NCBI RefSeq assembly: GCF_023078835.1 | Contig: NZ_CP090898.1 | Coordinates: 186,001 to 250,000, forward strand | Length of the DNA: 64,000 nt | DNA from: Synechococcus sp. NB0720_010 | GTDB lineage: Bacteria; Cyanobacteriota; Cyanobacteriia; PCC-6307; Cyanobiaceae | Direction of reading: 5' to 3' | Shown: in pieces, positions 1 to 64,000 of the stretch | How positions within the stretch are numbered: the stretch's first letter is position 1 | Layout of the letters: every line of letters starts with the position of its first letter | Translations under genes and position numbers: made by a program | Notes under the pieces: model-generated | Seen by the model: only the letters and a program-made list of their open reading frames with translations | Told to the model about the DNA's origin: nothing | Database searches by the model: none

Positions 1-2
1 TT

Positions 3-281
3 GGCTATGGCCACCGCGGTCTGAACCACCCGTGCGGGACCACCGGTGTGGTGGAAATCACCAGCCAAAACCACGGTTTCGCCTTGGACGCTGACTCGCT
101 CCCGGCCGATCAGATGGAGGTCACCCATCTGAATCTCAACGATCGAACCGTGGCGGCCTTTGCCCATCGCCAGAAGCCGATCTTCGGGGTGCAGTACCAC
201 CCAGAGGCCAGTCCTGGCCCCCACGATGCCGACCATCACTTCGGCCGTTTTGCCGCGCTGATGAGCGAGCGACGGGGCTGA
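3..281 (+). CDS. carA: Carbamoyl-phosphate synthase small subunit, C-terminal part
   Basis: This is the 3' end of the glutaminase subunit, which releases ammonia from glutamine for carbamoyl phosphate synthesis (arginine and pyrimidine pathways). About 92 residues are visible and the gene begins outside the window. The class I amidotransferase fold is recognisable: a GHRGLNHPC stretch, then SQNHGFA, and near the end [10 protein letters not shown], which supplies the His and Glu of the Cys-His-Glu triad. The nucleophile Cys lies upstream of the window. The gene stops with TGA and is followed by about 100 nt without a gene. Identification is firm from family motifs. Confidence 0.96.
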
Positions 282-382
282 TCGATCGCAGTTTGTTGCG
301 GTCGTGCCCGTTTCGAAAACCCTCACTACACTGCGATCGCCAGTGACGTCAGAGGTCAGCAGCCATCACTGATCTGCAGCGA

Positions 383-730
383 TTGACCGTCTCTCTACGC
401 GGTGGTTTTGAACAGCAGGACGGATGTCTCCTGTTCAGTTTCACCGGGCAGTTGGATGCTTACTCCGAGAAGCAATTTCTCGCCTTTATCAACGACCACC
501 TCACCAGCACCCCGCAGCCGCTGGTGCTGGACCTGAGCAAGATCGATTTCATCGATTCCTCGGGTCTCGGAGCCCTGGTGCAGTTCGCTAAACACTGCAA
601 CGACCAGAAGATCCAGTTCTTAGTGGTCGGCAATGCCAGGGTCGTCCAGACGGTGAAACTGGTAAGGCTTGAGGAGTTTCTCCATCTCCAGCCAGACCTC
701 AACACCGCCCTCGGAGCCATCGCCGCCTGA
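383..730 (+). CDS. STAS-domain anti-sigma factor antagonist
   Basis: The 115-residue protein is a single STAS domain of the SpoIIAA/RsbV type. The core LVLDLSKIDFIDSSGLGAL contains the conserved Asp-Ser-Ser loop in which the serine is phosphorylated by a cognate kinase in characterised homologues. Such proteins sequester an anti-sigma kinase in partner-switching networks. The likely start is TTG 383, since no ATG lies in frame. The 3' end overlaps the Mini-III gene by 62 nt. A kinase-type partner fold is encoded at 28633-29022; pairing the two is inference only. Confidence 0.88.
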   Translation: MTVSLRGGFEQQDGCLLFSFTGQLDAYSEKQFLAFINDHLTSTPQPLVLDLSKIDFIDSSGLGALVQFAKHCNDQKIQFLVVGNARVVQTVKLVRLEEFLHLQPDLNTALGAIAA

Positions 731-1136
731 TTCGGCAGCCTGGCTGACCCAACTCCAAGCACCGGGATGGCCCGGGGAGTTGGGTCCGCTTCAGCTGGCC
801 TGGCTAGGGGATGCTGTCTGGGAGTTGCACCAGCGCATGCGCCGCTGCCGCCAGCCGGGACGCAGTTCCGATTTGCATCGAGCCGTTGTGGCGGATGTCC
901 GCGCAGATGCCCAGGCGGAGGCCCTCGATCGCCTGCAGGAGAAGGGATTGCTCCAGGAGGCCGAACTGGAGTGGGTGCGGCGTGGACGCAATAAAGCGGG
1001 TCGTGGGCCCCGCAAGGGAGAGGCTGGTGTCTATGGCAAGGCCACGGGATTTGAGACAATGGTGGGCTGGCTCTTTCTGCAGAACCCCAGCCGCCTTGCA
1101 CAGCTGCTGGCAGAACTCGAGGACGCCGACCGATAA
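669..1136 (+). CDS. mrnC: Mini-ribonuclease III
   Basis: This is a small RNase III-like dimeric endonuclease lacking the double-stranded RNA-binding domain; its relatives mature 23S rRNA. The catalytic domain begins near residue 38 with LGPLQLAWLGDAVWEL, whose acidic GDAVWE motif is diagnostic. RGRNKAG and a late GFETMVGWLF segment carry the second conserved acidic residue. The start is uncertain: TTG 669 lies inside the STAS gene, and the next plausible starts are CTG or TTG codons just before the catalytic domain. It ends 18 nt before an rRNA methyltransferase gene, so the pair fits a shared rRNA-processing transcript. Confidence 0.88.
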   Translation: MRSFSISSQTSTPPSEPSPPDSAAWLTQLQAPGWPGELGPLQLAWLGDAVWELHQRMRRCRQPGRSSDLHRAVVADVRADAQAEALDRLQEKGLLQEAELEWVRRGRNKAGRGPRKGEAGVYGKATGFETMVGWLFLQNPSRLAQLLAELEDADR

Positions 1137-1154
1137 CCCCTTTGCCTGACAACC

Positions 1155-2804
1155 ATGAGCCCCCGTTTTGATCGTCGTAAGGACCAGCGCTCGGGCCCAG
1201 GTGGAGGGAAGCCACCCCGCGGCGGCGGACGGTTTGCCGATGATCGATCCGGCGGCGAGCGTCGCGGCGACCGTTTTGGCGGCGAGCGTTTCGGATCGGA
1301 TCGGGGTGGCAACCGCTTTGGCGGGGACGAGGCCGGCGGTGGACGTCCGGGATACCGCTCCGGTGGCCGTCCTGGAGGTCGTCCTGGCGACCGATCTGGT
1401 TTTCGTGGCGGCTCGTCCCGTCCGTTTTCTCCCCGCGGCGAATGGCGTCCCGACGGAGAGCAGCGCGGTGGTGGTGGCGAGAGACGTGAGCGCTTCTCCC
1501 GTTCGGAAGGCCGCCCCGATAGCCGGGGTGAGGCCTCCAGTCGGCCCGAGCGCCGCGGCCCGCGACCCCAGGGCCGCCCGTTTTTGAAGGGACGCTCCTC
1601 TGATCGCTTCCGCGACGAGGCTCAAGAGTCCGGCCGGGACGGTTACCGCCCTGGCGGCAAGGGGCGTTTTGGGGGTCGTCGCGACGAGCAGGGTGGCGGG
1701 CGCAAGCCGTTCTCCCGTGATCGCGACCAGGCCAAGCCCATCGCCGTCGAGGTTCCCGTTGGTGAGGCCGAACGGTTCAACGCCTATCCCGCCGATGATT
1801 TGATCTGGGGGCGCCATGCGGCCCAGGCCGCCCTGGAGAGCGGCCGTCCCGTGCACCGCATCTGGTGCACCCCGGAAATGCGTTTTCAGCCCCGTTTCCT
1901 TCAGTTGCTGCGGGAAGCCAAGTCCGGCGGCGTGCTGGTGGAGGAGGTCACCTGGTCGCGTCTCGGCCAGCTGACCAATGGGGCGGTGCACCAGGGCATC
2001 GTCATGCAGGCTGCGGCCGCCGACACCCTGGATCTGGGCACCCTGATCGATGGCTGCCGCGACCTGGGTGAGCCCCCGCTGCTGATGGCCCTCGACGGCA
2101 TCACCGATCCCCACAACCTTGGGGCCATCGTCCGCAGCGCAGAAGCCCTCGGCGCCCATGGACTGGTGTTGCCCCAACGCCGCAGTGCCGGTCTGACCGG
2201 TTCCGTCGCCAAGGTGGCTGCTGGAGCCCTGGAGCACCTGCCCGTGGCCCGAGTGGTCAACCTGAACCGCGCCCTCGACAGTCTGAAGAACGAGGGCTAT
2301 CGGGTGATTGGTCTGGCGGGAGAGGGCAGTGTTGCCCTGAGTGAGGCTGACCTGGACGGTCCCCTGGTGGTGGTGACTGGCTCAGAAGGGGATGGTCTCT
2401 CGATGCTGACCCGCAAGCACTGCGATCAGCTGGTGCGGATCCCGATCCGTGGCGCCACCCCCAGCCTGAACGCCTCGGTCGCCACCGCGATGGTTCTTTA
2501 TGAGGTGGCCCGTCGCGGCTGGATGAAGCAGATCTCGGGGGCCGCGCCGGCCCCGCGGATCGTGCGTCCTCAGTTGCCAACGCCTGCCCCCCTGGAGCTG
2601 CCGGAAGAAGGCAGTGCAGAAGCGACCTCCGCCGTTCCCGAGGACGACATCGTTCTCAGTCCTGCTGAAGAGGCCCGTGCCGATCAGCTGGTGGCCGATG
2701 TGATGGCTGAGTTCCAGGTGGATTCAGCAGCGGTTGTTGAACAGACCGATGGGGCCGATGGGACGGATCCAACCGCGACGTTCTCCTCCGACATCAAGCT
2801 CTGA
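1155..2804 (+). CDS. rlmB: TrmH/RlmB-type rRNA 2'-O-methyltransferase with RGG-rich N-terminus
   Basis: This SPOUT-class methyltransferase probably modifies 23S rRNA guanosine 2'-OH, as RlmB does. Residues 1-195 are low complexity, dominated by Gly, Arg, Asp, Ser and Phe in RGG, GDRFGGERF and GRPG units. Residues ~205-290 match the SpoU substrate-binding domain (LIWGRHAAQAALESG). Residues ~310-450 are the catalytic domain, with ITDPHNLGAIVRSAEALG, GSEGDGLS and the LNASVATAMVLYE knot motif. A further ~100 residues form an acidic tail. At 549 residues it is about twice the length of E. coli RlmB. It uses ATG 1155, 18 nt after Mini-III. The target nucleotide is inferred from the family. Confidence 0.9.
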   Translation: MSPRFDRRKDQRSGPGGGKPPRGGGRFADDRSGGERRGDRFGGERFGSDRGGNRFGGDEAGGGRPGYRSGGRPGGRPGDRSGFRGGSSRPFSPRGEWRPDGEQRGGGGERRERFSRSEGRPDSRGEASSRPERRGPRPQGRPFLKGRSSDRFRDEAQESGRDGYRPGGKGRFGGRRDEQGGGRKPFSRDRDQAKPIAVEVPVGEAERFNAYPADDLIWGRHAAQAALESGRPVHRIWCTPEMRFQPRFLQLLREAKSGGVLVEEVTWSRLGQLTNGAVHQGIVMQAAAADTLDLGTLIDGCRDLGEPPLLMALDGITDPHNLGAIVRSAEALGAHGLVLPQRRSAGLTGSVAKVAAGALEHLPVARVVNLNRALDSLKNEGYRVIGLAGEGSVALSEADLDGPLVVVTGSEGDGLSMLTRKHCDQLVRIPIRGATPSLNASVATAMVLYEVARRGWMKQISGAAPAPRIVRPQLPTPAPLELPEEGSAEATSAVPEDDIVLSPAEEARADQLVADVMAEFQVDSAAVVEQTDGADGTDPTATFSSDIKL

Positions 2805-2833
2805 ATGCTGCGCTTGCCCATTCCGGAGCCAGA

Positions 2834-3103
2834 ATGGTGTTATCGCCTCCCGTCTGGATGACGCCCCTTCTTCGGCCTCTGCGCAGCATTGCCAATGGGT
2901 TTGGTCTGGCTTGGTGGGCCCGCGTTGAAACGAGGCGGCCGGATGTGACCTACTGGTTTGGTCCCTACATCCGGCGCAGCAGCCTTGAGGCTGCCCTGCC
3001 TCCTTTTCTGGCTGACCTCCGCAGCGAAGGAGCTGCTGAGGTCAACCACTCCCTGATCAAGACCCGGCGCGCCGAGCCCCTGACCATTGCGGCCGAGGGT
3101 TAG
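2834..3103 (+). CDS. DUF1816 domain protein
   Basis: This 89-residue protein matches the cyanobacterial DUF1816 family, with a core of WWARVETRRPDVTYWFGPYI followed by an acidic helix and a basic tail. There is no signal peptide or membrane segment. Members are cyanobacteria-specific and the fold has been compared with phycobilisome CpcD-like linkers, but no biochemical role is established that I can rely on. ATG 2834 starts 29 nt after the methyltransferase stop, and gatA follows 48 nt later in the same direction. Confidence 0.78.
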   Translation: MVLSPPVWMTPLLRPLRSIANGFGLAWWARVETRRPDVTYWFGPYIRRSSLEAALPPFLADLRSEGAAEVNHSLIKTRRAEPLTIAAEG

Positions 3104-3151
3104 CTCACGGGTTGGCTGATAGCGTCAACCCTTGGTTTGGACCTGGGTTTG

Positions 3152-4612
3152 ATGGGTATCGCCGAGTGGCGCGACCAGCTCAAAAGCGGCGATGTGTCCG
3201 CCCGTGAGCTCACGGACCATCACCTCAGCCGCATCGAGGCGGTTGAGCCCAGCGTTAAGGCCTACACCGAGGTCACGGCTGAACGGGCCCGTGCCGATGC
3301 CGACCGCATTGATGCCCTGAGGGCCTCTGGTGCTGAGCTCCCGCCCTTGGCGGGTGTTCCCCTGGCCATCAAGGACAACCTCTGCACCCGTGGGATCCGA
3401 ACGACCTGCTCCAGCCGGATGCTGGAGAACTTCGTTCCCCCCTATGAGTCCACGGTGACCGATCGGCTCTGGGGTGCCGGCGCAGTCCTGCTTGGCAAAA
3501 CCAATCTCGACGAGTTCGCCATGGGCAGCTCGACCGAGACCTCAGTCTTCGGCCCAAGCCGCAACCCCTGGAACACGGACAAGGTTCCCGGGGGCAGTTC
3601 CGGTGGCAGTGCCGCCGCCGTGGCAGCTGGTGAGTGTGTCGGTTCCCTGGGATCCGACACCGGCGGCTCCATTCGCCAGCCCGCCTCCTTCTGCGGGGTG
3701 GTGGGCCTCAAACCCACCTACGGCCGTGTCAGCCGCTATGGCTTGGTGGCTTTCGCCAGCTCCCTGGATCAGGTGGGGCCCTTCGCCAACAGCGTCTCGG
3801 ATGCCGCCGAGTTGCTCCAGGTGATCGCCGGTGAGGACCCCCGCGATTCGACCTGTCTGAAGGCTCCCGTACCCGATTACCGGGCGGCCTTGACCCAACC
3901 GGTGGCGGGGCTGCGCGTGGGCATCGTGCGGGAATGTTTTGAAGCCGAGGGCCTGCACCCTGAGGTCAAGGCCTCGGTGATGGCCGCTGCGGCCCAACTC
4001 GAGGCCCTGGGCTGTGATCTCGTTGATGTCAGCTGCCCCCGCTTCAACGACGGCATTGCCACCTACTACGTGATTGCCCCCTCGGAGGCGTCCGCCAACC
4101 TGGCCCGCTACGACGGCGTGAAGTACGGCTACCGGGCTGAGGATGCCGCGAGCCTGGCGGAGATGACCTCCCGCAGCCGGGCCGAAGGCTTCGGTGACGA
4201 GGTCAAGCGCCGGATCCTGATTGGCACCTATGCCCTCTCGGCCGGCTACGTGGATGCCTACTACAAGAAGGCGCAGCAGGTCCGCACCCTGATTCGCCGT
4301 GACTTCGACGCCGCCTTTGGTCAGGTGGATGTGTTGCTCACCCCCACCTCACCCACCACTGCCTTTGGCTTCGGCGCCCACGCTGAAGACCCCCTGGCGA
4401 TGTACTTGGCTGACCTGTTGACGATTCCCGCCAACATGGCCGGTCTCCCGGCCATCAGCCTCCCCTGCGGTTTTGATGGGGCTGGTCTGCCCATTGGCGT
4501 GCAGCTCATCACCGGTGTTCTTCAAGAGGAGCGCCTGCTCCAGGTCGCTTATCACTACGAGCAGGCCGCGCGCGTCATGGACAAGCGTCCCCAGGCGTCT
4601 TTGGTGCCCTGA
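3152..4612 (+). CDS. gatA: Aspartyl/glutamyl-tRNA amidotransferase subunit A
   Basis: This is the amidase subunit of GatCAB. It hydrolyses glutamine and transamidates misacylated Glu-tRNA(Gln) or Asp-tRNA(Asn). The amidase signature is complete: a catalytic lysine in LAIKDNL, the [12 protein letters not shown] loop with the cis-serine, and [16 protein letters not shown] with the nucleophile serine. ATG 3152 gives 486 residues beginning [10 protein letters not shown], which matches the usual family start; in-frame TTG 3137 would add five residues. gatB and gatC are not in the window. A 106 nt spacer to dnaE holds no obvious gene or strong terminator. Confidence 0.96.
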
Positions 4613-4718
4613 TCCCTAGTGGTGGCGTGCCGGGCTGAAGAAGTGGTGGCTTAGGCCCTGAATCTGGTGTTGCCGGCTTAGCCTGGACTCAGCCTCGGCT
4701 CCACCGCTTTCTTCGCGC

Positions 4719-7700
4719 TTGGCCTTCGTCCCCCTCCATAACCACAGCGACTACAGCCTTCTGGATGGGGCAAGTCAGCTGCCGGCCATGGTGAAGCGGT
4801 CTGAGGAGCTGGGAATGCCGGCGATCGCCCTGACCGATCACGGTGTGATGTACGGCGCGATTGAGCTGCTGAAGCTCTGCCGCAGCAGTTCCGTCAAGCC
4901 GATCATCGGCAACGAGATGTATGTCATCAATGGCTCCATTGATGACCCCAACCCACCGAAGAAGGAGCGCCGCTACCACCTGGTTGTCCTGGCCAAGAAC
5001 GCGGTGGGCTATCGCAATTTGGTCAAGCTCACCAGCATCAGCCACCTGCGGGGCATGCGCGGGCGGGGCATTTTCTCTAGAGCTTGCATCGATAAGCCGA
5101 CCCTCGAGCGCCATAGCGAGGGCCTGATCATTGCCACGGCCTGTCTGGGCGGTGAAATCCCCCAGGCGATCCTGCGGGATCGCCCCGATGTGGCCCGGGA
5201 TGTGGCCCGTTGGTACCAGGGGGTCTTTGGCGACGACTTCTACCTCGAGATTCAAGACCACGGCTCCCCGGAAGATCGGATCGTCAATGTGGAGATGGCG
5301 AAGATCTCCAAGGAATTGGGGATTCCGTTGGTGGCGACCAACGATGCCCACTACCTCACCAGCAATGACGCCGAGGCCCACGACGCCCTGCTGTGCGTGC
5401 TGACGGGCAAGTTGGTCACCGATGAGAAGCGTCTTCGCTACACGGGGACGGAGTTCATTAAGAGCGAGCAGGAAATGCTCGGACTCTTCGCGGACCACTT
5501 GGAGCCCGAGGTGGTGGCCGAGGCCGTTGCCAATACGGCCCTGGTGGCCGAGAAGGTCGAGGACTACGACATCCTTGGGCGCTATCAAATGCCCCGCTTC
5601 CCAATCCCCGAGGGGCACACCCCGGTGAGTTATCTGCGGGAGGTGACCGAGCAGGGACTACGCGCGCGCCTGGGGCTTCCGGAGGGCAGCGGTTTCGAGG
5701 CCACCTATGGCGAACGCCTCGATTTCGAGCTCCAGGTGATGGAGCAAATGGGCTTTCCGACCTACTTCCTGGTGGTTTGGGACTACATCCGCTTTGCCCG
5801 AGACAACGGCATCCCGGTGGGCCCTGGTCGCGGTTCCGCCGCCGGCTCCTTGGTGGCCTACGCCCTCGGCATCACCAACATTGATCCGGTCACTAACGGT
5901 CTGCTCTTCGAGCGCTTCTTGAACCCAGAGCGCAAGTCGATGCCTGATATCGACACGGACTTCTGCATCGAGCGACGTGGTGAGGTGATCGACTACGTCA
6001 CCGAGCGCTATGGCGAAGACAAGGTCGCCCAGATCATCACCTTCAACCGGATGACCTCCAAGGCCGTCCTCAAGGATGTGGCCCGGGTGCTGGATATCCC
6101 CTACGGCGATGCCGATCGTCTCGCCAAGTTGATTCCGGTGGTGCGCGGCAAACCCGCCAAGCTCAAGGAGATGATCGGTGAGGAATCACCCGCCCCTGAG
6201 TTCCGCGAGAAGTACCTCGGCGATCCCGCAGTGAAGCGCTGGGTCGACATGGCGATGCGCATTGAGGGAACCAACAAAACCTTTGGCGTCCACGCTGCGG
6301 GTGTGGTGATCGCCGCCGATCCCCTCGATGAAGTCGTTCCGCTGCAACGCAACAACGACGGTCAGGTGATCACCCAGTACTTCATGGAAGACGTGGAGTC
6401 CATGGGTCTGTTGAAGATGGACTTCCTGGGGCTGAAAAACCTCACGATGATCGACAAAACCGTCGATCTGGTGCAGCAGAGCTCAGGGGTCAGCATCGAT
6501 CCCGATGCCCTTCCCTTGGATGACGAAGGCACCTTTGGCCTGCTGGCGCGTGGAGACCTGGAGGGCATTTTTCAGCTGGAATCCAGTGGGATGCGCCAGA
6601 TCGTGCGGGACCTCAAGCCCTCCTCCCTGGAGGACATCTCATCGATCCTGGCCCTCTACCGACCGGGCCCGCTCGACGCGGGGCTGATTCCCAAATTCAT
6701 CAACCGCAAGCACGGCCGCGAGGCGATTGATTTCGCCCACGCCAAGTTGGAGCCGATCCTGCAGGAGACCTACGGGATCATGGTTTACCAGGAGCAGATC
6801 ATGAAGATCGCTCAGGATCTGGCGGGCTATTCCCTTGGAGAGGCGGATCTTCTCCGCCGGGCCATGGGTAAGAAGAAAGTCTCGGAGATGCAGAAGCACC
6901 GAGACATCTTTGTCAAAGGTGCAAGTGAGCGTGGTGTCGACGCCAAGATCGCCGATGAGCTCTTCGACCAGATGGTGCTCTTCGCGGAGTACTGCTTCAA
7001 CAAGAGCCATTCCACCGCCTATGGCGCGGTGACGTATCAGACCGCCTACCTCAAGGCCCACTACCCCGTTGCCTATATGGCGGCGCTGCTCACGGTGAAT
7101 GCCGGCAGCACCGACAAAGTGCAGCGCTACATCTCCAATTGCAATGCAATGGGGATCGAGGTCATGCCCCCCGATGTGAATGCCTCCGGGATTGACTTCA
7201 CCCCCGTCGGCGATCGCATCTTGTTTGGCCTCTCGGCCGTGCGTAATCTCGGCGAGGGTGCGATTCGTGCCCTGCTGGAGGCCCGCAGCAGTGACGGTCC
7301 CTTCCAGTCCCTTGCCGATCTCTGCGATCGCATTCCCGGCACCACCTTGAACCGCCGCTCCCTGGAAGCGTTAATCCATTGCGGTGCCATGGACGCCCTC
7401 GAGCAGGAGGCCAACCGGGCTCAGCTGATGGCCGATCTGGATTTGATCGTTGATTGGGCCTCGTCCCGCGCCCGCGACCGCGCCAGTGGCCAGGGCAATC
7501 TCTTTGACCTGTTTGCGGCTCCAGCCAGTGGGGATGCAGAGGAGACCCAGGGGGGTGGATCTGACCTGAGCACCGCACCCAAGGCGGCACCGGTCAAGGA
7601 CTATCCGCCCACCGAAAAGCTCAGGCTCGAGAAGGAACTGGTGGGTTTCTATCTCTCTGATCACCCGCTCAAGCAGCTGACTCGACCGGTCCAGTTGCTT

Positions 7701-8258
7701 TCACCCGTCGGCCTGGGTGGCCTCGAGGAGCAGGCCGATAAGGCGCGGGTCAGCGTCGTTGGCATGGTCTCAGGCCTACGCCCGGTGACCACGCGCAAGG
7801 GGGATCGGATGGCGGTCCTGCAGCTGGAGGATCTCAGCGGCAGTTGTGAAGCGGTGGTCTTCCCCAAGACCTACGCCCGCCTTTCGGATCACCTGATGGT
7901 CGATGCCCGGCTGCTGGTCTGGGCCTCCGTCGACCGGCGCGATGAACAGGTCCAGCTGATCGTGGACGACTGCCGTGTCATCGACGAGCTCCAGTTTCTC
8001 GTGGTGGAACTGGATGGACCGCAGGCCAGCGACATCGCCATTCAGCACAAGCTGCGGGAATGCCTGAACCAGCACCGCACCGAGAAAGACGAGGGAGGTG
8101 TTCGTGTCCCTGTCGTGGCGATGGTCAAGGACCAAAGCCAGGTGCGCTATGTGCGCCTGGGCCACCAGTTCTGCGTGCGCGACAGTCGTGCTGCCCTCAG
8201 CAGTCTTGAGGCCCAGGCCTTCCGGGCCCGACTCAGCTCGAAGCTGGTGGCCGCTTAA
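4719..8258 (+). CDS. dnaE: DNA polymerase III alpha subunit, uninterrupted
   Basis: This is the replicative polymerase subunit of 1179 residues in one continuous frame. The PHP domain is at the N-terminus ([24 protein letters not shown]). Catalytic acidic residues lie in PDIDTDFC near residue 408, and the active-site region includes YRPGPLDAG. The OB fold is near residue 1009 ([12 protein letters not shown]). The site where many cyanobacterial dnaE genes are split by an intein, [10 protein letters not shown], is present and empty at Tyr758-Cys759. The start is TTG 4719 with no clear ribosome-binding site. The 3' end overlaps the convergent PAM68 gene by 26 nt. Confidence 0.97.
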
Positions 8259-8664
8259 CGGAGTTGCGCAGCCGGCTGATGTTCACGCCGATCTGCTCGA
8301 ATCCCAGCAGGGTTCCCGCTGAGGTTTCCCAACTTGCTGACAAGACCCCGTAGCTCAATCCGAGCAGGCCCAACAGGAAAAATCCCCCAGACGTCACCAG
8401 GGTGGCGGCGGGGGGAATGTCCAGAATTCCACGGCTGACCACCACATAGCTCACGATGAAGGTGGCCATGCCCATCACCGTGGGAATGCCGGTGGCGATG
8501 CCCACCCGCCGCGCCATGCGATTGGCGACGGCCGGTGGAATGGCTTGTGGGTTGGTCGGCTTGGAGCGACCTTGGGCTGCTTTGGATTGGCTCGGGGGGA
8601 CGCTTGGCGCGAGTCCGCCGCCGCCCTTCTGCGGGCGGGAGCGGTTTTTCCCCTCGTTTGCCAT
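8233..8664 (-). CDS. PAM68-family photosystem II assembly protein
   Basis: This 143-residue protein has a disordered basic N-terminus rich in Lys, Pro and Gln, then two hydrophobic helices around residues 55-75 and 82-105. The family segment includes [20 protein letters not shown]. Relatives (PAM68 in plants, sll0933 in Synechocystis) act in photosystem II assembly in the thylakoid membrane; the role here is by homology. It is transcribed immediately downstream of rpsO with a 1 nt gap, a likely two-gene operon, and converges on dnaE with a 26 nt overlap. Confidence 0.85.
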
Positions 8665-8665
8665 C

Positions 8666-8935
8666 TCAGCCGCGGATGCCGAGCTTTTTGATCAGGTCGG
8701 AATAGCGCTGCTCGCTGTTGCTGCGCAGGTAGCTGAGGAGGCGCTTGCGGCGGCCGATCATCTTCAGCAGACCCTGGCGGGATGAGAAGTCATGGATGTT
8801 GCCCTGCAGGTGACCACTCAGCTTGCTGATGCGCTCGCTCAGCATCGCCACCTGAACTTCCACGGAACCGGTGTCGGTGCCATGGGTCTGGTGAGCGTTG
8901 ATTAGTTCCTGCTTCTTGGTGGTGTCGAGCGGCAT
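8666..8935 (-). CDS. rpsO: 30S ribosomal protein S15
   Basis: S15 is a primary binder of 16S rRNA in the platform of the small subunit. The product is 89 residues, the standard length, starting [12 protein letters not shown] at ATG 8935. An upstream in-frame start would add nine non-conserved residues. Family signatures include [24 protein letters not shown], the [20 protein letters not shown] block and the C-terminal LIKKLGIRG. It lies directly upstream of the PAM68-family gene and 62 nt downstream of ruvA on the same strand. Confidence 0.98.
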
Positions 8936-8997
8936 GCGCGGCGTCTGGCCCTGACGGTGCAAACAACCAACTTACTGCCCCGTGGGACATCCAGGTC

Positions 8998-9651
8998 TCA
9001 GGCCACGTCGCGGGAGAGATAGCGCAGGCTTTCCCGCAGCCAGGCGTCGCCGTCCTCCCCAAGTTCAGGGCCCTGTGGGCTGATCGCCCGCAGGGCCCGG
9101 TTGATCTCCAGGGCTTCGTAGCCGAGCGCCGAAAGGGTGAGCTGAACCTCTTCCCGAACGCCCGCGGCCGGCCCCTCTCCGCTGTCGCTGACCTGCAGGT
9201 CGTCCGACTGGCTCAACTGCAGGCTTTCCCCGTAGCGCTGCTGGAGCCGGGTGCGCAGTTCCACCGAGAGCCGCTCGGCGGTGCGCTTCCCCACCCCCGG
9301 CGCCTGGCAGAGCTGGCGAAGATCGGCCTGCACAATTGCGCGCACCAGCTCCTCGCAGCTCAGTTGCCCAAGCAGCCCCAGGGCCATCTGCGGGCCGACG
9401 CCGCTGACGGCCACCAGTTCGCGGAAGAGATCGCGCTCATGGCGTGCACAGAAGCCATAGAGCGTCCAGCTGTCCTCGCGAATGACCTGGTGGACATGCA
9501 GGGCGGCCTCGGTGCCGTTTCCTCCGAGCTGATCCCAGTGGCGACGGGGCATCTGGACCTCGTAGCCCACCCCTGAGCAGACGAGCAGAACCCCGAATCG
9601 GTTGTTCAGGTGCCAGCGATCGGCGAGTTGCCCTTGCAGCCAGCCGATCAT
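8998..9651 (-). CDS. ruvA: Holliday junction branch-migration protein RuvA
   Basis: RuvA tetramers bind Holliday junctions and load the RuvB motor. The 217-residue product begins MIGWLQGQLADRW with the usual OB-fold domain I. Two helix-hairpin-helix motifs follow (VAVSGVGPQMALGLLG and LCQAPGVGKRTAERL). A variable linker contains DDLQVSDSGEG, and a C-terminal domain III (LSALGYEALEINRALRAI) would contact RuvB. ATG 9651 was chosen over ATG 9675 by family convention. The divergent lipoprotein starts at 9674, leaving only 22 nt between start codons. ruvB is not in the window. Confidence 0.96.
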   Translation of the reverse strand: MIGWLQGQLADRWHLNNRFGVLLVCSGVGYEVQMPRRHWDQLGGNGTEAALHVHQVIREDSWTLYGFCARHERDLFRELVAVSGVGPQMALGLLGQLSCEELVRAIVQADLRQLCQAPGVGKRTAERLSVELRTRLQQRYGESLQLSQSDDLQVSDSGEGPAAGVREEVQLTLSALGYEALEINRALRAISPQGPELGEDGDAWLRESLRYLSRDVA

Positions 9652-9673
9652 GGGGAGACGCTCACTGCCCGCC

Positions 9674-10153
9674 ATGCTGCCCGGTCTGACCGCCCAGGCT
9701 GATCGCCTTGCACCACTTTCTCGCCTGTTGACCTGGGCTTTGGCCCTGCTGTTGTCATCCGTGTTGGCCCTCGGTCTGGGTGGATGTGGTGGTTCTGGTC
9801 AGCCTCCCCAGAAGGTGCTGCTCTCGGCTCTTGCGCTGCAGATCGATCTCACCCAGCGCTCCATCGCCGATGCCCTGACCCTGGACGCCTCTGGCCCACC
9901 CCAGGTCAGCCGGGTGCGGGTGGAATCCCAGGAGAGCCTCCCCATTGGCGGCGGCAAAGGCATCCATCTCACGGGGCGGTTTGATTGGCGCCTGGCCGGG
10001 GATCCCATTCGCGTCGACAGCGCTTTTGATCTGTATCTGCAGCGCGGTGAGCGGGGTCAGAGCTGGCGCTTGGCCCGGCCCAGTGGCAGTGAGGACGGCG
10101 CGACCCAGGACTGGTTGACCTATCCCCTTCCGCTGAAGGGTGAGCAGAGCTAG
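9674..10153 (+). CDS. Putative lipoprotein of unknown function
   Basis: The 159-residue product has a lipoprotein signal: an N-terminal Arg, a hydrophobic stretch and a lipobox-like LGGC with Cys38 as the expected lipidation site. The mature region reads like a small soluble domain with LTGRFDWRL and a strand-rich C-terminus. I do not recognise a named family. ATG 9674 is almost back to back with ruvA. The 3' end shares the four bases CTAG with the convergent transporter gene, so both stop codons overlap at 10150-10153. Confidence 0.7.
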   Translation: MLPGLTAQADRLAPLSRLLTWALALLLSSVLALGLGGCGGSGQPPQKVLLSALALQIDLTQRSIADALTLDASGPPQVSRVRVESQESLPIGGGKGIHLTGRFDWRLAGDPIRVDSAFDLYLQRGERGQSWRLARPSGSEDGATQDWLTYPLPLKGEQS

Positions 10154-11058
10154 GCCGCTGGGCGTCGCTGCGGTTTCAGGCTCAGGAGCGTTGCAGCTAA
10201 CACGAGCACTGCGGCCGTGGTGGTGTCGGGGTCCAAGGGTTCCTGGAAGAGCAGCCATCCCCACAGGGCAGCCAGCGGCACCTGGCCGTAGCTCATGGCC
10301 GTCGCTCGCGCCGCTGGCATCCCCAGTAATCCCTTGGTGATGCCGATCTGGCCCAGCTGGGTGAAGACCCCAACGCCGATTAAGGCCAGGAGTTCCCAGG
10401 TGCTTGGCCAAACCGGCTGCAGCAGCACCAGTGGCGCCGTCAGCACCAACCCCACCAGGGGGAAGTAAAAAACGATCACCAGGGGATGCTCGGTGCGGCC
10501 AAGGGCCCGCACGCTGACGTAGGCACAAGCCGACAACAGCGCTCCCGCCAGGGCCAGCAGCACGCCCCCCATGGGTAAGGGCGTGGCCTGAACCTGCAGT
10601 AATCGACTGCCGAGGGGCCCAAGCAGGCCCATGAGCTCCATCGGGTTGCTGAGGATCAGGACCGCGAGCCAGCCCAGCAGCGCGGCGATCCAAACCTTGG
10701 CCCCGAGTCTTTCCTTCAAGAGCAGCCAGGCCAGCAGTGCCGTGAAGGTGGGCTGCAGGTACTGAAGGACCGTGGCGGGTGCCAGGGGCAGTTGGGCCAG
10801 GGCTGCGAAGACGCAGAACAGAGCTCCCGTGCCGATGGCGCCCCGCAGGATCAGCAGCCCTTTGCGCTGTCCCCAGGGATCGAGACCGGCCTGCCGCAGC
10901 ATCGCGACACTCAGCACCAGGCTGATGGCGGAGCGAGCCATCACCACCTCGGCCACAGGGATCCTGCCGCCCAGCGCTTTGACGCAGACCCCCATCAGGC
11001 TGAAGCTCAGCGTGCTGGACAGCATCCACAGGCCAGCCCTGCCATCCTGGAGCGTCAC
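10150..11058 (-). CDS. EamA/DMT-family drug/metabolite exporter
   Basis: This is an integral membrane protein with about ten hydrophobic helices arranged as two EamA repeats: the first around FSLMGVCVKALGGRIP and the second ending near AAALWGWLLFQEPL. Members export amino acids, nucleosides or other metabolites; the substrate cannot be read from the sequence. GTG 11058 gives about 302 residues with a short cytoplasmic lead before helix 1; ATG 11025 is the alternative (291 residues). The dnaG start is at 11072 on the other strand, so the two genes are nearly head to head. Confidence 0.85.
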   Translation of the reverse strand: MTLQDGRAGLWMLSSTLSFSLMGVCVKALGGRIPVAEVVMARSAISLVLSVAMLRQAGLDPWGQRKGLLILRGAIGTGALFCVFAALAQLPLAPATVLQYLQPTFTALLAWLLLKERLGAKVWIAALLGWLAVLILSNPMELMGLLGPLGSRLLQVQATPLPMGGVLLALAGALLSACAYVSVRALGRTEHPLVIVFYFPLVGLVLTAPLVLLQPVWPSTWELLALIGVGVFTQLGQIGITKGLLGMPAARATAMSYGQVPLAALWGWLLFQEPLDPDTTTAAVLVLAATLLSLKPQRRPAA

Positions 11059-11071
11059 TTGCGCCCGGAGC

Positions 11072-13168
11072 GTGTCAGTCCCTCGCCTCCATCCCCGCAC
11101 GATCGAGGCCGTTAAAGAGCGCGCTGACATCGTCGATGTGGTGGGCGAGCACGTTGTGCTCAAAAAGAAGGGCAGGGAATTCGTCGGGGTTTGCCCCTTC
11201 CACGACGACAAATCACCGTCGATGACGGTGTCACCGGCCAAGCAGTTCTACTACTGCTTCTCCTGTGGCGCCGGCGGCAACTCGATCAAGTTTTTGATGG
11301 AGTTGCAGCGTCAGAGCTTCAGTGACGTCGTCCTGGAGTTGGCGCGCAAGTACCAGCTTCCCGTGGAGACCCTGGAGGGTCCTCAGCAGGAACGACTGCG
11401 GCAGCAGCTCTCGCGCCGGGATCAACTCCACAAGGCCCTCTCCCTGGCTGCTGGATGGTTCCGCTCACAATTGCGCGCTCCGGAGGGCGCCGCGGCCCTT
11501 GACTACCTCAAGACCAGCCGTGGTCTTGATGAGGCCACCCTTGAGGCCTTTGGTCTGGGCTATGCCCCGGAGCGATGGGATGGTCTGCTGAGCCATCTCC
11601 AACAGGTGGAGGGACTCAGTCCTGAGCTATTGGAGGCGGCCGGGCTGGTGGTGCCACGCCGCGGCGGGGATGGCTTCTATGACCGCTTCCGCCATCGGGT
11701 GATGGTTCCGATCGCGGATCGCCAGGGCCGAATCATTGGCTTTGGTGGCCGCAGCCTCGATGGCGGTGAGCCGAAGTACCTGAACTCTCCGGAGACGGAG
11801 GTGTTTGAGAAGGGCAAACACCTCTTTGGCCTCGATAAGGCTGTCAATGCGATCCGCAAGGCCGATCGCGCGGTCGTGGTGGAGGGCTATTTCGATGTCA
11901 TCGCCCTCCATGCCGCGGGCATCACCAATGCGGTTGCGGCCCTCGGGACAGCCCTGAGCAATCAGCAGATCACCCAGCTCTGTCGCTGCTGCGACGGCAA
12001 ACGGCTGATCCTGAACTTTGATGCCGATGGCGCTGGTGTCCGGGCCGCCCAGCGCGCCATTGGCGAGGTGGAGCAGTTGGCCCTGCAGGGGCAGCTGGAG
12101 TTGCGGGTTCTCCACCTGCCGAGCGGCAAGGACCCCGATGAATTCCTCAAGCAGCACGGCGCAGGGGACTACCGCTCCCTGCTGGATCAATCCCCCCTCT
12201 GGCTCGATTGGCAGATCGACCAGGTCCTGCACGGCTGCGACCTCAGCAAGGCCGACCAGTTCCAAAAGGCGGTCACGGATCTGGTGGCGCTGCTGGGCAA
12301 GCTGCCCGCCAGCGCCGTTCGCTCCCGCTACCTCCAGCAGGTGGCCGAGCGCCTCAGTGGTGGCCAGGCGCGGCTCGCTCTGCAGTTGGAGGACGACCTG
12401 CGCCAGCAGGTCAAAGGTCAGCGCTGGCATGGGCGCTCCCGCCGCTGGGAGCAGCCCGGTGAGGCGGGCCTGCGGGAGCGGGCCGAGGCCGAGGTCCTGC
12501 GCCTCTATCTCCACTGCCCGGCCTATCGCGGTCCGATCCGCGCTGAGTTGCGCCGCCGCGAGCTCGATGACTTCGCCATCGCCCATCACCGTCAGCTCTG
12601 GGCGGTGATCAGCTCCCTCGAGGAAGACAACCTCGGTGTTGGCCGGCTGGAGGCGATCAACCGTGGCAGTGAGGCCGGTTCCGATCTCGCGGACCTCGAT
12701 CTGCCGCGGTTACTGAGCGATCAGCTGCTCTTGGCGGATGATCCCGACTCAGGACTGCCAACGGAATTGCTCGCCCGCCTGACTCCCCTGCTGGAGCCCA
12801 GCGACGTTCAGCGACTCGCCCTCAGCAACCCATCCTTGCAATTGCGTGGTGCCACGGCAGCCCTCGAGCGGCAGCGCAGCGTCAAACGCTGTCGTCACCT
12901 TCTGGATGCCTGGAGCAGTCAACGACTGGAGACCCTCGAGCGCTGTATCGCCCGTCTGCTCGATGACAGCCAGCAGCCGGATCCTGTTCCCCAGGGCGCC
13001 AGCCAGGACATGGAGGCCCGCATTGAGGCCATGTTCGCTGAACTCAACAGCGATGCTCTGCGCTTTCAGGACCTCTATTACAACGAGCGCAAACACATCG
13101 ATCACCTCGATTCCCAGCGTCGCGCCAGTTTTGAGGACGTGATTGTCCAGGACGCCCAACCGGCCTAG
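11072..13168 (+). CDS. dnaG: DNA primase
   Basis: DnaG synthesises RNA primers for replication. The product of 698 residues begins at GTG 11072 with VSVPRLHPRTIEAVKERADI. The CHC2 zinc ribbon uses Cys41, His44, Cys62 and Cys65. The TOPRIM domain is seen as VVVEGYFDVIALHAAGI and LILNFDADGAGVRAAQRA, carrying the metal-binding acidic residues. The long C-terminal region would hold the DnaB-binding helicase-interaction domain. A longer in-frame reading back to 10772 is antisense to the exporter gene and lacks family similarity. Confidence 0.96.
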   Translation: MSVPRLHPRTIEAVKERADIVDVVGEHVVLKKKGREFVGVCPFHDDKSPSMTVSPAKQFYYCFSCGAGGNSIKFLMELQRQSFSDVVLELARKYQLPVETLEGPQQERLRQQLSRRDQLHKALSLAAGWFRSQLRAPEGAAALDYLKTSRGLDEATLEAFGLGYAPERWDGLLSHLQQVEGLSPELLEAAGLVVPRRGGDGFYDRFRHRVMVPIADRQGRIIGFGGRSLDGGEPKYLNSPETEVFEKGKHLFGLDKAVNAIRKADRAVVVEGYFDVIALHAAGITNAVAALGTALSNQQITQLCRCCDGKRLILNFDADGAGVRAAQRAIGEVEQLALQGQLELRVLHLPSGKDPDEFLKQHGAGDYRSLLDQSPLWLDWQIDQVLHGCDLSKADQFQKAVTDLVALLGKLPASAVRSRYLQQVAERLSGGQARLALQLEDDLRQQVKGQRWHGRSRRWEQPGEAGLRERAEAEVLRLYLHCPAYRGPIRAELRRRELDDFAIAHHRQLWAVISSLEEDNLGVGRLEAINRGSEAGSDLADLDLPRLLSDQLLLADDPDSGLPTELLARLTPLLEPSDVQRLALSNPSLQLRGATAALERQRSVKRCRHLLDAWSSQRLETLERCIARLLDDSQQPDPVPQGASQDMEARIEAMFAELNSDALRFQDLYYNERKHIDHLDSQRRASFEDVIVQDAQPA

Positions 13169-13264
13169 GGCCGCCTGTTCTTTCCCTACAGCTCTGCCAT
13201 TTCCGCTTCAGCGCTGCTATCACCAATCTGAACCGTTCCGGCTCTTCCCCTGACTGACGCCCGT

Positions 13265-13543
13265 TTGCTCGTGACACGCGCTGCTGGTGTGGCCGTTTTG
13301 AGCGGCAGCACCCTGCTTGTTGCTGCGCCTGCTTCGGCGCAAAACATGGTCGTTCAGATCATTCAGAACCAGTGCGCCAGGGCGATGAATGCGGACTTCA
13401 AGGCCGCTGGCAAATCCCCCCCGCCGGGCATGGTTCAAGACACCTGCAACTGTGTGGCCCAACGCATCGAGCAGCGCGATTCCATCGAGGAGGCCAAAGC
13501 CTTCTGTGTGAAGCAGAGCACCGCCAAATACGGCGCCGTTTGA
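13265..13543 (+). CDS. Small secreted four-cysteine protein
   Basis: The 92-residue product has a typical Sec signal peptide: an N-terminal Arg, a hydrophobic AAGVAVLSGSTLLVAA stretch, and likely cleavage after APASA at about residue 25. The mature part is about 67 residues with four cysteines: one in NQCARAM, two in DTCNCV and one in AFCVKQ. This spacing suggests disulfides in the periplasm or lumen, or metal binding. No ATG is available, so TTG 13265 is the likely start and GTG 13271 an alternative. It stands alone between dnaG and the convergent umuC (4 nt gap). I cannot assign a function. Confidence 0.72.
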   Translation: MLVTRAAGVAVLSGSTLLVAAPASAQNMVVQIIQNQCARAMNADFKAAGKSPPPGMVQDTCNCVAQRIEQRDSIEEAKAFCVKQSTAKYGAV

Positions 13544-13547
13544 CGGC

Positions 13548-14825
13548 CTAGCGAGCCCAGACGGTGGGCAGGTCGCTGAGTCGCGTGGTGGCGGCCCTGG
13601 AAAGCTGTTCCCGTCGCATCAGCCAAGCCGGCTGCAGTCCGCAGGCGGCCCATTGCACCGTTCCGCGGCCATGGCGGCGATTGAGCCGATCGATGCTGGC
13701 CATGAGCGCCTCCCGCCGCTGTTGCTCGGCGCCACTGAGCGGTTGCAGCAGGTGGTGTTGCAACTGCGCCTCGGGCTGCAGCTCCTGCAGCAAAATTCCC
13801 GCCTTGGCGAAGCGCTTGTAGGGCCGGTAGAGGCTGGAGATCATCTGGCTGGCGGCCCGCAGTAGAACCCCGGTGTCGTTGCTGGCGAGGGGCAGGCTGA
13901 CGCTGGCGGCCTGGCTGTAGAAGCCTGGGGCAAAGGGACTGGTTCGTGCGAAGACTGTGAGTCGTCCGGCCCGTTGCCGTTGCCGCCTCAACTTCTCGGC
14001 GCCGCGGCTGACATAACTGGCGATGGCCTGGCGCAGTTCCTCTTCGGTGGTGACGGGCCGGCTGAAGCTGCGGCTGACGCAGGTTTCCTGTTTGTCCGCT
14101 GGTTGCTGCTCCAGCGGCAGGCAGCTGATGCCCTGCAGTTCCAATTGCAGGCGCAAACCCACCACCCCGGCTTTGGCCCGCAGTTCTCCGCTGGGCATGT
14201 CCCTGAGTTGCTGCGCCGTGCTGACACCCCGTAGCCGGCACCAGCGGCTCAGGCGTCGGCCGACCCCCCAGATCTCCTCCACCGGGGTTTCCTCCAGCCA
14301 GGCGGTGGTCTCCTCGGGTCGACTGAGGTCAAAGACACCAGCGTGTTGCCGTTCTCCCTTGGCGATGTGGTTCGCCACTTTCGCCAGCACTTTGCTGTTG
14401 GCCAGGCCGATGGCAATGGGCAGCCCCAGGTTGTGGCGGATCCGGCTGCGCAGGGCACTGGCCCAGGGAAGGAGGTCACCGCTTTTGGGCCTCGGCAGAC
14501 GAACGAAGGCCTCATCGATCGAGTACACCTCCAGCTCGGCGACGAAGGGCTCCAGGCTGCTCATCAGCCGTTGGCTCATGTCGCCGTAGAGGGCGTAGTT
14601 GGAACTGCGCACGACCACGCCGTGCTGTTCCAGTTGCTCCGCGATCTGGAAGTAGGGCTTGCCCATGCCAATGCCGAGTTGCCGGGCCTCGCTGCTGCGG
14701 GAGACCACGCAGCCGTCGTTGTTGGAGAGCACCACGACGGGGCGCCCCAGGAGCGCGGGATCGAAGGCCTGCTCACAGCTGGCATAGAAGTTGTTGGCAT
14801 CGATCAGCCCGAGGGCGTCAGCCAT
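13548..14825 (-). CDS. umuC: DNA polymerase V catalytic subunit (Y family)
   Basis: This is an error-prone translesion polymerase of 425 residues. The palm motifs are present: LGLIDANNFYASCEQAF at the start and YSIDEAFV, carrying the catalytic Asp-Glu pair, near residue 100. Helix-hairpin-helix and little-finger regions follow. The C-terminal DUF4113-like end includes QWAACGLQPAW. ATG 14825 overlaps the end of umuD by 8 nt, so translation is probably coupled. An upstream extension to 14876 lies inside umuD and is not conserved-looking. Expression is expected to be SOS-controlled through the operator ahead of umuD. Confidence 0.94.
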   Translation of the reverse strand: MADALGLIDANNFYASCEQAFDPALLGRPVVVLSNNDGCVVSRSSEARQLGIGMGKPYFQIAEQLEQHGVVVRSSNYALYGDMSQRLMSSLEPFVAELEVYSIDEAFVRLPRPKSGDLLPWASALRSRIRHNLGLPIAIGLANSKVLAKVANHIAKGERQHAGVFDLSRPEETTAWLEETPVEEIWGVGRRLSRWCRLRGVSTAQQLRDMPSGELRAKAGVVGLRLQLELQGISCLPLEQQPADKQETCVSRSFSRPVTTEEELRQAIASYVSRGAEKLRRQRQRAGRLTVFARTSPFAPGFYSQAASVSLPLASNDTGVLLRAASQMISSLYRPYKRFAKAGILLQELQPEAQLQHHLLQPLSGAEQQRREALMASIDRLNRRHGRGTVQWAACGLQPAWLMRREQLSRAATTRLSDLPTVWAR

Positions 14826-15279
14826 GGGCGGCGAGGCTGTGAATGGCGTGGATGGCGACACCCCAGATCTGCACATCGCCGCAGTGGTGCAGCTCCAAGG
14901 GGGGGTAGGCGCTGTTGGCGGCTTCGAGCCGCAGCCGCCCTTGGTGGCGAGCCAGGCGCTTCAAGGTGAAGGCGCCGTCGAGCACGGCCACCACGACATG
15001 GCCCGGCCGGGCCTCGAGGCTGCGGTCCACCACCAGCAGGTCGCCGTGCTGGATCCCGGCCCCGACCATCGAATCACCGCTCACCCGCAGAAAAAAGGTG
15101 CTGCTGGGGTGCCGGATCAGGGTCTCGTTCAGGTCGATGCCGACATCGATGTAGTCGTCGGCGGGGCTGGGGAAGCCGGCGGCCACGGTGCTGCTGGCCA
15201 AGGGAAGCGGCCGCCGCGGGCGCTCGTCCCGCAGCCCGCCGATCAGAACAACAGGGACCGACACGCACGCACCCGACAC
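14818..15279 (-). CDS. umuD: SOS mutagenesis protein, self-cleaving
   Basis: UmuD is a LexA-like serine peptidase that, after RecA-stimulated self-cleavage, forms the accessory part of polymerase V. Cleavage is expected at Ala34-Gly35 in AAGFPSP. The catalytic Ser71 lies in SGDSMVG and Lys108 in FTLKRL. Their 37-residue spacing equals the E. coli Ser60-Lys97 spacing. GTG 15279 gives 153 residues; GTG 15264 would shorten it by five. The gene is first in a umuD-umuC operon and has a LexA-like operator 14 nt before its start. Confidence 0.93.
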   Translation of the reverse strand: MSGACVSVPVVLIGGLRDERPRRPLPLASSTVAAGFPSPADDYIDVGIDLNETLIRHPSSTFFLRVSGDSMVGAGIQHGDLLVVDRSLEARPGHVVVAVLDGAFTLKRLARHQGRLRLEAANSAYPPLELHHCGDVQIWGVAIHAIHSLAAHG

Positions 15280-15292
15280 ACCCCTTCAGGAT

Positions 15293-15306
15293 AGTTCAGG
15301 TGTACC
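15293..15306 (-). promoter_or_regulatory. LexA-like SOS operator of umuDC
   Basis: The top strand reads AGTTCAGGTGTACC. The cyanobacterial LexA box as I recall it is RGTAC-NNN-D-GTWC-B; this site fits with one mismatch (GTTC in the left half, GTAC in the right). It lies 14 nt upstream of the umuD GTG. A TATCCT element on the bottom strand touches its edge, so bound LexA would occlude a promoter there. The operator role is inferred from motif and context. Confidence 0.6.
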
Positions 15307-15373
15307 ACTAGGGTTGATGTTGCCGTCTCCGTCCTGGATGGTCAGGGTGGTGGTTGTGCCTGCCCCTGGATCG

Positions 15374-16513
15374 ATGGAGCGATGGATTCGCCGCCTGCGC
15401 CGGCCGGCTCACTCGCTCGTCGCCGCTCTGGCGGCTGCGGGACTGGGTGGGCTGACGGCTTCGCCTCTGCGGGCGTGCACCAGCTTTGTGCTGCGCGGAT
15501 CCGATGGCGGTCGGGTCTATGCGCGCACGATGGAATTCGGCCAGCCGCTCAACAGCCAGGCCGTGCTGATTCAGCGGGGTACGCCACTGCGGGGCAATGG
15601 CCCCGATGGAGGGCAGGGCAATGGTCTGGCCTGGACCAGTCGCTACGCCGTGGTGGGTCTGAATGCCCTGGGACTCAAGGATGTCGTCCCCGATGGGATG
15701 AATGAAAAGGGCCTCGCCGGCGGACTGCTGTATTTCGCGGGCTACGCCAAGTTTCAAACGGTCCCGCCGGGGCAGACCCAGCGCTCAATCAACAGCGCGC
15801 AGCTGCTGACCTATGTGCTGACGAACTTCGCGAGCATCGCGGAGGTCAAGCGCGGCTTGCCCAAGATTTTGGTGAACGGCGCCAGCGTCCCGGCTTTCGG
15901 TGGACCGTTGCCGATTCACATGACCCTGCACGATCGCAGCGGCCAGAGCCTTTCGGTGGAATACATCGACGGGGCGCTCAACCTGATGGATAACCCCACG
16001 GGCACCTATACCAACGATCCGCCCTTCCCGTATCACCTGGCGGCAGCAGGGAACTACGCCAATCTGAGCGCGATGCCACCGCCGGAGATGCGCATCAACG
16101 GCTTGGCCTTACCCCCGGCCAGTACGGGCGCAGGTCTGCATGGCCTACCCGGAGATTTTCTGGCGACCTCCCGCTTCATCCGGGCCCTGACACTGAGTCG
16201 CTTCGCGCCCACCAACCTGAGCAGCCAGCAGCAGGTGGGGACGGCCTTCCGAATCCTGGGTCAGTTTGATTTACCGCCGGGAAGCGTGCAGTTACCGCCC
16301 GGGGGCGCCTTTGGGGGCGCCGGTGCCACGAGCACCTATGAGATCACCGAGTGGAGTGTTGCCGCTGATCAGCAGAACCTCGTCTATTACATCCAGACCT
16401 ACGACAATCCAGATCTGCGCAGCCTTCGCTTTGATCGCCTGCCCTTGGATGGGGGAACGATTCAGGTGATGGCTTTGGATCAGCGTCCTCAGATCACTGA
16501 GCTCCGTCCCTGA
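15374..16513 (+). CDS. Secreted Ntn hydrolase, choloylglycine hydrolase family
   Basis: The family (linear amide C-N hydrolases) cleaves amides such as bile-salt conjugates, penicillin V or acyl-homoserine lactones with an N-terminal cysteine. The signal region starts with a twin-Arg-like RRLRRPAHS and a hydrophobic stretch. Cleavage after Ala34 would expose Cys35 as the nucleophile in RACTSFVLRG. Family residues are visible at Arg51 and Glu54 (ARTMEFG), in TNDPPFPYH and in ATSRFIRAL. ATG 15374 gives 379 residues; an upstream ATG at 15317 would give an atypical leader. The real substrate is unknown. It is divergent from umuDC and converges with 16530-16967. Confidence 0.87.
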   Translation: MERWIRRLRRPAHSLVAALAAAGLGGLTASPLRACTSFVLRGSDGGRVYARTMEFGQPLNSQAVLIQRGTPLRGNGPDGGQGNGLAWTSRYAVVGLNALGLKDVVPDGMNEKGLAGGLLYFAGYAKFQTVPPGQTQRSINSAQLLTYVLTNFASIAEVKRGLPKILVNGASVPAFGGPLPIHMTLHDRSGQSLSVEYIDGALNLMDNPTGTYTNDPPFPYHLAAAGNYANLSAMPPPEMRINGLALPPASTGAGLHGLPGDFLATSRFIRALTLSRFAPTNLSSQQQVGTAFRILGQFDLPPGSVQLPPGGAFGGAGATSTYEITEWSVAADQQNLVYYIQTYDNPDLRSLRFDRLPLDGGTIQVMALDQRPQITELRP

Positions 16514-16529
16514 GTCCCAGGGGTTGGTC

Positions 16530-16967
16530 TCAGCTCTCCTCGTCCCCTTCCAGCAGAAACTGCTGGAAGGCCACATAGAGATCCTGTTCTTCGCTGTTGG
16601 CGGGGCGCCGGCGCTGCTGATTGGGCAGGAGTTCCTGGGGTTTGCCCTGGGCTTGCAGGCCACCAGGGCTGCGGTTGGTTTGGCCTTGTAGGGATTGCAG
16701 CTGCTCCCGTTGGGCGGCTTGCCGTTTGCGCTCTTGATCGGCTTCCGCCTGGCGCAGGCGATCCATCAGATGGGGGGGGACCGTCCCGTCTTGGCTGGCC
16801 TTCATCAATTCCCCGAATAGCGCCTGGGGATCGGTCTCGGTCTCAACGCGATGGCGTTTGGCGGAGGCCCGCTTCGGCTCGACGCTGGACTCGGGTTTGG
16901 GAAGGGGCTTGGGGAGGGAGCGGCCGAGTTCTTGCAGGCGCTCCAGGCTGCGGGCATCGAAGCTCAT
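16530..16967 (-). CDS. Conserved hypothetical, Gln/Arg-rich, probably disordered
   Basis: The 145-residue soluble protein has no signal peptide or membrane segment. It opens with SFDARSLERLQELGRSLPKPLPKP. A helical, Gln- and Arg-rich middle (DRLRQAEADQERKRQA) looks coiled-coil-like. It ends with an acidic helix, LYVAFQQFLLEGDEES. The composition resembles proteins I associate only with Synechococcus-type genomes, and I recognise no domain. It begins 12 nt after the pentapeptide-repeat gene upstream on the same strand, so the two may share a transcript. Confidence 0.7.
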   Translation of the reverse strand: MSFDARSLERLQELGRSLPKPLPKPESSVEPKRASAKRHRVETETDPQALFGELMKASQDGTVPPHLMDRLRQAEADQERKRQAAQREQLQSLQGQTNRSPGGLQAQGKPQELLPNQQRRRPANSEEQDLYVAFQQFLLEGDEES

Positions 16968-16979
16968 GGCGTGCCGACC

Positions 16980-17462
16980 TCAGCTGCACTCAAGGGTGTC
17001 TTTGGTGACGCGACCGGTCACGGGGTTCGTGCCGCTGGCACTGGCGCAGAGGGTTTTCAGGACATCACCGCGGAAGGGCACGTTGGTGAAGTCCGCCCCA
17101 TCGATCAGGACGTCCTTGAAGCGGGTGTTGAAGGCAAAGGCGTTCTCAAGGACCGCATTGCGCAGGTCCGTTCCCTCGAGGACGGCCGAGTCGAGGGTGG
17201 CGTCGCTGAGGTCCGCTCCGGCGAGGTTGGCGTCCTGGAGCTTGGCGCCGTAGAGGCTGGCGCCGCGCAGGTCGGCCCCGTGGAAGTCCGCTTCCCGCAG
17301 GTTCGTCAGATTGAAGGTCGCGCCATGCAGGTCGACTCCGGCGAAGTCGTGGCCGATCAACACCTGCTTGGCGTAGTCCATCGCCGCCTGTGCGGGTTGC
17401 GCCAGAAGGAGGATCAGCGCAAGCAGCGCTGAGGACAGCAGGGACCGGAAGAAGCGACGCAT
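16980..17462 (-). CDS. Secreted pentapeptide-repeat protein, probably lumenal
   Basis: The 160-residue precursor has a clear signal peptide (MRRFFRSLLSSALLALILLL, cleavage near AQAA). A run of pentapeptide repeats of the A(D/N)LxX type follows: ADFHGADLRGASLYGAKL, DANLAGADLSDATL and further degenerate repeats to about residue 125. These would form a right-handed quadrilateral beta helix. Two cysteines near the end (TLCASAS and LECS) could form a disulfide cap. Similar cyanobacterial proteins occur in the thylakoid lumen, with no proven function. ATG 17462 was chosen because it starts the signal peptide. Confidence 0.85.
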   Translation of the reverse strand: MRRFFRSLLSSALLALILLLAQPAQAAMDYAKQVLIGHDFAGVDLHGATFNLTNLREADFHGADLRGASLYGAKLQDANLAGADLSDATLDSAVLEGTDLRNAVLENAFAFNTRFKDVLIDGADFTNVPFRGDVLKTLCASASGTNPVTGRVTKDTLECS

Positions 17463-17599
17463 GGAGGAGAGCCGGTGCCTGGCAACCCTAGGCAGGGTGT
17501 CTGGGTGGGGACGGTTGGTTGTTCTCCTAACCTCACGACCCTCTCGTTTTTGGTTCACTGAGCGGAACGGGTCGAGCGATCGACCGCCAGTGCAGGCCC

Positions 17600-17839
17600 A
17601 TGGGCAACCCGATCGACCGCGATACGTTTTTGGCCCGGGCCAGGGCGCGCTTCGGGGAGCGCTACGACTACAGCGGCATCCAATACAGAAGTTTTAAGTC
17701 GCCGATCAAGATCCGCTGCCGGGAGCATCCGGTCCGTCAGATCTCGATCACGCCCGAGCGTCACCTGGTGACCACGGGCGGCTGCAAGTACTGCCTGCGG
17801 CAGCTGCGCGGTCAGCTGCCATCCGTAGGGGAATCCTGA
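17600..17839 (+). CDS. Small zinc-ribbon protein resembling DUF723
   Basis: This 79-residue protein carries the pattern I associate with DUF723-like modules: FGERYDYSGIQY, then a basic strand with IRCREHP, then ISITPERHL and GGCKYC. Cys-x-x-His and Cys-x-x-Cys pairs would form a zinc ribbon. Such modules usually sit in phage or nuclease proteins, where they are thought to aid DNA recognition. Here the domain stands alone. ATG 17600 starts the gene. It precedes yraN, itself of the nuclease-like UPF0102 family. The function is unknown. Confidence 0.72.
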   Translation: MGNPIDRDTFLARARARFGERYDYSGIQYRSFKSPIKIRCREHPVRQISITPERHLVTTGGCKYCLRQLRGQLPSVGES

Positions 17840-17852
17840 GGGGCAGTGCTGG

Positions 17853-18224
17853 CTGCAGGCGATCGGACGTTCTCCTTCACAACGGCAGGGCCACTGGGCT
17901 GAGCAGCGGGCGCTGCGGCTGCTGCAGGCCGCCGGTTGGCGCTTGCTTGAGCAGCGCTGGTGTTGCCGTTGGGGTGAGCTCGATTTGCTGCTCCACAAAC
18001 CTGGGCGCCTGCTGTTGGTGGAGGTCAAGGGCCGATCCCGCTCGGGTCTGGACGCCTGGGGGTTGGCGGCCCTAAAGCGGCCCAAGCGGTTGCGGCTGGA
18101 GAGCAGCTTGATGCTCTGGTTGCAGTGGCATCCGCAGTATCAGGACTGCCACTGGGAATGGATCTGTGCCTTGGTCCCACTGCCCCCAAGCCGCCGGCCT
18201 GTGCGTTGGTTGCCTTGGCGCTGA
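17853..18224 (+). CDS. YraN family (UPF0102) nuclease-like protein, non-standard start
   Basis: The YraN family has a restriction-endonuclease-like fold; no confirmed function is known to me. The core is clear: WGELDLLL and LLLVEVKGRS give the Asp and Glu-x-Lys of the PD-(D/E)xK arrangement. The expected N-terminus (GHWAEQRALRLLQAAGWRLL) is also encoded in frame, but between the frame-opening TAG at 17826 and TTG 17943 there is no ATG, GTG or TTG. CTG 17853 gives a family-typical 123 residues, while TTG 17943 would delete the first helix. I place the start at CTG 17853 provisionally; an upstream frame error cannot be excluded. Confidence 0.75.
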   Translation: MQAIGRSPSQRQGHWAEQRALRLLQAAGWRLLEQRWCCRWGELDLLLHKPGRLLLVEVKGRSRSGLDAWGLAALKRPKRLRLESSLMLWLQWHPQYQDCHWEWICALVPLPPSRRPVRWLPWR

Positions 18225-18262
18225 GTGAAGCAATGTGGACGTAGGCCTGCGCCCGTCCTCTG

Positions 18263-19099
18263 ATGTCCTTCGCGGCCCATCGCGCCCGCAAACGTTTTGG
18301 CCAGCACTGGCTGAAGGACCAGTCCGTGCTCGATCGGATTCTTCAGGCCGCAGAGTTGACCGCCGCTGACACGGTCCTCGAGGTGGGCCCGGGTCGAGGA
18401 GCCCTCACCGAGCGGCTCTTGGAGTCCTCCGCCCGCGCGGTCTGCGCCGTTGAGCTGGACCGTGATCTGGTGTCGGGCCTGCAGGAGCGCTTTGGTGCGA
18501 ATCCGCGCTTCTCGTTGACCGAAGGGGATGTGTTGGCGGTGGAGCTGCCGGAGGCCACCGCCGTGGTCGCCAACATTCCGTACAACATCACAGGGCCCCT
18601 GTTGGAGCGCCTGGTCGGACGTCTTGATCGCCCAGCGCTGCAGCCCTATCGCCGTTTGGTGCTGTTGGTGCAGCAGGAGGTGGGTGAGCGGATTCGGGCC
18701 CGTCCCGGCAGTAGTGCCTATTCCGCCCTGAGTGTGCGGATGCAGCTCTTGGCGCGGTGCAGCACGGTCTGTCCTGTGCCCCCTCGCTGCTTCCAACCGC
18801 CGCCGAAGGTCATGAGTGAGGTGGTGGCCTTAGATCCCTTACCGCTCGAGCAGCGACTGGATCCAGCCCTGGCCAAAACGGTGGAGATGCTGCTGCGGCG
18901 CTGTTTCGCTGCCCGCCGCAAGATGCTGCGCAACACCCTCTCGGGCCTGGTGGAGGCTGAGCAGCTGCAGAGCCTGACCGAGGCCGCGGAGATCGGTCTG
19001 CAGCAGCGTCCCCAGGAGGTGGCACCAGAGCGTTGGGTGAGCCTGGCGGCGGGCTTGAATCGGCTCATCCCGGACTCGACGCAATCTCGCCATGGCTGA
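18263..19099 (+). CDS. rsmA: 16S rRNA dimethyladenosine transferase
   Basis: RsmA (KsgA) dimethylates two adjacent adenines in helix 45 of 16S rRNA late in 30S assembly. The 278-residue product has the N-terminal [19 protein letters not shown] motif [17 protein letters not shown], an acidic VELDRDL and the catalytic motif [16 protein letters not shown]-terminal helical domain includes [18 protein letters not shown] 18263 starts it. The stop overlaps the ispE start by 8 nt, suggesting translational coupling, an arrangement I recognise from other cyanobacteria. Confidence 0.96.
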
Positions 19100-20024
19100 G
19101 CTGCAGGTCAGCGCCCCCGCCAAGATCAACCTGCATCTCGAGGTGCTGGGCCTTCGCCCTGACGGCTTTCACGAGCTGGCGATGGTGATGCAGACCCTGG
19201 ATTTGGCCGACACGATCAGCCTCCGCCCGACGGCTGATGGGGCGGTGAGCCTGCGCTGTGATCGCTCGGACCTGCCGACCGATGGCAACAACCTGATCGT
19301 CAAGGCAGCTGAGTTGCTGAAGCAGCGGGTGGGACTGCCCGAGCTCGGTGTCGCAATGCACCTGACCAAACGCATCCCCATTGGGGCAGGGCTGGCGGGG
19401 GGCTCGAGCAATGGTGCGGCGGCTCTGGTGGGTCTGAACACGCTTTGGGGCTGTGGGTTCAGCGCTGAGCAGCTCTTGGCGATGGCCGCTGAGCTCGGCT
19501 CGGACATGCCGTTCTGCCTAGATGGCGGCACCCAGCTGTGCTTTGGCCGGGGCGAGGTTCTGGAGTCCGCAGGCCTGCCGGAGCCCCCTGCACTGGGGGT
19601 GCTGCTGATCAAGCATCCAGAGTCCAGCGTCTCCACCCCCTGGGCCTACAGGCAGTGCCGGGAGCAATTTGGAGCGGACTACCTCTCGACTGAGGCCGAC
19701 TTTGAGCAGCGGCGCCAGGCCCTACGTGAGGCAGCGTTGTTGCAGGGATTGAGCGGCGGAGCGCCCCTGCCGGTGATCCGCAATGACCTCCAGAGGGTGG
19801 TGGAGCCGGAGGTGGCGAGCGTGCGGGAGGGATTGTCGATCCTGCGGCGGGCTGAGGCGGCCGCTGCGGTGGCCATGAGCGGCTCAGGGCCAAGCCTGTT
19901 CGCCTTGTTCGTCGACCGGGATGCCGCCGAAGCGGCGCAGCAGCAGTTGGCCGCTCCCCTGGCAGCCGCTGGCTTTGAGTCCTGGGTGTGCCGCTGCACG
20001 GGCTCTGGTGCCACGCTGGTCTGA
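19092..20024 (+). CDS. ispE: 4-diphosphocytidyl-2-C-methyl-D-erythritol kinase
   Basis: IspE phosphorylates CDP-methylerythritol in the MEP pathway, supplying isoprenoids for carotenoids and the chlorophyll phytyl tail. The GHMP-kinase features are present: [14 protein letters not shown] at the N-terminus, the glycine-rich ATP loop [27 protein letters not shown], and [11 protein letters not shown] near the C-terminus. The length of 310 residues is typical. It starts with ATG 19092 inside the end of rsmA. The downstream DUF3082 gene follows after 21 nt. Confidence 0.96.
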
Positions 20025-20045
20025 ACGCAGCACCATCCACCCCGC

Positions 20046-20378
20046 GTGAGTGAGACCCAAAGCGACAGCCAAGACCTCGCCAGCGCCAAGCAGAAACCGC
20101 GCAAGGGTCCAATCAGCTTCTTGAGCGGCTCCCTGACGAGCTTTGGCTTCGGCTGGCTTGCGCTGCAATTGGCCGGGAAGGTGGTGGGCTACTACGCCGA
20201 CCATCCGCCCCAGTACGAGGCCCGCTTTGCCCAGAGCATTGCGGTCTTTATGAAGACCCTGGTGGTGGGGATGACCTTTCTGGCCACCTTCACCTTTGCC
20301 TTCATTGGATTGGGCCTGTTCCTGACATTTATCCGCAGCCTCTTACCGGGCTGGGAACAGGCGGAAGAAACCCCCTAG
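20046..20378 (+). CDS. DUF3082 membrane protein
   Basis: This 110-residue protein has a soluble Ser/Lys-rich N-terminus and two hydrophobic segments, at about residues 27-50 (SGSLTSFGFGWLALQLAGKV) and 70-95 (KTLVVGMTFLATFTFAFIGL). It matches the cyanobacterial DUF3082 family, for which I know no established function. GTG 20046 is the only good start, 21 nt after ispE. It ends just ahead of a 31-codon reading frame and pdhB. Confidence 0.78.
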   Translation: MSETQSDSQDLASAKQKPRKGPISFLSGSLTSFGFGWLALQLAGKVVGYYADHPPQYEARFAQSIAVFMKTLVVGMTFLATFTFAFIGLGLFLTFIRSLLPGWEQAEETP

Positions 20379-20407
20379 CCTTTGGCCACGGGCAGCCTGA
20401 CGACGAC

Positions 20408-20503
20408 ATGACCGGCCACGACCTACAGCTGCTGGTGCTGCTCCTCTCACCAGGAATGCTGTTGTCAGTGTTGTTGTTGCTGACCTTCGCCGCAGGCGGT
20501 TGA
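20408..20503 (+). CDS. Candidate 31-residue single-span membrane peptide
   Basis: ATG 20408 opens a 31-codon frame ending in TGA at 20503, reading MTGHDLQLLVLLLSPGML and then a Leu/Val-rich run ending FAAGG. The single hydrophobic segment has a short polar N-terminus, the layout of small thylakoid or plasma-membrane subunits. It sits in the spacer between DUF3082 (29 nt away) and pdhB (47 nt away) in the same direction. I recognise no named photosystem or cytochrome subunit. Chance occurrence is possible, so confidence is modest. Confidence 0.45.
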   Translation: MTGHDLQLLVLLLSPGMLLSVLLLLTFAAGG

Positions 20504-20550
20504 GATAGGTTGGCCCCACCCCGGTCCAGTGCCGGACCCGCTTTTCAACC

Positions 20551-21534
20551 GTGGCAGAGACCCTTCTCTTCAACGCCCTGCGTGAGGCCATCGACGAAGA
20601 GATGGCGCGTGATCCCCATGTCTGCGTGATGGGGGAAGACGTCGGTCAGTACGGCGGTTCCTACAAGGTCACGAAGGATCTCTACGACAAGTACGGCGAA
20701 CTGCGGGTCCTGGACACCCCGATTGCTGAGAACGCCTTCACGGGCATGGCCGTTGGTGCGGCGATGACGGGCCTTCGCCCGATCGTTGAGGGCATGAACA
20801 TGGGCTTCCTGCTGCTCGCCTTCAACCAGATCTCCAACAACATGGGGATGCTCCGCTACACCAGCGGTGGCAACTTCACGATTCCCACCGTGGTGCGCGG
20901 CCCTGGTGGTGTGGGCCGTCAGCTGGGCGCGGAGCACAGCCAGCGACTCGAGGCCTATTTCCACGCGGTTCCCGGCATCAAGATCGTTGCCGTCAGCACC
21001 CCGACGAATGCCAAGGGCCTGATGAAGGCGGCGATTCGCGACAACAACCCCGTGCTCTTCTTCGAGCACGTGTTGCTCTACAACCTCTCTGAGGACATCC
21101 CCGAGGGCGACTACACCTGCGCCCTGGACCAGGCCGATCTGGTCAAGGAAGGAAGCGATGTCACGATCCTCACCTACTCCCGCATGCGTCACCACTGCCT
21201 GAAGGCCGTGGAACAGCTGGAGAAGGAGGGTGTGAGCGTGGAGCTGATCGACCTGATCAGCCTGAAGCCCTTCGACATGGAGACGATCTCCCGCTCCATC
21301 CGCAAGACCCACAAGGTCCTGGTGGTTGAGGAGTGCATGAAGACCGGCGGCATTGGCGCCGAGTTGATCGCCTTGATCACCGAGCACTGCTTTGACGACC
21401 TGGACGCCCGCCCGATCCGTCTCTCCTCCCAGGACATCCCCACGCCCTACAACGGCACCCTGGAAAACTTGACCATCATTCAGCCGCATCAGATCGTTGA
21501 AGCGGCCAAAGCCCTCAAGGCTGGCCAGGTCTGA
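20551..21534 (+). CDS. pdhB: Pyruvate dehydrogenase E1 beta subunit
   Basis: This is the beta subunit of the thiamine-diphosphate-dependent E1 component that decarboxylates pyruvate for acetyl-CoA synthesis. The 327-residue product begins at GTG 20551 ([17 protein letters not shown]). Signature segments include [18 protein letters not shown], the Glu-bearing [17 protein letters not shown] and [19 protein letters not shown]-terminal transketolase-like domain follows ([17 protein letters not shown]). The alpha subunit and E2 are not here. Only one base separates its stop from the secD start. Confidence 0.96.
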
Positions 21535-21535
21535 A

Positions 21536-23017
21536 ATGGCACGTCAACAGGGGTGGTTTGCCCTGATCTTGGCCCTGGCCTTCGCAGCCGGGGCTGTTCT
21601 TGCTTCGTTCCCACTGCAATTGGGTCTCGACCTGCGCGGGGGCAGTCAACTGACCCTTCAAGTCCTGCCGGCTGGAGCGATTCAGCGCGTGCAGAGCGAG
21701 CAACTGGAGGCCGTTAAGGACGTCCTGGACCGGCGCATCAACGGCCTGGGGGTGAGTGAATCCACCCTTCAGACCATTGGCGACGATCAACTCCTGCTGC
21801 AGCTGCCGGGTGAACAGGACCCCAGCCGTGCCGCCAAGGTCTTGGGCACCACGGCCCTTCTGGAGTTCCGCGCGCAGAAGCCAGGCACTGAACAGCAGAT
21901 GAGCGGTCTGCTCAAGCTCAAGCGCCAGGCCCAAGCGGTTCTCAACCTGCGCCGCTCCAAGGACCAAGGTCAAACCCAAGCGGTCGACCTTGATGCCGAT
22001 GGCCTGGCACAGCTCCTCAAGGACGCCGGCGTCAGTGCCCCTGCCGGCAGCACGGAGACCGAGCAGCTGGAGTTGTTGCTGGCGGCGGTCAACACCAAGA
22101 TCGTCGACCTCTACGAGCCGGCCGCCCTTACCGGTAAGGACCTCACAGGTGCCGGGCGTCAGCAGAACCAGGCCGGCAGCGCCTGGGATGTCACCTTGAG
22201 TTTCAACACCGAGGGGGGCCGTAAGTTCGCCCAACTCACCCAGAGCATTGCCGGTAGCGGACGCCTACTCGGCATCGTTCTCGACGGCCGCTCCATCAGC
22301 GAAGCCAGTGTGGGGCCGGAGTTCAAACCCGCCGGCATCAGCGGCGGTGCCGCAAGCATCACGGGCAACTTCAGCGCCGAAGAGGCCCGCGACCTGGAGG
22401 TTCAGCTCCGCGGTGGTTCGCTGCCCTTGCCGGTGGAGGTGATCGAGCAGCGCACCATTGGCGCCACTCTCGGTAGCGAGAACGTCCAGCGCAGCCTTCA
22501 TGCTGCCCTGCTGGGCTTGGCCTTGGTCGCCGTCTTCATGGTCGTCGTCTACCGCTTGCCCGGCGTTGTGGCCGTGGTTGCTTTGGCGCTCTATGCCCTG
22601 TTCAACCTGGCCATGTATGCCCTGATCCCCGTCACCTTGACCCTGCCAGGGATCGCAGGCTTCATCCTCTCGATCGGGATCGCTGTCGACGCGAACGTCC
22701 TGATTTTTGAGCGGGTCAAAGAGGAGTTGCGACGCGGGAACACCCTGATCCGCTCGATTGATGCGGGTTTCTCGCTGGCCTTCTCATCCATCCTCGATGG
22801 CCACATCACCGGTTTGATTAGCTGTGTGGCCCTCTTTGCGCTTGGCACTGGCTTGGTGAAGGGCTTTGCCGTCACCTTGGGGATCGGCTTGGTGCTCAGC
22901 TTGTTCACGGCTTTGACTTGCACCCGCACCCTGCTGCGTCTCTTGATGGGGTATCCCGCCCTGCGCCGCTCCAGCTACTTCTTACCCCAGACCCAGCTGC
23001 CAGCCCAGGCCTCCTGA
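21536..23017 (+). CDS. secD: Protein translocase subunit SecD
   Basis: SecD, with SecF, uses the proton gradient to drive late steps of protein export through SecYEG. The 493-residue product starts at ATG 21536 with MARQQGWFALILALAF (helix 1). The conserved LGLDLRGGSQLTLQ follows, then a large periplasmic P1 domain, and helices 2-6 from GLALVAVFMVVVYRL onward with SIGIAVDANVLIFERVKEEL. ATG 21536 is one base after the pdhB stop. The secF start overlaps its stop by one base, so the two are translationally coupled. Confidence 0.96.
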   Translation: MARQQGWFALILALAFAAGAVLASFPLQLGLDLRGGSQLTLQVLPAGAIQRVQSEQLEAVKDVLDRRINGLGVSESTLQTIGDDQLLLQLPGEQDPSRAAKVLGTTALLEFRAQKPGTEQQMSGLLKLKRQAQAVLNLRRSKDQGQTQAVDLDADGLAQLLKDAGVSAPAGSTETEQLELLLAAVNTKIVDLYEPAALTGKDLTGAGRQQNQAGSAWDVTLSFNTEGGRKFAQLTQSIAGSGRLLGIVLDGRSISEASVGPEFKPAGISGGAASITGNFSAEEARDLEVQLRGGSLPLPVEVIEQRTIGATLGSENVQRSLHAALLGLALVAVFMVVVYRLPGVVAVVALALYALFNLAMYALIPVTLTLPGIAGFILSIGIAVDANVLIFERVKEELRRGNTLIRSIDAGFSLAFSSILDGHITGLISCVALFALGTGLVKGFAVTLGIGLVLSLFTALTCTRTLLRLLMGYPALRRSSYFLPQTQLPAQAS

Positions 23018-23994
23018 TGTCCGATTCCTCGACCTCCGTGGCCGCCACCGCGCCCCGCTTTCGCATCAGCCGCATCCGCCGCCAGGGCTGGCTTGCTTCT
23101 GGTTTGGCCGTTCTGCTCAGCCTGGTGGGGATGGCCTTGTGTTGGAGCAACCCCCGTATCGCCGCTCCCTTGAAGCCCGGTTTGGATTTCACCGGTGGAA
23201 CCCAGGTGGAGATTCAGCGCAGCTGCAGCGGAGCGGACTGTGCGGGACTTAAAGCCGCTGAGGTGCGTCAGCAGTTGCGCATGCTCACGCTGCCGGAGGT
23301 CGGTGGTCAAGCGGCCCCCCAGCTGGTCAACGCTGGTGTGCAGGTGCTCGACCGCGGTCGTTCTGTTGATCTGCGCCTGCCGGACCTTGAGCCCGAGCAG
23401 ACCCGGGCCCTGATCGAAGGTTTGGCCCCGGTGATTGGCACGGTGAACCCCCAACAGGTTGCGATCAACACCATTGGACCCACCCTTGGCTCCCAGCTGC
23501 TCAAAGGAAGCCTGATTTCCCTGTTGGTCAGCTTTGCTGCGATCGCGCTCTACATCAGCTTTCGCTACGACGGGGTGTTTGCAGGCTTGGCCCTGCTCTG
23601 CCTGGCCCACGACATCGTCATTACTTGCGGGGTCTTCGCCTGGTTGGGACTGATCAGCGGCATTGAGGTCAATTCCCTGTTTGCCGTGGCGTTGATCACC
23701 GTCGCGGGTTATTCGGTCAATGACACGGTGGTTGTCTTCGACCGCATTCGCGAGCAAAAAAGGGCTCTTCAGGGCATGAGCTTGCAGGAACAGGTTGATG
23801 TGGCGGTGGATGCCACCTTGACCCGCTCGCTCTACACGTCCTTCACCACCCTGCTGCCGTTGGTCTCGTTGCTGCTCTTTGGCGGCAGCAGCTTGTTCTG
23901 GTTCGCCGTGGCCCTGACCGTTGGCATTGGCGTTGGCAGCTGGTCCAGCATCGGTATTGCACCCACACTCTTGCCCGTTCTCTCGCGTCGATGA
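23017..23994 (+). CDS. secF: Protein translocase subunit SecF
   Basis: SecF is the partner of SecD in the export motor. The 325-residue product has a basic N-terminus, helix 1 (WLASGLAVLLSLVGMALC), the PGLDFTGGTQVEIQ motif, a short periplasmic domain, and helices 2-6 containing SVNDTVVVFDRIREQKRA and SLYTSFTTLLPLVSLLLFG. The start is ATG 23017, sharing one base with the secD TGA. Its stop overlaps the next small membrane-protein gene by four bases. Confidence 0.96.
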   Translation: MSDSSTSVAATAPRFRISRIRRQGWLASGLAVLLSLVGMALCWSNPRIAAPLKPGLDFTGGTQVEIQRSCSGADCAGLKAAEVRQQLRMLTLPEVGGQAAPQLVNAGVQVLDRGRSVDLRLPDLEPEQTRALIEGLAPVIGTVNPQQVAINTIGPTLGSQLLKGSLISLLVSFAAIALYISFRYDGVFAGLALLCLAHDIVITCGVFAWLGLISGIEVNSLFAVALITVAGYSVNDTVVVFDRIREQKRALQGMSLQEQVDVAVDATLTRSLYTSFTTLLPLVSLLLFGGSSLFWFAVALTVGIGVGSWSSIGIAPTLLPVLSRR

Positions 23995-24188
23995 CGCGAT
24001 CCAGGCGGTTTTCTGTGCCATGGGCCCCGGTGGCGTTGGCACTCCTTGCCCTCTGGGATCTGCGCGCTGAGCTTCAGCTCCTAGCCGAGCACTTCACCTG
24101 GATCAGCTTGTTGATGATTCCCCGCTATCACTTGCTTGCGGTCACGGTCTTGATCTTGACCCCGAGCTTGATCCGCCAGCGGCGATAG
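23991..24188 (+). CDS. Small membrane protein coupled to secF
   Basis: This 65-residue protein has a basic N-terminus (TRSRRFSVP), a hydrophobic helix (WAPVALALLALWDL), a second hydrophobic stretch (HLLAVTVLILTPSLI) and a basic C-terminus (RQRR), so a two-span topology with both ends cytoplasmic is plausible. ATG 23991 overlaps the secF stop by four bases (ATGA), which usually means coupled translation. I recognise no family. By location it could be a Sec-accessory protein, but that is guilt by association. It converges on the AI-2E gene with a 2 nt gap. Confidence 0.72.
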   Translation: MTRSRRFSVPWAPVALALLALWDLRAELQLLAEHFTWISLLMIPRYHLLAVTVLILTPSLIRQRR

Positions 24189-24190
24189 CC

Positions 24191-25192
24191 CTAGGTCCAC
24201 CGGTCCATGACCTGCTCCACCAGCACCCGTTGAGAGAAGACCTGGAGGACGACGACAAGCGGTAGGGCCAGCAGTACACCGGGTAGGCCCAGCAGTGCCC
24301 CCAGGCTGAGCTGCGCCATCAGCGCGACGGTGGGCAGCAGATTGACCGTTCGACTCAGGAGCAGGGGCGTGAGTAGAAACGCCTCGCCGTTCTGCAGCAC
24401 CAGGCGAAGCACGATCACCTGAACGGCCAGGGTCGGCGAGATCAACAGCGACACAGCCACCGGTAGCAGGCTCGCCAGGGTGGGGCCGATTGTGGGCACA
24501 AAGGTCAGAAGGCCGCAGATCAGTCCGCTCAACAGGGCCAAGGGGACCTTCAAGGCTGCCAGGCCGGCCCAGGTCAGGAGGAACACCACCGAGGCCGAGA
24601 GCGTCATTCCCGCCAGCCAGCCCCCGAGGGCTTGGCGGCTTTCTGTCAGGAGGTTCTGCACCAGCGGCCGGCTGTGGGCCGGCGTCAGGGCCAACACCAG
24701 GCGTTGGTGACTGCGCGGATCGAGGACCAACAGGATCGCCAGCAGCCCCATCAACAGCAGCAGCACGGTGCCGCTGGCCGCGCCCCCGGCGAACCCAATC
24801 AGTTGGGCTCCAATGGGTTGCAACTTGTCGAGTGTGATCAGATCGGCGAGTCGACCTTCCAGACCCTCCAGGACGCTGACACCGCCCAGCAATTCCGAAA
24901 GGCGTGCAATCAGCGCTGGCACCAGCTGGGTCAGCTGATTGAGCTGCTCGAGCAATTCCGGCAGGAGTAAGTCCGTGAGTTGCCAGCTCAGAAGAGCCAG
25001 CACCATCAGCACCAGCAGGAGTGCCAGTGGCCGGCTGAGCCTCAGGCCTCGGCGCAACCAGCTCACGGGCACGTCGAGGGCGACAGCGAGGACGACGGCA
25101 CCGAAGAGCACCATCAGGACCCAGCGCAGTTCCCAGGCCAAGAGCCCAAGAACCACAAGGGACAGCAGCAACAGCAAACTGCGTGGTGTCAT
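24191..25192 (-). CDS. AI-2E family transporter (PerM-like), second copy
   Basis: This is a 333-residue polytopic membrane protein of the AI-2E/PerM family, with a long leucine-rich N-terminal pair of helices, an amphipathic middle and the C-terminal family block LLSGLICGLLTFVPTIGPTLASLLP and GALLGLPGVLLALPLVV. Members export small molecules or act as Na+/H+ antiporters; the substrate here is unknown. ATG 25192 overlaps the stop of the upstream paralogue by one base. Both copies therefore form a two-gene unit. Confidence 0.86.
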   Translation of the reverse strand: MTPRSLLLLLSLVVLGLLAWELRWVLMVLFGAVVLAVALDVPVSWLRRGLRLSRPLALLLVLMVLALLSWQLTDLLLPELLEQLNQLTQLVPALIARLSELLGGVSVLEGLEGRLADLITLDKLQPIGAQLIGFAGGAASGTVLLLLMGLLAILLVLDPRSHQRLVLALTPAHSRPLVQNLLTESRQALGGWLAGMTLSASVVFLLTWAGLAALKVPLALLSGLICGLLTFVPTIGPTLASLLPVAVSLLISPTLAVQVIVLRLVLQNGEAFLLTPLLLSRTVNLLPTVALMAQLSLGALLGLPGVLLALPLVVVLQVFSQRVLVEQVMDRWT

Positions 25193-26247
25193 CAGCGCTC
25201 AGCCATCGGGAGTTCCCAGCCGTTCAGAACGTCTTGGATCAGCACCTCGCGAACCAGGACCTGGAGGCAGACCGCCAGTGGCAGCGCCAACAGCAGTCCC
25301 AAGGGACCAAAGATCACCGTGAAGAAGAATTGGGCAATCAAGGTCAATCCAGGCAGCAACTTCACCTGGTGATGCATCACCGAAGGGGTGATCAGGTAGC
25401 TCTCGATGTGCTGAATCACCACATAAAGCAGCAGCACCAGCAGCGCTTTGACCGGTGAATCGAGCAACGCCACGGACATTGGAAAGACCGTGCTCAAGGT
25501 CGGTCCGATGTTGGGAATGATGTTCAGCAGGCCAGCCAATAGCGCGTTGGCGGCCACCAGCTTTACCCCCAGTAGTGACAGGCCGATGGCGGCCAAGACG
25601 CCGACGCAGAGCGAGCTGATCAGCACGCCGGCCATCCAACTGCTGAGGGCCTCACCGCAGAGCGTGAGAACGTCCCGGAAGCGTCGCCGATAAAACGATG
25701 GGACCAGCAGGATCGCGATTTCCCGGTAGGCCTGGGGTTGGATCGCCACCATCAGGCTGACAGCGACCACAAACAGGAGCTCCACAAGCCCGCTGCCCAG
25801 GTTCCCTGCAATCCCAAGCAGCTTCAGGAACCCCTCGGTCGGGTCAAGGCTGCCGGACCCCTGGCTGAGCCAGCTCTTCTGCAACCACTGCAGCGCCTCG
25901 CGGCCATAGAGCATCTGACTGCTCTGATCCAGGGTGCGGCGTAGCAGCTGCATCGCCAACTGCAGGGCTGCTGGAAGCTGCCGCAGCAGTTCTTGGAACT
26001 GGGCAACAAACGGTGGGACCACGACGGCGGTGGTCAGCACCACCACCACAAGCAAGCCCCCCAGGCTGATGAAGAGCGCCAGCGGACGGTTGCAGCGCAA
26101 GCGCTCTTGGGTCATACCCACCAGGGTGCAGATCGCCATGGCGAGCACCACGGCAGCAAAGACGAGGACGAGGACCTCCCGCAGGGACCACAGCAGCACC
26201 AGCGCCGCTGCTGTGGCAATCAATCCGAGCCACTGGCCGAATCGCAA
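25192..26247 (-). CDS. AI-2E family transporter (PerM-like), first copy
   Basis: This 351-residue paralogue of the adjacent gene has the same organisation: N-terminal hydrophobic pairs (LIATAAALVLLWSL), a central soluble segment (LRRTLDQSSQMLYGREALQ) and the C-terminal family motif LAGLLNIIPNIGPTLSTVFP. The start is TTG 26247, as there is no ATG near helix 1. It shares one base with the downstream copy. Between this gene and psb28 (49 nt) is a weak CGCCG/CGGCG hairpin with no T-run on the transcribed strand. Confidence 0.86.
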   Translation of the reverse strand: MRFGQWLGLIATAAALVLLWSLREVLVLVFAAVVLAMAICTLVGMTQERLRCNRPLALFISLGGLLVVVVLTTAVVVPPFVAQFQELLRQLPAALQLAMQLLRRTLDQSSQMLYGREALQWLQKSWLSQGSGSLDPTEGFLKLLGIAGNLGSGLVELLFVVAVSLMVAIQPQAYREIAILLVPSFYRRRFRDVLTLCGEALSSWMAGVLISSLCVGVLAAIGLSLLGVKLVAANALLAGLLNIIPNIGPTLSTVFPMSVALLDSPVKALLVLLLYVVIQHIESYLITPSVMHHQVKLLPGLTLIAQFFFTVIFGPLGLLLALPLAVCLQVLVREVLIQDVLNGWELPMAER

Positions 26248-26296
26248 AGGGGGAGGCCAACTCGTGTTGTTTTAGCGCCGATTGCGGCGATTGAAT

Positions 26297-26665
26297 TCAG
26301 TTGGCGTCCTCTTCGCCAGCTTCGTCCTTTTTGTTCTGGGCAAAGCCGAGGTCATTGGCCTGGGCATAGCGCTCGGCAAAGCGCATGAACCGCTCGAAAT
26401 CCTCGGTGGTTTTCCAGGTGTAGGTGGCCTCCAGGGCCGAAGGCTTGCCGTTGACGAACTTGGCGTTGACGTCGCGGGTCACCATCTGACCCTCTTCATC
26501 GAGCATGTACATGCCGCCGATGTCAGCCATGGTCTCTGGGGAGAGGGCCTGGGGCTGATCGAACACGAAGATCGCCTGACCGGTGCGACCATCCCGCGAA
26601 CGGGTCATACGGATATCGGGCACGACCGGCTCATCCACACCGGGGAAAAACTGGATCGCGGCCAT
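26297..26665 (-). CDS. psb28: Photosystem II assembly factor Psb28
   Basis: Psb28 binds photosystem II assembly intermediates at the cytoplasmic side and is absent from the mature complex. The 122-residue product shows the family sequence [54 protein letters not shown] and [19 protein letters not shown], with an acidic C-terminal tail. ATG 26665 starts the gene 24 nt after mnmH on the same strand, so it may be transcribed from an upstream promoter or a short local one. Confidence 0.95.
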
Positions 26666-26689
26666 CGCCCGTTATCGCAAAGGCTGATC

Positions 26690-27751
26690 CTAGTGATGCT
26701 GCCCGGCGGATCTGGTTGCCGTTCCGCTTTCGATCAGTTGCTCGGCGGCTCCCTGCGCAGTGAGCCCCGCACAGTCGAGTCGCTCCCGTGGGCTTGGCTC
26801 TTCGGTTTGACCATGGCGCTCGAGCTCGTGGTCGTAGCAGCGGTCGTAGTAGTCCAGCATCTGCGCACAGGCGCCATGCCAATCCGCTTGCTCGATCGCC
26901 TCGAGGGCGGTTTTGGTGCGTTGGGGACCCAGGCGTCTGGCGATCCGTTGGGTGGCATCGGCAAGGGCCAGGGGGTCCTGGATCCCGTAGACCGCCACCA
27001 GCTGCTCCAGTCGCTCCTCAACCGGTCTTGTGATTTCCAGCAGCGGAGCCCCCTGCATCTGCTGCCAGAGCCCCGAGGGAATCCGGCAGCGGCCCACCTG
27101 CACGCTTTCGGCTTCAACCCAAATCTCTTGGGCCGAGCGGTGCTGCTGCAGCACTTCAGCGATTTTGTTTTCGAAGTGCTCCGTGGTCGGCTGGGCCGGC
27201 AAACCCAAGCCGCCAAAGCTGCTGCCGCGGTGATTCGCCAGTCCTTCGAGGTCCAGCACCGCCACGCCTTGTTCCGCCAGGGCCACCAGAAGGTCGGTCT
27301 TCCCCGTCCCTGTCCGTCCGCCGAGAAGGCGAATGGGCCAGGGCTGCTCCATCAGCGCGAGGACCCACTGGCGATAGCTCTTGTATCCACCCTCCAGCAG
27401 CAGAACCTCAAGATCGAGGGTTTCGGCTAGCCAGGCGATGCTCCCCGAGCGCATTCCGCCGCGCCAGCAGTGAATTTTCAGGGGTTGCCCTGGATGGCTT
27501 TTGCTGAGTGTCTGCAGCTTTTCCCCTAGGAAGGCCAGCTTTGGCCCCACCAGCGAGAGGCCGAGCTGCACCGCCGCAGTGCGCCCCTGCTGCTTGTGGC
27601 TCGTTCCGACCTCTGCACGCTCCTGGTCGCTGAACAGAGGCAAGTTCTGGGCCCCAGGGATATGGCCCTTTTCGAATTCAGCCGGGGCGCGGACATCCAC
27701 CACCGGACCCGGGCCCTGCAGGAAAGCCTCAATCGATTGGCGCTCAGCCAT
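26690..27751 (-). CDS. mnmH: tRNA 2-selenouridine synthase
   Basis: MnmH (SelU) converts 2-thiouridine at wobble position 34 through a geranylated intermediate to 2-selenouridine. The N-terminal rhodanese domain (VVDVRAPAEFEKGHIPGAQNLP) carries the active Cys in KIHCWRGGMRSGS. It is followed by a P-loop domain with Walker A GGRTGTGKTDLL. The 353-residue product begins MAERQSIEAF at ATG 27751; an upstream reading to 27814 is not conserved-looking. No selenophosphate synthase gene is in view, so whether selenation is completed here cannot be judged. Confidence 0.93.
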   Translation of the reverse strand: MAERQSIEAFLQGPGPVVDVRAPAEFEKGHIPGAQNLPLFSDQERAEVGTSHKQQGRTAAVQLGLSLVGPKLAFLGEKLQTLSKSHPGQPLKIHCWRGGMRSGSIAWLAETLDLEVLLLEGGYKSYRQWVLALMEQPWPIRLLGGRTGTGKTDLLVALAEQGVAVLDLEGLANHRGSSFGGLGLPAQPTTEHFENKIAEVLQQHRSAQEIWVEAESVQVGRCRIPSGLWQQMQGAPLLEITRPVEERLEQLVAVYGIQDPLALADATQRIARRLGPQRTKTALEAIEQADWHGACAQMLDYYDRCYDHELERHGQTEEPSPRERLDCAGLTAQGAAEQLIESGTATRSAGQHH

Positions 27752-27848
27752 GGCGATGATCCTGGGTGGGCTTCTTGCCGCTATGGGACTGCAATGCCTG
27801 ACATAGTGGGCCAACGCTGTCGCACCAGCGTCAGGTCAGCCCGTCTCC

Positions 27849-28571
27849 ATGCTCTCCGGACCACCCGTCACCACCACGGTCAGCGCTGACCAGTTGATCG
27901 AGCGCTTTCTGACGAGCGCTCCACGCCAACGGCGCTCCCTTCTGCCGCAAGTGCTGCAGCGCAGCAGTGAGTGCCGTCCTCTGATCGCCGATCAAATCGA
28001 CCGCTGGGATGCCACTGGAGATGACTGGGCCTGCGGGACCCTGATCCAGTTGTTGGTCTCCGAGGACGACGCGCTCTCCCAGGCTTTTTGGACCCGTTTC
28101 CCAGAGGGCTGGCTCGCCGTGACCAGTGGCCAGGGCCTGGATTACGGCCCCCTGCAGTTGGCCTTGATTCGTCAGGACTTCGAGGATGCCGACCGTCTAA
28201 CGAGCGTGCACCTGCGCCAGTTGGCCGGACCGGCAGCCGAAAAACGCGGCTACGTCTATTACTCCGAGGTCCCGCCGATGGCCTCCGTGGATCTTGAGAG
28301 TCTGGATCGCCTTTGGGTGACCTTCTCCCAGGCTCGTTTTGGTTTCTCCGTTCAACTGCGTTTGCTGCGCAGCCTGGGCAACCGCTGGGAGCAGCTTTGG
28401 CCGCGGATTGGCTGGAAGCAAGCGGGGATCTGGACCCGTTACCCCAAGGCCTTCACCTGGACCCTCGAAGCTCCGGAGGGGCACATGCCCCTGGTGAATC
28501 AGTTGCGGGGGGTCCGTCTGATGGATGCCTTGCTCTCTCACCCAGGGGTGCAACAACGCGTGGCGTCCTGA
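27849..28571 (+). CDS. gun4: GUN4 tetrapyrrole-binding protein
   Basis: GUN4 binds protoporphyrin IX and Mg-protoporphyrin and stimulates magnesium chelatase, the first step committed to chlorophyll. The 240-residue product has an N-terminal helical bundle (about residues 1-85) as in the Synechocystis protein. The GUN4 core starts at DYGPLQLALIRQDFEDAD and continues through FSVQLRLLRSLG, RYPKAFTWTLEAPEGHMPLVNQLRGVRL. ATG 27849 begins the gene, divergent from mnmH across 97 nt. The C-terminus ends shortly after the core. Confidence 0.93.
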   Translation: MLSGPPVTTTVSADQLIERFLTSAPRQRRSLLPQVLQRSSECRPLIADQIDRWDATGDDWACGTLIQLLVSEDDALSQAFWTRFPEGWLAVTSGQGLDYGPLQLALIRQDFEDADRLTSVHLRQLAGPAAEKRGYVYYSEVPPMASVDLESLDRLWVTFSQARFGFSVQLRLLRSLGNRWEQLWPRIGWKQAGIWTRYPKAFTWTLEAPEGHMPLVNQLRGVRLMDALLSHPGVQQRVAS

Positions 28572-28632
28572 AGCACGGCGCTTCACTCGGCGGTAGGGTC
28601 AATCCGTTCGCTGTTCCCCTCTCCGGGGCTCT

Positions 28633-29022
28633 ATGGCGCTGCGTTGGGCTGACTACATCACCCCATCGACCCTGCATCTCGCTCCGCTGCTGGAGCTGTT
28701 GCTGGAGCCGATTCAATGCGCCGAACAACAGGCCACGCTGCAGTTGGGCCTCCAGGAGGTCCTGGTCAATGCCGTGCGCCACGGCAATGGCAACGACCCC
28801 CTGAAGTGCGTTCGGATTCGCCGCATCCTCTCCCCCAGGTGGTGTGTGTTTCAGGTTCAAGATGAGGGACCTGGCCTGCCTGCCCAAGCCCGCGTCGCTG
28901 CGCTTCCGGATCGCCTGGATGCTGCGAGTGGCCGGGGCCTGTTCCTGATCCACCAGTGCTTCGAAGATGTGCGCTGGAGCCGCAGGGGCAACCGCGTCCA
29001 AGTGGCGATGCGCAGGGCCTAG
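28633..29022 (+). CDS. RsbW-like anti-sigma serine kinase (HATPase_c_2)
   Basis: The 129-residue protein is a single GHKL ATPase domain of the RsbW/SpoIIAB type. Visible are the N-box QEVLVNAVRHGNGNDP, the G1 box QDEGPGLP and the G2-like GRGLFLIHQ. Such kinases phosphorylate STAS-domain antagonists or hold sigma factors. No sigma factor is adjacent; a STAS protein is encoded at 383-730. ATG 28633 follows gun4 by 61 nt. The stop codon shares CTAG with the convergent DUF6439-like gene. Confidence 0.85.
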   Translation: MALRWADYITPSTLHLAPLLELLLEPIQCAEQQATLQLGLQEVLVNAVRHGNGNDPLKCVRIRRILSPRWCVFQVQDEGPGLPAQARVAALPDRLDAASGRGLFLIHQCFEDVRWSRRGNRVQVAMRRA

Positions 29023-29351
29023 TGGCCGTGCGTCGGGCAGCCGGGGTCCTTCAGCTCACCCTTGAGCCAGCCGAGGGCATGCTCCACCAGGGCCGTCGCC
29101 TGTTGCCTCTGTGCGCTCACGCCGGCTGAGGCCGGGCCGTTGGCTGGATCCAGCATCAGCACCAGTGCTGCTGTCAGTTGCTCGGCTGCCCGCCGTTGGG
29201 GCTGTGCCTTGAGCGCATGCCAGTCCTGGTTGCTGATGGCCAGCTTCTGATGCAATGCCTGCGCCAACTGCTGGCTCTCCAGGGGCCACTCCCGCGGATT
29301 TTGCTTCGCCTGTTGAGCCTGCACTGGACGGATCCGTTGGGACCAGGCCAT
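29019..29351 (-). CDS. DUF6439-like small protein
   Basis: The 110-residue helical protein has the segment WPLESQQLAQALHQKL, then DWHALKAQPQRRAAEQL, and a C-terminal HALGWLKGELKDPGCPTHGH that I associate with a cyanobacterial family named DUF6439. There is no membrane span or signal. The terminal Cys-Pro-x-His-x-His could bind metal, but that is speculative. ATG 29351 was chosen because a longer reading would overlap the start of the divergent gene at 29361. The function is unknown. Confidence 0.72.
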   Translation of the reverse strand: MAWSQRIRPVQAQQAKQNPREWPLESQQLAQALHQKLAISNQDWHALKAQPQRRAAEQLTAALVLMLDPANGPASAGVSAQRQQATALVEHALGWLKGELKDPGCPTHGH

Positions 29352-29360
29352 CCTGACGCC

Positions 29361-29633
29361 ATGCAACAGCGACCGCGCTCCCCCTACCAGCCGATCCGCT
29401 GGCTGCATCAACTGGCCAACCTGCTGGCCACCGTGTCGGCCGCTGAGCGCCTGGAACCCTCCGACGACAGCCTCCAGGCCCGTCGTTTGCGACAGCGGCT
29501 CTCAGCAGCCCAGCGACTGTTGGATCCGCTCCCAAGTCCGCTTCAGGCCACTCTCTGGAGTGAGCGGGTTGTTTGGCAATTCCTGCGTTGGGGCGGCGTG
29601 GGCGCCCTCATGGCCGTCCTGTTGAAGCGTTGA
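29361..29633 (+). CDS. Conserved hypothetical with C-terminal hydrophobic end
   Basis: The 90-residue product starts at ATG 29361, nine bases from the start codon of the divergent DUF6439-like gene. It is mostly helical and Arg/Leu-rich (RWLHQLANLLATVSAAERL, ARRLRQRLSAAQRLL). It ends in a short hydrophobic segment, GVGALMAVLLKR, which could be a tail anchor. I do not recognise a family. A longer frame opening at 29178 runs antisense through the DUF6439-like gene and is less likely to be real. Confidence 0.62.
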   Translation: MQQRPRSPYQPIRWLHQLANLLATVSAAERLEPSDDSLQARRLRQRLSAAQRLLDPLPSPLQATLWSERVVWQFLRWGGVGALMAVLLKR

Positions 29634-29643
29634 ACCGTCACGT

Positions 29644-29958
29644 TCAGGCGGCGACGCGAATCAGCGAACGTCCGGTGGGGCTAGGAGCCTGTTCTTGACT
29701 GCTGCCCTCAGGAGTCAGGCCATCTGGACGATTCGCCTTGAGTCGCTCTCCCCTGAGCCAGGCGGCATGCAGGGCACGGCGGCGCCGGTCCTCTGCCAGA
29801 ACCAGGCGATCAGCGGCTGCCGTCGGGCTCTCGCCAGCTCGCACCGGAGTCCGCAGACAGATTCCGAAGCCACGTGCTTCCACTTGAACTGCCCCCTCCA
29901 TCAGCACGGTCTGGAAGGACCAGCCGTTGAGCCAGCGCACGTGAAAGGGGTTGCTCAT
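29644..29958 (-). CDS. Conserved hypothetical, basic
   Basis: The 104-residue product has a strand-rich N-terminal half (FHVRWLNGWSFQTVLMEGAVQVEARGF), then an Arg-rich helix (DRLVLAEDRRRRALHAAWLRGERL) and a polar tail. There is no signal or membrane segment. ATG 29958 starts it, 42 nt downstream of the methyltransferase on the same strand. I cannot name the family. The composition and position suggest a genuine small gene rather than a shadow, since no competing frame covers the region. Confidence 0.62.
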   Translation of the reverse strand: MSNPFHVRWLNGWSFQTVLMEGAVQVEARGFGICLRTPVRAGESPTAAADRLVLAEDRRRRALHAAWLRGERLKANRPDGLTPEGSSQEQAPSPTGRSLIRVAA

Positions 29959-30000
29959 CAGCAGACCCTATGGAGCGAGCGAGCAGTGGCAAGCCCTGTG

Positions 30001-31056
30001 TCAGGGCTTGGTGGCAGTCCAGACCCGGGTCATCAGATGGGATTGGGCACGAATTCCGCTGAATCCTGCTGCGCTCAGGCGAGCGTCGATGTCATCGCCG
30101 ATGTAGTCGCGGTAGTACGGCTCATGGAACATCCGGCGGAAGTTGTCCATGGCGACTTCAAATTGCGGTGAGTCAGCCAGCTGGACGGAATCCGCAAGCA
30201 CCAGGACACCACCAGGTTCCAGAACCCTGAAGCAGTCTTCGATCACGGCCTGACGCGCTTCGCCTGGCAGTTCGTGCATTAAGAAGACGCAGGTCACCCC
30301 CTGCATGCTCCCTTCTGCAAAGGGCATCGACTCGGCGTTGCCCTGGACCAGCTGGGGTAGTTCCGATGGACGTTGCGAGAGCCAGCGATTGGCCTGGCGC
30401 AGGTAGGCCGATGACAGATCCAGGCCCACGAGCTGCGCCTGGGGCAGGGCTGCTCGCAGTTGATGCAGGGTCCGGCCAGTACCGGTGGCGACGTCCAGAA
30501 CCCGAAGGGAGCTGCTGGGTCTGTCACCGAAGGCGCGAAGGCCTTGGACCAACGGCTTGATCACCCGCCGGCGCATGGGATCGGCCGTGCCGTTGAACAG
30601 GATCTCGACCTGCAGGTCGTAGAGGGTCGCCGAGTGATCGCTCAGATAGCCATCGGTCTGATGGTGGAAGTTCTGCAGGTAGTAGTCGGGGTAGTTCTCG
30701 GTCTCGACGTTGGTGGGAAGGTCACGGACGTTGCGCTCGGAGCGCCTGGTCCAGGTGCTGGGCATGTCCAGCCAGACCAGGGGGTAGCGCGCGGCCCAAT
30801 CGCCCCAGGGGGCATCAAAGAGCAAGTTGGTGGGATACAGCCCCGCTTCTGCTTCTTGCCAATCCAGGTCCAGCAGGGCCTTGTGGGAGGCCTGCAGGTC
30901 CCGAAGCATCTGCGGCGGAATGGGCAGGGTTTTGGGCGCTCCATCGGGCGCCACAATTTCCATCAGGCGTGTGCTGATCTCCTTGTGGGCGACCCCGACC
31001 AGGCTCTTGCCCTGCTGTAGGGCCTCGTAGGCGAGCTTGGTGACGGCGTCAGCCAT
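30001..31056 (-). CDS. Class I SAM-dependent methyltransferase
   Basis: The 351-residue protein has an unusual N-terminal region of about 165 residues (MADAVTKLAYEALQQGKSL, then DWAARYPLVWLDMPSTW). A Rossmann methyltransferase domain follows, with motif I LDVATGTGRTLHQL, an acidic LVGLDLSSAYL and VFLMHELPGEARQAV. The C-terminal half matches the methyltransferase 11/25 superfamily; the substrate cannot be deduced. ATG 31056 was preferred to ATG 31086 because MADAV begins the recognisable helix. It is divergent from the small gene at 31219 across 162 nt. Confidence 0.83.
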   Translation of the reverse strand: MADAVTKLAYEALQQGKSLVGVAHKEISTRLMEIVAPDGAPKTLPIPPQMLRDLQASHKALLDLDWQEAEAGLYPTNLLFDAPWGDWAARYPLVWLDMPSTWTRRSERNVRDLPTNVETENYPDYYLQNFHHQTDGYLSDHSATLYDLQVEILFNGTADPMRRRVIKPLVQGLRAFGDRPSSSLRVLDVATGTGRTLHQLRAALPQAQLVGLDLSSAYLRQANRWLSQRPSELPQLVQGNAESMPFAEGSMQGVTCVFLMHELPGEARQAVIEDCFRVLEPGGVLVLADSVQLADSPQFEVAMDNFRRMFHEPYYRDYIGDDIDARLSAAGFSGIRAQSHLMTRVWTATKP

Positions 31057-31170
31057 GGGCGGGATGCCACTGATCTCATGTGGCACCTATTTCAGCCGAT
31101 GGGATGCAGTCGCTGTGGACTTGTATCGGCTTGAACTCTGATCAAGATTGATGGAGATGCGCGCAAATTG

Positions 31171-31184
31171 GTAGCAACAGCTAC
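31171..31184 (+). promoter_or_regulatory. Perfect NtcA-type box, GTA-N8-TAC
   Basis: The sequence GTAGCAACAGCTAC is an exact match to the NtcA consensus GTA-N8-TAC. It ends 34 nt before the ATG of the 76-residue gene at 31219, and a strong Shine-Dalgarno occupies part of the interval. It therefore lies over the expected core promoter rather than 22 nt ahead of a -10 element. That geometry suits repression more than activation. The reverse orientation toward 31056 lacks a suitably spaced TAN3T. Binding is inferred. Confidence 0.6.
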
Positions 31185-31218
31185 AGAATGAATCTGTGAA
31201 ACAGGAAGGAGGAAGTCA

Positions 31219-31449
31219 ATGATCGATACCACCCCCTCTGCTCGTTTGAACGAGCCGCACTATGTCGCCTGGGTGCGAGAGCGCCAGCGTGCCGCCCGTC
31301 GGCTGAGCGGCTGGCTGTCTCAGCGCCGGGCCAAGCCCGACCTGGATCATGAGGAGCGGGTCGACGCTCAGACCTTGGTTTGGGCCCAGCGCCATGCCCA
31401 TGAGCAACGGCTGCATGACAGCGCCATCGAGCAGCTGCGTCACAGCTGA
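31219..31449 (+). CDS. Small charged protein beside glnA; candidate GS regulator
   Basis: The 76-residue soluble protein is rich in Arg, Gln, His and acidic residues (12 Arg, 1 Lys, 11 Asp/Glu). Its N-terminal helix contains HYVAWVRERQRAARRL; residues Val-Arg-Glu-Arg-Gln resemble the Ile-Lys-Asn-Arg-Gln of the cyanobacterial glutamine-synthetase inactivating factor IF7, as I remember that sequence. The strong ribosome site AGGAAGGAGG precedes ATG 31219. The gene converges on glnA with a glnA-directed terminator between them, and a perfect NtcA box overlaps its promoter region. The role as an inactivating factor is a hypothesis, not an identification. Confidence 0.75.
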   Translation: MIDTTPSARLNEPHYVAWVRERQRAARRLSGWLSQRRAKPDLDHEERVDAQTLVWAQRHAHEQRLHDSAIEQLRHS

Positions 31450-31458
31450 CTCGCCATC

Positions 31459-31484
31459 AAAAAGCCCCGGCCGAAGCCGGGGCT
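31459..31484 (-). terminator. Rho-independent terminator of glnA
   Basis: A nine-base perfect stem (AGCCCCGGC with GCCGGGGCT) and a four-base loop is followed on the bottom strand by TTTTT, 20 nt past the glnA stop. On the top strand no T-run follows, so it should terminate glnA only and not the convergent small gene. Confidence 0.85.
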
Positions 31485-31503
31485 GCCATGAACGAGACCC
31501 TGA

Positions 31504-32922
31504 TCAGGCGTCGTAGTACATGGTGAATTCGTGGGGGTGGGGCCGCTGGCGCAGCTGCTGCACCTCCTCGTACTTCAGAGCGATCCAGTTGTCGATGAAG
31601 TCTTCGGTGAAGACGCCACCGGCCAACAGGTATTCGTGATCAGCCTTGAGGGCTTCCAGTGAGCCGTTGAGGGACGCGGGAACGGTCGAGATCTTCGCCA
31701 GCTCCTCGGCGGGCAGTTCGAACAGGTCGACGTCGGTGCCATTGCCCGGATCGATCTGGTTCTTGATGCCGTCGATGCCGGCCATGAGCATGGCGGCAAA
31801 GCCCAGATAGGGGTTTGCCAGAGCGTCGCCTGAGCGGAATTCCAGGCGCTTGGCCTTGGGATTCATGCCGGTCAGCGGGATGCGGACGGCGGCGGAACGG
31901 TTGCCCTGGGAGTACACCAGGTTCACCGGTGCTTCAAAACCGGGCACCAGGCGCTTGTAGCTGTTGGTGGTCGGGTTGGTGAAGGCCAGGAAACTGGGGG
32001 CATGCTTCAGCAGGCCACCGATGTACCAACGGGCCGTTTGGGACAGGTTGGCGTAGGTGCCATCGCCCCACATCAGGGTGTCGCCGTTCTTCCAGATGCT
32101 CTGGTGAACGTGCATGCCGCTGCCGTTGTCGGCAAAGATCGGCTTGGGCATGAACGTGGCGGTCTTGCCGTACTTCTTGGCAACGTTGCGCACGACGTAC
32201 TTGTAGATCATCACGTTGTCCGCCGCGGTGATCAGCTCGGCGAACTTCATTCCCAGCTCATGCTGGGAGGTGGCGACCTCGTGGTGGTGCTTCTCGATGG
32301 GCACACCCAGGGAGCCCATGGTGAGGAGCATCTCGGTCCTCATGTCCTGAAGGGTGTCGTTCGGGGCGACGGGGAAGTAGCCCTCCTTCAGTTGAATCTT
32401 GTTGGCGAGGTTGCCACCTTCTTCAACGCGATCGGTATTCCAGGGGTTCTCGATCGAGTCGACGCTGTAGAAGCTGGAGCCATTGGCGCTCTTGTAGCGC
32501 ACGTCGTCAAAGACGAAGAACTCGGGCTCGGGTCCGAAGTAGGCCGTGTCGGCCAGGCCGCTGGAGCTCAGGTAGTCCAGGGCCTTCTGGGCCAGGGCAC
32601 GGGGGCAGCGGGAGTAAGGCTTGCCACTACGCGGCTCCTGAATGGAGCAAATCAGGCTGAGAGTTTTGTGGCCGTAGAAGGGGTCGATCCAGGCGGTGTT
32701 TGGGTCGGGCACCATGGCCATGTCCGACTCGTTGATGGCCTTCCAGCCGCGGATAGAGGAGCCGTCAAAGGCAACGCCCTCAGTGAAGGCTTCCTCTTCA
32801 ACCAGATCAGGGGTGACGGTGAGGTGCTGCCACTTGCCGTGGAGGTCAATGAACTTGAGGTCAATCAGTTCAATGCCTTCGTCCTTGATCTGACGGAGGA
32901 CGTCCTGGGCGGTCTTGGCCAT
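31504..32922 (-). CDS. glnA: Glutamine synthetase type I
   Basis: GlnA is the entry enzyme for ammonium assimilation, a dodecamer making glutamine from glutamate. The 472-residue product begins [19 protein letters not shown] at ATG 32922. Family motifs seen include FDGSSIRGW, the [11 protein letters not shown] metal site, the ATP-binding [18 protein letters not shown] and the [18 protein letters not shown] loop. The usual adenylylation tyrosine is replaced: the segment reads [10 protein letters not shown], with Phe where enterobacteria have Tyr397. That fits cyanobacterial control by inactivating proteins and NtcA instead. The promoter elements at 32973-33015 look NtcA-dependent. Confidence 0.97.
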
Positions 32923-32972
32923 GACGCGTTGAAAATGGCTTGGTGGGTGCCGGCCTGTACCGGACGGCTCAG

Positions 32973-33015
32973 ACCGTAGTGATCGGCGATGACCCCGCTT
33001 TGTATCGCCCGTAAC
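32973..33015 (-). promoter_or_regulatory. NtcA-activated promoter of glnA
   Basis: On the bottom strand GTTACGGGCGATAC (33015-33002) fits the relaxed NtcA box GT-N10-AC, differing at one base from GTA-N8-TAC. Twenty-three bases further is TACGGT (32978-32973), a TAN3T -10 element. This is close to the canonical class II spacing of about 22. The leader to the ATG would be about 45 nt, too short for a glutamine riboswitch. The assignment rests on motif and spacing. Confidence 0.68.
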
Positions 33016-33164
33016 CAAATGGAGGACTCATCGGCCTGTTTTGGACTCCTCCGCTGGTTTGAGTAACCGTTTCTGTCAACTTCTTCAAAACCTCGATCCA
33101 GCAAGGGATCTGGACGTTTGCCGGTGCTACGGTCCAACCCAGGTGCGTCGATCTCACACCCACA

Positions 33165-33695
33165 ATGCGTGATGCCATCACCGGTCTGATCGGCCGTTAC
33201 GACCAGCTCGGCCGTTATCTCGACGGCTCGGCTATTGACCGAATCGCCACCTATTTCTCTGAATCGTCGTTGCGTCTCGCTGCGGTTGAGCTGATCAACT
33301 GCGAAGCCGCTGAAATCGTCCGCGAGGCCAGCCAGCGCCTCTGGCAGTCGGATCCCGAGCTGTTGCTACCCGGCGGCAACGCCTACACCACTCGCCGCTG
33401 GGCTGCCTGCCTGCGGGACATGGATTACTTCCTTCGCTACGCCAGCTACGCCTTGGTGGCTGACGACAGCACAATCCTGAACGAGCGGGTCCTGAACGGC
33501 CTGGATGACACCTACAAGAGCCTCGGTGTCCCCACTGGTCCCACCGTTCGCAGCATCGCCCTGATGGCCGATGTGATTAGCGAGAAATTGCTCGATTCCG
33601 GTGCCGCTAGTGCGGAGCTCATCAACAGTGTTGTTCGTGCTCCTTTTGAGCACCTTTGCCGCGGCTTGGCTGATACCAACGTGCGCGCCCGCTGA
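33165..33695 (+). CDS. apcF: Allophycocyanin beta-18 subunit
   Basis: ApcF is a core phycobiliprotein that replaces a normal beta subunit near the terminal emitter and helps pass excitation to the photosystems. The 176-residue product starts MRDAITGLIGRYDQLGRYLD. The chromophore cysteine lies in RRWAACLRDMDYFLRY and the methylated-asparagine site in PGGNAYTTRR. The rest matches the beta family (YKSLGVPTGPTVRSI). It is a few residues longer than typical because of the C-terminal ADTNVRAR. It stands apart from any apcABC cluster and is divergent from glnA. Confidence 0.93.
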   Translation: MRDAITGLIGRYDQLGRYLDGSAIDRIATYFSESSLRLAAVELINCEAAEIVREASQRLWQSDPELLLPGGNAYTTRRWAACLRDMDYFLRYASYALVADDSTILNERVLNGLDDTYKSLGVPTGPTVRSIALMADVISEKLLDSGAASAELINSVVRAPFEHLCRGLADTNVRAR

Positions 33696-33749
33696 TTCGC
33701 TCGCACCTGCGACTGCGTAGTCTCAACCCATCCAGCCCCCTCCCAGGCC

Positions 33750-34940
33750 TTGGCTTCCATCTCATCAACCGTGTCAGATCGACATCGGCTGTCGCTTGCT
33801 CCGATTGATACTCCGGAGCGCTTGCTGCTGGGACCTGGCCCCTCCAATGCCCACCCGACGGTTCTTGAGGCCCTCAGCCGCTCGCCGATCGGCCATTTGG
33901 ACCCGCTGTATGTCGCCCTGATGGGCGAAGTGCAAGAGCTCCTCCGCTACGTCTGGCAAACCGATAACCGCCTGACCCTGCCGATGAGTGGCACGGGATC
34001 GGCGGCTATGGAAGCCACGATCGCCAACATCGTTGAGCCTGGCGACACCGTCCTCGTGGCAGTTAAGGGCTACTTCGGTTTGCGTCTTCAGGACATGGCG
34101 GGCCGTTACCGCGCCAATGTCCAGACCATCGAGAAGCCCTGGGGCGAAGCCTTCAGTCTTGATGAGATCGAAGCGGGCTTGAAGCAGCACAAGCCCAAGG
34201 TCCTGGCGATGGTCCATGCCGAGACCTCAACGGGTGTCTGCCAGCCCATGGAGGGCATCGGTGACCTCTGCCGTCAGCACGACTGTCTCCTGCTGCTGGA
34301 CACGGTGACCTCTTTAGGTGCAGTGCCCCTGTATCTCGATGAATGGAAGGTTGATCTGGCCTACAGCTGCAGCCAAAAGGGCCTGAGCTGCCCTCCCGGC
34401 CTCGGTCCCTTCTCGATGGGTCCCCGCGCCGAGGAGAAGCTGGCTGCCCGCAGCGGCAAGGTGCCCAACTGGTACCTCGACGTCAGCTTGCTGAATCAGT
34501 ACTGGGGCAGTGACCGGGTGTATCACCACACCGCACCGGTCAACATGAACTTCGGCATGCGCGAGGCCCTGCGCCTGATCGCAGAAGAAGGTCTTGCGAA
34601 CGTCTGGGCGCGCCACCGCCGCAATGCTGAGCGCCTTTGGTCAGGTCTTGAGAGGCTTGGGCTTGAACCCCACGTTCCCCTGGAGCTGCGTCTCCCCACC
34701 TTGACCACTGTTCGCATTCCAGAAGGTGTCGATGGCAAGGCCTTCACGACTCACCTGCTGAACAAGCACGGCATTGAAGTGGGCGGAGGCCTGGGTGCCC
34801 TCGCAGGCAAGGTCTGGCGCATCGGGCTGATGGGCTACAACAGTCGCGAAGAGAACGTGGATCTCCTGCTCAACCTGCTTGAGCAAGAGCTTCCGGCCTT
34901 CCGCTCTTCTGCGCCTGCCGCTGCTGCCGCCGCTGCTTGA
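33750..34940 (+). CDS. Class V aminotransferase, alanine-glyoxylate/serine-pyruvate type
   Basis: This is a fold-type I PLP enzyme of 396 residues. Family landmarks are LLLGPGPSNAHPTVLEAL, GTGSAAMEATIANI, HAETSTGVCQPM, the Asp of LLLLDTVTSLGAVP and the PLP-lysine in YSCSQKGLSCPPG. Cyanobacterial members are usually annotated as alanine-glyoxylate aminotransferases and fit photorespiratory glyoxylate metabolism. Candidate starts are TTG 33750 or GTG 33771. The C-terminus ends in SSAPAAAAAAA, a low-complexity tail encoded by DNA antisense to tadA (71 nt overlap). Confidence 0.9.
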   Translation: MASISSTVSDRHRLSLAPIDTPERLLLGPGPSNAHPTVLEALSRSPIGHLDPLYVALMGEVQELLRYVWQTDNRLTLPMSGTGSAAMEATIANIVEPGDTVLVAVKGYFGLRLQDMAGRYRANVQTIEKPWGEAFSLDEIEAGLKQHKPKVLAMVHAETSTGVCQPMEGIGDLCRQHDCLLLLDTVTSLGAVPLYLDEWKVDLAYSCSQKGLSCPPGLGPFSMGPRAEEKLAARSGKVPNWYLDVSLLNQYWGSDRVYHHTAPVNMNFGMREALRLIAEEGLANVWARHRRNAERLWSGLERLGLEPHVPLELRLPTLTTVRIPEGVDGKAFTTHLLNKHGIEVGGGLGALAGKVWRIGLMGYNSREENVDLLLNLLEQELPAFRSSAPAAAAAAA

Positions 34941-35418
34941 ACCAGGCCTCGAGCCTGCTCTTGCATTCCAGCTCCAGCACTCCGCCCATCACTGTCATGT
35001 GGTGATGGGCGCTCGGATCCGTCGCCAAGTTCAGACAGCCGCCGAGAGCACCGCGCTTGGGGTCATGGGCCCCAAAGATCACCTGTCCCATGCGCGCTTG
35101 CACCAGGGCGCCTGCACACATGGGGCAGGGCTCCAGCGTCACGATCAGGCTGCAGTCGTTAAAGCGCCAGTCGCCCCTCAGGCGTGCGGCTTGCTCCAAG
35201 GCCATTAACTCCGCATGCCCCAGGGGCCGTTGCTCCCGTTGCCTGCGGTTGACCCCCCAGCCCAGGGCCCGTCCATGGCCATCCAGCACGACGGCCGCCA
35301 CAGGGATTTCACCCTTCTCTCCAACGGCCTCTGCCCGGCGCAGCAGCCGCCTCATCCAGAGTTCATGGCGCTGAGCTTCGTTCAACCCCGAGGTCGATTC
35401 GCAGGCTTCTTCAACCAT
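34870..35418 (-). CDS. tadA: tRNA-specific adenosine deaminase
   Basis: TadA deaminates A34 of tRNA-Arg(ACG) to inosine. Of the 182 residues, the deaminase core is textbook: GHAELMALEQAAR supplies the zinc-binding His and catalytic Glu, and TLEPCPMCAGALVQARM supplies the two zinc cysteines. The basic C-terminal tail (RRQQRQAQKSGRPEAL) overlaps the convergent aminotransferase gene. ATG 35418 starts it, 31 nt from the divergent decarboxylase start. Confidence 0.95.
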   Translation of the reverse strand: MVEEACESTSGLNEAQRHELWMRRLLRRAEAVGEKGEIPVAAVVLDGHGRALGWGVNRRQREQRPLGHAELMALEQAARLRGDWRFNDCSLIVTLEPCPMCAGALVQARMGQVIFGAHDPKRGALGGCLNLATDPSAHHHMTVMGGVLELECKSRLEAWFKQRRQQRQAQKSGRPEALAQAG

Positions 35419-35449
35419 GCCAGCACGGCGGGTCCGATGACACGGGACA

Positions 35450-36883
35450 ATGGGCGCTGAACGCTCAGGGCCATTGGCTCAAGCCCAACCGAGCCAGCCG
35501 CAGCGCAGCGTTGCCTGCTTCCCGGATCCCCTGCGGGAGGATCCCGCGTTGGAAGCCTTCTTGAGCTCGGCCAGCACGCGTCTCTGCCAGTGGTGGTCCA
35601 GTGCCGCTGAGCGCTCGCCCTTGCCCCTGCTGAGCGTTCTTCCCGAGCCGGCTCCACAGCAACAGGGCCTGTCTGCTGAGGCTTTGCTTGAGGATCTGCA
35701 GCTGGTGATGGATGGGGCCTACAACCCCATCCACCCCGGTGCGATGGCCCACTTGGATCCCCCACCGCTCACCGCATCGGTGGCGGCTGATCTGGTCTGC
35801 GCTGGCCTCAACAACAATTTGTTGGCCGAGGAGCTCTCGCCAAGCCTGTCGCGGCTCGAGCGCAGCTTGACCCATTGGATGGCTGAACAACTGGGCCTCG
35901 GAGAGACGGCCGGTGGTGTCGCAGCCAGTGGCGGCAGCCTCAGCAATCTGATGGCCTTGGTCGTGGCTCGCCATCAGCTCGCCCATGGCGAGACCTCCGA
36001 CTTGACGGTGTTCTGCAGCGCAGATGCCCACGTCTCTATCGGAAAGGCCCTGATGGTGATGGGCTTACCGAAGCAGAGTCTCCAGACCATCCAGACGGAC
36101 GGCGCCGGCTGTCTCTGCCCCACGGCCCTTGCCGCTGCGTTGCAGTCGGCCGAGCAAGAGGGACGTCCTGTCCTTGCCGTTGTGGCCACCGCCGGAACCA
36201 CGGTGCGGGGTGCCGTCGATCCCCTGGCGGCCATTGCTGATCTGTGCCGCCGCCACGGGGTCTGGCTGCACGTGGACGGCGCGATTGGCGCTGTGTTTGG
36301 CCTCAGCCAACGGCACAAACACCTGGTCCCCGATCTGGACCGAGCCGACTCCCTCACGGTGAATCCCCAGAAGCTCCTGGGTATCACCAAGACTTCCTCC
36401 CTCCTGCTGCTGAAGCGTCCTGAACTGCTGGCCTCCTGCTTTGGCACTGGCCTGCCCTACATGGAGCCCAGTTGGCTGGATGCCCATGGCGGTGAATGTG
36501 GCCTTCAGGGAACGCGGCCGGCCGAGATTCTCAAGCTCTGGCTGGGACTGCGTCAATTGGGTTTGGATGGCATCGATGCGTTGCTCCAGGGGGCCCTCCA
36601 ACGGCGCGCCGCGCTGGAGCAACACCTTTGCGGGCTGCCCTTGCAGATCCGCAGCGGCCCATTGCATCTGTTGGCCTTCACCCCGAGTGCGATGGGGGCC
36701 AGCGAATCGGAGCGATGGTCGAGCCAGACCCGGCAGCAGTTGCTCGAACAGCAGTTGATGCTCTCCCGTCCCTTCTATGCGGGGAGGCATCACCTCAAGG
36801 CCGTACTCGGCAATCCCCACACCCGATCCACTGACCTGGCTGCCGTGGCCTCGGTCGTTCAGCGGTCGTTGACTTGCGTTTGA
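35450..36883 (+). CDS. PLP-dependent group II decarboxylase
   Basis: This 477-residue fold-type I enzyme belongs to the glutamate/aromatic/diaminobutyrate decarboxylase family. Landmarks are HPGAMAHLDPPP, GGVAASGGSLSNLMAL, DAHVSIGKALMVMG, TAGTTVRGAVDPL, the PLP aspartate in WLHVDGAIGA and the lysine in LTVNPQKLLGITK. The usual D-P-H-K-W around the lysine is changed to N-P-Q-K-L, so the substrate is hard to guess; aspartate, glutamate and diaminobutyrate are all possible. ATG 35450 is near the divergent tadA start. A small membrane-protein gene follows after one base. Confidence 0.87.
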   Translation: MGAERSGPLAQAQPSQPQRSVACFPDPLREDPALEAFLSSASTRLCQWWSSAAERSPLPLLSVLPEPAPQQQGLSAEALLEDLQLVMDGAYNPIHPGAMAHLDPPPLTASVAADLVCAGLNNNLLAEELSPSLSRLERSLTHWMAEQLGLGETAGGVAASGGSLSNLMALVVARHQLAHGETSDLTVFCSADAHVSIGKALMVMGLPKQSLQTIQTDGAGCLCPTALAAALQSAEQEGRPVLAVVATAGTTVRGAVDPLAAIADLCRRHGVWLHVDGAIGAVFGLSQRHKHLVPDLDRADSLTVNPQKLLGITKTSSLLLLKRPELLASCFGTGLPYMEPSWLDAHGGECGLQGTRPAEILKLWLGLRQLGLDGIDALLQGALQRRAALEQHLCGLPLQIRSGPLHLLAFTPSAMGASESERWSSQTRQQLLEQQLMLSRPFYAGRHHLKAVLGNPHTRSTDLAAVASVVQRSLTCV

Positions 36884-36884
36884 G

Positions 36885-37121
36885 ATGAATCAACCGAACC
36901 CCCAAGGCCGCTGGGTCGCCATCGTGACCGGTGCCATCTCGATTCTGATCGCGGTGGCCTATCTGGCCTTCATCACCGTCCTGGATGCCCGTGGACCGAT
37001 GCAGCCACCGCCGCCGGAGGCCTTCAGCGACGCTCGGGCCGTGGCGGCAGTTGCCCCTGCTTCCCCTGACGCTGCAGCGGTTCCACCACACGCTTCATCG
37101 CTGCCGACAGAAATGCATTGA
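36885..37121 (+). CDS. Small single-span membrane protein
   Basis: The 78-residue product has a short polar N-terminus (MNQPNPQGRW), one hydrophobic helix (AIVTGAISILIAVAYLAFI) and a proline- and alanine-rich tail (GPMQPPPPEAF). ATG 36885 begins one base after the decarboxylase stop, pointing to co-expression. The last 98 nt are antisense to the end of the GTPase gene, so the tail may be poorly constrained. The membrane segment looks like a real protein. I do not know its function. Confidence 0.7.
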   Translation: MNQPNPQGRWVAIVTGAISILIAVAYLAFITVLDARGPMQPPPPEAFSDARAVAAVAPASPDAAAVPPHASSLPTEMH

Positions 37122-38598
37122 GGGCGGATTCACGGCGGTTCAGGTCGTACTGACGCTGCACGACGTCCTGGATTCCGCCATCCCCCCAATCCTGATCCTG
37201 CTGGAAGTAGGTGATGAAACTGCGTCCGGCGATTCGAGTCAGCCAGCCTGCACCCACCGCCTGCACGGCACGGCTCAGCAGCAGCGCCGGAAGGTTCAGG
37301 CTGAGCGCGGCCCCGACCAGGCTGATGCCGCCCTTGATCAAGCCCAAGCTGGCCAGGGTTCGTCCCACGGAAACAGCCAGTTCCTGGGCCGAGGTTTTCG
37401 ACAGGCTGACCCCATAGACGCGGCCGATTTCCATCACCATCTGGGCATTGACGGCGGCGGCCCCGAGCAAATCGATGCCCGGAAGCGGAGTGGCCGCGAG
37501 CACCCCGGCGCTGATCCAGCTGTAGCGATCGACGATCGACTCCGCATCCTGTTGCCGCTGCTCCGCCAGCAGACGGCGTCCCGCGTCGCTGAGCCTGCTG
37601 CTCTGCATCAGGATGTTGTCGGCAATCAGCTCCTCCCCGTCGCTGTGCAAGACCTGCGCGATCCTCCGCAGGAGCCGATCGATCTCCGGTGCTGGTTGCA
37701 GCGGTTGACCACCCGGCATCGGAACCGATTGGGGTGATGCACTGGCCGTCAGCACGTCTTCCAGTGCAATGCGGCCCTGGGTTCTGCGTCGAAGCAGCTC
37801 GAGGAGGCGTTTCTCTTCTTCTTCACCCCGCAGATCGCACTTGTTGAGGACCAGCAGCAGCCGTTTGCCCAAGCTGGCGAGCGCCGCAAACACCTCGAGC
37901 TCAGCGGCCCGAAGATCCCCATCGACAACAAGAAGTAGGAGATCGGCATTCGAGGCCTGATCGCGGGCAATCTGCTCGCGCTTCTGCCCCTCGATGCCCG
38001 CTTCCAAAATCCCCGGCGTGTCAACCAGTCGGATGCCTCGCTGCAGGTTGCGCAGGCGGAGGCGATAGCTCGTGGTTGTCGTCGTTGAACCCATGGCTGC
38101 TCCGACCTCGCCCACGACGTCGCGCAGCAGCGCCCGGATTAGGGATGTTTTCCCGGCGGAGCCGGTGCCAAACACCACGATCACTAAATCGCCGCGTTCC
38201 AGCTCTGCTGCAACCCTCTCTCGTTCTTGCCTGAGGGCCTCACGTTGGACCTCGTCCCGGATGCCCTGCAGGAGCGTCTCGATCCCTGCAAGGTTCTTTT
38301 GAGCTGCTTCCTTGCGGTTGACGGGAGCCTCAATCGACGCACTGGTGCGCGAACCGGGCTCTTGAAAGACCTTCCAGCCTGAGCGCCGGATGCTGTTGAA
38401 CCAGGGCCAAGCAAAGCGAGCGATCAGCAGTGCTGCCCCGCCGAAGAGCAGCAGGCTGAAGGGGCCAACAAGCCAGCTCGGAAGCAGGTAGCTCAGCTGC
38501 CAGAGCAGATTGTTGACGGCCTGGAGCACGGCGGTGACGACCACCAAGACCCCGAGGGCCAGACCAAGCCAAAGCCAGATTCGACCAGGAGGTTTCAC
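37024..38598 (-). CDS. Membrane-associated GTPase with DUF697 domain
   Basis: The 524-residue protein begins with two hydrophobic helices (IWLWLGLALGVLVVVTAVL and WLVGPFSLLLFGGAALLIA). An Era-like GTPase domain follows, with G1 GTGSAGKTSL, G3 RLVDTPGILE and G4 LVLNKCDLRG. The C-terminal region (about residues 340-500) is DUF697-like with hydrophobic patches (GRTLASLGLIKGGISLVGAAL). Such proteins are conserved in cyanobacteria, and a membrane-remodelling or assembly role is often guessed, without proof. It starts at ATG 38598. The end overlaps the convergent small gene by 98 nt. Confidence 0.86.
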   Translation of the reverse strand: MKPPGRIWLWLGLALGVLVVVTAVLQAVNNLLWQLSYLLPSWLVGPFSLLLFGGAALLIARFAWPWFNSIRRSGWKVFQEPGSRTSASIEAPVNRKEAAQKNLAGIETLLQGIRDEVQREALRQERERVAAELERGDLVIVVFGTGSAGKTSLIRALLRDVVGEVGAAMGSTTTTTSYRLRLRNLQRGIRLVDTPGILEAGIEGQKREQIARDQASNADLLLLVVDGDLRAAELEVFAALASLGKRLLLVLNKCDLRGEEEEKRLLELLRRRTQGRIALEDVLTASASPQSVPMPGGQPLQPAPEIDRLLRRIAQVLHSDGEELIADNILMQSSRLSDAGRRLLAEQRQQDAESIVDRYSWISAGVLAATPLPGIDLLGAAAVNAQMVMEIGRVYGVSLSKTSAQELAVSVGRTLASLGLIKGGISLVGAALSLNLPALLLSRAVQAVGAGWLTRIAGRSFITYFQQDQDWGDGGIQDVVQRQYDLNRRESALNAFLSAAMKRVVEPLQRQGKQGQLPPRPERR

Positions 38599-38659
38599 GC
38601 CAGCATCCCTTGTTGGAGGTCAAGGGCTCCTTGACCACGCGCTCCGATGATCCCCTTGA

Positions 38660-39109
38660 TTAGTGCCTGCGCCAAGCGGGAAAGAGCGAGAGCGCTAGGC
38701 AAAGAACCGCGAGGTTGATGGCGACATCCGCGAGGTTGAAGATCGGGAAGGAGATCGGCACAAACTCCAGGAAGTCCACCACCCGCCCCAAGCGCCAGCG
38801 GTCGATTCCATTGCCAACGGCTCCCCCCAGCAAGAACCCCAGGCCCATGGCCTGCCAGCGATCCAGTGGACCGCTCGTCTGGATCCAGAACACAAGCCCC
38901 ACGGCGACCGCGAGGCTGACCACTCCCAACAGGTTGGCGTTTCCCTCCAGCATGCTGAAGGCCGCACCGCTGTTGAAGACCAGCTGCAGTTGGAGCAGTC
39001 CTGGAAGCAGCGGACGAACGCCCACTCCGGCCAGATGGTCCACGGCCCAGGCCTTGCTGATCTGGTCCATCAGCACAACGGCGATGGCGATCCAGTAGCT
39101 CCGCTTCAT
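38660..39109 (-). CDS. lspA: Lipoprotein signal peptidase
   Basis: LspA is the aspartyl protease that removes signal peptides of lipidated prolipoproteins in the plasma membrane. Of 149 residues with four spans, the family motifs are IAVVLMDQISKAW (helix 1), VFNSGAAFSML, GNGIDRWRLGRVVDF with the first catalytic Asp, and FPIFNLADVAI with the second. ATG 39109 shares its final base with the stop of bioY, so translation is likely coupled. Confidence 0.96.
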   Translation of the reverse strand: MKRSYWIAIAVVLMDQISKAWAVDHLAGVGVRPLLPGLLQLQLVFNSGAAFSMLEGNANLLGVVSLAVAVGLVFWIQTSGPLDRWQAMGLGFLLGGAVGNGIDRWRLGRVVDFLEFVPISFPIFNLADVAINLAVLCLALSLFPAWRRH

Positions 39110-39681
39110 CAACGGTCCAGCAACAACAGGCGTCGGGTCGGCCAGGCGAGAACGGCCACCGCACAACAGAGGAGCAGTTGGGGGAGCAGCGGCCCAAGGC
39201 TGTAGGTCAGCACCAACTGGGGCAGCTGTCCGCCCCAGCGCTGGAACAGCCCGCCGAGCAGGAGGTTGGCCAGGCCGCAACCCTGAAGGATCAACAGCCC
39301 CAGGACCGCTGCAGCCACAAGATTCAGCAGGTCATCCATGTCCTGCTGCTGGGCGAGGCGGCCGGTCAGCCAGGCAGCTGGTAGGAACCCAGCCAGATAG
39401 CCAAAAGCGGGATCGCTGAGGTAGCTCAACCCGCCGCCACCCTGAAAAACCGGGAGCTGGAAGAGCCCCAGGCTGATGTAGGCCATGCCGGCCAACATGG
39501 CCGGACGATGTCCGCAGACCAAGGCCGTAAAGAGCAGGGCTGGCACCTGCAAGGTCATGGGCAGGGGCACGAACGAGACGCCCTGGCTGCCTGGCCAAGG
39601 GATCGCGGCCTGAATCAACCCTCCACAGAGGATCAGCAGCAATCCAGCGAGGGCACCACTCCAGTTGGCAAGGGCGCGCAC
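39109..39681 (-). CDS. bioY: Biotin transporter BioY
   Basis: BioY is the substrate-binding S component of ECF-type biotin importers. The 190-residue integral membrane protein has the family region SFVPLPMTLQVPALLFTALV, then MAYISLGLFQLPVFQGGGGL and DPAFGYLAGFLPAAWLTGRL. GTG 39681 (VRALANWSGAL) gives a standard length; in-frame ATGs at 39753 and 39765 would add 24-28 residues running into the sipA start region. No EcfA/EcfT genes are nearby. It overlaps lspA by one base. Confidence 0.9.
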   Translation of the reverse strand: MRALANWSGALAGLLLILCGGLIQAAIPWPGSQGVSFVPLPMTLQVPALLFTALVCGHRPAMLAGMAYISLGLFQLPVFQGGGGLSYLSDPAFGYLAGFLPAAWLTGRLAQQQDMDDLLNLVAAAVLGLLILQGCGLANLLLGGLFQRWGGQLPQLVLTYSLGPLLPQLLLCCAVAVLAWPTRRLLLLDR

Positions 39682-39736
39682 AGTTGGCCTCTCAGTGGGA
39701 CCATCCTGCAGGAGAGTGGTGGTCTTGCAACGACCG

Positions 39737-39955
39737 ATGTCCCAGGAATCCATCAGCGTTGGCACTCAGGTGCGTCTGCTGGCTCAACCCAGCTATCTCA
39801 AGACAGCCGACGCGATGTCGATGCTGCGCCCACCTGATTTGATCGACGCCGACGAGGTTGGCCAGGTGGTGGCCCTCAAGGCCTTGGATCAAGTTGCCGT
39901 CCGTTTCCGTCGCGGCACCTTTTTGCTGGAGCTCAAGCAACTGGAACCGGTTTAA
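39737..39955 (+). CDS. sipA: Regulatory protein SipA (DUF3148)
   Basis: SipA is a small SH3-like protein shown in Synechococcus elongatus and Synechocystis to bind the histidine kinase NblS/Hik33, which governs high-light and stress responses. The 72-residue product has the family sequence ISVGTQVRLLAQPSYLKTAD, AMSMLRPPDLI and a C-terminal AVRFRRGTFLLELKQLEPV. ATG 39737 is preferred over an upstream frame because the conserved block begins there. Its TAA stop overlaps the convergent peptidase stop in the palindrome TTAA. Confidence 0.9.
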   Translation: MSQESISVGTQVRLLAQPSYLKTADAMSMLRPPDLIDADEVGQVVALKALDQVAVRFRRGTFLLELKQLEPV

Positions 39956-41235
39956 GACCGGTTCAGTGGATGCCCCGTCCAGACCGCCGTTGCTGCCTCA
40001 ATCGCGTCCTGCGGTCCGCAGAGGCTCAAGGACGGTCCCTGCAGCAGCGCCTGCGCTGCTTGGTGGAGATCGCTCGGCGTCAGCGCTTCAGCTTCGAGAA
40101 GACAGCGATCGGCAAAGTCGAAGGGCAGGCCATGGCCGAGGACCAGGGAGTGGCGATCGGCCACTTGGCTGCAGGTTTGGCGCCCTAAGGCCTCCTGACC
40201 TTTGAACTTCGCCTTGGCCAGCTGGAGTTGTGCATCACTGATGGGCTCCTCGAGCAGGCGCAGCCATTCATTGAGCAGCTCGCGGGTGGCTTCCTCAGCT
40301 CGCTCACTCGAGCTGGAGAGATGGAACACGAAGGGGGCATCCCCGAGGCGCGCGGGGTAGTGCACCCCCACGTCGTAGGCCAGGCCGTGTTCCTCCCGTA
40401 GGGCCACAAAGAGGCGGCTGGACATGCCGATGCCCAGGTGGCAATGCAGCAGCCGTAGGGCCAGGGCCTGCTCACTGCCGAGGGGAGCTGTGGTGGTCCC
40501 AAGCATCAAGACCAACTGCTCGGTCTCATCGACGTTGCTCGCCAGTGAGACCTGCTTGAGCCCGGAGGCTCCGGCCAGGCGCTTTGGTGCCTGGGTCCTC
40601 CAGCTCTGGCCCTCGAGCTGATGCAGCAACAGTTGCTCGGGCTCCGCTGGGATCTGGCCCGCCAGGACCATCACGGCACCCTCTTGCCCGAGCTGGTGGG
40701 TCATCTGCTCGAGTTGCGGTCGAGCCAATGCGCAGAGTTCGGCCTCAACACCCAGGGGGTCGTGGCCGTAGGGCCCTGAGCCGTAGAGCTGCTGACGCAG
40801 TTGATCGTGGGCGACCTGGAAGGGGTCCTCCTTCTGCCGCTGCAGGGTTTGCAGATTGAGTTGACGCTCGAGGGTCACCTGGTCCTCGACCAGCCACGGG
40901 CTGGTGACCATCTGCAGGACCAGCGGCAGCAAGAGAGCCGCGTCATCACTGGCGCACTTCAGGCTGATCAAGGTGCCGTCTTCGGCGGCCTCACAGCGCA
41001 GTCCTGCACCCCGGCCTTCAACGAGATCAGCCAGGGCGTCGCCACTGAACGGCCCGCAGCCCCGGCTCAGCACCCCCGCGAGCAGTTGGGAGGCTCCCCG
41101 CTGGCCAGTGGGGTCGGCGCTGCTTCCGCCGCGGATCCAGAGCTTGGCCGAGAGGATGGCTGGACCTGGACGCTCGATGAGCCAGAGCGGACAGCCGCCA
41201 CTGAGCTCACGTTGTTGCACGCCGGCGCTCCTCAT
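39952..41235 (-). CDS. M16 peptidase-like subunit lacking the zinc motif
   Basis: This 427-residue paralogue of the upstream M16 peptidase has the insulinase fold: LWIRGGSSADPTGQRGASQLL at the position of the catalytic helix, but no His-x-x-Glu-His. The C-terminal M16 domain is retained (RLFVALREEHGLAYDVGVHY). M16B enzymes often work as heterodimers of one active and one inactive chain, which fits this pair. ATG 41235 overlaps the upstream stop by four bases (ATGA). The stop shares TTAA with sipA. Confidence 0.9.
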   Translation of the reverse strand: MRSAGVQQRELSGGCPLWLIERPGPAILSAKLWIRGGSSADPTGQRGASQLLAGVLSRGCGPFSGDALADLVEGRGAGLRCEAAEDGTLISLKCASDDAALLLPLVLQMVTSPWLVEDQVTLERQLNLQTLQRQKEDPFQVAHDQLRQQLYGSGPYGHDPLGVEAELCALARPQLEQMTHQLGQEGAVMVLAGQIPAEPEQLLLHQLEGQSWRTQAPKRLAGASGLKQVSLASNVDETEQLVLMLGTTTAPLGSEQALALRLLHCHLGIGMSSRLFVALREEHGLAYDVGVHYPARLGDAPFVFHLSSSSERAEEATRELLNEWLRLLEEPISDAQLQLAKAKFKGQEALGRQTCSQVADRHSLVLGHGLPFDFADRCLLEAEALTPSDLHQAAQALLQGPSLSLCGPQDAIEAATAVWTGHPLNRS

Positions 41236-42581
41236 GCTGGAACCGCCTCCAACACAAAGGCCCGCTCCGGCTGCAGTTGGGGGACGACGTCCTGCACCAG
41301 GCGCTGTCCGTCCCATTCCTCGAGCCAGTCGAGCGGGGCTTGGAGGTTGTGCTTGCGATCCCACAGCGCGCTGTTGCCAACCATCGCGGCGACGGCGCTT
41401 GGCGCCTCCAGGCTGAAGCGGTAGCCGTTGCCGACCAATCGCCGGGCCCGCTCCACCTCGGCTTCGCTTGGGATCTCCTGCTGCAGTGCCTTCAGGACGC
41501 CATTGATTTCCGCTCGAACACGGCTGAGGTGTTCGGGCTCACAGACCGCCTCAAGCAAGACAAGGCAGCCGGACTCCAAGACGTTGAGATCGAGATCAAC
41601 GCTTTCCACCAGACGAAGCTGCTCCCGCAGTCGCTCCACCAGGCGACTGCGCCGTCCCTCCGCCAACAGGGTGGTGAGCAGGTCCCCACCAACCACAGAC
41701 ATTTGGTCAGCTGCACCGGGCAGCGGCCAGGCCATTAAGAGCCTGGCGGCCTCCAGCCGGGGCAGTTCCAGTCGCTCTTCACCGGGCATGAACTGCAGTG
41801 GAGCAGGCCTTGCGTCGGCATCGGAGGGGACCAACTGCGCCAAGGCTGAGCACTGGAGTTGCTCTTCCAGTTGCAACGCCGCCAGCGGCCCTGCCACCGA
41901 AAGGCAACAACGATCGGCGCGGTAATGACGGGCGTGGAAGCGCGCCATGGCCTCCGGGGTGTGGCCAAGGAGTGCGTCCCGGTCCCCCAGGATCGCTTTG
42001 CCATAGGCGTGATCCAGGCAGCTTTGCTTGAGCAGCCGCTGAAAAGCCACTTCTTCCGGTTGGTCCTCACTCTGGGCGAGTTCCTCGAGCACCACCTGGC
42101 GCTCCATGTCGAAATCGCTGCGGTCCAAGCGCGGTTGAAGCACCAGATCAGTGAGCAGCTCCAGTGCTTCAGCGCAGGCTTCGGGCGGAATCAGGACGTG
42201 ATAGTGCACGTCGTCGAAGCCGGTGGCTGCATTGCTGTTGCCCCCAAGCGCTTCGATGCGCTGGTCAAATTCACCGGCTTGAAGGCTGTGACTTCCTTTG
42301 AAGACCATGTGCTCGAGGAAGTGGGCGATCCCCGCCTCCCCGGGGGCCTCCACTCCACTGCCGGAGCGGCACCAAAAGTCAAGGCAGACCACAGGTGCAT
42401 TCGGCAGATCGAGTTGCACCAGGGACGTTCCGTTGGCGAGCTGACCACGCTGCGGTTCAGGCAGCGGAGCGGTGTTCAGACCTGACAACGGATTGAGAAC
42501 CTGTGGTTCGCCCCATTCTGCTGGCAGGATCGCCAGGACGGTCGCCGCTTCAGCCCCGATGAGTTCTGCTGCCCTCGGCAT
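41232..42581 (-). CDS. M16 family zinc peptidase, active subunit
   Basis: This is a pitrilysin/processing-peptidase-type protease. The inverted zinc motif is intact in [17 protein letters not shown] (His-x-x-Glu-His), with the distal Glu expected in [21 protein letters not shown]. The N-terminal M16 domain is followed by the inactive-like C-terminal domain. ATG 42581 gives 449 residues but overlaps the divergent pcyA start by 23 nt; TTG 42488 (418 residues) would avoid the overlap and begin just before the conserved domain. It is translationally linked to the second M16 gene. Confidence 0.91.
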
Positions 42582-43290
42582 TCATCCGCTCGTTGACGCC
42601 CTCGCTGAGCGCATCCGTCAGCAGTGGTCCTCCTTGCCGGAGCTGCAGCCACTGGCGGTGGATCCCCAATTGGAGGCCATTAGCGGCAGCCTCGATGGGG
42701 AGGACCTCTTCATCCGCAATGAATTGCGCTCCAGCCGCGGTCTGCGCAAGTTGCACCTGGAAACCGCACGGCTTGGAGCCGGCCTGCAGATCCTCCACTG
42801 CGTCTTTTTCCCCGACCCCCGCTATGACCTGCCCGTCTTTGGGGCGGACATCGTTGCCGGCCGTGGGGTGGTCTCTGCTGCAATCGTTGATCTCTCGCCC
42901 GTGGATGGCGCCCTGCCGCAGGCGGTCCTTCAGCGTCTGGAGGCCCTGCCGAAGCGCGCGTTCAGCCAGGAGCGTGAGCTGCCTGAGTGGGGGACGATCT
43001 TTTCTCCCTATGTCCGATTTGTCCGTCCTGCGGATGCAGCGGAAGAGCAACGCTTTATCGAGCTGGTCAGTGATTTTCTGCGGGTGTTGGGTGAGGCCAG
43101 TGCAGAGGCTGTTCCTCAGCCCATCGATCACCCAGATACGGTGAGGCGACATAGCGGCCAGCTTTCGTATTGCCAGCAACAGAAGCGCAACGACAAGACC
43201 CGCCGCGTGCTCGAGAAAGCCTTCAATCCCGAGTGGGCCGATCGCTACATCGAGGAGTTGCTCTTCGACGATCCACTGCCCCTGCAGTGA
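42559..43290 (+). CDS. pcyA: Phycocyanobilin:ferredoxin oxidoreductase
   Basis: PcyA reduces biliverdin IXalpha by four electrons to phycocyanobilin, the chromophore of phycocyanin and allophycocyanin. The 243-residue product has the expected [22 protein letters not shown], with catalytic His and Asp in the positions known from Synechocystis (His88, Asp105), and [23 protein letters not shown] 42559 gives [10 protein letters not shown], the usual type of start. The devB-like gene starts at the last base of its stop, so the exporter genes are probably transcribed with it. Confidence 0.95.
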
Positions 43291-44198
43291 TGCTGCAGTG
43301 GCTGAAGCGATATCCCTGGCGAAGTGGCGGTGGAGCAGTGGCTCTGCTGCTGCTTGCCGTGGTGATTGGTCGTGCCCTGGACCGGCCCGCCCCGGTGCCT
43401 CCGGCCCCGGTTGTTCAACCCAGAATTGAATCCGTTTCGGCCCTGGGTCGACTGGAACCCGCCGGCGACGTCCGCAAGCTGGCCGCTCCTATGGGGTCGA
43501 TGGGCGGCAGCCCCCGCATCAGCAGCCTTTCGGTCCAAGAAGGTGACCGGGTCAAGCGCGGTCAGATCCTGGCCACCTTTGATAACCGCCCCGGACTCTT
43601 GGCTGATCTCGCGGCGATCAATGCCCGTATTGGCACCCTGGATCGCTCGATCGCGATGCAGCGTCGTGAGGTGAGTCGCTACCGCGAAGCCTCCAGGGAA
43701 GGTGCCGCCAGCATGGTGCTCCTAGAGGAGAAGCAAGACGAGCTGGCGACCTTCGAAGGACAACGGCGTCAAGCCCTCGCTGAGAAGCGAGGCATTGAAG
43801 TGGACCTCAAGGACAGCCAACTCCGCTCACCCATTGATGGGACGGTATTGCGGGTCTATGCCCGTCCTGGGGAGCGTCCTGGTTCGGACGGCATCCTGTC
43901 GGTTGGCGCCAGTGACCGCATGGAGGCGATCGCCGAGGTCTACGAAAGCGACATCGGTCGGATTCGCCTGGGCCAGAGTGCTTCGTTGATCAGTGAAAAC
44001 GGAGGCTTCAGCGGCAAGCTGAAGGCTGAAGTGCTGCGGATTTCACCGCAGATCCGGCAGCGGGATGTGCTCTCCACCGATCCCACGGGCGATGCGGACG
44101 CTCGCATCGTCGAAGTGCGACTCGCCCTGGATCCCGCCGATGCCAAGCGTGTGCAGCAGCTCTCGGGCCTGAAGGTCATCGCGCGCTTTGAGCCGTGA
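43290..44198 (+). CDS. devB: DevB-like ABC exporter membrane-fusion protein
   Basis: This is a periplasmic adaptor of the DevBCA type, 302 residues. It has a single N-terminal span (GGGAVALLLLAVVIGRAL), a lipoyl/HlyD half-motif (RISSLSVQEGDRVKRGQILA), a coiled-coil hairpin (about residues 105-175: RREVSRYREASREG, ATFEGQRRQALAEKRG), the second lipoyl half (LRSPIDGTVLRVYARPGERP) and a beta-barrel domain. In Anabaena the system exports heterocyst glycolipids with a TolC protein; a unicellular host needs another substrate. ATG 43290 overlaps pcyA by one base. Confidence 0.9.
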   Translation: MLQWLKRYPWRSGGGAVALLLLAVVIGRALDRPAPVPPAPVVQPRIESVSALGRLEPAGDVRKLAAPMGSMGGSPRISSLSVQEGDRVKRGQILATFDNRPGLLADLAAINARIGTLDRSIAMQRREVSRYREASREGAASMVLLEEKQDELATFEGQRRQALAEKRGIEVDLKDSQLRSPIDGTVLRVYARPGERPGSDGILSVGASDRMEAIAEVYESDIGRIRLGQSASLISENGGFSGKLKAEVLRISPQIRQRDVLSTDPTGDADARIVEVRLALDPADAKRVQQLSGLKVIARFEP

Positions 44199-45382
44199 GT
44201 CTTCAGCGTTGGTTTGAGGGGATCTGGCAACGCCGGCGCATTCCCCTGGCCCTGCTGCTATTAACCCGGCAGCCAGTGCGTCTGGCTGTAGCGCTTGCGG
44301 GCATCAGTTTTGCCGGGATCCTGATGTTCATGCAGCTGGGCTTCCGTGACGGGCTGTTTGATGCCAGCGTCACGATTCACCGGCTGTTTGACGCCGATCT
44401 GGTGCTGATCAGTCCCCGGTCCACCAGTTCGGTGAGCATGGCCGGCTTCCCCAAGCGCCGTTTGGTCCAGACCATGGCGGCTCCAGAGGTGGAGGGGATC
44501 ACGCCGGTTCACTGGAATTTGTTGCTCTGGCGCAACCCCGATACGCGGGGCACACGCTCCATCTTGACCCTGGGCTTTGAGCCCAATGATCCCCTCTTCA
44601 CCGATCCTTCGCTGGCCCCAAAGGCGCGGGCGCTGACTCAAAAGGGGCGGGTTCTTTTTGATGAGCAGTCCCGACCGGAATTTGGACCGGTGGCCGAGTG
44701 GTTCCGTGAGGGGCGCACGGTGGAGAGTGAAATTGCCGGCAAGCGCGTCCGCGTGGCTGGTTTGGTGGGCTTGGGAACCTCCTTTGGAGCGGATGGAAAT
44801 CTGCTGACCAGCTCGGAGACCTTCATCGATCTGCTTCCCAACACCCCGCCCGGGAGCATCGAGGTCGGCTTGGTTCGCCTGAAACCCGGAAGCGATCCCA
44901 TCGCCGTCGCCCAACGTCTGCAGGCTCAACTGCCCAGCGACGTCAAGGTGCTCACCAAGCAGGGCTTTATTGATTTCGAGCAGAACTACTGGCGCACCAG
45001 CACCTCCATCGGCTTCATCTTCACGCTCGGGGCCGCCATGGGATTCGTCGTTGGCTGCGTGATCGTCTATCAGGTGCTCTATTCCGACGTGAGTGACCAC
45101 CTGCCGGAGTACGCGACCTTGATGGCGATGGGCTACAAGCTGCCCAGCCTGCTTGGGGTCGTTGCCCGCGAAGGACTGCTGCTGGCCGCCTTTGGCTATC
45201 TCCCGGCCTATGCCGCAGGCCAGGGCCTCTATCTCATGGTGCGCTCTGCCACCCAACTGCCGGTGTTCATGGACTCCGCCCGCGCCATCACCGTGTTCAG
45301 CATGATTCTGGTGATGTGCATGGCGTCAGCAGGGCTGGCCATGCGTCGCCTGGCCGACGCCGATCCCGCAGAGATTTTCTGA
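44195..45382 (+). CDS. devC: DevC-like ABC exporter permease
   Basis: This is the permease of the DevBCA exporter, 395 residues. It has an N-terminal helix (LAVALAGISFAGILMFMQLG), a large periplasmic MacB-PCD-like domain (FDADLVLISPRSTSSVSM to about residue 260) and a C-terminal FtsX domain with three helices (TSIGFIFTLGAAMGFVVGCV, LGVVAREGLLLAAFGYLPAY, VFSMILVMCMASAGLAM). GTG 44195 overlaps the devB stop by four bases (GTGA). Confidence 0.91.
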   Translation: MSLQRWFEGIWQRRRIPLALLLLTRQPVRLAVALAGISFAGILMFMQLGFRDGLFDASVTIHRLFDADLVLISPRSTSSVSMAGFPKRRLVQTMAAPEVEGITPVHWNLLLWRNPDTRGTRSILTLGFEPNDPLFTDPSLAPKARALTQKGRVLFDEQSRPEFGPVAEWFREGRTVESEIAGKRVRVAGLVGLGTSFGADGNLLTSSETFIDLLPNTPPGSIEVGLVRLKPGSDPIAVAQRLQAQLPSDVKVLTKQGFIDFEQNYWRTSTSIGFIFTLGAAMGFVVGCVIVYQVLYSDVSDHLPEYATLMAMGYKLPSLLGVVAREGLLLAAFGYLPAYAAGQGLYLMVRSATQLPVFMDSARAITVFSMILVMCMASAGLAMRRLADADPAEIF

Positions 45383-45386
45383 CCCG

Positions 45387-46097
45387 ATGGCCACCTCCGC
45401 TGCAGTTGATCTTCGGGAGCTCTCCCATTTCTATGGATCGGGGACCATGCGGCGCCAGGTCCTCCAGGGCGTCAACCTGACCGTTGCGGCCGGCGAGGTC
45501 GTGCTGCTGACGGGACCCTCCGGCTGCGGCAAGACCACCCTGCTGACCCTTGTCGGCGCCCTGCGCTCCGTTCAAGAAGGATCCGTAGAGGTGTTGGGCC
45601 AACAGCTGGCCGGAGCCAGTCGCCGCGATCGTCAGCGGCTGCGCCGCTCGATCGGCATGATTTTTCAAGGACACAATCTGCTGCGCTGCCTGACGGCGGA
45701 GCAAAACGTGCAGATGGGATCGGACCTGCTGCCTGGCCTGAGCTACCGCGCCCGGCGTGATCAATCCAGGGAGTGGCTTCGGGCCGTGGGCCTCGGGGAC
45801 GAACTGCATAAGTTGCCCCATGACCTCTCCGGCGGTCAGAAGCAGCGCGTGGCGATTGCCCGTGCCCTCGCAGCCCACCCGCGCTTGCTGCTCGCCGATG
45901 AACCCACCGCAGCGTTGGATTCGCAAACGGGTCGTGAGGTGGTGGAACTTTTAAGGCGTTTGGCCCGGGATCAGGGCTGTGCGGTCCTGATGGTCACCCA
46001 TGATCCGCGGATCTTGGATATCGCTGATCGCCTGGTGCGCATGGAGGATGGCCGTCTGCTGGAGGCAGGAAAGCCCGCGTTATCCGTTCAGCACTGA
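45387..46097 (+). CDS. devA: DevA-like ABC exporter ATPase
   Basis: This is the nucleotide-binding subunit of the exporter, 236 residues. It shows Walker A LTGPSGCGKTTLLTLVG, a Q-loop in IGMIFQGHNLL, the signature HDLSGGQKQRVAIARAL, Walker B RLLLADEPTAALDS and the switch His in MVTHDPRILDIAD. ATG 45387 is four bases after the devC stop. The four genes pcyA-devB-devC-devA are packed head to tail; a possible -10 (TACTGT) for the next gene lies after it near 46108. Confidence 0.92.
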   Translation: MATSAAVDLRELSHFYGSGTMRRQVLQGVNLTVAAGEVVLLTGPSGCGKTTLLTLVGALRSVQEGSVEVLGQQLAGASRRDRQRLRRSIGMIFQGHNLLRCLTAEQNVQMGSDLLPGLSYRARRDQSREWLRAVGLGDELHKLPHDLSGGQKQRVAIARALAAHPRLLLADEPTAALDSQTGREVVELLRRLARDQGCAVLMVTHDPRILDIADRLVRMEDGRLLEAGKPALSVQH

Positions 46098-46144
46098 GGG
46101 CGATTCAGTACTGTGGGGACTAACCCGAACTTCACGCCGTTTCG

Positions 46145-46300
46145 ATGGCCAAACGCCGCAACCTCAAGAAGGAAAAGCAAGAGCGCAACCGCGCGTACGC
46201 CCGCAAGTTCAAAAAGCGGAAGATGCGTAACGACGGTCGCGGCGAAGGCGCAGGTAATGGCGTGACCGGCACCGCCAACAACGGCGGCGCTGCTGACTGA
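46145..46300 (+). CDS. Small highly basic protein, 51 residues
   Basis: ATG 46145 opens a 51-codon frame. The N-terminal half is strongly basic (MAKRRNLKKEKQERNRAYAR, then KFKKRKMR) and the C-terminal half is Gly/Asn/Ala-rich (GEGAGNGVTG to NNGGAAD). The first half looks like an RNA- or ribosome-binding helix. I recall similar short proteins in other cyanobacteria but no assigned function. It is followed at 26 nt by a strong terminator and preceded by 47 nt after devA, so it is probably its own transcript. Confidence 0.78.
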   Translation: MAKRRNLKKEKQERNRAYARKFKKRKMRNDGRGEGAGNGVTGTANNGGAAD

Positions 46301-46325
46301 TCAGCTCTCGCAATTTGACTGCTCT

Positions 46326-46351
46326 GGGATCCTGAGGGATCCCTTTTTTTT
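46326..46351 (+). terminator. Rho-independent terminator
   Basis: A seven-base stem, GGGATCC with GGATCCC, and a four-base loop is followed by eight T. It closes the transcript of the small basic protein and separates it from the glycosyltransferase starting at 46373. Confidence 0.88.
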
Positions 46352-46372
46352 GCTCGAATCGTCGACCTGGCC

Positions 46373-47305
46373 ATGTTCCTCAGCGTCGTCATCCCCACCT
46401 ACAACCGTCTGCCGATTCTCGAGAAGTGCCTGCGTGCCCTCGAGAGCCAGCGACTGGCTGCACCGATCAGCAACTACGAGGTGGTGGTGGTGGATGACGG
46501 GTCCACCGACGACACCGTGGCTTGGTTGGGCCGCCATCAGGCCGATCTCCCCCATGTCCGCCTGGTCCAACAGGACCACGGTGGACCGGCTGAGGGGCGC
46601 AACCGCGGGGTGGATCACGCCCGTGGTGACGTGATTGTTTTTATTGACAGCGACCTGGTGGTGACGGAGGACTTTCTCCTGAGTCACGCCAGCCAGCTGA
46701 ACCAGAGCTGGCAGGAGCGGGGCGACCGCCTCTGCTTCACCTATGGAGCGGTGATCAACACCGCCAATTTTGAAGATCCGACCAGCGAACCCCACAAGCT
46801 CCGCGATCTCTCCTGGGCCTATTTCGCCACCGGGAATGTCGCGATTGACCGTGAGGTTCTTGAGCGCAGTGGCCTGTTTGACACCCGCTTCCGGCTCTAT
46901 GGCTGGGAAGACCTTGAGTTGGGCGAGCGGCTGCGGCAGATGGGCGTCGTGCTGGTCCGTTGTCCAGCTGCGGTTGGCTATCACTGGCACCCGCCCCTGA
47001 GCTTGGAGCAGGTCCCCCGCCTGATCGCCGTCGAGGGGGAGCGGGCCAAGATGGGTCTGGTCTTCTACAAAAAACACCCCACCCGGCGGGTGCGGTTCAT
47101 CATTCAATTCACCATCCTCCATCGGGTGCTCTGGGAGCTACTGACCCTGGGTGGTCTCTTGAATGAGCGCAGCCTTCGGCCGCTGCTGGCTTGGCTGATT
47201 CGTCAGGGCCAAGCGGCATGGGCCATGGAGCTACTCCGGCTTCCTCTCAATCGCATCGGTGTCAGGGCGCTTTATGCCGAGGCTCGGGCCGCCGGTCTGC
47301 GCTGA
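46373..47305 (+). CDS. Family 2 glycosyltransferase
   Basis: This is a GT-A fold inverting glycosyltransferase of 310 residues. Its N-terminus FLSVVIPTYNRLPILEKCL and VVVDDGSTDDTVAWL bind the nucleotide sugar. The metal-binding acidic residues follow in VIVFIDSDLVVTEDF. GWEDLELGERLRQMG is the acceptor-side ED motif common in GT2 chain-extending enzymes. The acceptor and sugar are unknown; cell-surface polysaccharide synthesis is likely but no neighbouring genes support it. ATG 46373 starts 21 nt after the terminator, so its promoter must overlap that hairpin or lie upstream. Confidence 0.9.
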   Translation: MFLSVVIPTYNRLPILEKCLRALESQRLAAPISNYEVVVVDDGSTDDTVAWLGRHQADLPHVRLVQQDHGGPAEGRNRGVDHARGDVIVFIDSDLVVTEDFLLSHASQLNQSWQERGDRLCFTYGAVINTANFEDPTSEPHKLRDLSWAYFATGNVAIDREVLERSGLFDTRFRLYGWEDLELGERLRQMGVVLVRCPAAVGYHWHPPLSLEQVPRLIAVEGERAKMGLVFYKKHPTRRVRFIIQFTILHRVLWELLTLGGLLNERSLRPLLAWLIRQGQAAWAMELLRLPLNRIGVRALYAEARAAGLR

Positions 47306-47445
47306 GCAGAAGGCCCGTTTGGTAGTGTTTCCAGGCACTTTCAAACCGCACACCTGCGCGTTTCGGGTGATCAACCGGTGATTCAGGTTCGTCCTGTTCG
47401 GTGGATCCCTGGCAGGTGGAGGCAAACCCGAAACCTCAACACAAC
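47306..47445 (+). promoter_or_regulatory. rpsB: Leader and promoter region of rpsB
   Basis: This 140 nt spacer between the glycosyltransferase and rpsB has a TTTGGTAGTGTT stretch near 47319 that could hold a -10-like TAGTGT, which would leave a leader of more than 100 nt. Ribosomal leaders of this length often bind the S2 protein for feedback control. I could not identify a specific conserved structure, so this is a weak inference. Confidence 0.3.
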
Positions 47446-48165
47446 ATGGCTGTCGTCACTCTCGCCGAAATGATGGAGGCGGGTGCTCACTTTGGGCACC
47501 AAACTCGCCGTTGGAACCCCAAGATGTCGCGCTACATCTACTGCGCGCGCAACGGCGTCCACATCATTGACCTCGTGCAAACCGCGGTTTGCATGAACAA
47601 CGCCTACAAGTGGGTCCGCAGTGCCGCACGCAGCGGCAAGCGCTTCCTGTTTGTGGGAACCAAAAAGCAGGCCTCTGAGGTGATTGCCCTCGAAGCCAGC
47701 CGCTGTGGTGCTGCCTACGTGAACCAGCGCTGGCTGGGCGGCATGCTCACCAACTGGACCACGATGCGTGCCCGCATCGACCGCCTGAAGGACCTCGAGC
47801 GGATGGAGTCCTCCGGCGCCATCGCCATGCGTCCTAAGAAGGAAGCCGCAGTGCTGCGCCGCGAGCTGGACCGCCTGCAGAAGTACCTGGGTGGTCTCAA
47901 GAACATGCGTCGCCTTCCCGACGTGGTGGTCCTGGTGGACCAACGCCGCGAGACGAACGCCGTGCTCGAAGCCCGCAAGCTGGACATTCCCCTGGTGTCC
48001 ATGCTCGACACCAACTGCGACCCCGACCTCTGCGACGTGCCCATCCCCTGCAACGACGACGCAGTGCGCTCCGTTCAACTGGTGCTCGGCCGTCTGGCGG
48101 ATGCCATCAACGAAGGTCGCCACGGCTCCAACGAGCAAGCTGCCTACGACGACGTTCAGGCCTGA
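47446..48165 (+). CDS. rpsB: 30S ribosomal protein S2
   Basis: S2 joins late to the small subunit near S1. The 239-residue product begins [20 protein letters not shown]. Family blocks seen are [58 protein letters not shown] and [24 protein letters not shown] 47446 is preferred over in-frame GTG 47401 by conservation. It is followed by tsf in the usual bacterial order, separated by 106 nt containing a hairpin. Confidence 0.97.
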
Positions 48166-48195
48166 TTCGTTCCTGACCCCAGTGGTTGATGCCAG

Positions 48196-48217
48196 GAGCT
48201 TCCCCCCGGGGAAGCTC
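48196..48217 (+). terminator. Hairpin between rpsB and tsf, possible attenuator
   Basis: GAGCTTCCCC and GGGGAAGCTC form a ten-base perfect stem with a two-base loop (or nine plus four), 30 nt after the rpsB stop. The stem is followed by TTCGGTGTTGGG, without a T-run. It may be a leaky terminator or an RNA-processing site that sets the S2 to EF-Ts ratio, rather than a full stop. Confidence 0.5.
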
Positions 48218-48271
48218 TTCGGTGTTGGGCCCCTGTTTTGAATTTTCCCCTCTTCATCACCGCAACGCACC

Positions 48272-48928
48272 ATGGCTGAGATCTCCGCCAAGCTCGTCAA
48301 AGAACTGCGCGATATGACCGGCGCAGGGATGATGGACTGCAAGAAGGCCCTCAACGAAACGAAGGGCGACAAGGACAAGGCCGTCGAGTGGCTGCGTCAG
48401 AAGGGCATTGCCTCCGCCGAGAAGAAGGCTGGCCGTGCCGCCGCTGAGGGCGCTATCGGTAGCTACATCCACACCGGTGCCCGCGTCGGCGTTCTGGTTG
48501 AAGTGAACTGCGAAACCGATTTCGTCGCCCGTGGCGAGATCTTCCAGGAGCTCGTGCGCAACGTGGCCATGCAGGTCGCTGCATGCCCCAACGTTGACTA
48601 CGTCAAGGTCGAGGACATCCCCGCTGAAGTCGCCGAGCGCGAGAAGCAGATTGAGATGGGCCGCGATGACCTCGCCGGCAAGAAGGAGGAGATGAAAGAG
48701 AAGATCGTGGCTGGCCGTATCGGCAAGCGCCTGAAGGAGATGTCCCTCCTCGATCAGGCCTACATCAAGGACAGCGCCCTGACCGTCGACGAACTGGTTA
48801 AGCAGGTCTCTGGCAAGGTCGGCGAGAACATCCAGGTGCGCCGCTTCGTTCGCTTCAACCTGGGCGAGGGCATCGAAGTCGAGAAGATGGACTTCGCGGC
48901 TGAAGTGGCTGCCATGCAGGCTGCTTGA
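48272..48928 (+). CDS. tsf: Elongation factor Ts
   Basis: EF-Ts is the nucleotide exchange factor for EF-Tu. The 218-residue product is of the short cyanobacterial/chloroplast-like form. Its N-terminal UBA domain reads [20 protein letters not shown] and [12 protein letters not shown]. The core includes [20 protein letters not shown] and [16 protein letters not shown], the TDFVA motif that inserts into EF-Tu. The C-terminal [18 protein letters not shown] is also typical. ATG 48272. Confidence 0.97.
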
Positions 48929-48959
48929 TCGGGACTCGTCCCTTCAGCGCTCTGGTGCC

Positions 48960-50180
48960 GTGAGTCGTCCTCTGGATCCCAACACACGATCCCTGGACGA
49001 GGCCAAGGCACAACTCCTCTCGCTGCTTCAGCAGCAAGAGGAGTTCACTCCGGCCCTCTACCGCGACCTCGCCCTGTACCTGCAGGTTCTGCGGGATGGC
49101 CTGTTGCACAGCGTGCAGCAGGCCTGTTTTCATTTGGCGACCCAGGTGGTTCCTGAGCGCTACAACCAGCTGACACCAGAGCGCCGTCAGACGTTTCAGC
49201 GGCGTCTCCAAAGTTTGGTGAAACGCTCCTGTTCCCTGCTCACTGTCGAGCAGGTGATGGGTCTGGCCGCCCAGCAGGCCCGCAAGCAACAGCGCCGGCA
49301 GCTGCAGGAGCAGCAAAAAATTCTGCAAAGCATGCTGGAGGGCCAAGAAGAAGCCACCCCGAGCTCTCCGCCCGTTGAACGGCCTGCTGAGGCTCCATCG
49401 CCCCAGTCGATCAATCTCAGCCTGGATCTCCCCCTGGGGGCCGATCTGTTTGACCGAGGTGTGCCGGGATTGCCACCATTGACCCCGCGTCCTCGTGTAA
49501 CCGAGGAAGACGAGGTTCCGTCTGCCGAGCCAGCTCCGCCTGAGGGAGATTTAGCCCTGCTTCAGTCCCTGTTCTCGATGGCCTCCGAGACCCTGTCAGC
49601 ACGGTCCTCCGAGTCCGAGACCCCCGAGGTTGAGGAGTCTGGGGACGAGGTGGGCGATTCCGAAGGCCTTCCGTTCGAGAGCTTCGACTCGGACGTCGTC
49701 AGTTCTCATCTGCCTCGCGATCCCCTGCTTCAGGTGCGCTGGTGGGCCCATTTCGATCGTGCTCTGCGCCGACGTCTGCGCAACCTCTCCCATGCCATCA
49801 ATGTGGAGATGATGCGCGTGGGTCTGGCGCAGGGCTTGCTCCCTTTGAATCTCCTGGATGCGGTCTTGGATGGACAGGTCGAGGCCCTGCCTGCGCCAGC
49901 CAATGTCCTGCGGATGGCTCTGCCTCTCACCCTGAATCCAGCGGCGCCCTCCCTCGCCCCGACCGAGGTCTTGACCCTGCTGTTGCGTGGTCCGGATCTG
50001 GAGTTTGAACAACCCCGTTTGCGCACCTGCCGTCAGCGCTTGGAACAGAGGCGCCGCACATTGCGCACAATGGCCAAGCGGTATCGCACCTGGCAGCGCC
50101 GGGTTAGTGCCCTCGAGGCAGAGCACCAGTGGTTTCAGGACAGCGCCCCCACCCAGAATCCAGCAACGGATCGCAGCTAG
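48960..50180 (+). CDS. Conserved hypothetical, three-part helical protein
   Basis: The 406-residue product has a helical N-terminal domain (about 1-120: QQEEFTPALYRDLALYLQVL, QQARKQQRRQLQEQQK). A long acidic, proline-rich linker follows (about 125-250). The C-terminal helical domain (about 255-390) has RWWAHFDRALRRRLRNLSHA and basic repeats RQRLEQRRRTLRTMAKRYRT. It has no signal or membrane span. The start is GTG 48960. The end overlaps recG by 52 nt, so the two are probably co-expressed. I recognise no family; the basic ends suggest nucleic-acid or membrane contact. Confidence 0.75.
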   Translation: MSRPLDPNTRSLDEAKAQLLSLLQQQEEFTPALYRDLALYLQVLRDGLLHSVQQACFHLATQVVPERYNQLTPERRQTFQRRLQSLVKRSCSLLTVEQVMGLAAQQARKQQRRQLQEQQKILQSMLEGQEEATPSSPPVERPAEAPSPQSINLSLDLPLGADLFDRGVPGLPPLTPRPRVTEEDEVPSAEPAPPEGDLALLQSLFSMASETLSARSSESETPEVEESGDEVGDSEGLPFESFDSDVVSSHLPRDPLLQVRWWAHFDRALRRRLRNLSHAINVEMMRVGLAQGLLPLNLLDAVLDGQVEALPAPANVLRMALPLTLNPAAPSLAPTEVLTLLLRGPDLEFEQPRLRTCRQRLEQRRRTLRTMAKRYRTWQRRVSALEAEHQWFQDSAPTQNPATDRS

Positions 50181-52630
50181 CGCTCCAGGCCTGGTTGCGT
50201 CCGCTGCAACAGGCGCTCCAGCTCGAGGCTGAGCGTGGTTTTGAGGACCTGCTCGGCCGCAAGGAGCGCTTCAGCAGCTTTCTGCAGCGAGCCCTGGCGG
50301 CGCCACCTGAGGAGCTCGATCGCCAGCGCTTCTCTGGCTTGGGGGAGCTGGCCGGTGACTTTGCTCGGTATGGCGAACTGAGCCAGTCCCGCCGTCAGAG
50401 CCTGGTGCGCCGCAGCCGCCAGTATCTGTTTGAACTGCAGAAGGTCCTTCAGCCGGTTCAGCCGGTCTCTCCCCCTCGACTGCGCCTGCTCTCCAGTGAG
50501 TCCCCAGGCGCTCCCCGTTCCCAGTCGATCCAACCGGATACCCCCTTGAGCGAGGTCCGCGGTGTGGGCCCAAAAAGTGCCACGCGCCTCGCTGCCTTGG
50601 ATCTTTGGCTTGCCCGAGACCTGGTTCGCTACTACCCCCGCGACTACCTCGACTACGCCAACTTGGTGCGCATCGCCGGCCTCGAGCCCGGCAAGACGGC
50701 CACGATCGTCGCCACGGTGCGCCGCAGTCACAGTTTCACCAGCCCGCGCAATCCGAATCTCTCGATCCTCGAGCTCCATTTGGCCGACATCACCGGCCGG
50801 ATTCGTGTTTCGAAGTTCTTTGCGGGGAAGCGGTTCAGCTCACCGGCTTGGCTTAAGGCCCAACAGCGCAACTATCCCGTCGGGGCCTCTGTTGCCATCA
50901 GCGGCTTGGTGAAGGAGACCCCCTACGGACCGGCATTCCAGGACCCCCTGATGGAGGTCCTGGAGAGTCCCAATGCCTCGGTTCGCAGTGACCAGATTGG
51001 CCGCCTCTTGCCTGTCTACGGCCTGACCGAGGGGCTGACGGCCGACCGCCTGCGCAATCTGATCCGTCCCGTGGTGGCGGCTGCAGGCCAATGGGGTGAT
51101 CCGCTGCCGGCTTCGCTGCAGGCGCGGGAGGGCTTGGTCCCGCTGCCGGAGGCCCTGGTCCAGATCCATGGTCCGACGAGCCAGGCGTCTCTGAGCGAGG
51201 CTCGCCACCGTCTGGTCTTTGACGAGTTCCTTCTGCTGCAGCTGGGCTTGCTGCAGCGGCGCCGCCAGCTCACCAGTCGTCCCGCCCCTGCCCTGGCGGT
51301 TGAGGGTGACGCATTGCTCCAGGCGTTTTTGCAGCTGCTCCCCTTCCCCCTCACCGGAGCCCAGCAGCGCGTCTTGGCGGAGATCCGGGCTGACCTGCGG
51401 CGGGACCAGCCGATGGCCCGTCTGGTGCAGGGGGATGTCGGTAGCGGCAAGACCGTGGTCGCGATCGCTGCTCTGCTGACCGCGATTGATTCCGGCTGCC
51501 AGGGGGCCCTGATGGCACCGACGGAGGTGTTGGCTGAACAGCACTACCGCAAGCTCTGCGAGTGGCTGCCCCAACTGCATGTCACCTGCGCCCTACTGAC
51601 CGGATCGACCCCCATGCGCCGGCGCCGCGCATTGTTGGCGGACCTGGCCAATGGAACCCTGAAGATGCTGGTGGGGACCCATGCCCTTCTGGAGGATCCC
51701 GTTCAGTTCCAGCGCTTGGGTCTGGTGGTCGTCGATGAGCAGCATCGCTTTGGCGTCCACCAGCGCAACCGCCTGCTGGACAAGGGCCTGCAGCCTCACC
51801 TGTTAACCATGACGGCGACGCCGATCCCAAGGACCTTGGCCCTCTCCATTCACGGTGATCTGGAGGTCAGCCAAATCGACGAGTTGCCGCCTGGCCGCAC
51901 CCCCATTCGCACGAGCCTTTTGGCAAGCGCCGATCGCGACGAGGCCTATAGCTTGATTCGAGAGCAGGTGGCCCTCGGCCAGCGGGCCTATGTCGTCCTG
52001 CCCCTGGTGGAGGAGTCCGAGAAGTTGGACCTGCGCTCTGCCGTCGATGTGCATCAGCAGCTCAGCGAGCAGGTCTTCCCGAACCTCCAGGTCGGACTGC
52101 TGCATGGACGCATGCCCAGTGCTGAGAAGCAGGCGGCAATCACAGCCTTTGCGAGCGGCGAGACCCAGGTGCTGGTCAGTACGACCGTGGTCGAGGTGGG
52201 TGTGGATGTGCCCGAGGCCAGCGTCATGGTGATTGACCACGCCGATCGCTTCGGACTGGCCCAGTTGCACCAGTTGCGCGGACGCGTTGGCCGAGGGGCT
52301 GCGGCGTCCTACTGCCTGCTGGTGAATGACAGCAGCAATGTGCTCGCCCGGCAGCGCCTGGAGGTGCTGGTGCGCTCCAACGACGGCTTTGAGATCGCGG
52401 AAATGGACCTGCGCCTGCGGGGTCCCGGTCAGGTGCTGGGCACGCGTCAGAGTGGCCTGCCGGATTTGGCCCTCGCCAGCCTCACCGACGACGGGGAGGT
52501 GCTGGAGCAGGCCCGCCGCGTTGCCCAGGAGATCGTGGCGAAGGATCCTGACCTGGATCAACACCCCGGCCTTGCCAAAGTGCTGAGCGACCAGCGTCAT
52601 CGGGTCGCCCAAGCTGCCCGCCTGAACTGA
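50129..52630 (+). CDS. recG: ATP-dependent DNA helicase RecG
   Basis: RecG reverses stalled replication forks and processes recombination intermediates. The 833-residue product has a cyanobacterial N-terminal extension of about 130 residues. The wedge domain follows (LSEVRGVGPKSATRLAALDL, RYYPRDYLDYANL), then the helicase core: Walker A VQGDVGSGKTVVAIAAL, LMAPTEVLAEQHY, the DEQH box VVVDEQHRFGVHQR, TMTATPIPRTLAL, and motif VI QLRGRVGRG. GTG 50129 is the assumed start, giving a 52 nt overlap with the previous gene; TTG 50195 is an alternative. Confidence 0.95.
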   Translation: MVSGQRPHPESSNGSQLALQAWLRPLQQALQLEAERGFEDLLGRKERFSSFLQRALAAPPEELDRQRFSGLGELAGDFARYGELSQSRRQSLVRRSRQYLFELQKVLQPVQPVSPPRLRLLSSESPGAPRSQSIQPDTPLSEVRGVGPKSATRLAALDLWLARDLVRYYPRDYLDYANLVRIAGLEPGKTATIVATVRRSHSFTSPRNPNLSILELHLADITGRIRVSKFFAGKRFSSPAWLKAQQRNYPVGASVAISGLVKETPYGPAFQDPLMEVLESPNASVRSDQIGRLLPVYGLTEGLTADRLRNLIRPVVAAAGQWGDPLPASLQAREGLVPLPEALVQIHGPTSQASLSEARHRLVFDEFLLLQLGLLQRRRQLTSRPAPALAVEGDALLQAFLQLLPFPLTGAQQRVLAEIRADLRRDQPMARLVQGDVGSGKTVVAIAALLTAIDSGCQGALMAPTEVLAEQHYRKLCEWLPQLHVTCALLTGSTPMRRRRALLADLANGTLKMLVGTHALLEDPVQFQRLGLVVVDEQHRFGVHQRNRLLDKGLQPHLLTMTATPIPRTLALSIHGDLEVSQIDELPPGRTPIRTSLLASADRDEAYSLIREQVALGQRAYVVLPLVEESEKLDLRSAVDVHQQLSEQVFPNLQVGLLHGRMPSAEKQAAITAFASGETQVLVSTTVVEVGVDVPEASVMVIDHADRFGLAQLHQLRGRVGRGAAASYCLLVNDSSNVLARQRLEVLVRSNDGFEIAEMDLRLRGPGQVLGTRQSGLPDLALASLTDDGEVLEQARRVAQEIVAKDPDLDQHPGLAKVLSDQRHRVAQAARLN

Positions 52631-53352
52631 TGCCCCTGCGGCCCTGGAGTGACATCGTCATCCGCGACTGCGCCGAGTCGCTTGCCGCCTTGCCTGCGGC
52701 TCTCTTTCGGATCGAACCCCACCCCTATGTCGCCGTTGGTGCCCCCTATGGCGAGGGTGCTTGTCCCTTTCGCCTCCGCACCGGAGTCATTCAGCGCCTC
52801 CTCCAGGCCCAGACGGTTTTAAGCACGGCTGAACCCGGCTACCGCCTGGCGATCTTTGACGCTTGGCGTCCGATTGCTGTCCAGCGCTTCATGGTGGACT
52901 ACGCCATCGCCCAGGAGTGCAGCACCCGAGGCCTAAACCCCAGCTCGGCCAGCCCAGCCGTGGCGGCTGTCATTGACGAGGTGAGTCGCTTTTGGGCTCC
53001 GCCCAGCCTTGATCCTGCGACACCACCTCCCCACAGCACCGGAGCGGCGGTTGACCTCACCCTGCTGGATGGGGCGGGCGAACTCGTCGACATGGGTTCT
53101 GACATCGACGCGATCGGTGCTGTATCAGAGCCGCACCACTACCGCGCCGTTGCCGATGCGACGCCTGACGCTGTGGAGCGCCAACAGGCCCTCGAATGGG
53201 ATCGACGGCGCCGACTCCTCGCTGATGCGATGGAATCGCAGGGCTTCGCCCAACACCCCAACGAGTGGTGGCACTTCAGCTACGGCGACCAGCTCTGGGC
53301 CTGGCAGCGGAGCCAGAGCGAGGCGATCTATGGCCGTGCGTCAGACGGCTGA
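52630..53352 (+). CDS. D-alanyl-D-alanine dipeptidase (VanX/DdpX family, M15D)
   Basis: The family hydrolyses D-Ala-D-Ala released from peptidoglycan. The 240-residue product has the substrate Arg in AIFDAWRPIAVQ, the zinc ligands His and Asp in HSTGAAVDLTL and the catalytic Glu plus third ligand His in NEWWHFSYGD. There is no signal peptide, so it should be cytoplasmic, in line with recycling rather than glycopeptide resistance; no vanHA genes are near. ATG 52630 shares one base with the recG stop. It overlaps the convergent sir by 12 nt. Confidence 0.9.
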   Translation: MPLRPWSDIVIRDCAESLAALPAALFRIEPHPYVAVGAPYGEGACPFRLRTGVIQRLLQAQTVLSTAEPGYRLAIFDAWRPIAVQRFMVDYAIAQECSTRGLNPSSASPAVAAVIDEVSRFWAPPSLDPATPPPHSTGAAVDLTLLDGAGELVDMGSDIDAIGAVSEPHHYRAVADATPDAVERQQALEWDRRRRLLADAMESQGFAQHPNEWWHFSYGDQLWAWQRSQSEAIYGRASDG

Positions 53353-55140
53353 GCGGACCAGCTCTTCAACGGACTGGCGGCCGAGCTTGGCGACATAGTC
53401 ACCGAAGCTGCGGCGGCCGCCGGCGGCCTTCCAGCCCTTCAGCAGCGGTTCAATCGTGCTCTCGAGTCTCTCCAGCGGCATCCGCTCGAGGTAAGGCTCA
53501 GCCAGACGACTCAAGTTCGGTGTTCCACCAAGCCAGAGTTGGTACTGATTGACGCCATCACCCACCAGGCCCAGTTCAGCCATGTAGGGACGGGCGCATC
53601 CATTTGGACAGCCGGTCATGCGCACCAGGATTGATTTCTCAATCTCGAGGCGCCGAAGTTGTGCATCCAGCCGCGCCAGCACATCGGGAAGAATCCGCTC
53701 GGCCTCGGTCACCGCCAGCCCGCAGAGGGGGAGCGCAGGACAGGCAATGGCGTGACGCGCCAGTTGGTCCGGTGTTTCGGGCGTCTCAACGCCAATAGCG
53801 GCGAGGGCTTCTTTCACCGCAGCCCGCTGGGCCGTGCCGATGTTGCAGAGCAGCAGATCCTGGTTGGGGGTGAGACGAATCTCCAATTGATAGGTCTCCA
53901 CCAGCTGGCGAAGGCCCCGCTTGAGATCGCCCGAGAGACGGCCACACAACAGCGGGATGCCGACGAACCACTTGCCGGCGCTGATGCGATGCCAACCCAG
54001 ATAGTCCTCAAGCTTGGCTTTGGGCTCAAGTCGTAGACCCTTGATCGGGTGCGAGAAGTACTTCGCCTTGAGTTCTTCTTTGAACCAGCGAATGCCTTGA
54101 TCGTGGATCAGGTACTTGAGCCGTGCGTGACGACGGTTGTTGCGGTCACCGTGGTCCCGTTGCAGGGCCAGGATCGCCTGAACCAGATCAAAAATGTGTT
54201 CAGCTGCCACATAGCCGAGGGGATCAGCTGTGCGGGCAAACGTCTCCTCCTTGTTGTGGGTGCGGCCCATGCCACCACCCACATAAACGTTGCAGCCACG
54301 GAGTTCGCCGTTGGCATCAGCAAAGGCCACCAGGCCGATGTCCTGGGTCAGCAGATCGACGGAGTTGTCCCCAGGTACCGTCACGGCCACCTTGAATTTC
54401 CGGGGTAGGTAGGTGCCGCCGTACAGAGGCTCCTTGGCGTCCCCGCTGAAGACACCCCCTTCCTGTTGCCGCTCGCGTGCCTTCTTCACGGGGCGGCTGG
54501 GTTTGATCCGGTAACTCAGATCGCCATCGACCCAGAGGTCCAGGTAGCTGCCCTCAGCGGCCTGCGGGCTGAGGACGTCAGCGATGTCGTTGGCTAATTG
54601 GCGGGCCGCTGGATAACCGCCTTTTTCGAAGGGGGCCGCCGGCGCCATGACGTTGCGGTTGATGTCCCCGCAGGCCGCCAAGGTCGAACCCATCGAGCGA
54701 ACGATGGTGCCGATCACCTCCTTGAGATGTCCCTTCCGAATGCCGTGCATTTGGAAGGCCTGACGGGTGGTAGCCCGCAGCGTTCCATTGCCGAGGCGAT
54801 CGGCCAGCTCATCCATCGCCAGATACAGGCCGGCCGGGATCCGTCCAGCGGGGCTGCGCAGGCGCAGCATCATCTGCCAGTCCTTGTCTTGACCCTTCTG
54901 CCTGTTTTCGCGGTTGTCCTGTTGATAGCTGCCGTGGAATTTCAGCAACTGAACGGCCCCGTCACTGAAGTGACTCAGGTCGTTCTGCAGCTCTGCAGCG
55001 AGAGGGTCCTTCAGGTAGTCGCTGTCGGCCTTGAGTTGCTCAAACTTGGTGCGCTCTGCGCCTGTGGCGATGGAAGGGGAAAACGTCCGTTCCTCGGGGC
55101 TCTTCTGCTCCACTTGCCCCACGGACTGCCCTTCGGCCAC
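53341..55140 (-). CDS. sir: Ferredoxin-sulfite reductase
   Basis: This assimilatory enzyme reduces sulfite to sulfide with six electrons from ferredoxin. The 599-residue product has two ferrite-reductase-like repeats and siroheme-domain segments VAVTVPGDNSVDLLTQDIGL and NVYVGGGMGRTHNKEETFAR. The four 4Fe-4S/siroheme cysteines lie in ACPALPLCG and TGCPNGCARPY. GTG 55140 is my choice of start; TTG 55155 would add five residues. The N-terminal ~35 residues are not conserved-looking. It is divergent from glyS over about 105 nt. Confidence 0.94.
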   Translation of the reverse strand: MAEGQSVGQVEQKSPEERTFSPSIATGAERTKFEQLKADSDYLKDPLAAELQNDLSHFSDGAVQLLKFHGSYQQDNRENRQKGQDKDWQMMLRLRSPAGRIPAGLYLAMDELADRLGNGTLRATTRQAFQMHGIRKGHLKEVIGTIVRSMGSTLAACGDINRNVMAPAAPFEKGGYPAARQLANDIADVLSPQAAEGSYLDLWVDGDLSYRIKPSRPVKKARERQQEGGVFSGDAKEPLYGGTYLPRKFKVAVTVPGDNSVDLLTQDIGLVAFADANGELRGCNVYVGGGMGRTHNKEETFARTADPLGYVAAEHIFDLVQAILALQRDHGDRNNRRHARLKYLIHDQGIRWFKEELKAKYFSHPIKGLRLEPKAKLEDYLGWHRISAGKWFVGIPLLCGRLSGDLKRGLRQLVETYQLEIRLTPNQDLLLCNIGTAQRAAVKEALAAIGVETPETPDQLARHAIACPALPLCGLAVTEAERILPDVLARLDAQLRRLEIEKSILVRMTGCPNGCARPYMAELGLVGDGVNQYQLWLGGTPNLSRLAEPYLERMPLERLESTIEPLLKGWKAAGGRRSFGDYVAKLGRQSVEELVRSAV

Positions 55141-55245
55141 GCTTACGCACCACAAACAGTGATCTTTGAACGTAGCGAAGCGTCGACCGGGCTTGGCTTC
55201 GGAGCCGTTTCAATAAGCTGATCGGCTGCTGAGGCTGCCTGCTCC

Positions 55246-57411
55246 GTGTCCACCTTTCTGCTTGAGATCGGGACTGAGGAGTTGCCCGCGGATTTTGCGC
55301 GCCTGGCGCTGCCGCAGCTGGAGCAGGCGGTGAAGCGTGATCTGAGTGCAGCGCGACTGAGCTACGGCCAGGTTGAGACCACCAGCACTCCCCGTCGCCT
55401 GGTGGTCCAGGTGAGTGATCTGTCTGAATCAGCCCCCGATCTGCGCGATGAGCGCAAGGGGCCACCCGCAGCACAGGCGTTCAAAGACGGTGTCCCGACC
55501 CAGGCCGCCATAGGTTTCGCCAAGCGCTGCGGTGTTGATCCCGCTGCCCTTGAGGTGCGTGACACCCCCAAGGGTCCCTTTGTCTTTGCGGAAGTCCTGG
55601 AAGCCGGGCGCCCCGCCCGTGAGCTCCTGGCGGAGGCCATTCCCCAGTGGATTGCAGCCCTCCAGGGCCGTCGTTTTATGCGTTGGGGCGTGGGAGAAAG
55701 CCGCTTTTCCAGGCCCGTGCGTTGGCTAGTGGCGCTGCTGGGATCCGATCTGATCCCCGTCACCCTCTCCGGTAGCGACCCCGTCGTGCAGTCCGGCCAG
55801 ACCAGCCGTGGCCACCGTCTCTACAGCGACGCTGTGGCGATCCCGTCGGCCGATGCCTACGCCGCTGCCCTGGCCGACGCCGGGGTGGTGGTCAATCGCT
55901 CTGATCGGGCGTCATTCATTCGCACCAGCGTTGAACGCAGTGCCGCCGTCTTGGATGCGGTTCCCGATTTACCCAGTGACCTCTTTGAGGAACTGACCGA
56001 TCTCGTTGAGACCCCCCTGTTGATCGAGGGAAGCGTTGCGGACCATTACCTGGCTCTGCCCGCGGAGGTCTTGAGCACCGTGATGCGTGCCCATCAGCGT
56101 TACGTGCCCCTGTATCGCAAGGACGCGGATTCCGACCCCCTGGCCTTGGACGCCCGCAGGAGTTTGCTGGCGCGGTTCCTCTGCATTGGCAATGGCCTTG
56201 CCGAGGCCAGCGACACCGTCCGCCGGGGTAACGAACGGGTCCTGAAGGCCCGGCTGGCTGACGCTGAGTTCTTTGTCCAGGCCGACCGCGCCGTCGCCAG
56301 CGCTGAGCGGCGCGAGCAGCTCAAGCGGGTGACCTTTGCTGAGGGCCTGGGTTCACTCCTCGATCGCGTTGAGCGGCTCGAGTGGCTCACTGCCCTACTG
56401 GCCGAGCAGCTCGAGCTGCCGAACCAGGTGGCCGACCACGCCACCCGCGCGGCTCACCTGTGCAAGCACGATCTCGTCAGCCAGATGGTTGGTGAGTTCC
56501 CAGAGCTGCAGGGCGTCATGGGCGGCAAATATCTGCTCGCCGAGGGTGAACCCCGCGAGGTGGCCCTGGCTGTGCTGGAGCACTACCAACCCAAGGGGGC
56601 CGGTGATGCCCTGCCGAGTTCGGTGGCAGGTGCTGTGGTGGCCCTCGCGGAGCGCTTTGAACTCCTTCTGAGCATCTACGCCAAGGGTGAGCGTCCCACC
56701 GGTTCCTCGGACCCCTATGCCCTGCGCCGGGCTGGCAACGGCATCCTCCAGATCCTTTGGGATCAAGGTTGGAGCCTCAACATCAAGACGCTCCTGGAAC
56801 GTGCGACGCAGCATTGGGCCAAGCTGCTTCCCCATTTCAAGGTCGATGCATCGGCATTAGCTCAGGAACTCTCCGAGCTCATGGGGCAACGCCTGCAGAG
56901 CCTGCTGGAGGAGGCCGCCATTGATTCCGATCTGGTTCAAGCCGTCGCTGGAGAAACGGTTTCTCTCGAGAGGCTCCTGGCCGACCCGGGTGATGCGCGT
57001 CAACGGGCTTCTCTCCTCCAGAGCCTGCGCTCTGGCGGCGAGCTCACCGCTGTCCAGGCCGTGGTCACCCGTGCTGCGAAGTTGGCCACCAAAGGGGATC
57101 TGCCTCAGACGGTTCTCTCGGCCAGCGCTGTTGTCGATGCAAGCCTCTTTGAGAAGTCCAGCGAAGCCGGGATGCTTTCGGTTTTGAACAGTCTGGAGCC
57201 CGTCGCCACCGGCAGTGATCCCGATCGCTACGCCCAACTGGCCCAGGGATTGATCGCTGGTGCGTCGGCCCTTGCGAATTTCTTTGATGGAGAGGACAGC
57301 GTGATGGTGATGGCTGAGGACGCATCGATCCGCGCCAATCGCCTCAATCTGTTGGGTGTTCTCAACAACCAGGCATCGGTTCTGGCTGACTTCAGCCGGA
57401 TCAGTGGCTAA
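55246..57411 (+). CDS. glyS: Glycyl-tRNA synthetase beta subunit
   Basis: This is the beta chain of the bacterial alpha2beta2-type GlyRS, needed for tRNA-Gly recognition. The 721-residue product begins at GTG 55246 with STFLLEIGTEELPADFARL. The HD-domain-like region includes RAAHLCKHDLVSQMVGEFPELQ and GSSDPYALRRAGNGIL, and the C-terminal DALR-like domain ends NNQASVLADFSRISG. The alpha subunit gene glyQ is not in the window, so the two are unlinked here, as is common in cyanobacteria. Confidence 0.96.
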   Translation: MSTFLLEIGTEELPADFARLALPQLEQAVKRDLSAARLSYGQVETTSTPRRLVVQVSDLSESAPDLRDERKGPPAAQAFKDGVPTQAAIGFAKRCGVDPAALEVRDTPKGPFVFAEVLEAGRPARELLAEAIPQWIAALQGRRFMRWGVGESRFSRPVRWLVALLGSDLIPVTLSGSDPVVQSGQTSRGHRLYSDAVAIPSADAYAAALADAGVVVNRSDRASFIRTSVERSAAVLDAVPDLPSDLFEELTDLVETPLLIEGSVADHYLALPAEVLSTVMRAHQRYVPLYRKDADSDPLALDARRSLLARFLCIGNGLAEASDTVRRGNERVLKARLADAEFFVQADRAVASAERREQLKRVTFAEGLGSLLDRVERLEWLTALLAEQLELPNQVADHATRAAHLCKHDLVSQMVGEFPELQGVMGGKYLLAEGEPREVALAVLEHYQPKGAGDALPSSVAGAVVALAERFELLLSIYAKGERPTGSSDPYALRRAGNGILQILWDQGWSLNIKTLLERATQHWAKLLPHFKVDASALAQELSELMGQRLQSLLEEAAIDSDLVQAVAGETVSLERLLADPGDARQRASLLQSLRSGGELTAVQAVVTRAAKLATKGDLPQTVLSASAVVDASLFEKSSEAGMLSVLNSLEPVATGSDPDRYAQLAQGLIAGASALANFFDGEDSVMVMAEDASIRANRLNLLGVLNNQASVLADFSRISG

Positions 57412-57461
57412 CGCTCTGTAACAAGAGGTCTTAGCCTGTTTGCAACAAAGAGGCTGATCCG

Positions 57462-58598
57462 CTGACGACTTCCATCCGCTCAGCAGAGCTCGACAGGCCA
57501 CTGAGTCGCGGCGATTTCTCCCTCGCTTCTTTTCGCCAGTCCAGCAACGCCAGAGCGCTCTGGCAGGTCCTCGTGACCGTTCTTCCCATTGCCTGTCTCT
57601 GGGCCGTCATTCCCGTTTGCGCGGCTGATCCTGGTTTGCGCTGGCTTTTGGTGCCGGTGCTGCTGGCACTGGTGTTGTTCTCTGCCCGCAGCTTCTCGCT
57701 GATGCATGACTGCGGCCATGACACGCTCTGGTCAACGCGATGGTGCAACCGACTGACGGGCTTTGGCTTGGGTTGCTTGAACGCCATTCCGCAGTTCCCC
57801 TGGTCCCGGGGTCATGCCTTTCACCACAAGCACAACGGCAATTGGGATGTCTATCGGGGGCCGTCGTCCCTTTTGACGGTGGAGCAGTTTCTCCAGTTGT
57901 CCCCTTCTGCCCAGTGGCGCTATCGCCTGATCCGCCACCCCCTGATGCTCTTTCCCGGTGGCTTCTTTTACCTGGTGATCCGTCCCAGGCTTCAGCTACT
58001 CCTCGGCTCAGCTGAATTCGCGGGCGCAGCACTGAACAAGGCCATTCGCTTCCCTAGGACGGGACCCTCCGGTTGGAAGCGCTTTGTTCTGGACTTTAAG
58101 TCCAGCCACTGGTACACCACAGGTGAATGGATGGACCTGGTCGCCAACAACGTCGTGGTTCTGACCAGTTGGGTTCTCATGGCTTCCTGGTTGGGCCTTG
58201 GGCTTTTTCTGAGCTGCTATTCCTTCGTGATGGCCTGCTCAGCGGCCATGTTTATCTGTGTCTTCTTTGTTCAGCACAATTTCCAGGGTTCTTACACCAG
58301 TGGAACCTCCGGTTGGAGTTATTTCAAGGGTGCCATTGAAGGCAGCAGCAACCTTGTGCTGCCAGCCATCTTGAACTGGTTCACGGCTGATATTGCTTTT
58401 CATTCTGTCCATCACCTTTGTGAACGCATTCCCAATTACAGACTCCGGGACTGCCACCGCTTCCATTCGCATTTACTGCAGAACTGCACCTATCTGACCC
58501 TGAAGGACATCCCCCATTGCTTTGACCTCATTCTTTGGGATTCCAAGGCCCTGGAGTTGGTCAGCATTGATCAAGCACTGAGCACCGCCTCGGCTTAA
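57462..58598 (+). CDS. Membrane fatty acid desaturase-type di-iron protein
   Basis: Three histidine boxes characterise the membrane desaturase superfamily: SLMHDCGHDTLWS, GHAFHHKHNGNWD and AFHSVHHLCERIPNY. Hydrophobic helices surround them. The substrate (lipid acyl chain or otherwise) is not deducible. The frame stays open to 57435 and the stretch before GTG 57573 reads like a family N-terminus (SNARALWQVLVTVLP), but it offers no ATG, GTG or TTG. CTG 57462 would give 378 residues, GTG 57573 only 341. I chose CTG provisionally. A strong bidirectional terminator follows. Confidence 0.85.
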   Translation: MTTSIRSAELDRPLSRGDFSLASFRQSSNARALWQVLVTVLPIACLWAVIPVCAADPGLRWLLVPVLLALVLFSARSFSLMHDCGHDTLWSTRWCNRLTGFGLGCLNAIPQFPWSRGHAFHHKHNGNWDVYRGPSSLLTVEQFLQLSPSAQWRYRLIRHPLMLFPGGFFYLVIRPRLQLLLGSAEFAGAALNKAIRFPRTGPSGWKRFVLDFKSSHWYTTGEWMDLVANNVVVLTSWVLMASWLGLGLFLSCYSFVMACSAAMFICVFFVQHNFQGSYTSGTSGWSYFKGAIEGSSNLVLPAILNWFTADIAFHSVHHLCERIPNYRLRDCHRFHSHLLQNCTYLTLKDIPHCFDLILWDSKALELVSIDQALSTASA

Positions 58599-58602
58599 GC
58601 AC

Positions 58603-58637
58603 AAAAAAAGGCAGTGGAGTAATCCACTGCCTTTTTT
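58603..58637. terminator. Bidirectional rho-independent terminator
   Basis: A nine-base stem GGCAGTGGA/TCCACTGCC with loop GTAA is flanked by seven A on the left and six T on the right. It can therefore terminate both the desaturase gene (top strand) and chlP (bottom strand), which converge here. Confidence 0.93.
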
Positions 58638-58651
58638 GACCAACCAGGTCC

Positions 58652-60016
58652 TTATTTGCCGCTCAACGCCGGCTCACGATCGGCTTTGGCTTTGGCCTTC
58701 TGGTTCCCGACGCGAATACCACCTTTGATGGTGCTCACGGCCAGCATGGCGTTGACCTCTCCGTCCTCGCGGACGGCGCTGGGAACGGGCTTGTAACCCT
58801 GCGGTGCCAGAGCGTTACCGCGGAGAACGGAGCCGAGGGTCAGCAGGGTCAGCTTGAGTTGCTGCCAGGGGTTCATCGCTACCACGCGCTTGTAGAGGTA
58901 GCTGTCGAACGTCAGGCGCTGAACGTCCTTGTCGTCGCACATCTCGACGAAGGCTTCACGGGCCGCGTCGTTGCGATAGAAGACGTTCTGGAGAATTTCG
59001 AGCACCTTGTAGGTGGCGCCGTACTGGCGATCCCACTTCTTGAGGTACTTCTTGAGGTCGGCTTCAGTCGGAACCCGCTTGCCGCCTTGGCTGGCCTCAA
59101 CGATCTGCTCGGCGCACATCCGACCACTCTTGGCGGCGAAGTAGATGCCCTCACCGGAGCTCTTGGTCACATAGCCGGCGGCATCACCAACAAGCGCCAT
59201 CCGGCCGACGACGCGGCGGGGACGGGGGTGCTCAGGAATCGGGTGGGCCTCAACTTTGATGACTTCGCCATTCACCAGACGCTTCTTAGCGCGCTCGCGA
59301 ATGCCCTCCTGCAGGCTCTTAATCAGCGCCTGGTTTTCCTGCATGGTCCCGGTGCCGACCGCGACGTGGTCGTACTTCGGGAACACCCAGGCGTAGAAGT
59401 CGGGAGACACATCCGTGCCCACGTACATCTCGGCCAGGCTCTCGTAGTACTTCATCTCCTCAGCAGGCAGCTTGATGCGCTCCTGGAAGGCGATGGCCAC
59501 GTTGTAGTCACCAGCATCCATGGCCTTGGCCACGCGGCTGTTGGCACCGTCGGCGCCAATGATCAGGTCCACCTCGAGACTCTTGGTCTCACCAGTGGCC
59601 TCACCCTCGCTGTAGTCGGAGTAGGTGAGGGTGTAGGGCCCCTGGCGGTTGGCGCCGGTGTCGATCTTGGTCACCAGACCGTTGACCAAGTTGGCGCCGA
59701 GTTCAGCGGCGCGGTCGCGCATGAAGGCATCCATGACCTCCCGGCGGCACATACCGATGTATTCGTTCTCGTTTTCGAGATTGATGTCCACCTCACGGTT
59801 GGAGGGGGAGATCATCTTCATGTTGCGGACCTTGCGGTCGATGATCGACTCGGGCAGGTCGAACTCCTCGACCATGCACAGAGGGATGGCCCCACCACAG
59901 GGTTTGGCGTTATCCAGCTTCCGCTCGAAGATCCAGGTCTCAATTCCCGCCTTAGCCAGAATTTCAGCAGCACAGGAACCACTCGGGCCGCCGCCCACCA
60001 CCGCGACTCGCAACAT
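58652..60016 (-). CDS. chlP: Geranylgeranyl reductase
   Basis: ChlP reduces the geranylgeranyl group to phytyl for chlorophyll and tocopherol. It is an FAD-dependent oxidoreductase of 454 residues. It begins MLRVAVVGGGPSGSCAAEIL, the dinucleotide-binding motif, with ERKLDNAKPCGGAIP next. It also has LIIGADGANSRVAKAMDAGD and VGDAAGYVTKSSGEGIYFAA, the second FAD motif. ATG 60016 was chosen over ATG 60085, whose added 23 residues are not conserved-looking. Confidence 0.95.
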   Translation of the reverse strand: MLRVAVVGGGPSGSCAAEILAKAGIETWIFERKLDNAKPCGGAIPLCMVEEFDLPESIIDRKVRNMKMISPSNREVDINLENENEYIGMCRREVMDAFMRDRAAELGANLVNGLVTKIDTGANRQGPYTLTYSDYSEGEATGETKSLEVDLIIGADGANSRVAKAMDAGDYNVAIAFQERIKLPAEEMKYYESLAEMYVGTDVSPDFYAWVFPKYDHVAVGTGTMQENQALIKSLQEGIRERAKKRLVNGEVIKVEAHPIPEHPRPRRVVGRMALVGDAAGYVTKSSGEGIYFAAKSGRMCAEQIVEASQGGKRVPTEADLKKYLKKWDRQYGATYKVLEILQNVFYRNDAAREAFVEMCDDKDVQRLTFDSYLYKRVVAMNPWQQLKLTLLTLGSVLRGNALAPQGYKPVPSAVREDGEVNAMLAVSTIKGGIRVGNQKAKAKADREPALSGK

Positions 60017-60211
60017 CTTGAAACCCGCTCCGCCAGAAGGATGTTGACGCGAAGCTAACACCGCTTGATAGGCAACCGCTGGCAACTCCAGCGCGAGCTC
60101 GTAACATCACATAACCCCAGTTCCAACGGGAGTTCTCGCTTGCCTAGCCCCGGTCGTCAGACCAGCCAGTACCGGGCGGGCGCAAGCAAGGGCGGCGCTG
60201 AACCCTCCGGC

Positions 60212-60916
60212 ATGGATGACATTCCTCTCGCCAGGCGCACCCTCTCCCCCAGCCTGCAGCGCAAACGTCGGACTCCCGTTGCCGTAGCCAGCGCCTCTGC
60301 AGCACTCGTTCTCGTTGCAGCTGTGGCCTATGCGTTGCGGGCTCCACTGCTGCAACGGTTGGCTCCCGTTCCCGTTGCCGGGCTGAGTGCCCGTCTGAGT
60401 TCCGACGGCCGCCTGCTCGGTCACTTCCCCTATCCCGAGGCGGAGGATTCCCAACTGATCAGTATTGGCCCAGGCGTGGCACTCAATGCCCAGGCGGCCG
60501 AGGCTCTGCGTCAGATGCGCCGCGCTGCTGATGCCGAGGGTGTGGACCTGCGGGTGCTCAGTGCCTTCCGCTCGATCTCCCTTCAAAAGCAGATCTTTTT
60601 TGAAGTCAAATCAGAGCGCAATCAAAGTGCTCGGGAACGAGCGCAGGTCAGTGCACCGCCCGGATTCTCTGAGCACAGCACGGGCTACGCCGTTGACTTT
60701 GGCGATGGTCGACGCCCCGAGACCCATCTTTCCCAAAGTTTCGATCGCACCGAGTCCTTTGCCTGGCTTGAGCGCAACGCCAATCGCTTTCATTTCGTCC
60801 TCTCCTTTCCGAAGGACAACCGTCAGGGCGTGAGCTACGAGCCCTGGCACTGGCGTTTTGAGGGATCCGCCGATGCGCTGAAGACCTTCGATGCCGCCGG
60901 CCGCTTCTCGGAGTAA
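60212..60916 (+). CDS. Membrane-anchored M15B D-Ala-D-Ala carboxypeptidase (VanY-like)
   Basis: The 234-residue product has an Arg/Lys-rich cytoplasmic N-terminus, one uncleaved hydrophobic span (VAVASASAALVLVAAVAYAL) and a periplasmic peptidase domain. Zinc-site motifs are LSAFRSISLQKQIF, SEHSTGYAVDFGDG (His and Asp) and SYEPWHWRFEG (Glu and His). The family trims the terminal D-Ala of peptidoglycan. ATG 60212 (MDDIPLARRT) is the conservative start; in-frame upstream codons back to 60065 would add a disordered Ser/Gly-rich lead. It is divergent from chlP. Confidence 0.87.
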   Translation: MDDIPLARRTLSPSLQRKRRTPVAVASASAALVLVAAVAYALRAPLLQRLAPVPVAGLSARLSSDGRLLGHFPYPEAEDSQLISIGPGVALNAQAAEALRQMRRAADAEGVDLRVLSAFRSISLQKQIFFEVKSERNQSARERAQVSAPPGFSEHSTGYAVDFGDGRRPETHLSQSFDRTESFAWLERNANRFHFVLSFPKDNRQGVSYEPWHWRFEGSADALKTFDAAGRFSE

Positions 60917-60932
60917 TCCATGGAACTGATGC

Positions 60933-63443
60933 ATGGCTGAGGCCCCATTGCCGGAATTGCTGGCGCCGGCGGGTTGCTGGGAATCCCTCAAAGCGGCCGC
61001 CGTCAACGGTGCTGACGCGGTTTATTTCGGGGTCGAGACCTTCAACGCACGCCTGCGGGCCGAAAATTTCAAGGCGTCTGATCTCCCCGAGGTGATGGAT
61101 TGGCTCCATCGCCGCGGCCTGAAGGGTTTCCTGACCTTCAACGTCTTGGTCTTCACCGACGAGCTCAGCCGAGCGGCGGAGTTACTGCTGGCCGCTGACG
61201 CTGCCGGAGTCGACGCTCTCATCGTCCAGGACATTGGCCTTGCCGCATTGGCCCAGCAGCTCACCCCGGAGCTGGCCATCCACGGCTCGACCCAGATGTC
61301 CATCACCAGCGCTGCCGGTGTGGCCATGGCCCAAGAGTTGGGCTGCCAGCGCGTGGTCCTGGCGAGGGAGTTGAGCCTCAAGGATCTGCAGCGGATTCAG
61401 CAGCAGCTGGTGAAGCGTCAGCTGGAGATGCCCCTTGAGGTCTTCGTTCACGGCGCCCTTTGTGTGGCCTATTCCGGCCAGTGCCTCACCAGTGAGGCCC
61501 TTGGCCAGCGCAGTGCCAACCGCGGCGAATGCGCCCAGGCCTGCCGGCTTCCCTATGAACTGATTGTTGATGGAGAAGAGCTGGACCTCGGCGAGCAGCG
61601 CTATCTGCTCTCACCCCAGGACCTAGCCGCCTGGGATCTGTTGCCGGAGCTGGTGGATGCCGGCGTGGCCAGCTTGAAGATCGAGGGCAGGCTCAAAGAC
61701 CCCACCTATGTGGCCGCGGTCACCGACGCCTACCGCCAGGGTCTCGACCAGCTCTTTGGTGAGCGCACGCCTTTGGAGCAGTTAGAGCAGCGGGAGCTCC
61801 GGCGAAACCTGGAGTTGAGTTTCTCGCGCGGGCTCAGCACCGGTTGGCTCGCAGGCATTGATCACCGTCAGCTGGTCCATGGCCGCTGGAGCAAAAAGCG
61901 CGGCCCCTGGCTTGGGCGCTTGGAGCGTGTTGATGGGGACTGGCTGCTCTTCAAGGGCCGTCTGGATTGCAAAGCCGGTGACGGACTCGTGCTGGAGGTC
62001 CCCCATTCCGATCCCCTGTTGCCCCCTAAGGAAGTCGGGGGACGGGTGATGGCGATCGAGCCCAGGCCGAAGGGGGGATGCGCCGTGCGACTGGGTCCCA
62101 GGCGTGTTGATTTGCGTGGCTTGCGCCGGGGCAGTCCCTGCTGGCTGACGAGCGACCCCCAGCGGGAGAGCCGCTTTCAGCGCATGGCCGAGCGCTCCCT
62201 GGAGGAGCAGCGGCGCCCTTTGGTGTTGAAGGCCTCGGGCTCGTGCGGGACCGCCCTTCGGCTTGAGGTCGTGAGGGCGGCCGGTCTGTCGATCGAGGGA
62301 TGCTTCGTTCTCAGTGAGCAGCCCCTCGCGCCTGCGCAGGGTCAAGCCTTAAACCGTGAACGCCTGGAGCAGCAACTCGGACGACTTGGCGGCACCCCTT
62401 GGCGTCTAGAGCAGCTGGAGCTGGAGCTTGAACCGGATCTCTTTCTTCCGCTTGCCCAGTTGAACCAACTGAGACGGCAACTGGTGGATCAGCTCGCACA
62501 GCAGGCCACTCCAGTCCCCCCAACGATCCGGGAGCCGCGCCCAGCGGCTGACCTCCTGGAGGCCTTGATTCCTCCCATTGCTGAGGCCGAACGGCTGGAG
62601 CCCCAGTTGAGCGTTCTGGTGCGTGACCTCGACCAGCTCGATGCCCTGAAGGATCTTCCAGTCGATCGGGTGATCGTTGATCTTGAGCATCCTGCGCACC
62701 TGCGGGAGGCCGTCAAACGCGGCAAGGGGTATTGGCCCGGCGGCCTCTGGTTGGCGGGTCAGCGGATCTGCAGGCCCGATGAGTCCTGGAGTCTGGAACC
62801 GCTGATTCGCGCTGAGCCGGACGGCTATTTGGTTCGGAATGTGGATCAGCTTGAGCGGCTCACGCCCCTGGCCCCCTGCCAGGGCGATTTCTCCTTGAAC
62901 GTCGCCAACCCCATCACTGCCCGCTGGTTGATTGACCGCTGGGGCCTGGAACGGCTGACGGCGAGCTACGACCTGGCGTTGGATCAGCTGTTGGCCCTTG
63001 TCAGGACCTGTCCTCGCGAGGCCCTCGAGCTGACCCTGCACCAGCACATGCCGCTCTTTCATATGGAGCACTGCCTGTTTTGTGCCTTCCTCTCTGAGGG
63101 GCACGACCACACCGACTGCGGCCGTCCCTGTGAGCAGCATCAGGTTCTCCTGCGGGACCGCAGCGGCGCAGAGCATCCCCTGCGCGCTGATCTGGGTTGC
63201 CGCAATACCTTGTTCAATGCCCGTGCGCAGACCGCCGCTGAGGCCATTCCCCAATTCCTGGAGGCTGGCGTTCGCCACTTCAGGCTCGAACTGCTGCAGG
63301 AAACCGCCGCGGATACCCAGCGCCGTGTCGCCCTCTACCGCCAGGCCCTCAACGGAGAGATCAGCGGGCAGCTGGTCTGGCAGAGCGAACAGTTGGAAAG
63401 CCGCCTGGGGGTGACCCGCGGAACCCTGTCCGAGCGCCACTAG
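60933..63443 (+). CDS. rlhA: U32 family protein, RlhA-like rRNA hydroxylation factor
   Basis: The U32 domain with a DUF3656-type extension marks the RlhA (YdcP) group, which in E. coli is required for 5-hydroxycytidine at 23S rRNA C2501. The N-terminal TIM-barrel-like part has ELLAPAGCWESLKAAAVNGA, NADAVYFG-type residues and LEVFVHGALCVAYSGQCLTS. The cysteine cluster continues with RGECAQACRLPYEL. A late block has HMEHCLFCAFLSEGHDHTDC and RPCEQHQ. At 836 residues it is much longer than E. coli RlhA (about 650). ATG 60933 begins 16 nt after the peptidase gene. Confidence 0.87.
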   Translation: MAEAPLPELLAPAGCWESLKAAAVNGADAVYFGVETFNARLRAENFKASDLPEVMDWLHRRGLKGFLTFNVLVFTDELSRAAELLLAADAAGVDALIVQDIGLAALAQQLTPELAIHGSTQMSITSAAGVAMAQELGCQRVVLARELSLKDLQRIQQQLVKRQLEMPLEVFVHGALCVAYSGQCLTSEALGQRSANRGECAQACRLPYELIVDGEELDLGEQRYLLSPQDLAAWDLLPELVDAGVASLKIEGRLKDPTYVAAVTDAYRQGLDQLFGERTPLEQLEQRELRRNLELSFSRGLSTGWLAGIDHRQLVHGRWSKKRGPWLGRLERVDGDWLLFKGRLDCKAGDGLVLEVPHSDPLLPPKEVGGRVMAIEPRPKGGCAVRLGPRRVDLRGLRRGSPCWLTSDPQRESRFQRMAERSLEEQRRPLVLKASGSCGTALRLEVVRAAGLSIEGCFVLSEQPLAPAQGQALNRERLEQQLGRLGGTPWRLEQLELELEPDLFLPLAQLNQLRRQLVDQLAQQATPVPPTIREPRPAADLLEALIPPIAEAERLEPQLSVLVRDLDQLDALKDLPVDRVIVDLEHPAHLREAVKRGKGYWPGGLWLAGQRICRPDESWSLEPLIRAEPDGYLVRNVDQLERLTPLAPCQGDFSLNVANPITARWLIDRWGLERLTASYDLALDQLLALVRTCPREALELTLHQHMPLFHMEHCLFCAFLSEGHDHTDCGRPCEQHQVLLRDRSGAEHPLRADLGCRNTLFNARAQTAAEAIPQFLEAGVRHFRLELLQETAADTQRRVALYRQALNGEISGQLVWQSEQLESRLGVTRGTLSERH

Positions 63444-63711
63444 AACGGTTTGTTGCTGGGATAGATTGCGTTAACGCACCGAAGGGTTCTTTGGTTTTGG
63501 TGTGTGGTCGTTCGTCACGAACGCTCCAGACACATCAGCCACGCTGCAAGAGATACCGGCTTTGTTCGATCAGGTTTATTCCTGCGACGTTGCCCATGGG
63601 TTTCAGCCACCGTTCCCAAGCCAACGCCTGCTCTTGAGTTGAGCGTTGCGGCCGTTAGCTGCGGCGTGCTCCAGCCAGACCATCCCTGACCTCCTCCCTC
63701 GAGCCCCATCC
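63444..63711 (+). promoter_or_regulatory. Intergenic leader of typA with two palindromes
   Basis: This 268 nt spacer is the longest in the window. It holds the 12-base palindrome TGCGTTAACGCA (63467-63478) and a second inverted repeat, CGTTCG-TCA-CGAACG (63509-63523). I see no terminator for the U32 gene and no convincing open frame. The palindromes may be operator sites or RNA structures in the typA leader; no specific regulator is indicated. Confidence 0.4.
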
Positions 63712-64000
63712 ATGAGCGGCGAGCATCCCGGAACACCGATCCGCAATATCGCGATCATTGCCCACGTCGACCACGGCAAAACCACCCTGGTGGATGCCCT
63801 GCTGGCCCAGTCGGGCATCTTCCGCGACAACGAGGCCGTCCCCACCTGCGTGATGGACTCCAACGACCTGGAGCGTGAGCGGGGTATCACGATCCTCTCC
63901 AAGAACACTGCGGTGGACTTCGAAGGGATCCGGATCAACATCGTTGACACCCCTGGTCACGCTGACTTCGGTGGCGAAGTGGAGCGCGTGCTCGGCATGG
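63712..64000 (+). CDS. typA: Translational GTPase TypA/BipA, N-terminal part
   Basis: BipA is a ribosome-associated GTPase involved in 50S assembly and stress adaptation. The first 96 codons are visible. They show [20 protein letters not shown] (G1), [20 protein letters not shown] (G2 with the invariant Thr) and [19 protein letters not shown] (G3). ATG 63712 gives [12 protein letters not shown]. The gene runs off the end of the window. Confidence 0.95.

Follow-up and report, generated by a model that had tools for sequence, protein, structure and literature searches.

The closest described counterparts of the locus analysed here are IF7 (GifA) and IF17 (GifB), which inactivate glutamine synthetase (GS) in cyanobacteria. 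In Nostoc, as described in passages of one source, gifA lies tail-to-tail with glnA, is repressed by NtcA and is de-repressed when NtcA leaves the DNA (PMC11288750). The gifA mRNA extends antisense into glnA, antisense control has been demonstrated, and the tail-to-tail order is seemingly exclusive to Nostocales (PMC11288750). Synechocystis uses two factors; in gifB the NtcA site is centred at -7.5, and the DUF4278 half of IF17 is described as dispensable for function (PMC6316151). In the same 2018 review, the part on GS regulation in marine picocyanobacteria is headed 'Unclear', full-length inactivating factors apparently being lacking, and DUF4278 proteins with glutamine riboswitches (PMM1846) are proposed to control GS (PMC6316151). 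A further small regulator of a nitrogen-assimilation enzyme, NirP1 (about 80 aa), is NtcA-repressed and acts on nitrite reductase; it contains a conserved Cys and three Trp, has a calculated pI of 4.59, and is reported missing from Prochlorococcus and from the majority of marine picoplanktonic Synechococcus (PMC10907346). Among the open-licence papers listed for GS inactivation or small proteins with NtcA, picocyanobacteria, alpha-cyanobacteria or Cyanobium, and for the WH8102 NtcA regulon, none mentions a GS inactivator of the family presented below in its title or the start of its abstract, and the locus tag SYNW1073 retrieved no paper.

The small gene and its protein family

The window, that is, the whole 64-kb stretch of DNA analysed, carries glnA and, converging on it, an ORF of 76 aa with 54 nt between the two stops (Table 1), as the initial annotation had described. 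The ORF starts with ATG and has an SD-like GGAGG. It is a real, selected protein gene: among four close relatives, dN/dS is 0.07-0.11 in six pairs (NG86) and 0.06-0.14 in the four pairs that gave values by YN00, and substitutions in these pairs fall mainly in third codon positions. Among the genomes sampled, the small gene is restricted to one taxonomic family. A class-wide sample contains it in 8 of 291 genomes, all 8 within the window's family, and in that family it has matches in 76 of 251 genomes and 15 of 59 genera, a few being paralogues or weak. The majority of the 251 genomes thus have no match, which counts against a role as GS inactivator. Conservation is dense within the genus (24/25 genomes, the window's own included; later counts exclude two further hits, L034 being a partial second copy and L035 a weak match). 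The closest named records are MAGs labelled Synechococcus, Vulcanococcus and Cyanobacteria bacterium, and from the first two names we infer the label alpha-cyanobacteria for the window's family.

Table 1. Features of the glnA-small gene locus (window coordinates)
Feature	Position	Strand	Remarks
SAM-dependent methyltransferase, divergent	30001..31056	-	ATG 31056 by conservation; GTG 31086 possible too
Putative core promoter of small gene	31148..31177	+	-35-like TTGATG 31148-31153; -10-like TAGCAA 31172-31177, 18 nt apart, the latter inside the box
NtcA-type box GTAGCAACAGCTAC	31171..31184	.	34 nt before ATG; recurs in 56/67 syntenic loci
Small gene, 76-aa candidate GS inactivator	31219..31449	+	Conservation, dN/dS, internal repeat, predicted helices
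Intrinsic terminator, glnA's direction	31463..31484	-	No U-tract for transcription from the small gene
glnA (glutamine synthetase type I, 472 aa)	31504..32922	-	Convergent with small gene
glnA promoter	32973..33015	-	GTTACGGGCGATAC (33015-33002), 23 nt, TACGGT (32978-32973); NtcA class-II activator layout

To judge from its sequence, the small protein represents a separate, lineage-restricted family consisting of two copies of one helical motif. Residues 11-46 align with residues 47-76 at an hhalign E of 2e-8 (score 31.6, where the highest of 100 column shuffles reached 17.3), and each half of the window protein contains the motif W-x3-[HR]-x4-R-x5-[IL]-x-Q once. Two loci (L088 and L089) encode three such units and have no exact NtcA box. 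An AlphaFold model, resting on a shallow 5-row alignment, predicts two helices (13-38 and 42-75; mean pLDDT 77, pTM 0.35), and Foldseek returned a single PDB match for it (E 9.9). In a 29-row alignment of the family, two Trp are conserved and Cys is not; W18, W55 and L65 are among the conserved residues. In a set of 68 sequences that takes in paralogues and three-unit forms, net charge (K+R-D-E) spans -14 to +11, which is unlike a fixed electrostatic inhibitor and likewise weighs against GS inactivation.

Curated collections contain no match to the window protein (Pfam, NCBIfam, PHROGs and, by sequence, PDB), and Pfam returned nothing at E <= 10, DUF4278 (PF14105) included; confirmation of the candidate role would name a family without a match in these four resources. 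When 29 members were searched against Pfam, NCBIfam and PDB profiles, the best E was 0.014, and such matches, scattered over single members, were taken as chance. Phages yielded one match of 32 residues (E 0.7) and plasmids none. No RNA family attained its gathering score over 30800-33300, where an HIV-1_SL4 match (20 nt, 25.6 of 31 bits) was also taken as chance.

The family is not recognizably related to IF7. The initial annotation had likened a short helix (VRERQ) to IKNRQ of IF7, and this likeness found no support: an hhalign comparison of the family profile (59 rows) with 20 IF7 sequences gave E 0.46 and a probability of 0.1%, which falls within what 20 column shuffles produce, so that homology is rejected, and hmmsearch in both directions gave a best E of 0.057. 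This genome contains no IF7 homologue. Across a phylum sample, IF7 occurs in 71 of 194 genomes, none of the 71 in the window's family, for which at least 12 genomes in that sample, this one included, have no match. Both proteins are small (65 aa for IF7). The small protein is less basic, as had been noted, with net charge +2 and pI 9.9 versus +4 and pI 10.4, but the difference is small; the three essential arginines of IF7 cannot be placed in it without an alignment, and the charge of the family is variable. Of the proposed IF7-type interpretation, what stands is a regulator site and a gene order conserved over 11 genera. With Nostoc gifA, only these two features are shared, and the small protein differs from GifA/IF7 in having no detectable homology, a two-unit internal repeat and a distribution confined to the window's family. 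Outside that family, an IF7 gene in genus g64 (G273:C1:1186294-1188041), the same genus as 100% IF7 hits, lies tail-to-tail with glnA with 137 nt between the matches, which contrasts with the restriction of this order to Nostocales given in a passage of PMC11288750.

The NtcA-type box and opposite promoter layouts

The box, placed by the initial annotation exactly where it was found, is the sole exact GTA-N8-TAC site in the window. Dinucleotide shuffles gave a mean of 0.47 exact boxes per window, at least one in 38 of 100 shuffles, and a rate of about 0.001 for the 132-nt intergenic stretch 31087-31218. As the genome contains 50 exact sites, the box alone proves little, and its conservation carries the weight. 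Seventy-three loci were read: 24 belong to the genus, and the other 49 come from 48 of the 60 remaining positive genomes of the family. Of these loci, 67 are syntenic, meaning that glnA, the methyltransferase or both adjoin the small gene within the DNA fetched. An exact box lies no more than 260 nt upstream of the domain match in 56 of these 67 loci, spread over 11 genera (21/24 in the genus, 35/43 outside it); the counts are over related, and thus not independent, genomes. Together with the presence of the gene throughout most of the genus, this bears out the expected conservation in relatives. The eleven syntenic loci without the exact box, which weigh against the favoured reading, are L029, L031, L033, L054, L055, L056, L070, L075, L085, L088 and L089; L033 and L085 retain the box with one mismatch, and in L033 (GTAGCAACCGCCAC) the small gene has itself decayed, with internal stops. 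None of the six non-syntenic paralogues has an exact box. The flanks are partly conserved (TT[TC] before, AGAAT after), and the distance from the box to the first ATG in frame has a median of 34 nt (range 3-152), falling between 28 and 36 nt in 30 of the 56 loci.

A control set comprised 39 methyltransferase loci in two samples (12 and 30, three shared; the search behind the larger matched 55 of 64 genomes and yielded loci for 30), from genomes with no small-gene match except G047 and G166, which have matches elsewhere. The span searched was the glnA-methyltransferase gap or, in nine loci with no glnA directly there, 600 nt upstream. The box is missing in 38 of the 39, so it belongs to the small gene, and since the two are mostly gained or lost together, ownership by the methyltransferase is argued against. 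The sole control locus with a box, L157, has (by eye) a 38-aa ORF 28 nt behind it that ends in HLIWASLHQRDRR, the first motif of the small-protein family, and so retains a truncated copy of the small gene.

The core promoter of the small gene was set by eye from a partly conserved block 15-27 nt before the box, TTGATG or TTGTGA-like and 17-18 nt from the TA(G/T)CAA inside the box; a strict sigma-70 scan at the small gene found no site. If the block is the -35 element and TA(G/T)CAA the -10 element, the box centre falls near -7, a position near the start point like that of the NtcA site of gifB. A class-II activator layout, defined as TAN3T 20-24 nt behind the box, occurs toward the small gene in none of the 56 loci. 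However, all seven glnA promoters examined (window, L005, L006, L121, L122, L124 and L126; 19-25 nt allowed) have the activator layout. The small gene and glnA thus have promoters of opposite layout, and here, as at gifA, the box overlies the expected core promoter. As no activator-spaced -10 is present in any of the 56 loci, repression is the natural reading, and NtcA very probably binds the box and represses the small gene. A DUF4278 gene elsewhere in this genome (L037) offers independent support: only one nt separates its exact NtcA box GTAGCAACCGCTAC from the glutamine-II aptamer that follows, so that transcript must start at or before the box end.

Candidate targets of the small protein

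The adenylylation motif of E. coli GS is NLYDLP. In this genome its tyrosine is replaced (DLFELP), as the initial annotation had noticed, and no GlnE domain was found. The explanation that we favour, with a probability of roughly 57%, is that the small gene encodes an NtcA-repressed GS inactivator of alpha-cyanobacteria that is not homologous to IF7, an explanation drawn from sequence and from analogy with the described systems. At low nitrogen and high 2-oxoglutarate, NtcA would activate glnA and occupy the core promoter of the small gene; on the arrival of ammonium NtcA would depart, and the small protein would be made, bind GlnA and lower GS activity. Antisense transcription into glnA may reinforce the effect, as in Nostoc. 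GS is a moderately likely target and forms the best single reading because convergence with glnA recurs, the promoter layouts are opposite and Nostoc offers a parallel. An enzyme inhibitor would then have been replaced by an unrelated protein while regulator site and gene order were kept or re-evolved. The small-protein family is a concrete candidate GS inactivator in members of the wider picocyanobacterial lineage. A more tentative version, to which we give somewhat less than even odds, holds that alpha-cyanobacteria evolved their inactivator independently of IF7, with bivalent helical repeats and with protein and antisense RNA acting jointly. The gene order and control of the Nostoc gifA type would on this view have evolved a second time, around an unrelated protein, and a helical motif in two, sometimes three, copies could bridge GS subunits or rings; that the bivalent protein spans two sites on the GS dodecamer is speculation.

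The small gene and glnA are tail-to-tail in most loci, but glnA is an inconstant direct neighbour: it lies within the fetched DNA at 17 of 24 genus loci, while the methyltransferase, the stricter neighbour, is present at 24 of 24. This counts against the GS-inactivator reading. When 13 loci were extended, glnA was found convergent at about 0.7-5.2 kb in 8, the small gene being kept; the contig ended within a few kb in L195, L198 and L203, and in two loci of genus g18 (L201 and L202) the remaining stretch of contig, about 10 kb, contained no glnA. In L200, glnA and the small gene are separated by apparent arginase/agmatinase-like and urea-transporter-like genes (named from their translations). 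The alternative that survives best, although we hold it to be unlikely at about one chance in four, is that the small protein is an NtcA-repressed regulator of another nitrogen or carbon target (PII/PipX, a transporter or another enzyme) and that nearness to glnA is inherited order. NirP1 sets a precedent, the two g18 loci keep gene and box with glnA out of reach, and the six paralogue loci (L052, L053, L061 and L093-L095; genera g59, g30 and g24) have neither box nor glnA beside them. Convergence with glnA nevertheless recurs in many genera, and NirP1, with its conserved Cys, third Trp and acidic pI, differs from a family in which only two Trp, and no Cys, are conserved.

Less probable again is that GS is inactivated by riboswitch-controlled DUF4278 proteins, the small gene having either nothing to do with GS or an auxiliary role as second factor. 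The genome contains two DUF4278 genes above the cut-off, each with a glutamine riboswitch: L037 (1492-1699; G000:C1, near 1142016-1142214), a mini-gene whose glutamine-II riboswitch scores 67.2 bits (RF01704) and which has the NtcA box described above, and L036 (G000:C1:27614-27778), with a riboswitch of the glnA type (RF01739) at 35.9 bits (cut-off 35). With PMM1846-type proteins the small gene shares a related lineage, an NtcA motif and a proposed role in GS control, but those proteins form a different, riboswitch-controlled family, and their counterparts in this genome lie elsewhere. However, the L037 product is merely 33 aa from an inner ATG, and it is the DUF4278 half of IF17 that is reported as dispensable in Synechocystis. 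The two explanations are also compatible, given the two factors of Synechocystis: with no IF7, no GlnE and two riboswitch-bearing DUF4278 genes, this genome may have IF7-like and IF17-like arms made from other parts. The likeness of the small gene to gifB would extend to such a two-factor set; unlike IF17, the small protein has neither DUF4278 nor an IF7-like half, and no glutamine riboswitch was found at its gene. Both riboswitch types thus occur in one genome, and the type other than the glnA type (DP) is called apparently restricted to marine picocyanobacteria in a passage of PMC6316151.

It is improbable, with odds of a little under one in ten, that any effect on GS comes mainly from antisense RNA reading into glnA, the peptide being secondary. 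Forty loci have glnA no more than 600 nt away; among these, the best intergenic hairpin is followed by a U-tract (5 T in 9) toward glnA in 21 and toward the small gene in none; 10 loci have no hairpin, coding ends overlap by estimate in 5 further loci, and two more have gaps of 738 and 926 nt. As no clear terminator for the small gene's mRNA precedes glnA, antisense read-through is plausible, and Nostoc gifA supplies a precedent. However, the small protein is under strong purifying selection, and since its gene is kept where glnA lies kilobases away, antisense RNA cannot be the whole function. Marginally less probable still is control of the divergent methyltransferase, rather than the small gene, by the box: the box is near-palindromic, sits between the two divergent starts, its distance from the methyltransferase ATG being about 114 nt, and accompanies the strictest neighbour, but, beyond its absence from nearly all gene-less control loci, just one of the 56 loci (L012) has TAN3T at 20-24 nt from the box on the methyltransferase strand, and L077 has box and small gene with no methyltransferase in the fetched DNA.

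Some GlnA columns differ between loci with and without the small gene, but descent confounds the two sets, and nothing is concluded from these columns. The small-genome, low-GC loci that were read lack the small gene, so this family leaves the Prochlorococcus question unsettled. In six low-GC picocyanobacterial loci (L145, L147, L166, L169, L173 and L174), the gap between glnA and the methyltransferase contains a different gene on the glnA strand, whose product (98-127 aa) has a hydrophobic stretch at its N-terminus and the motif EPxYxWxEI.
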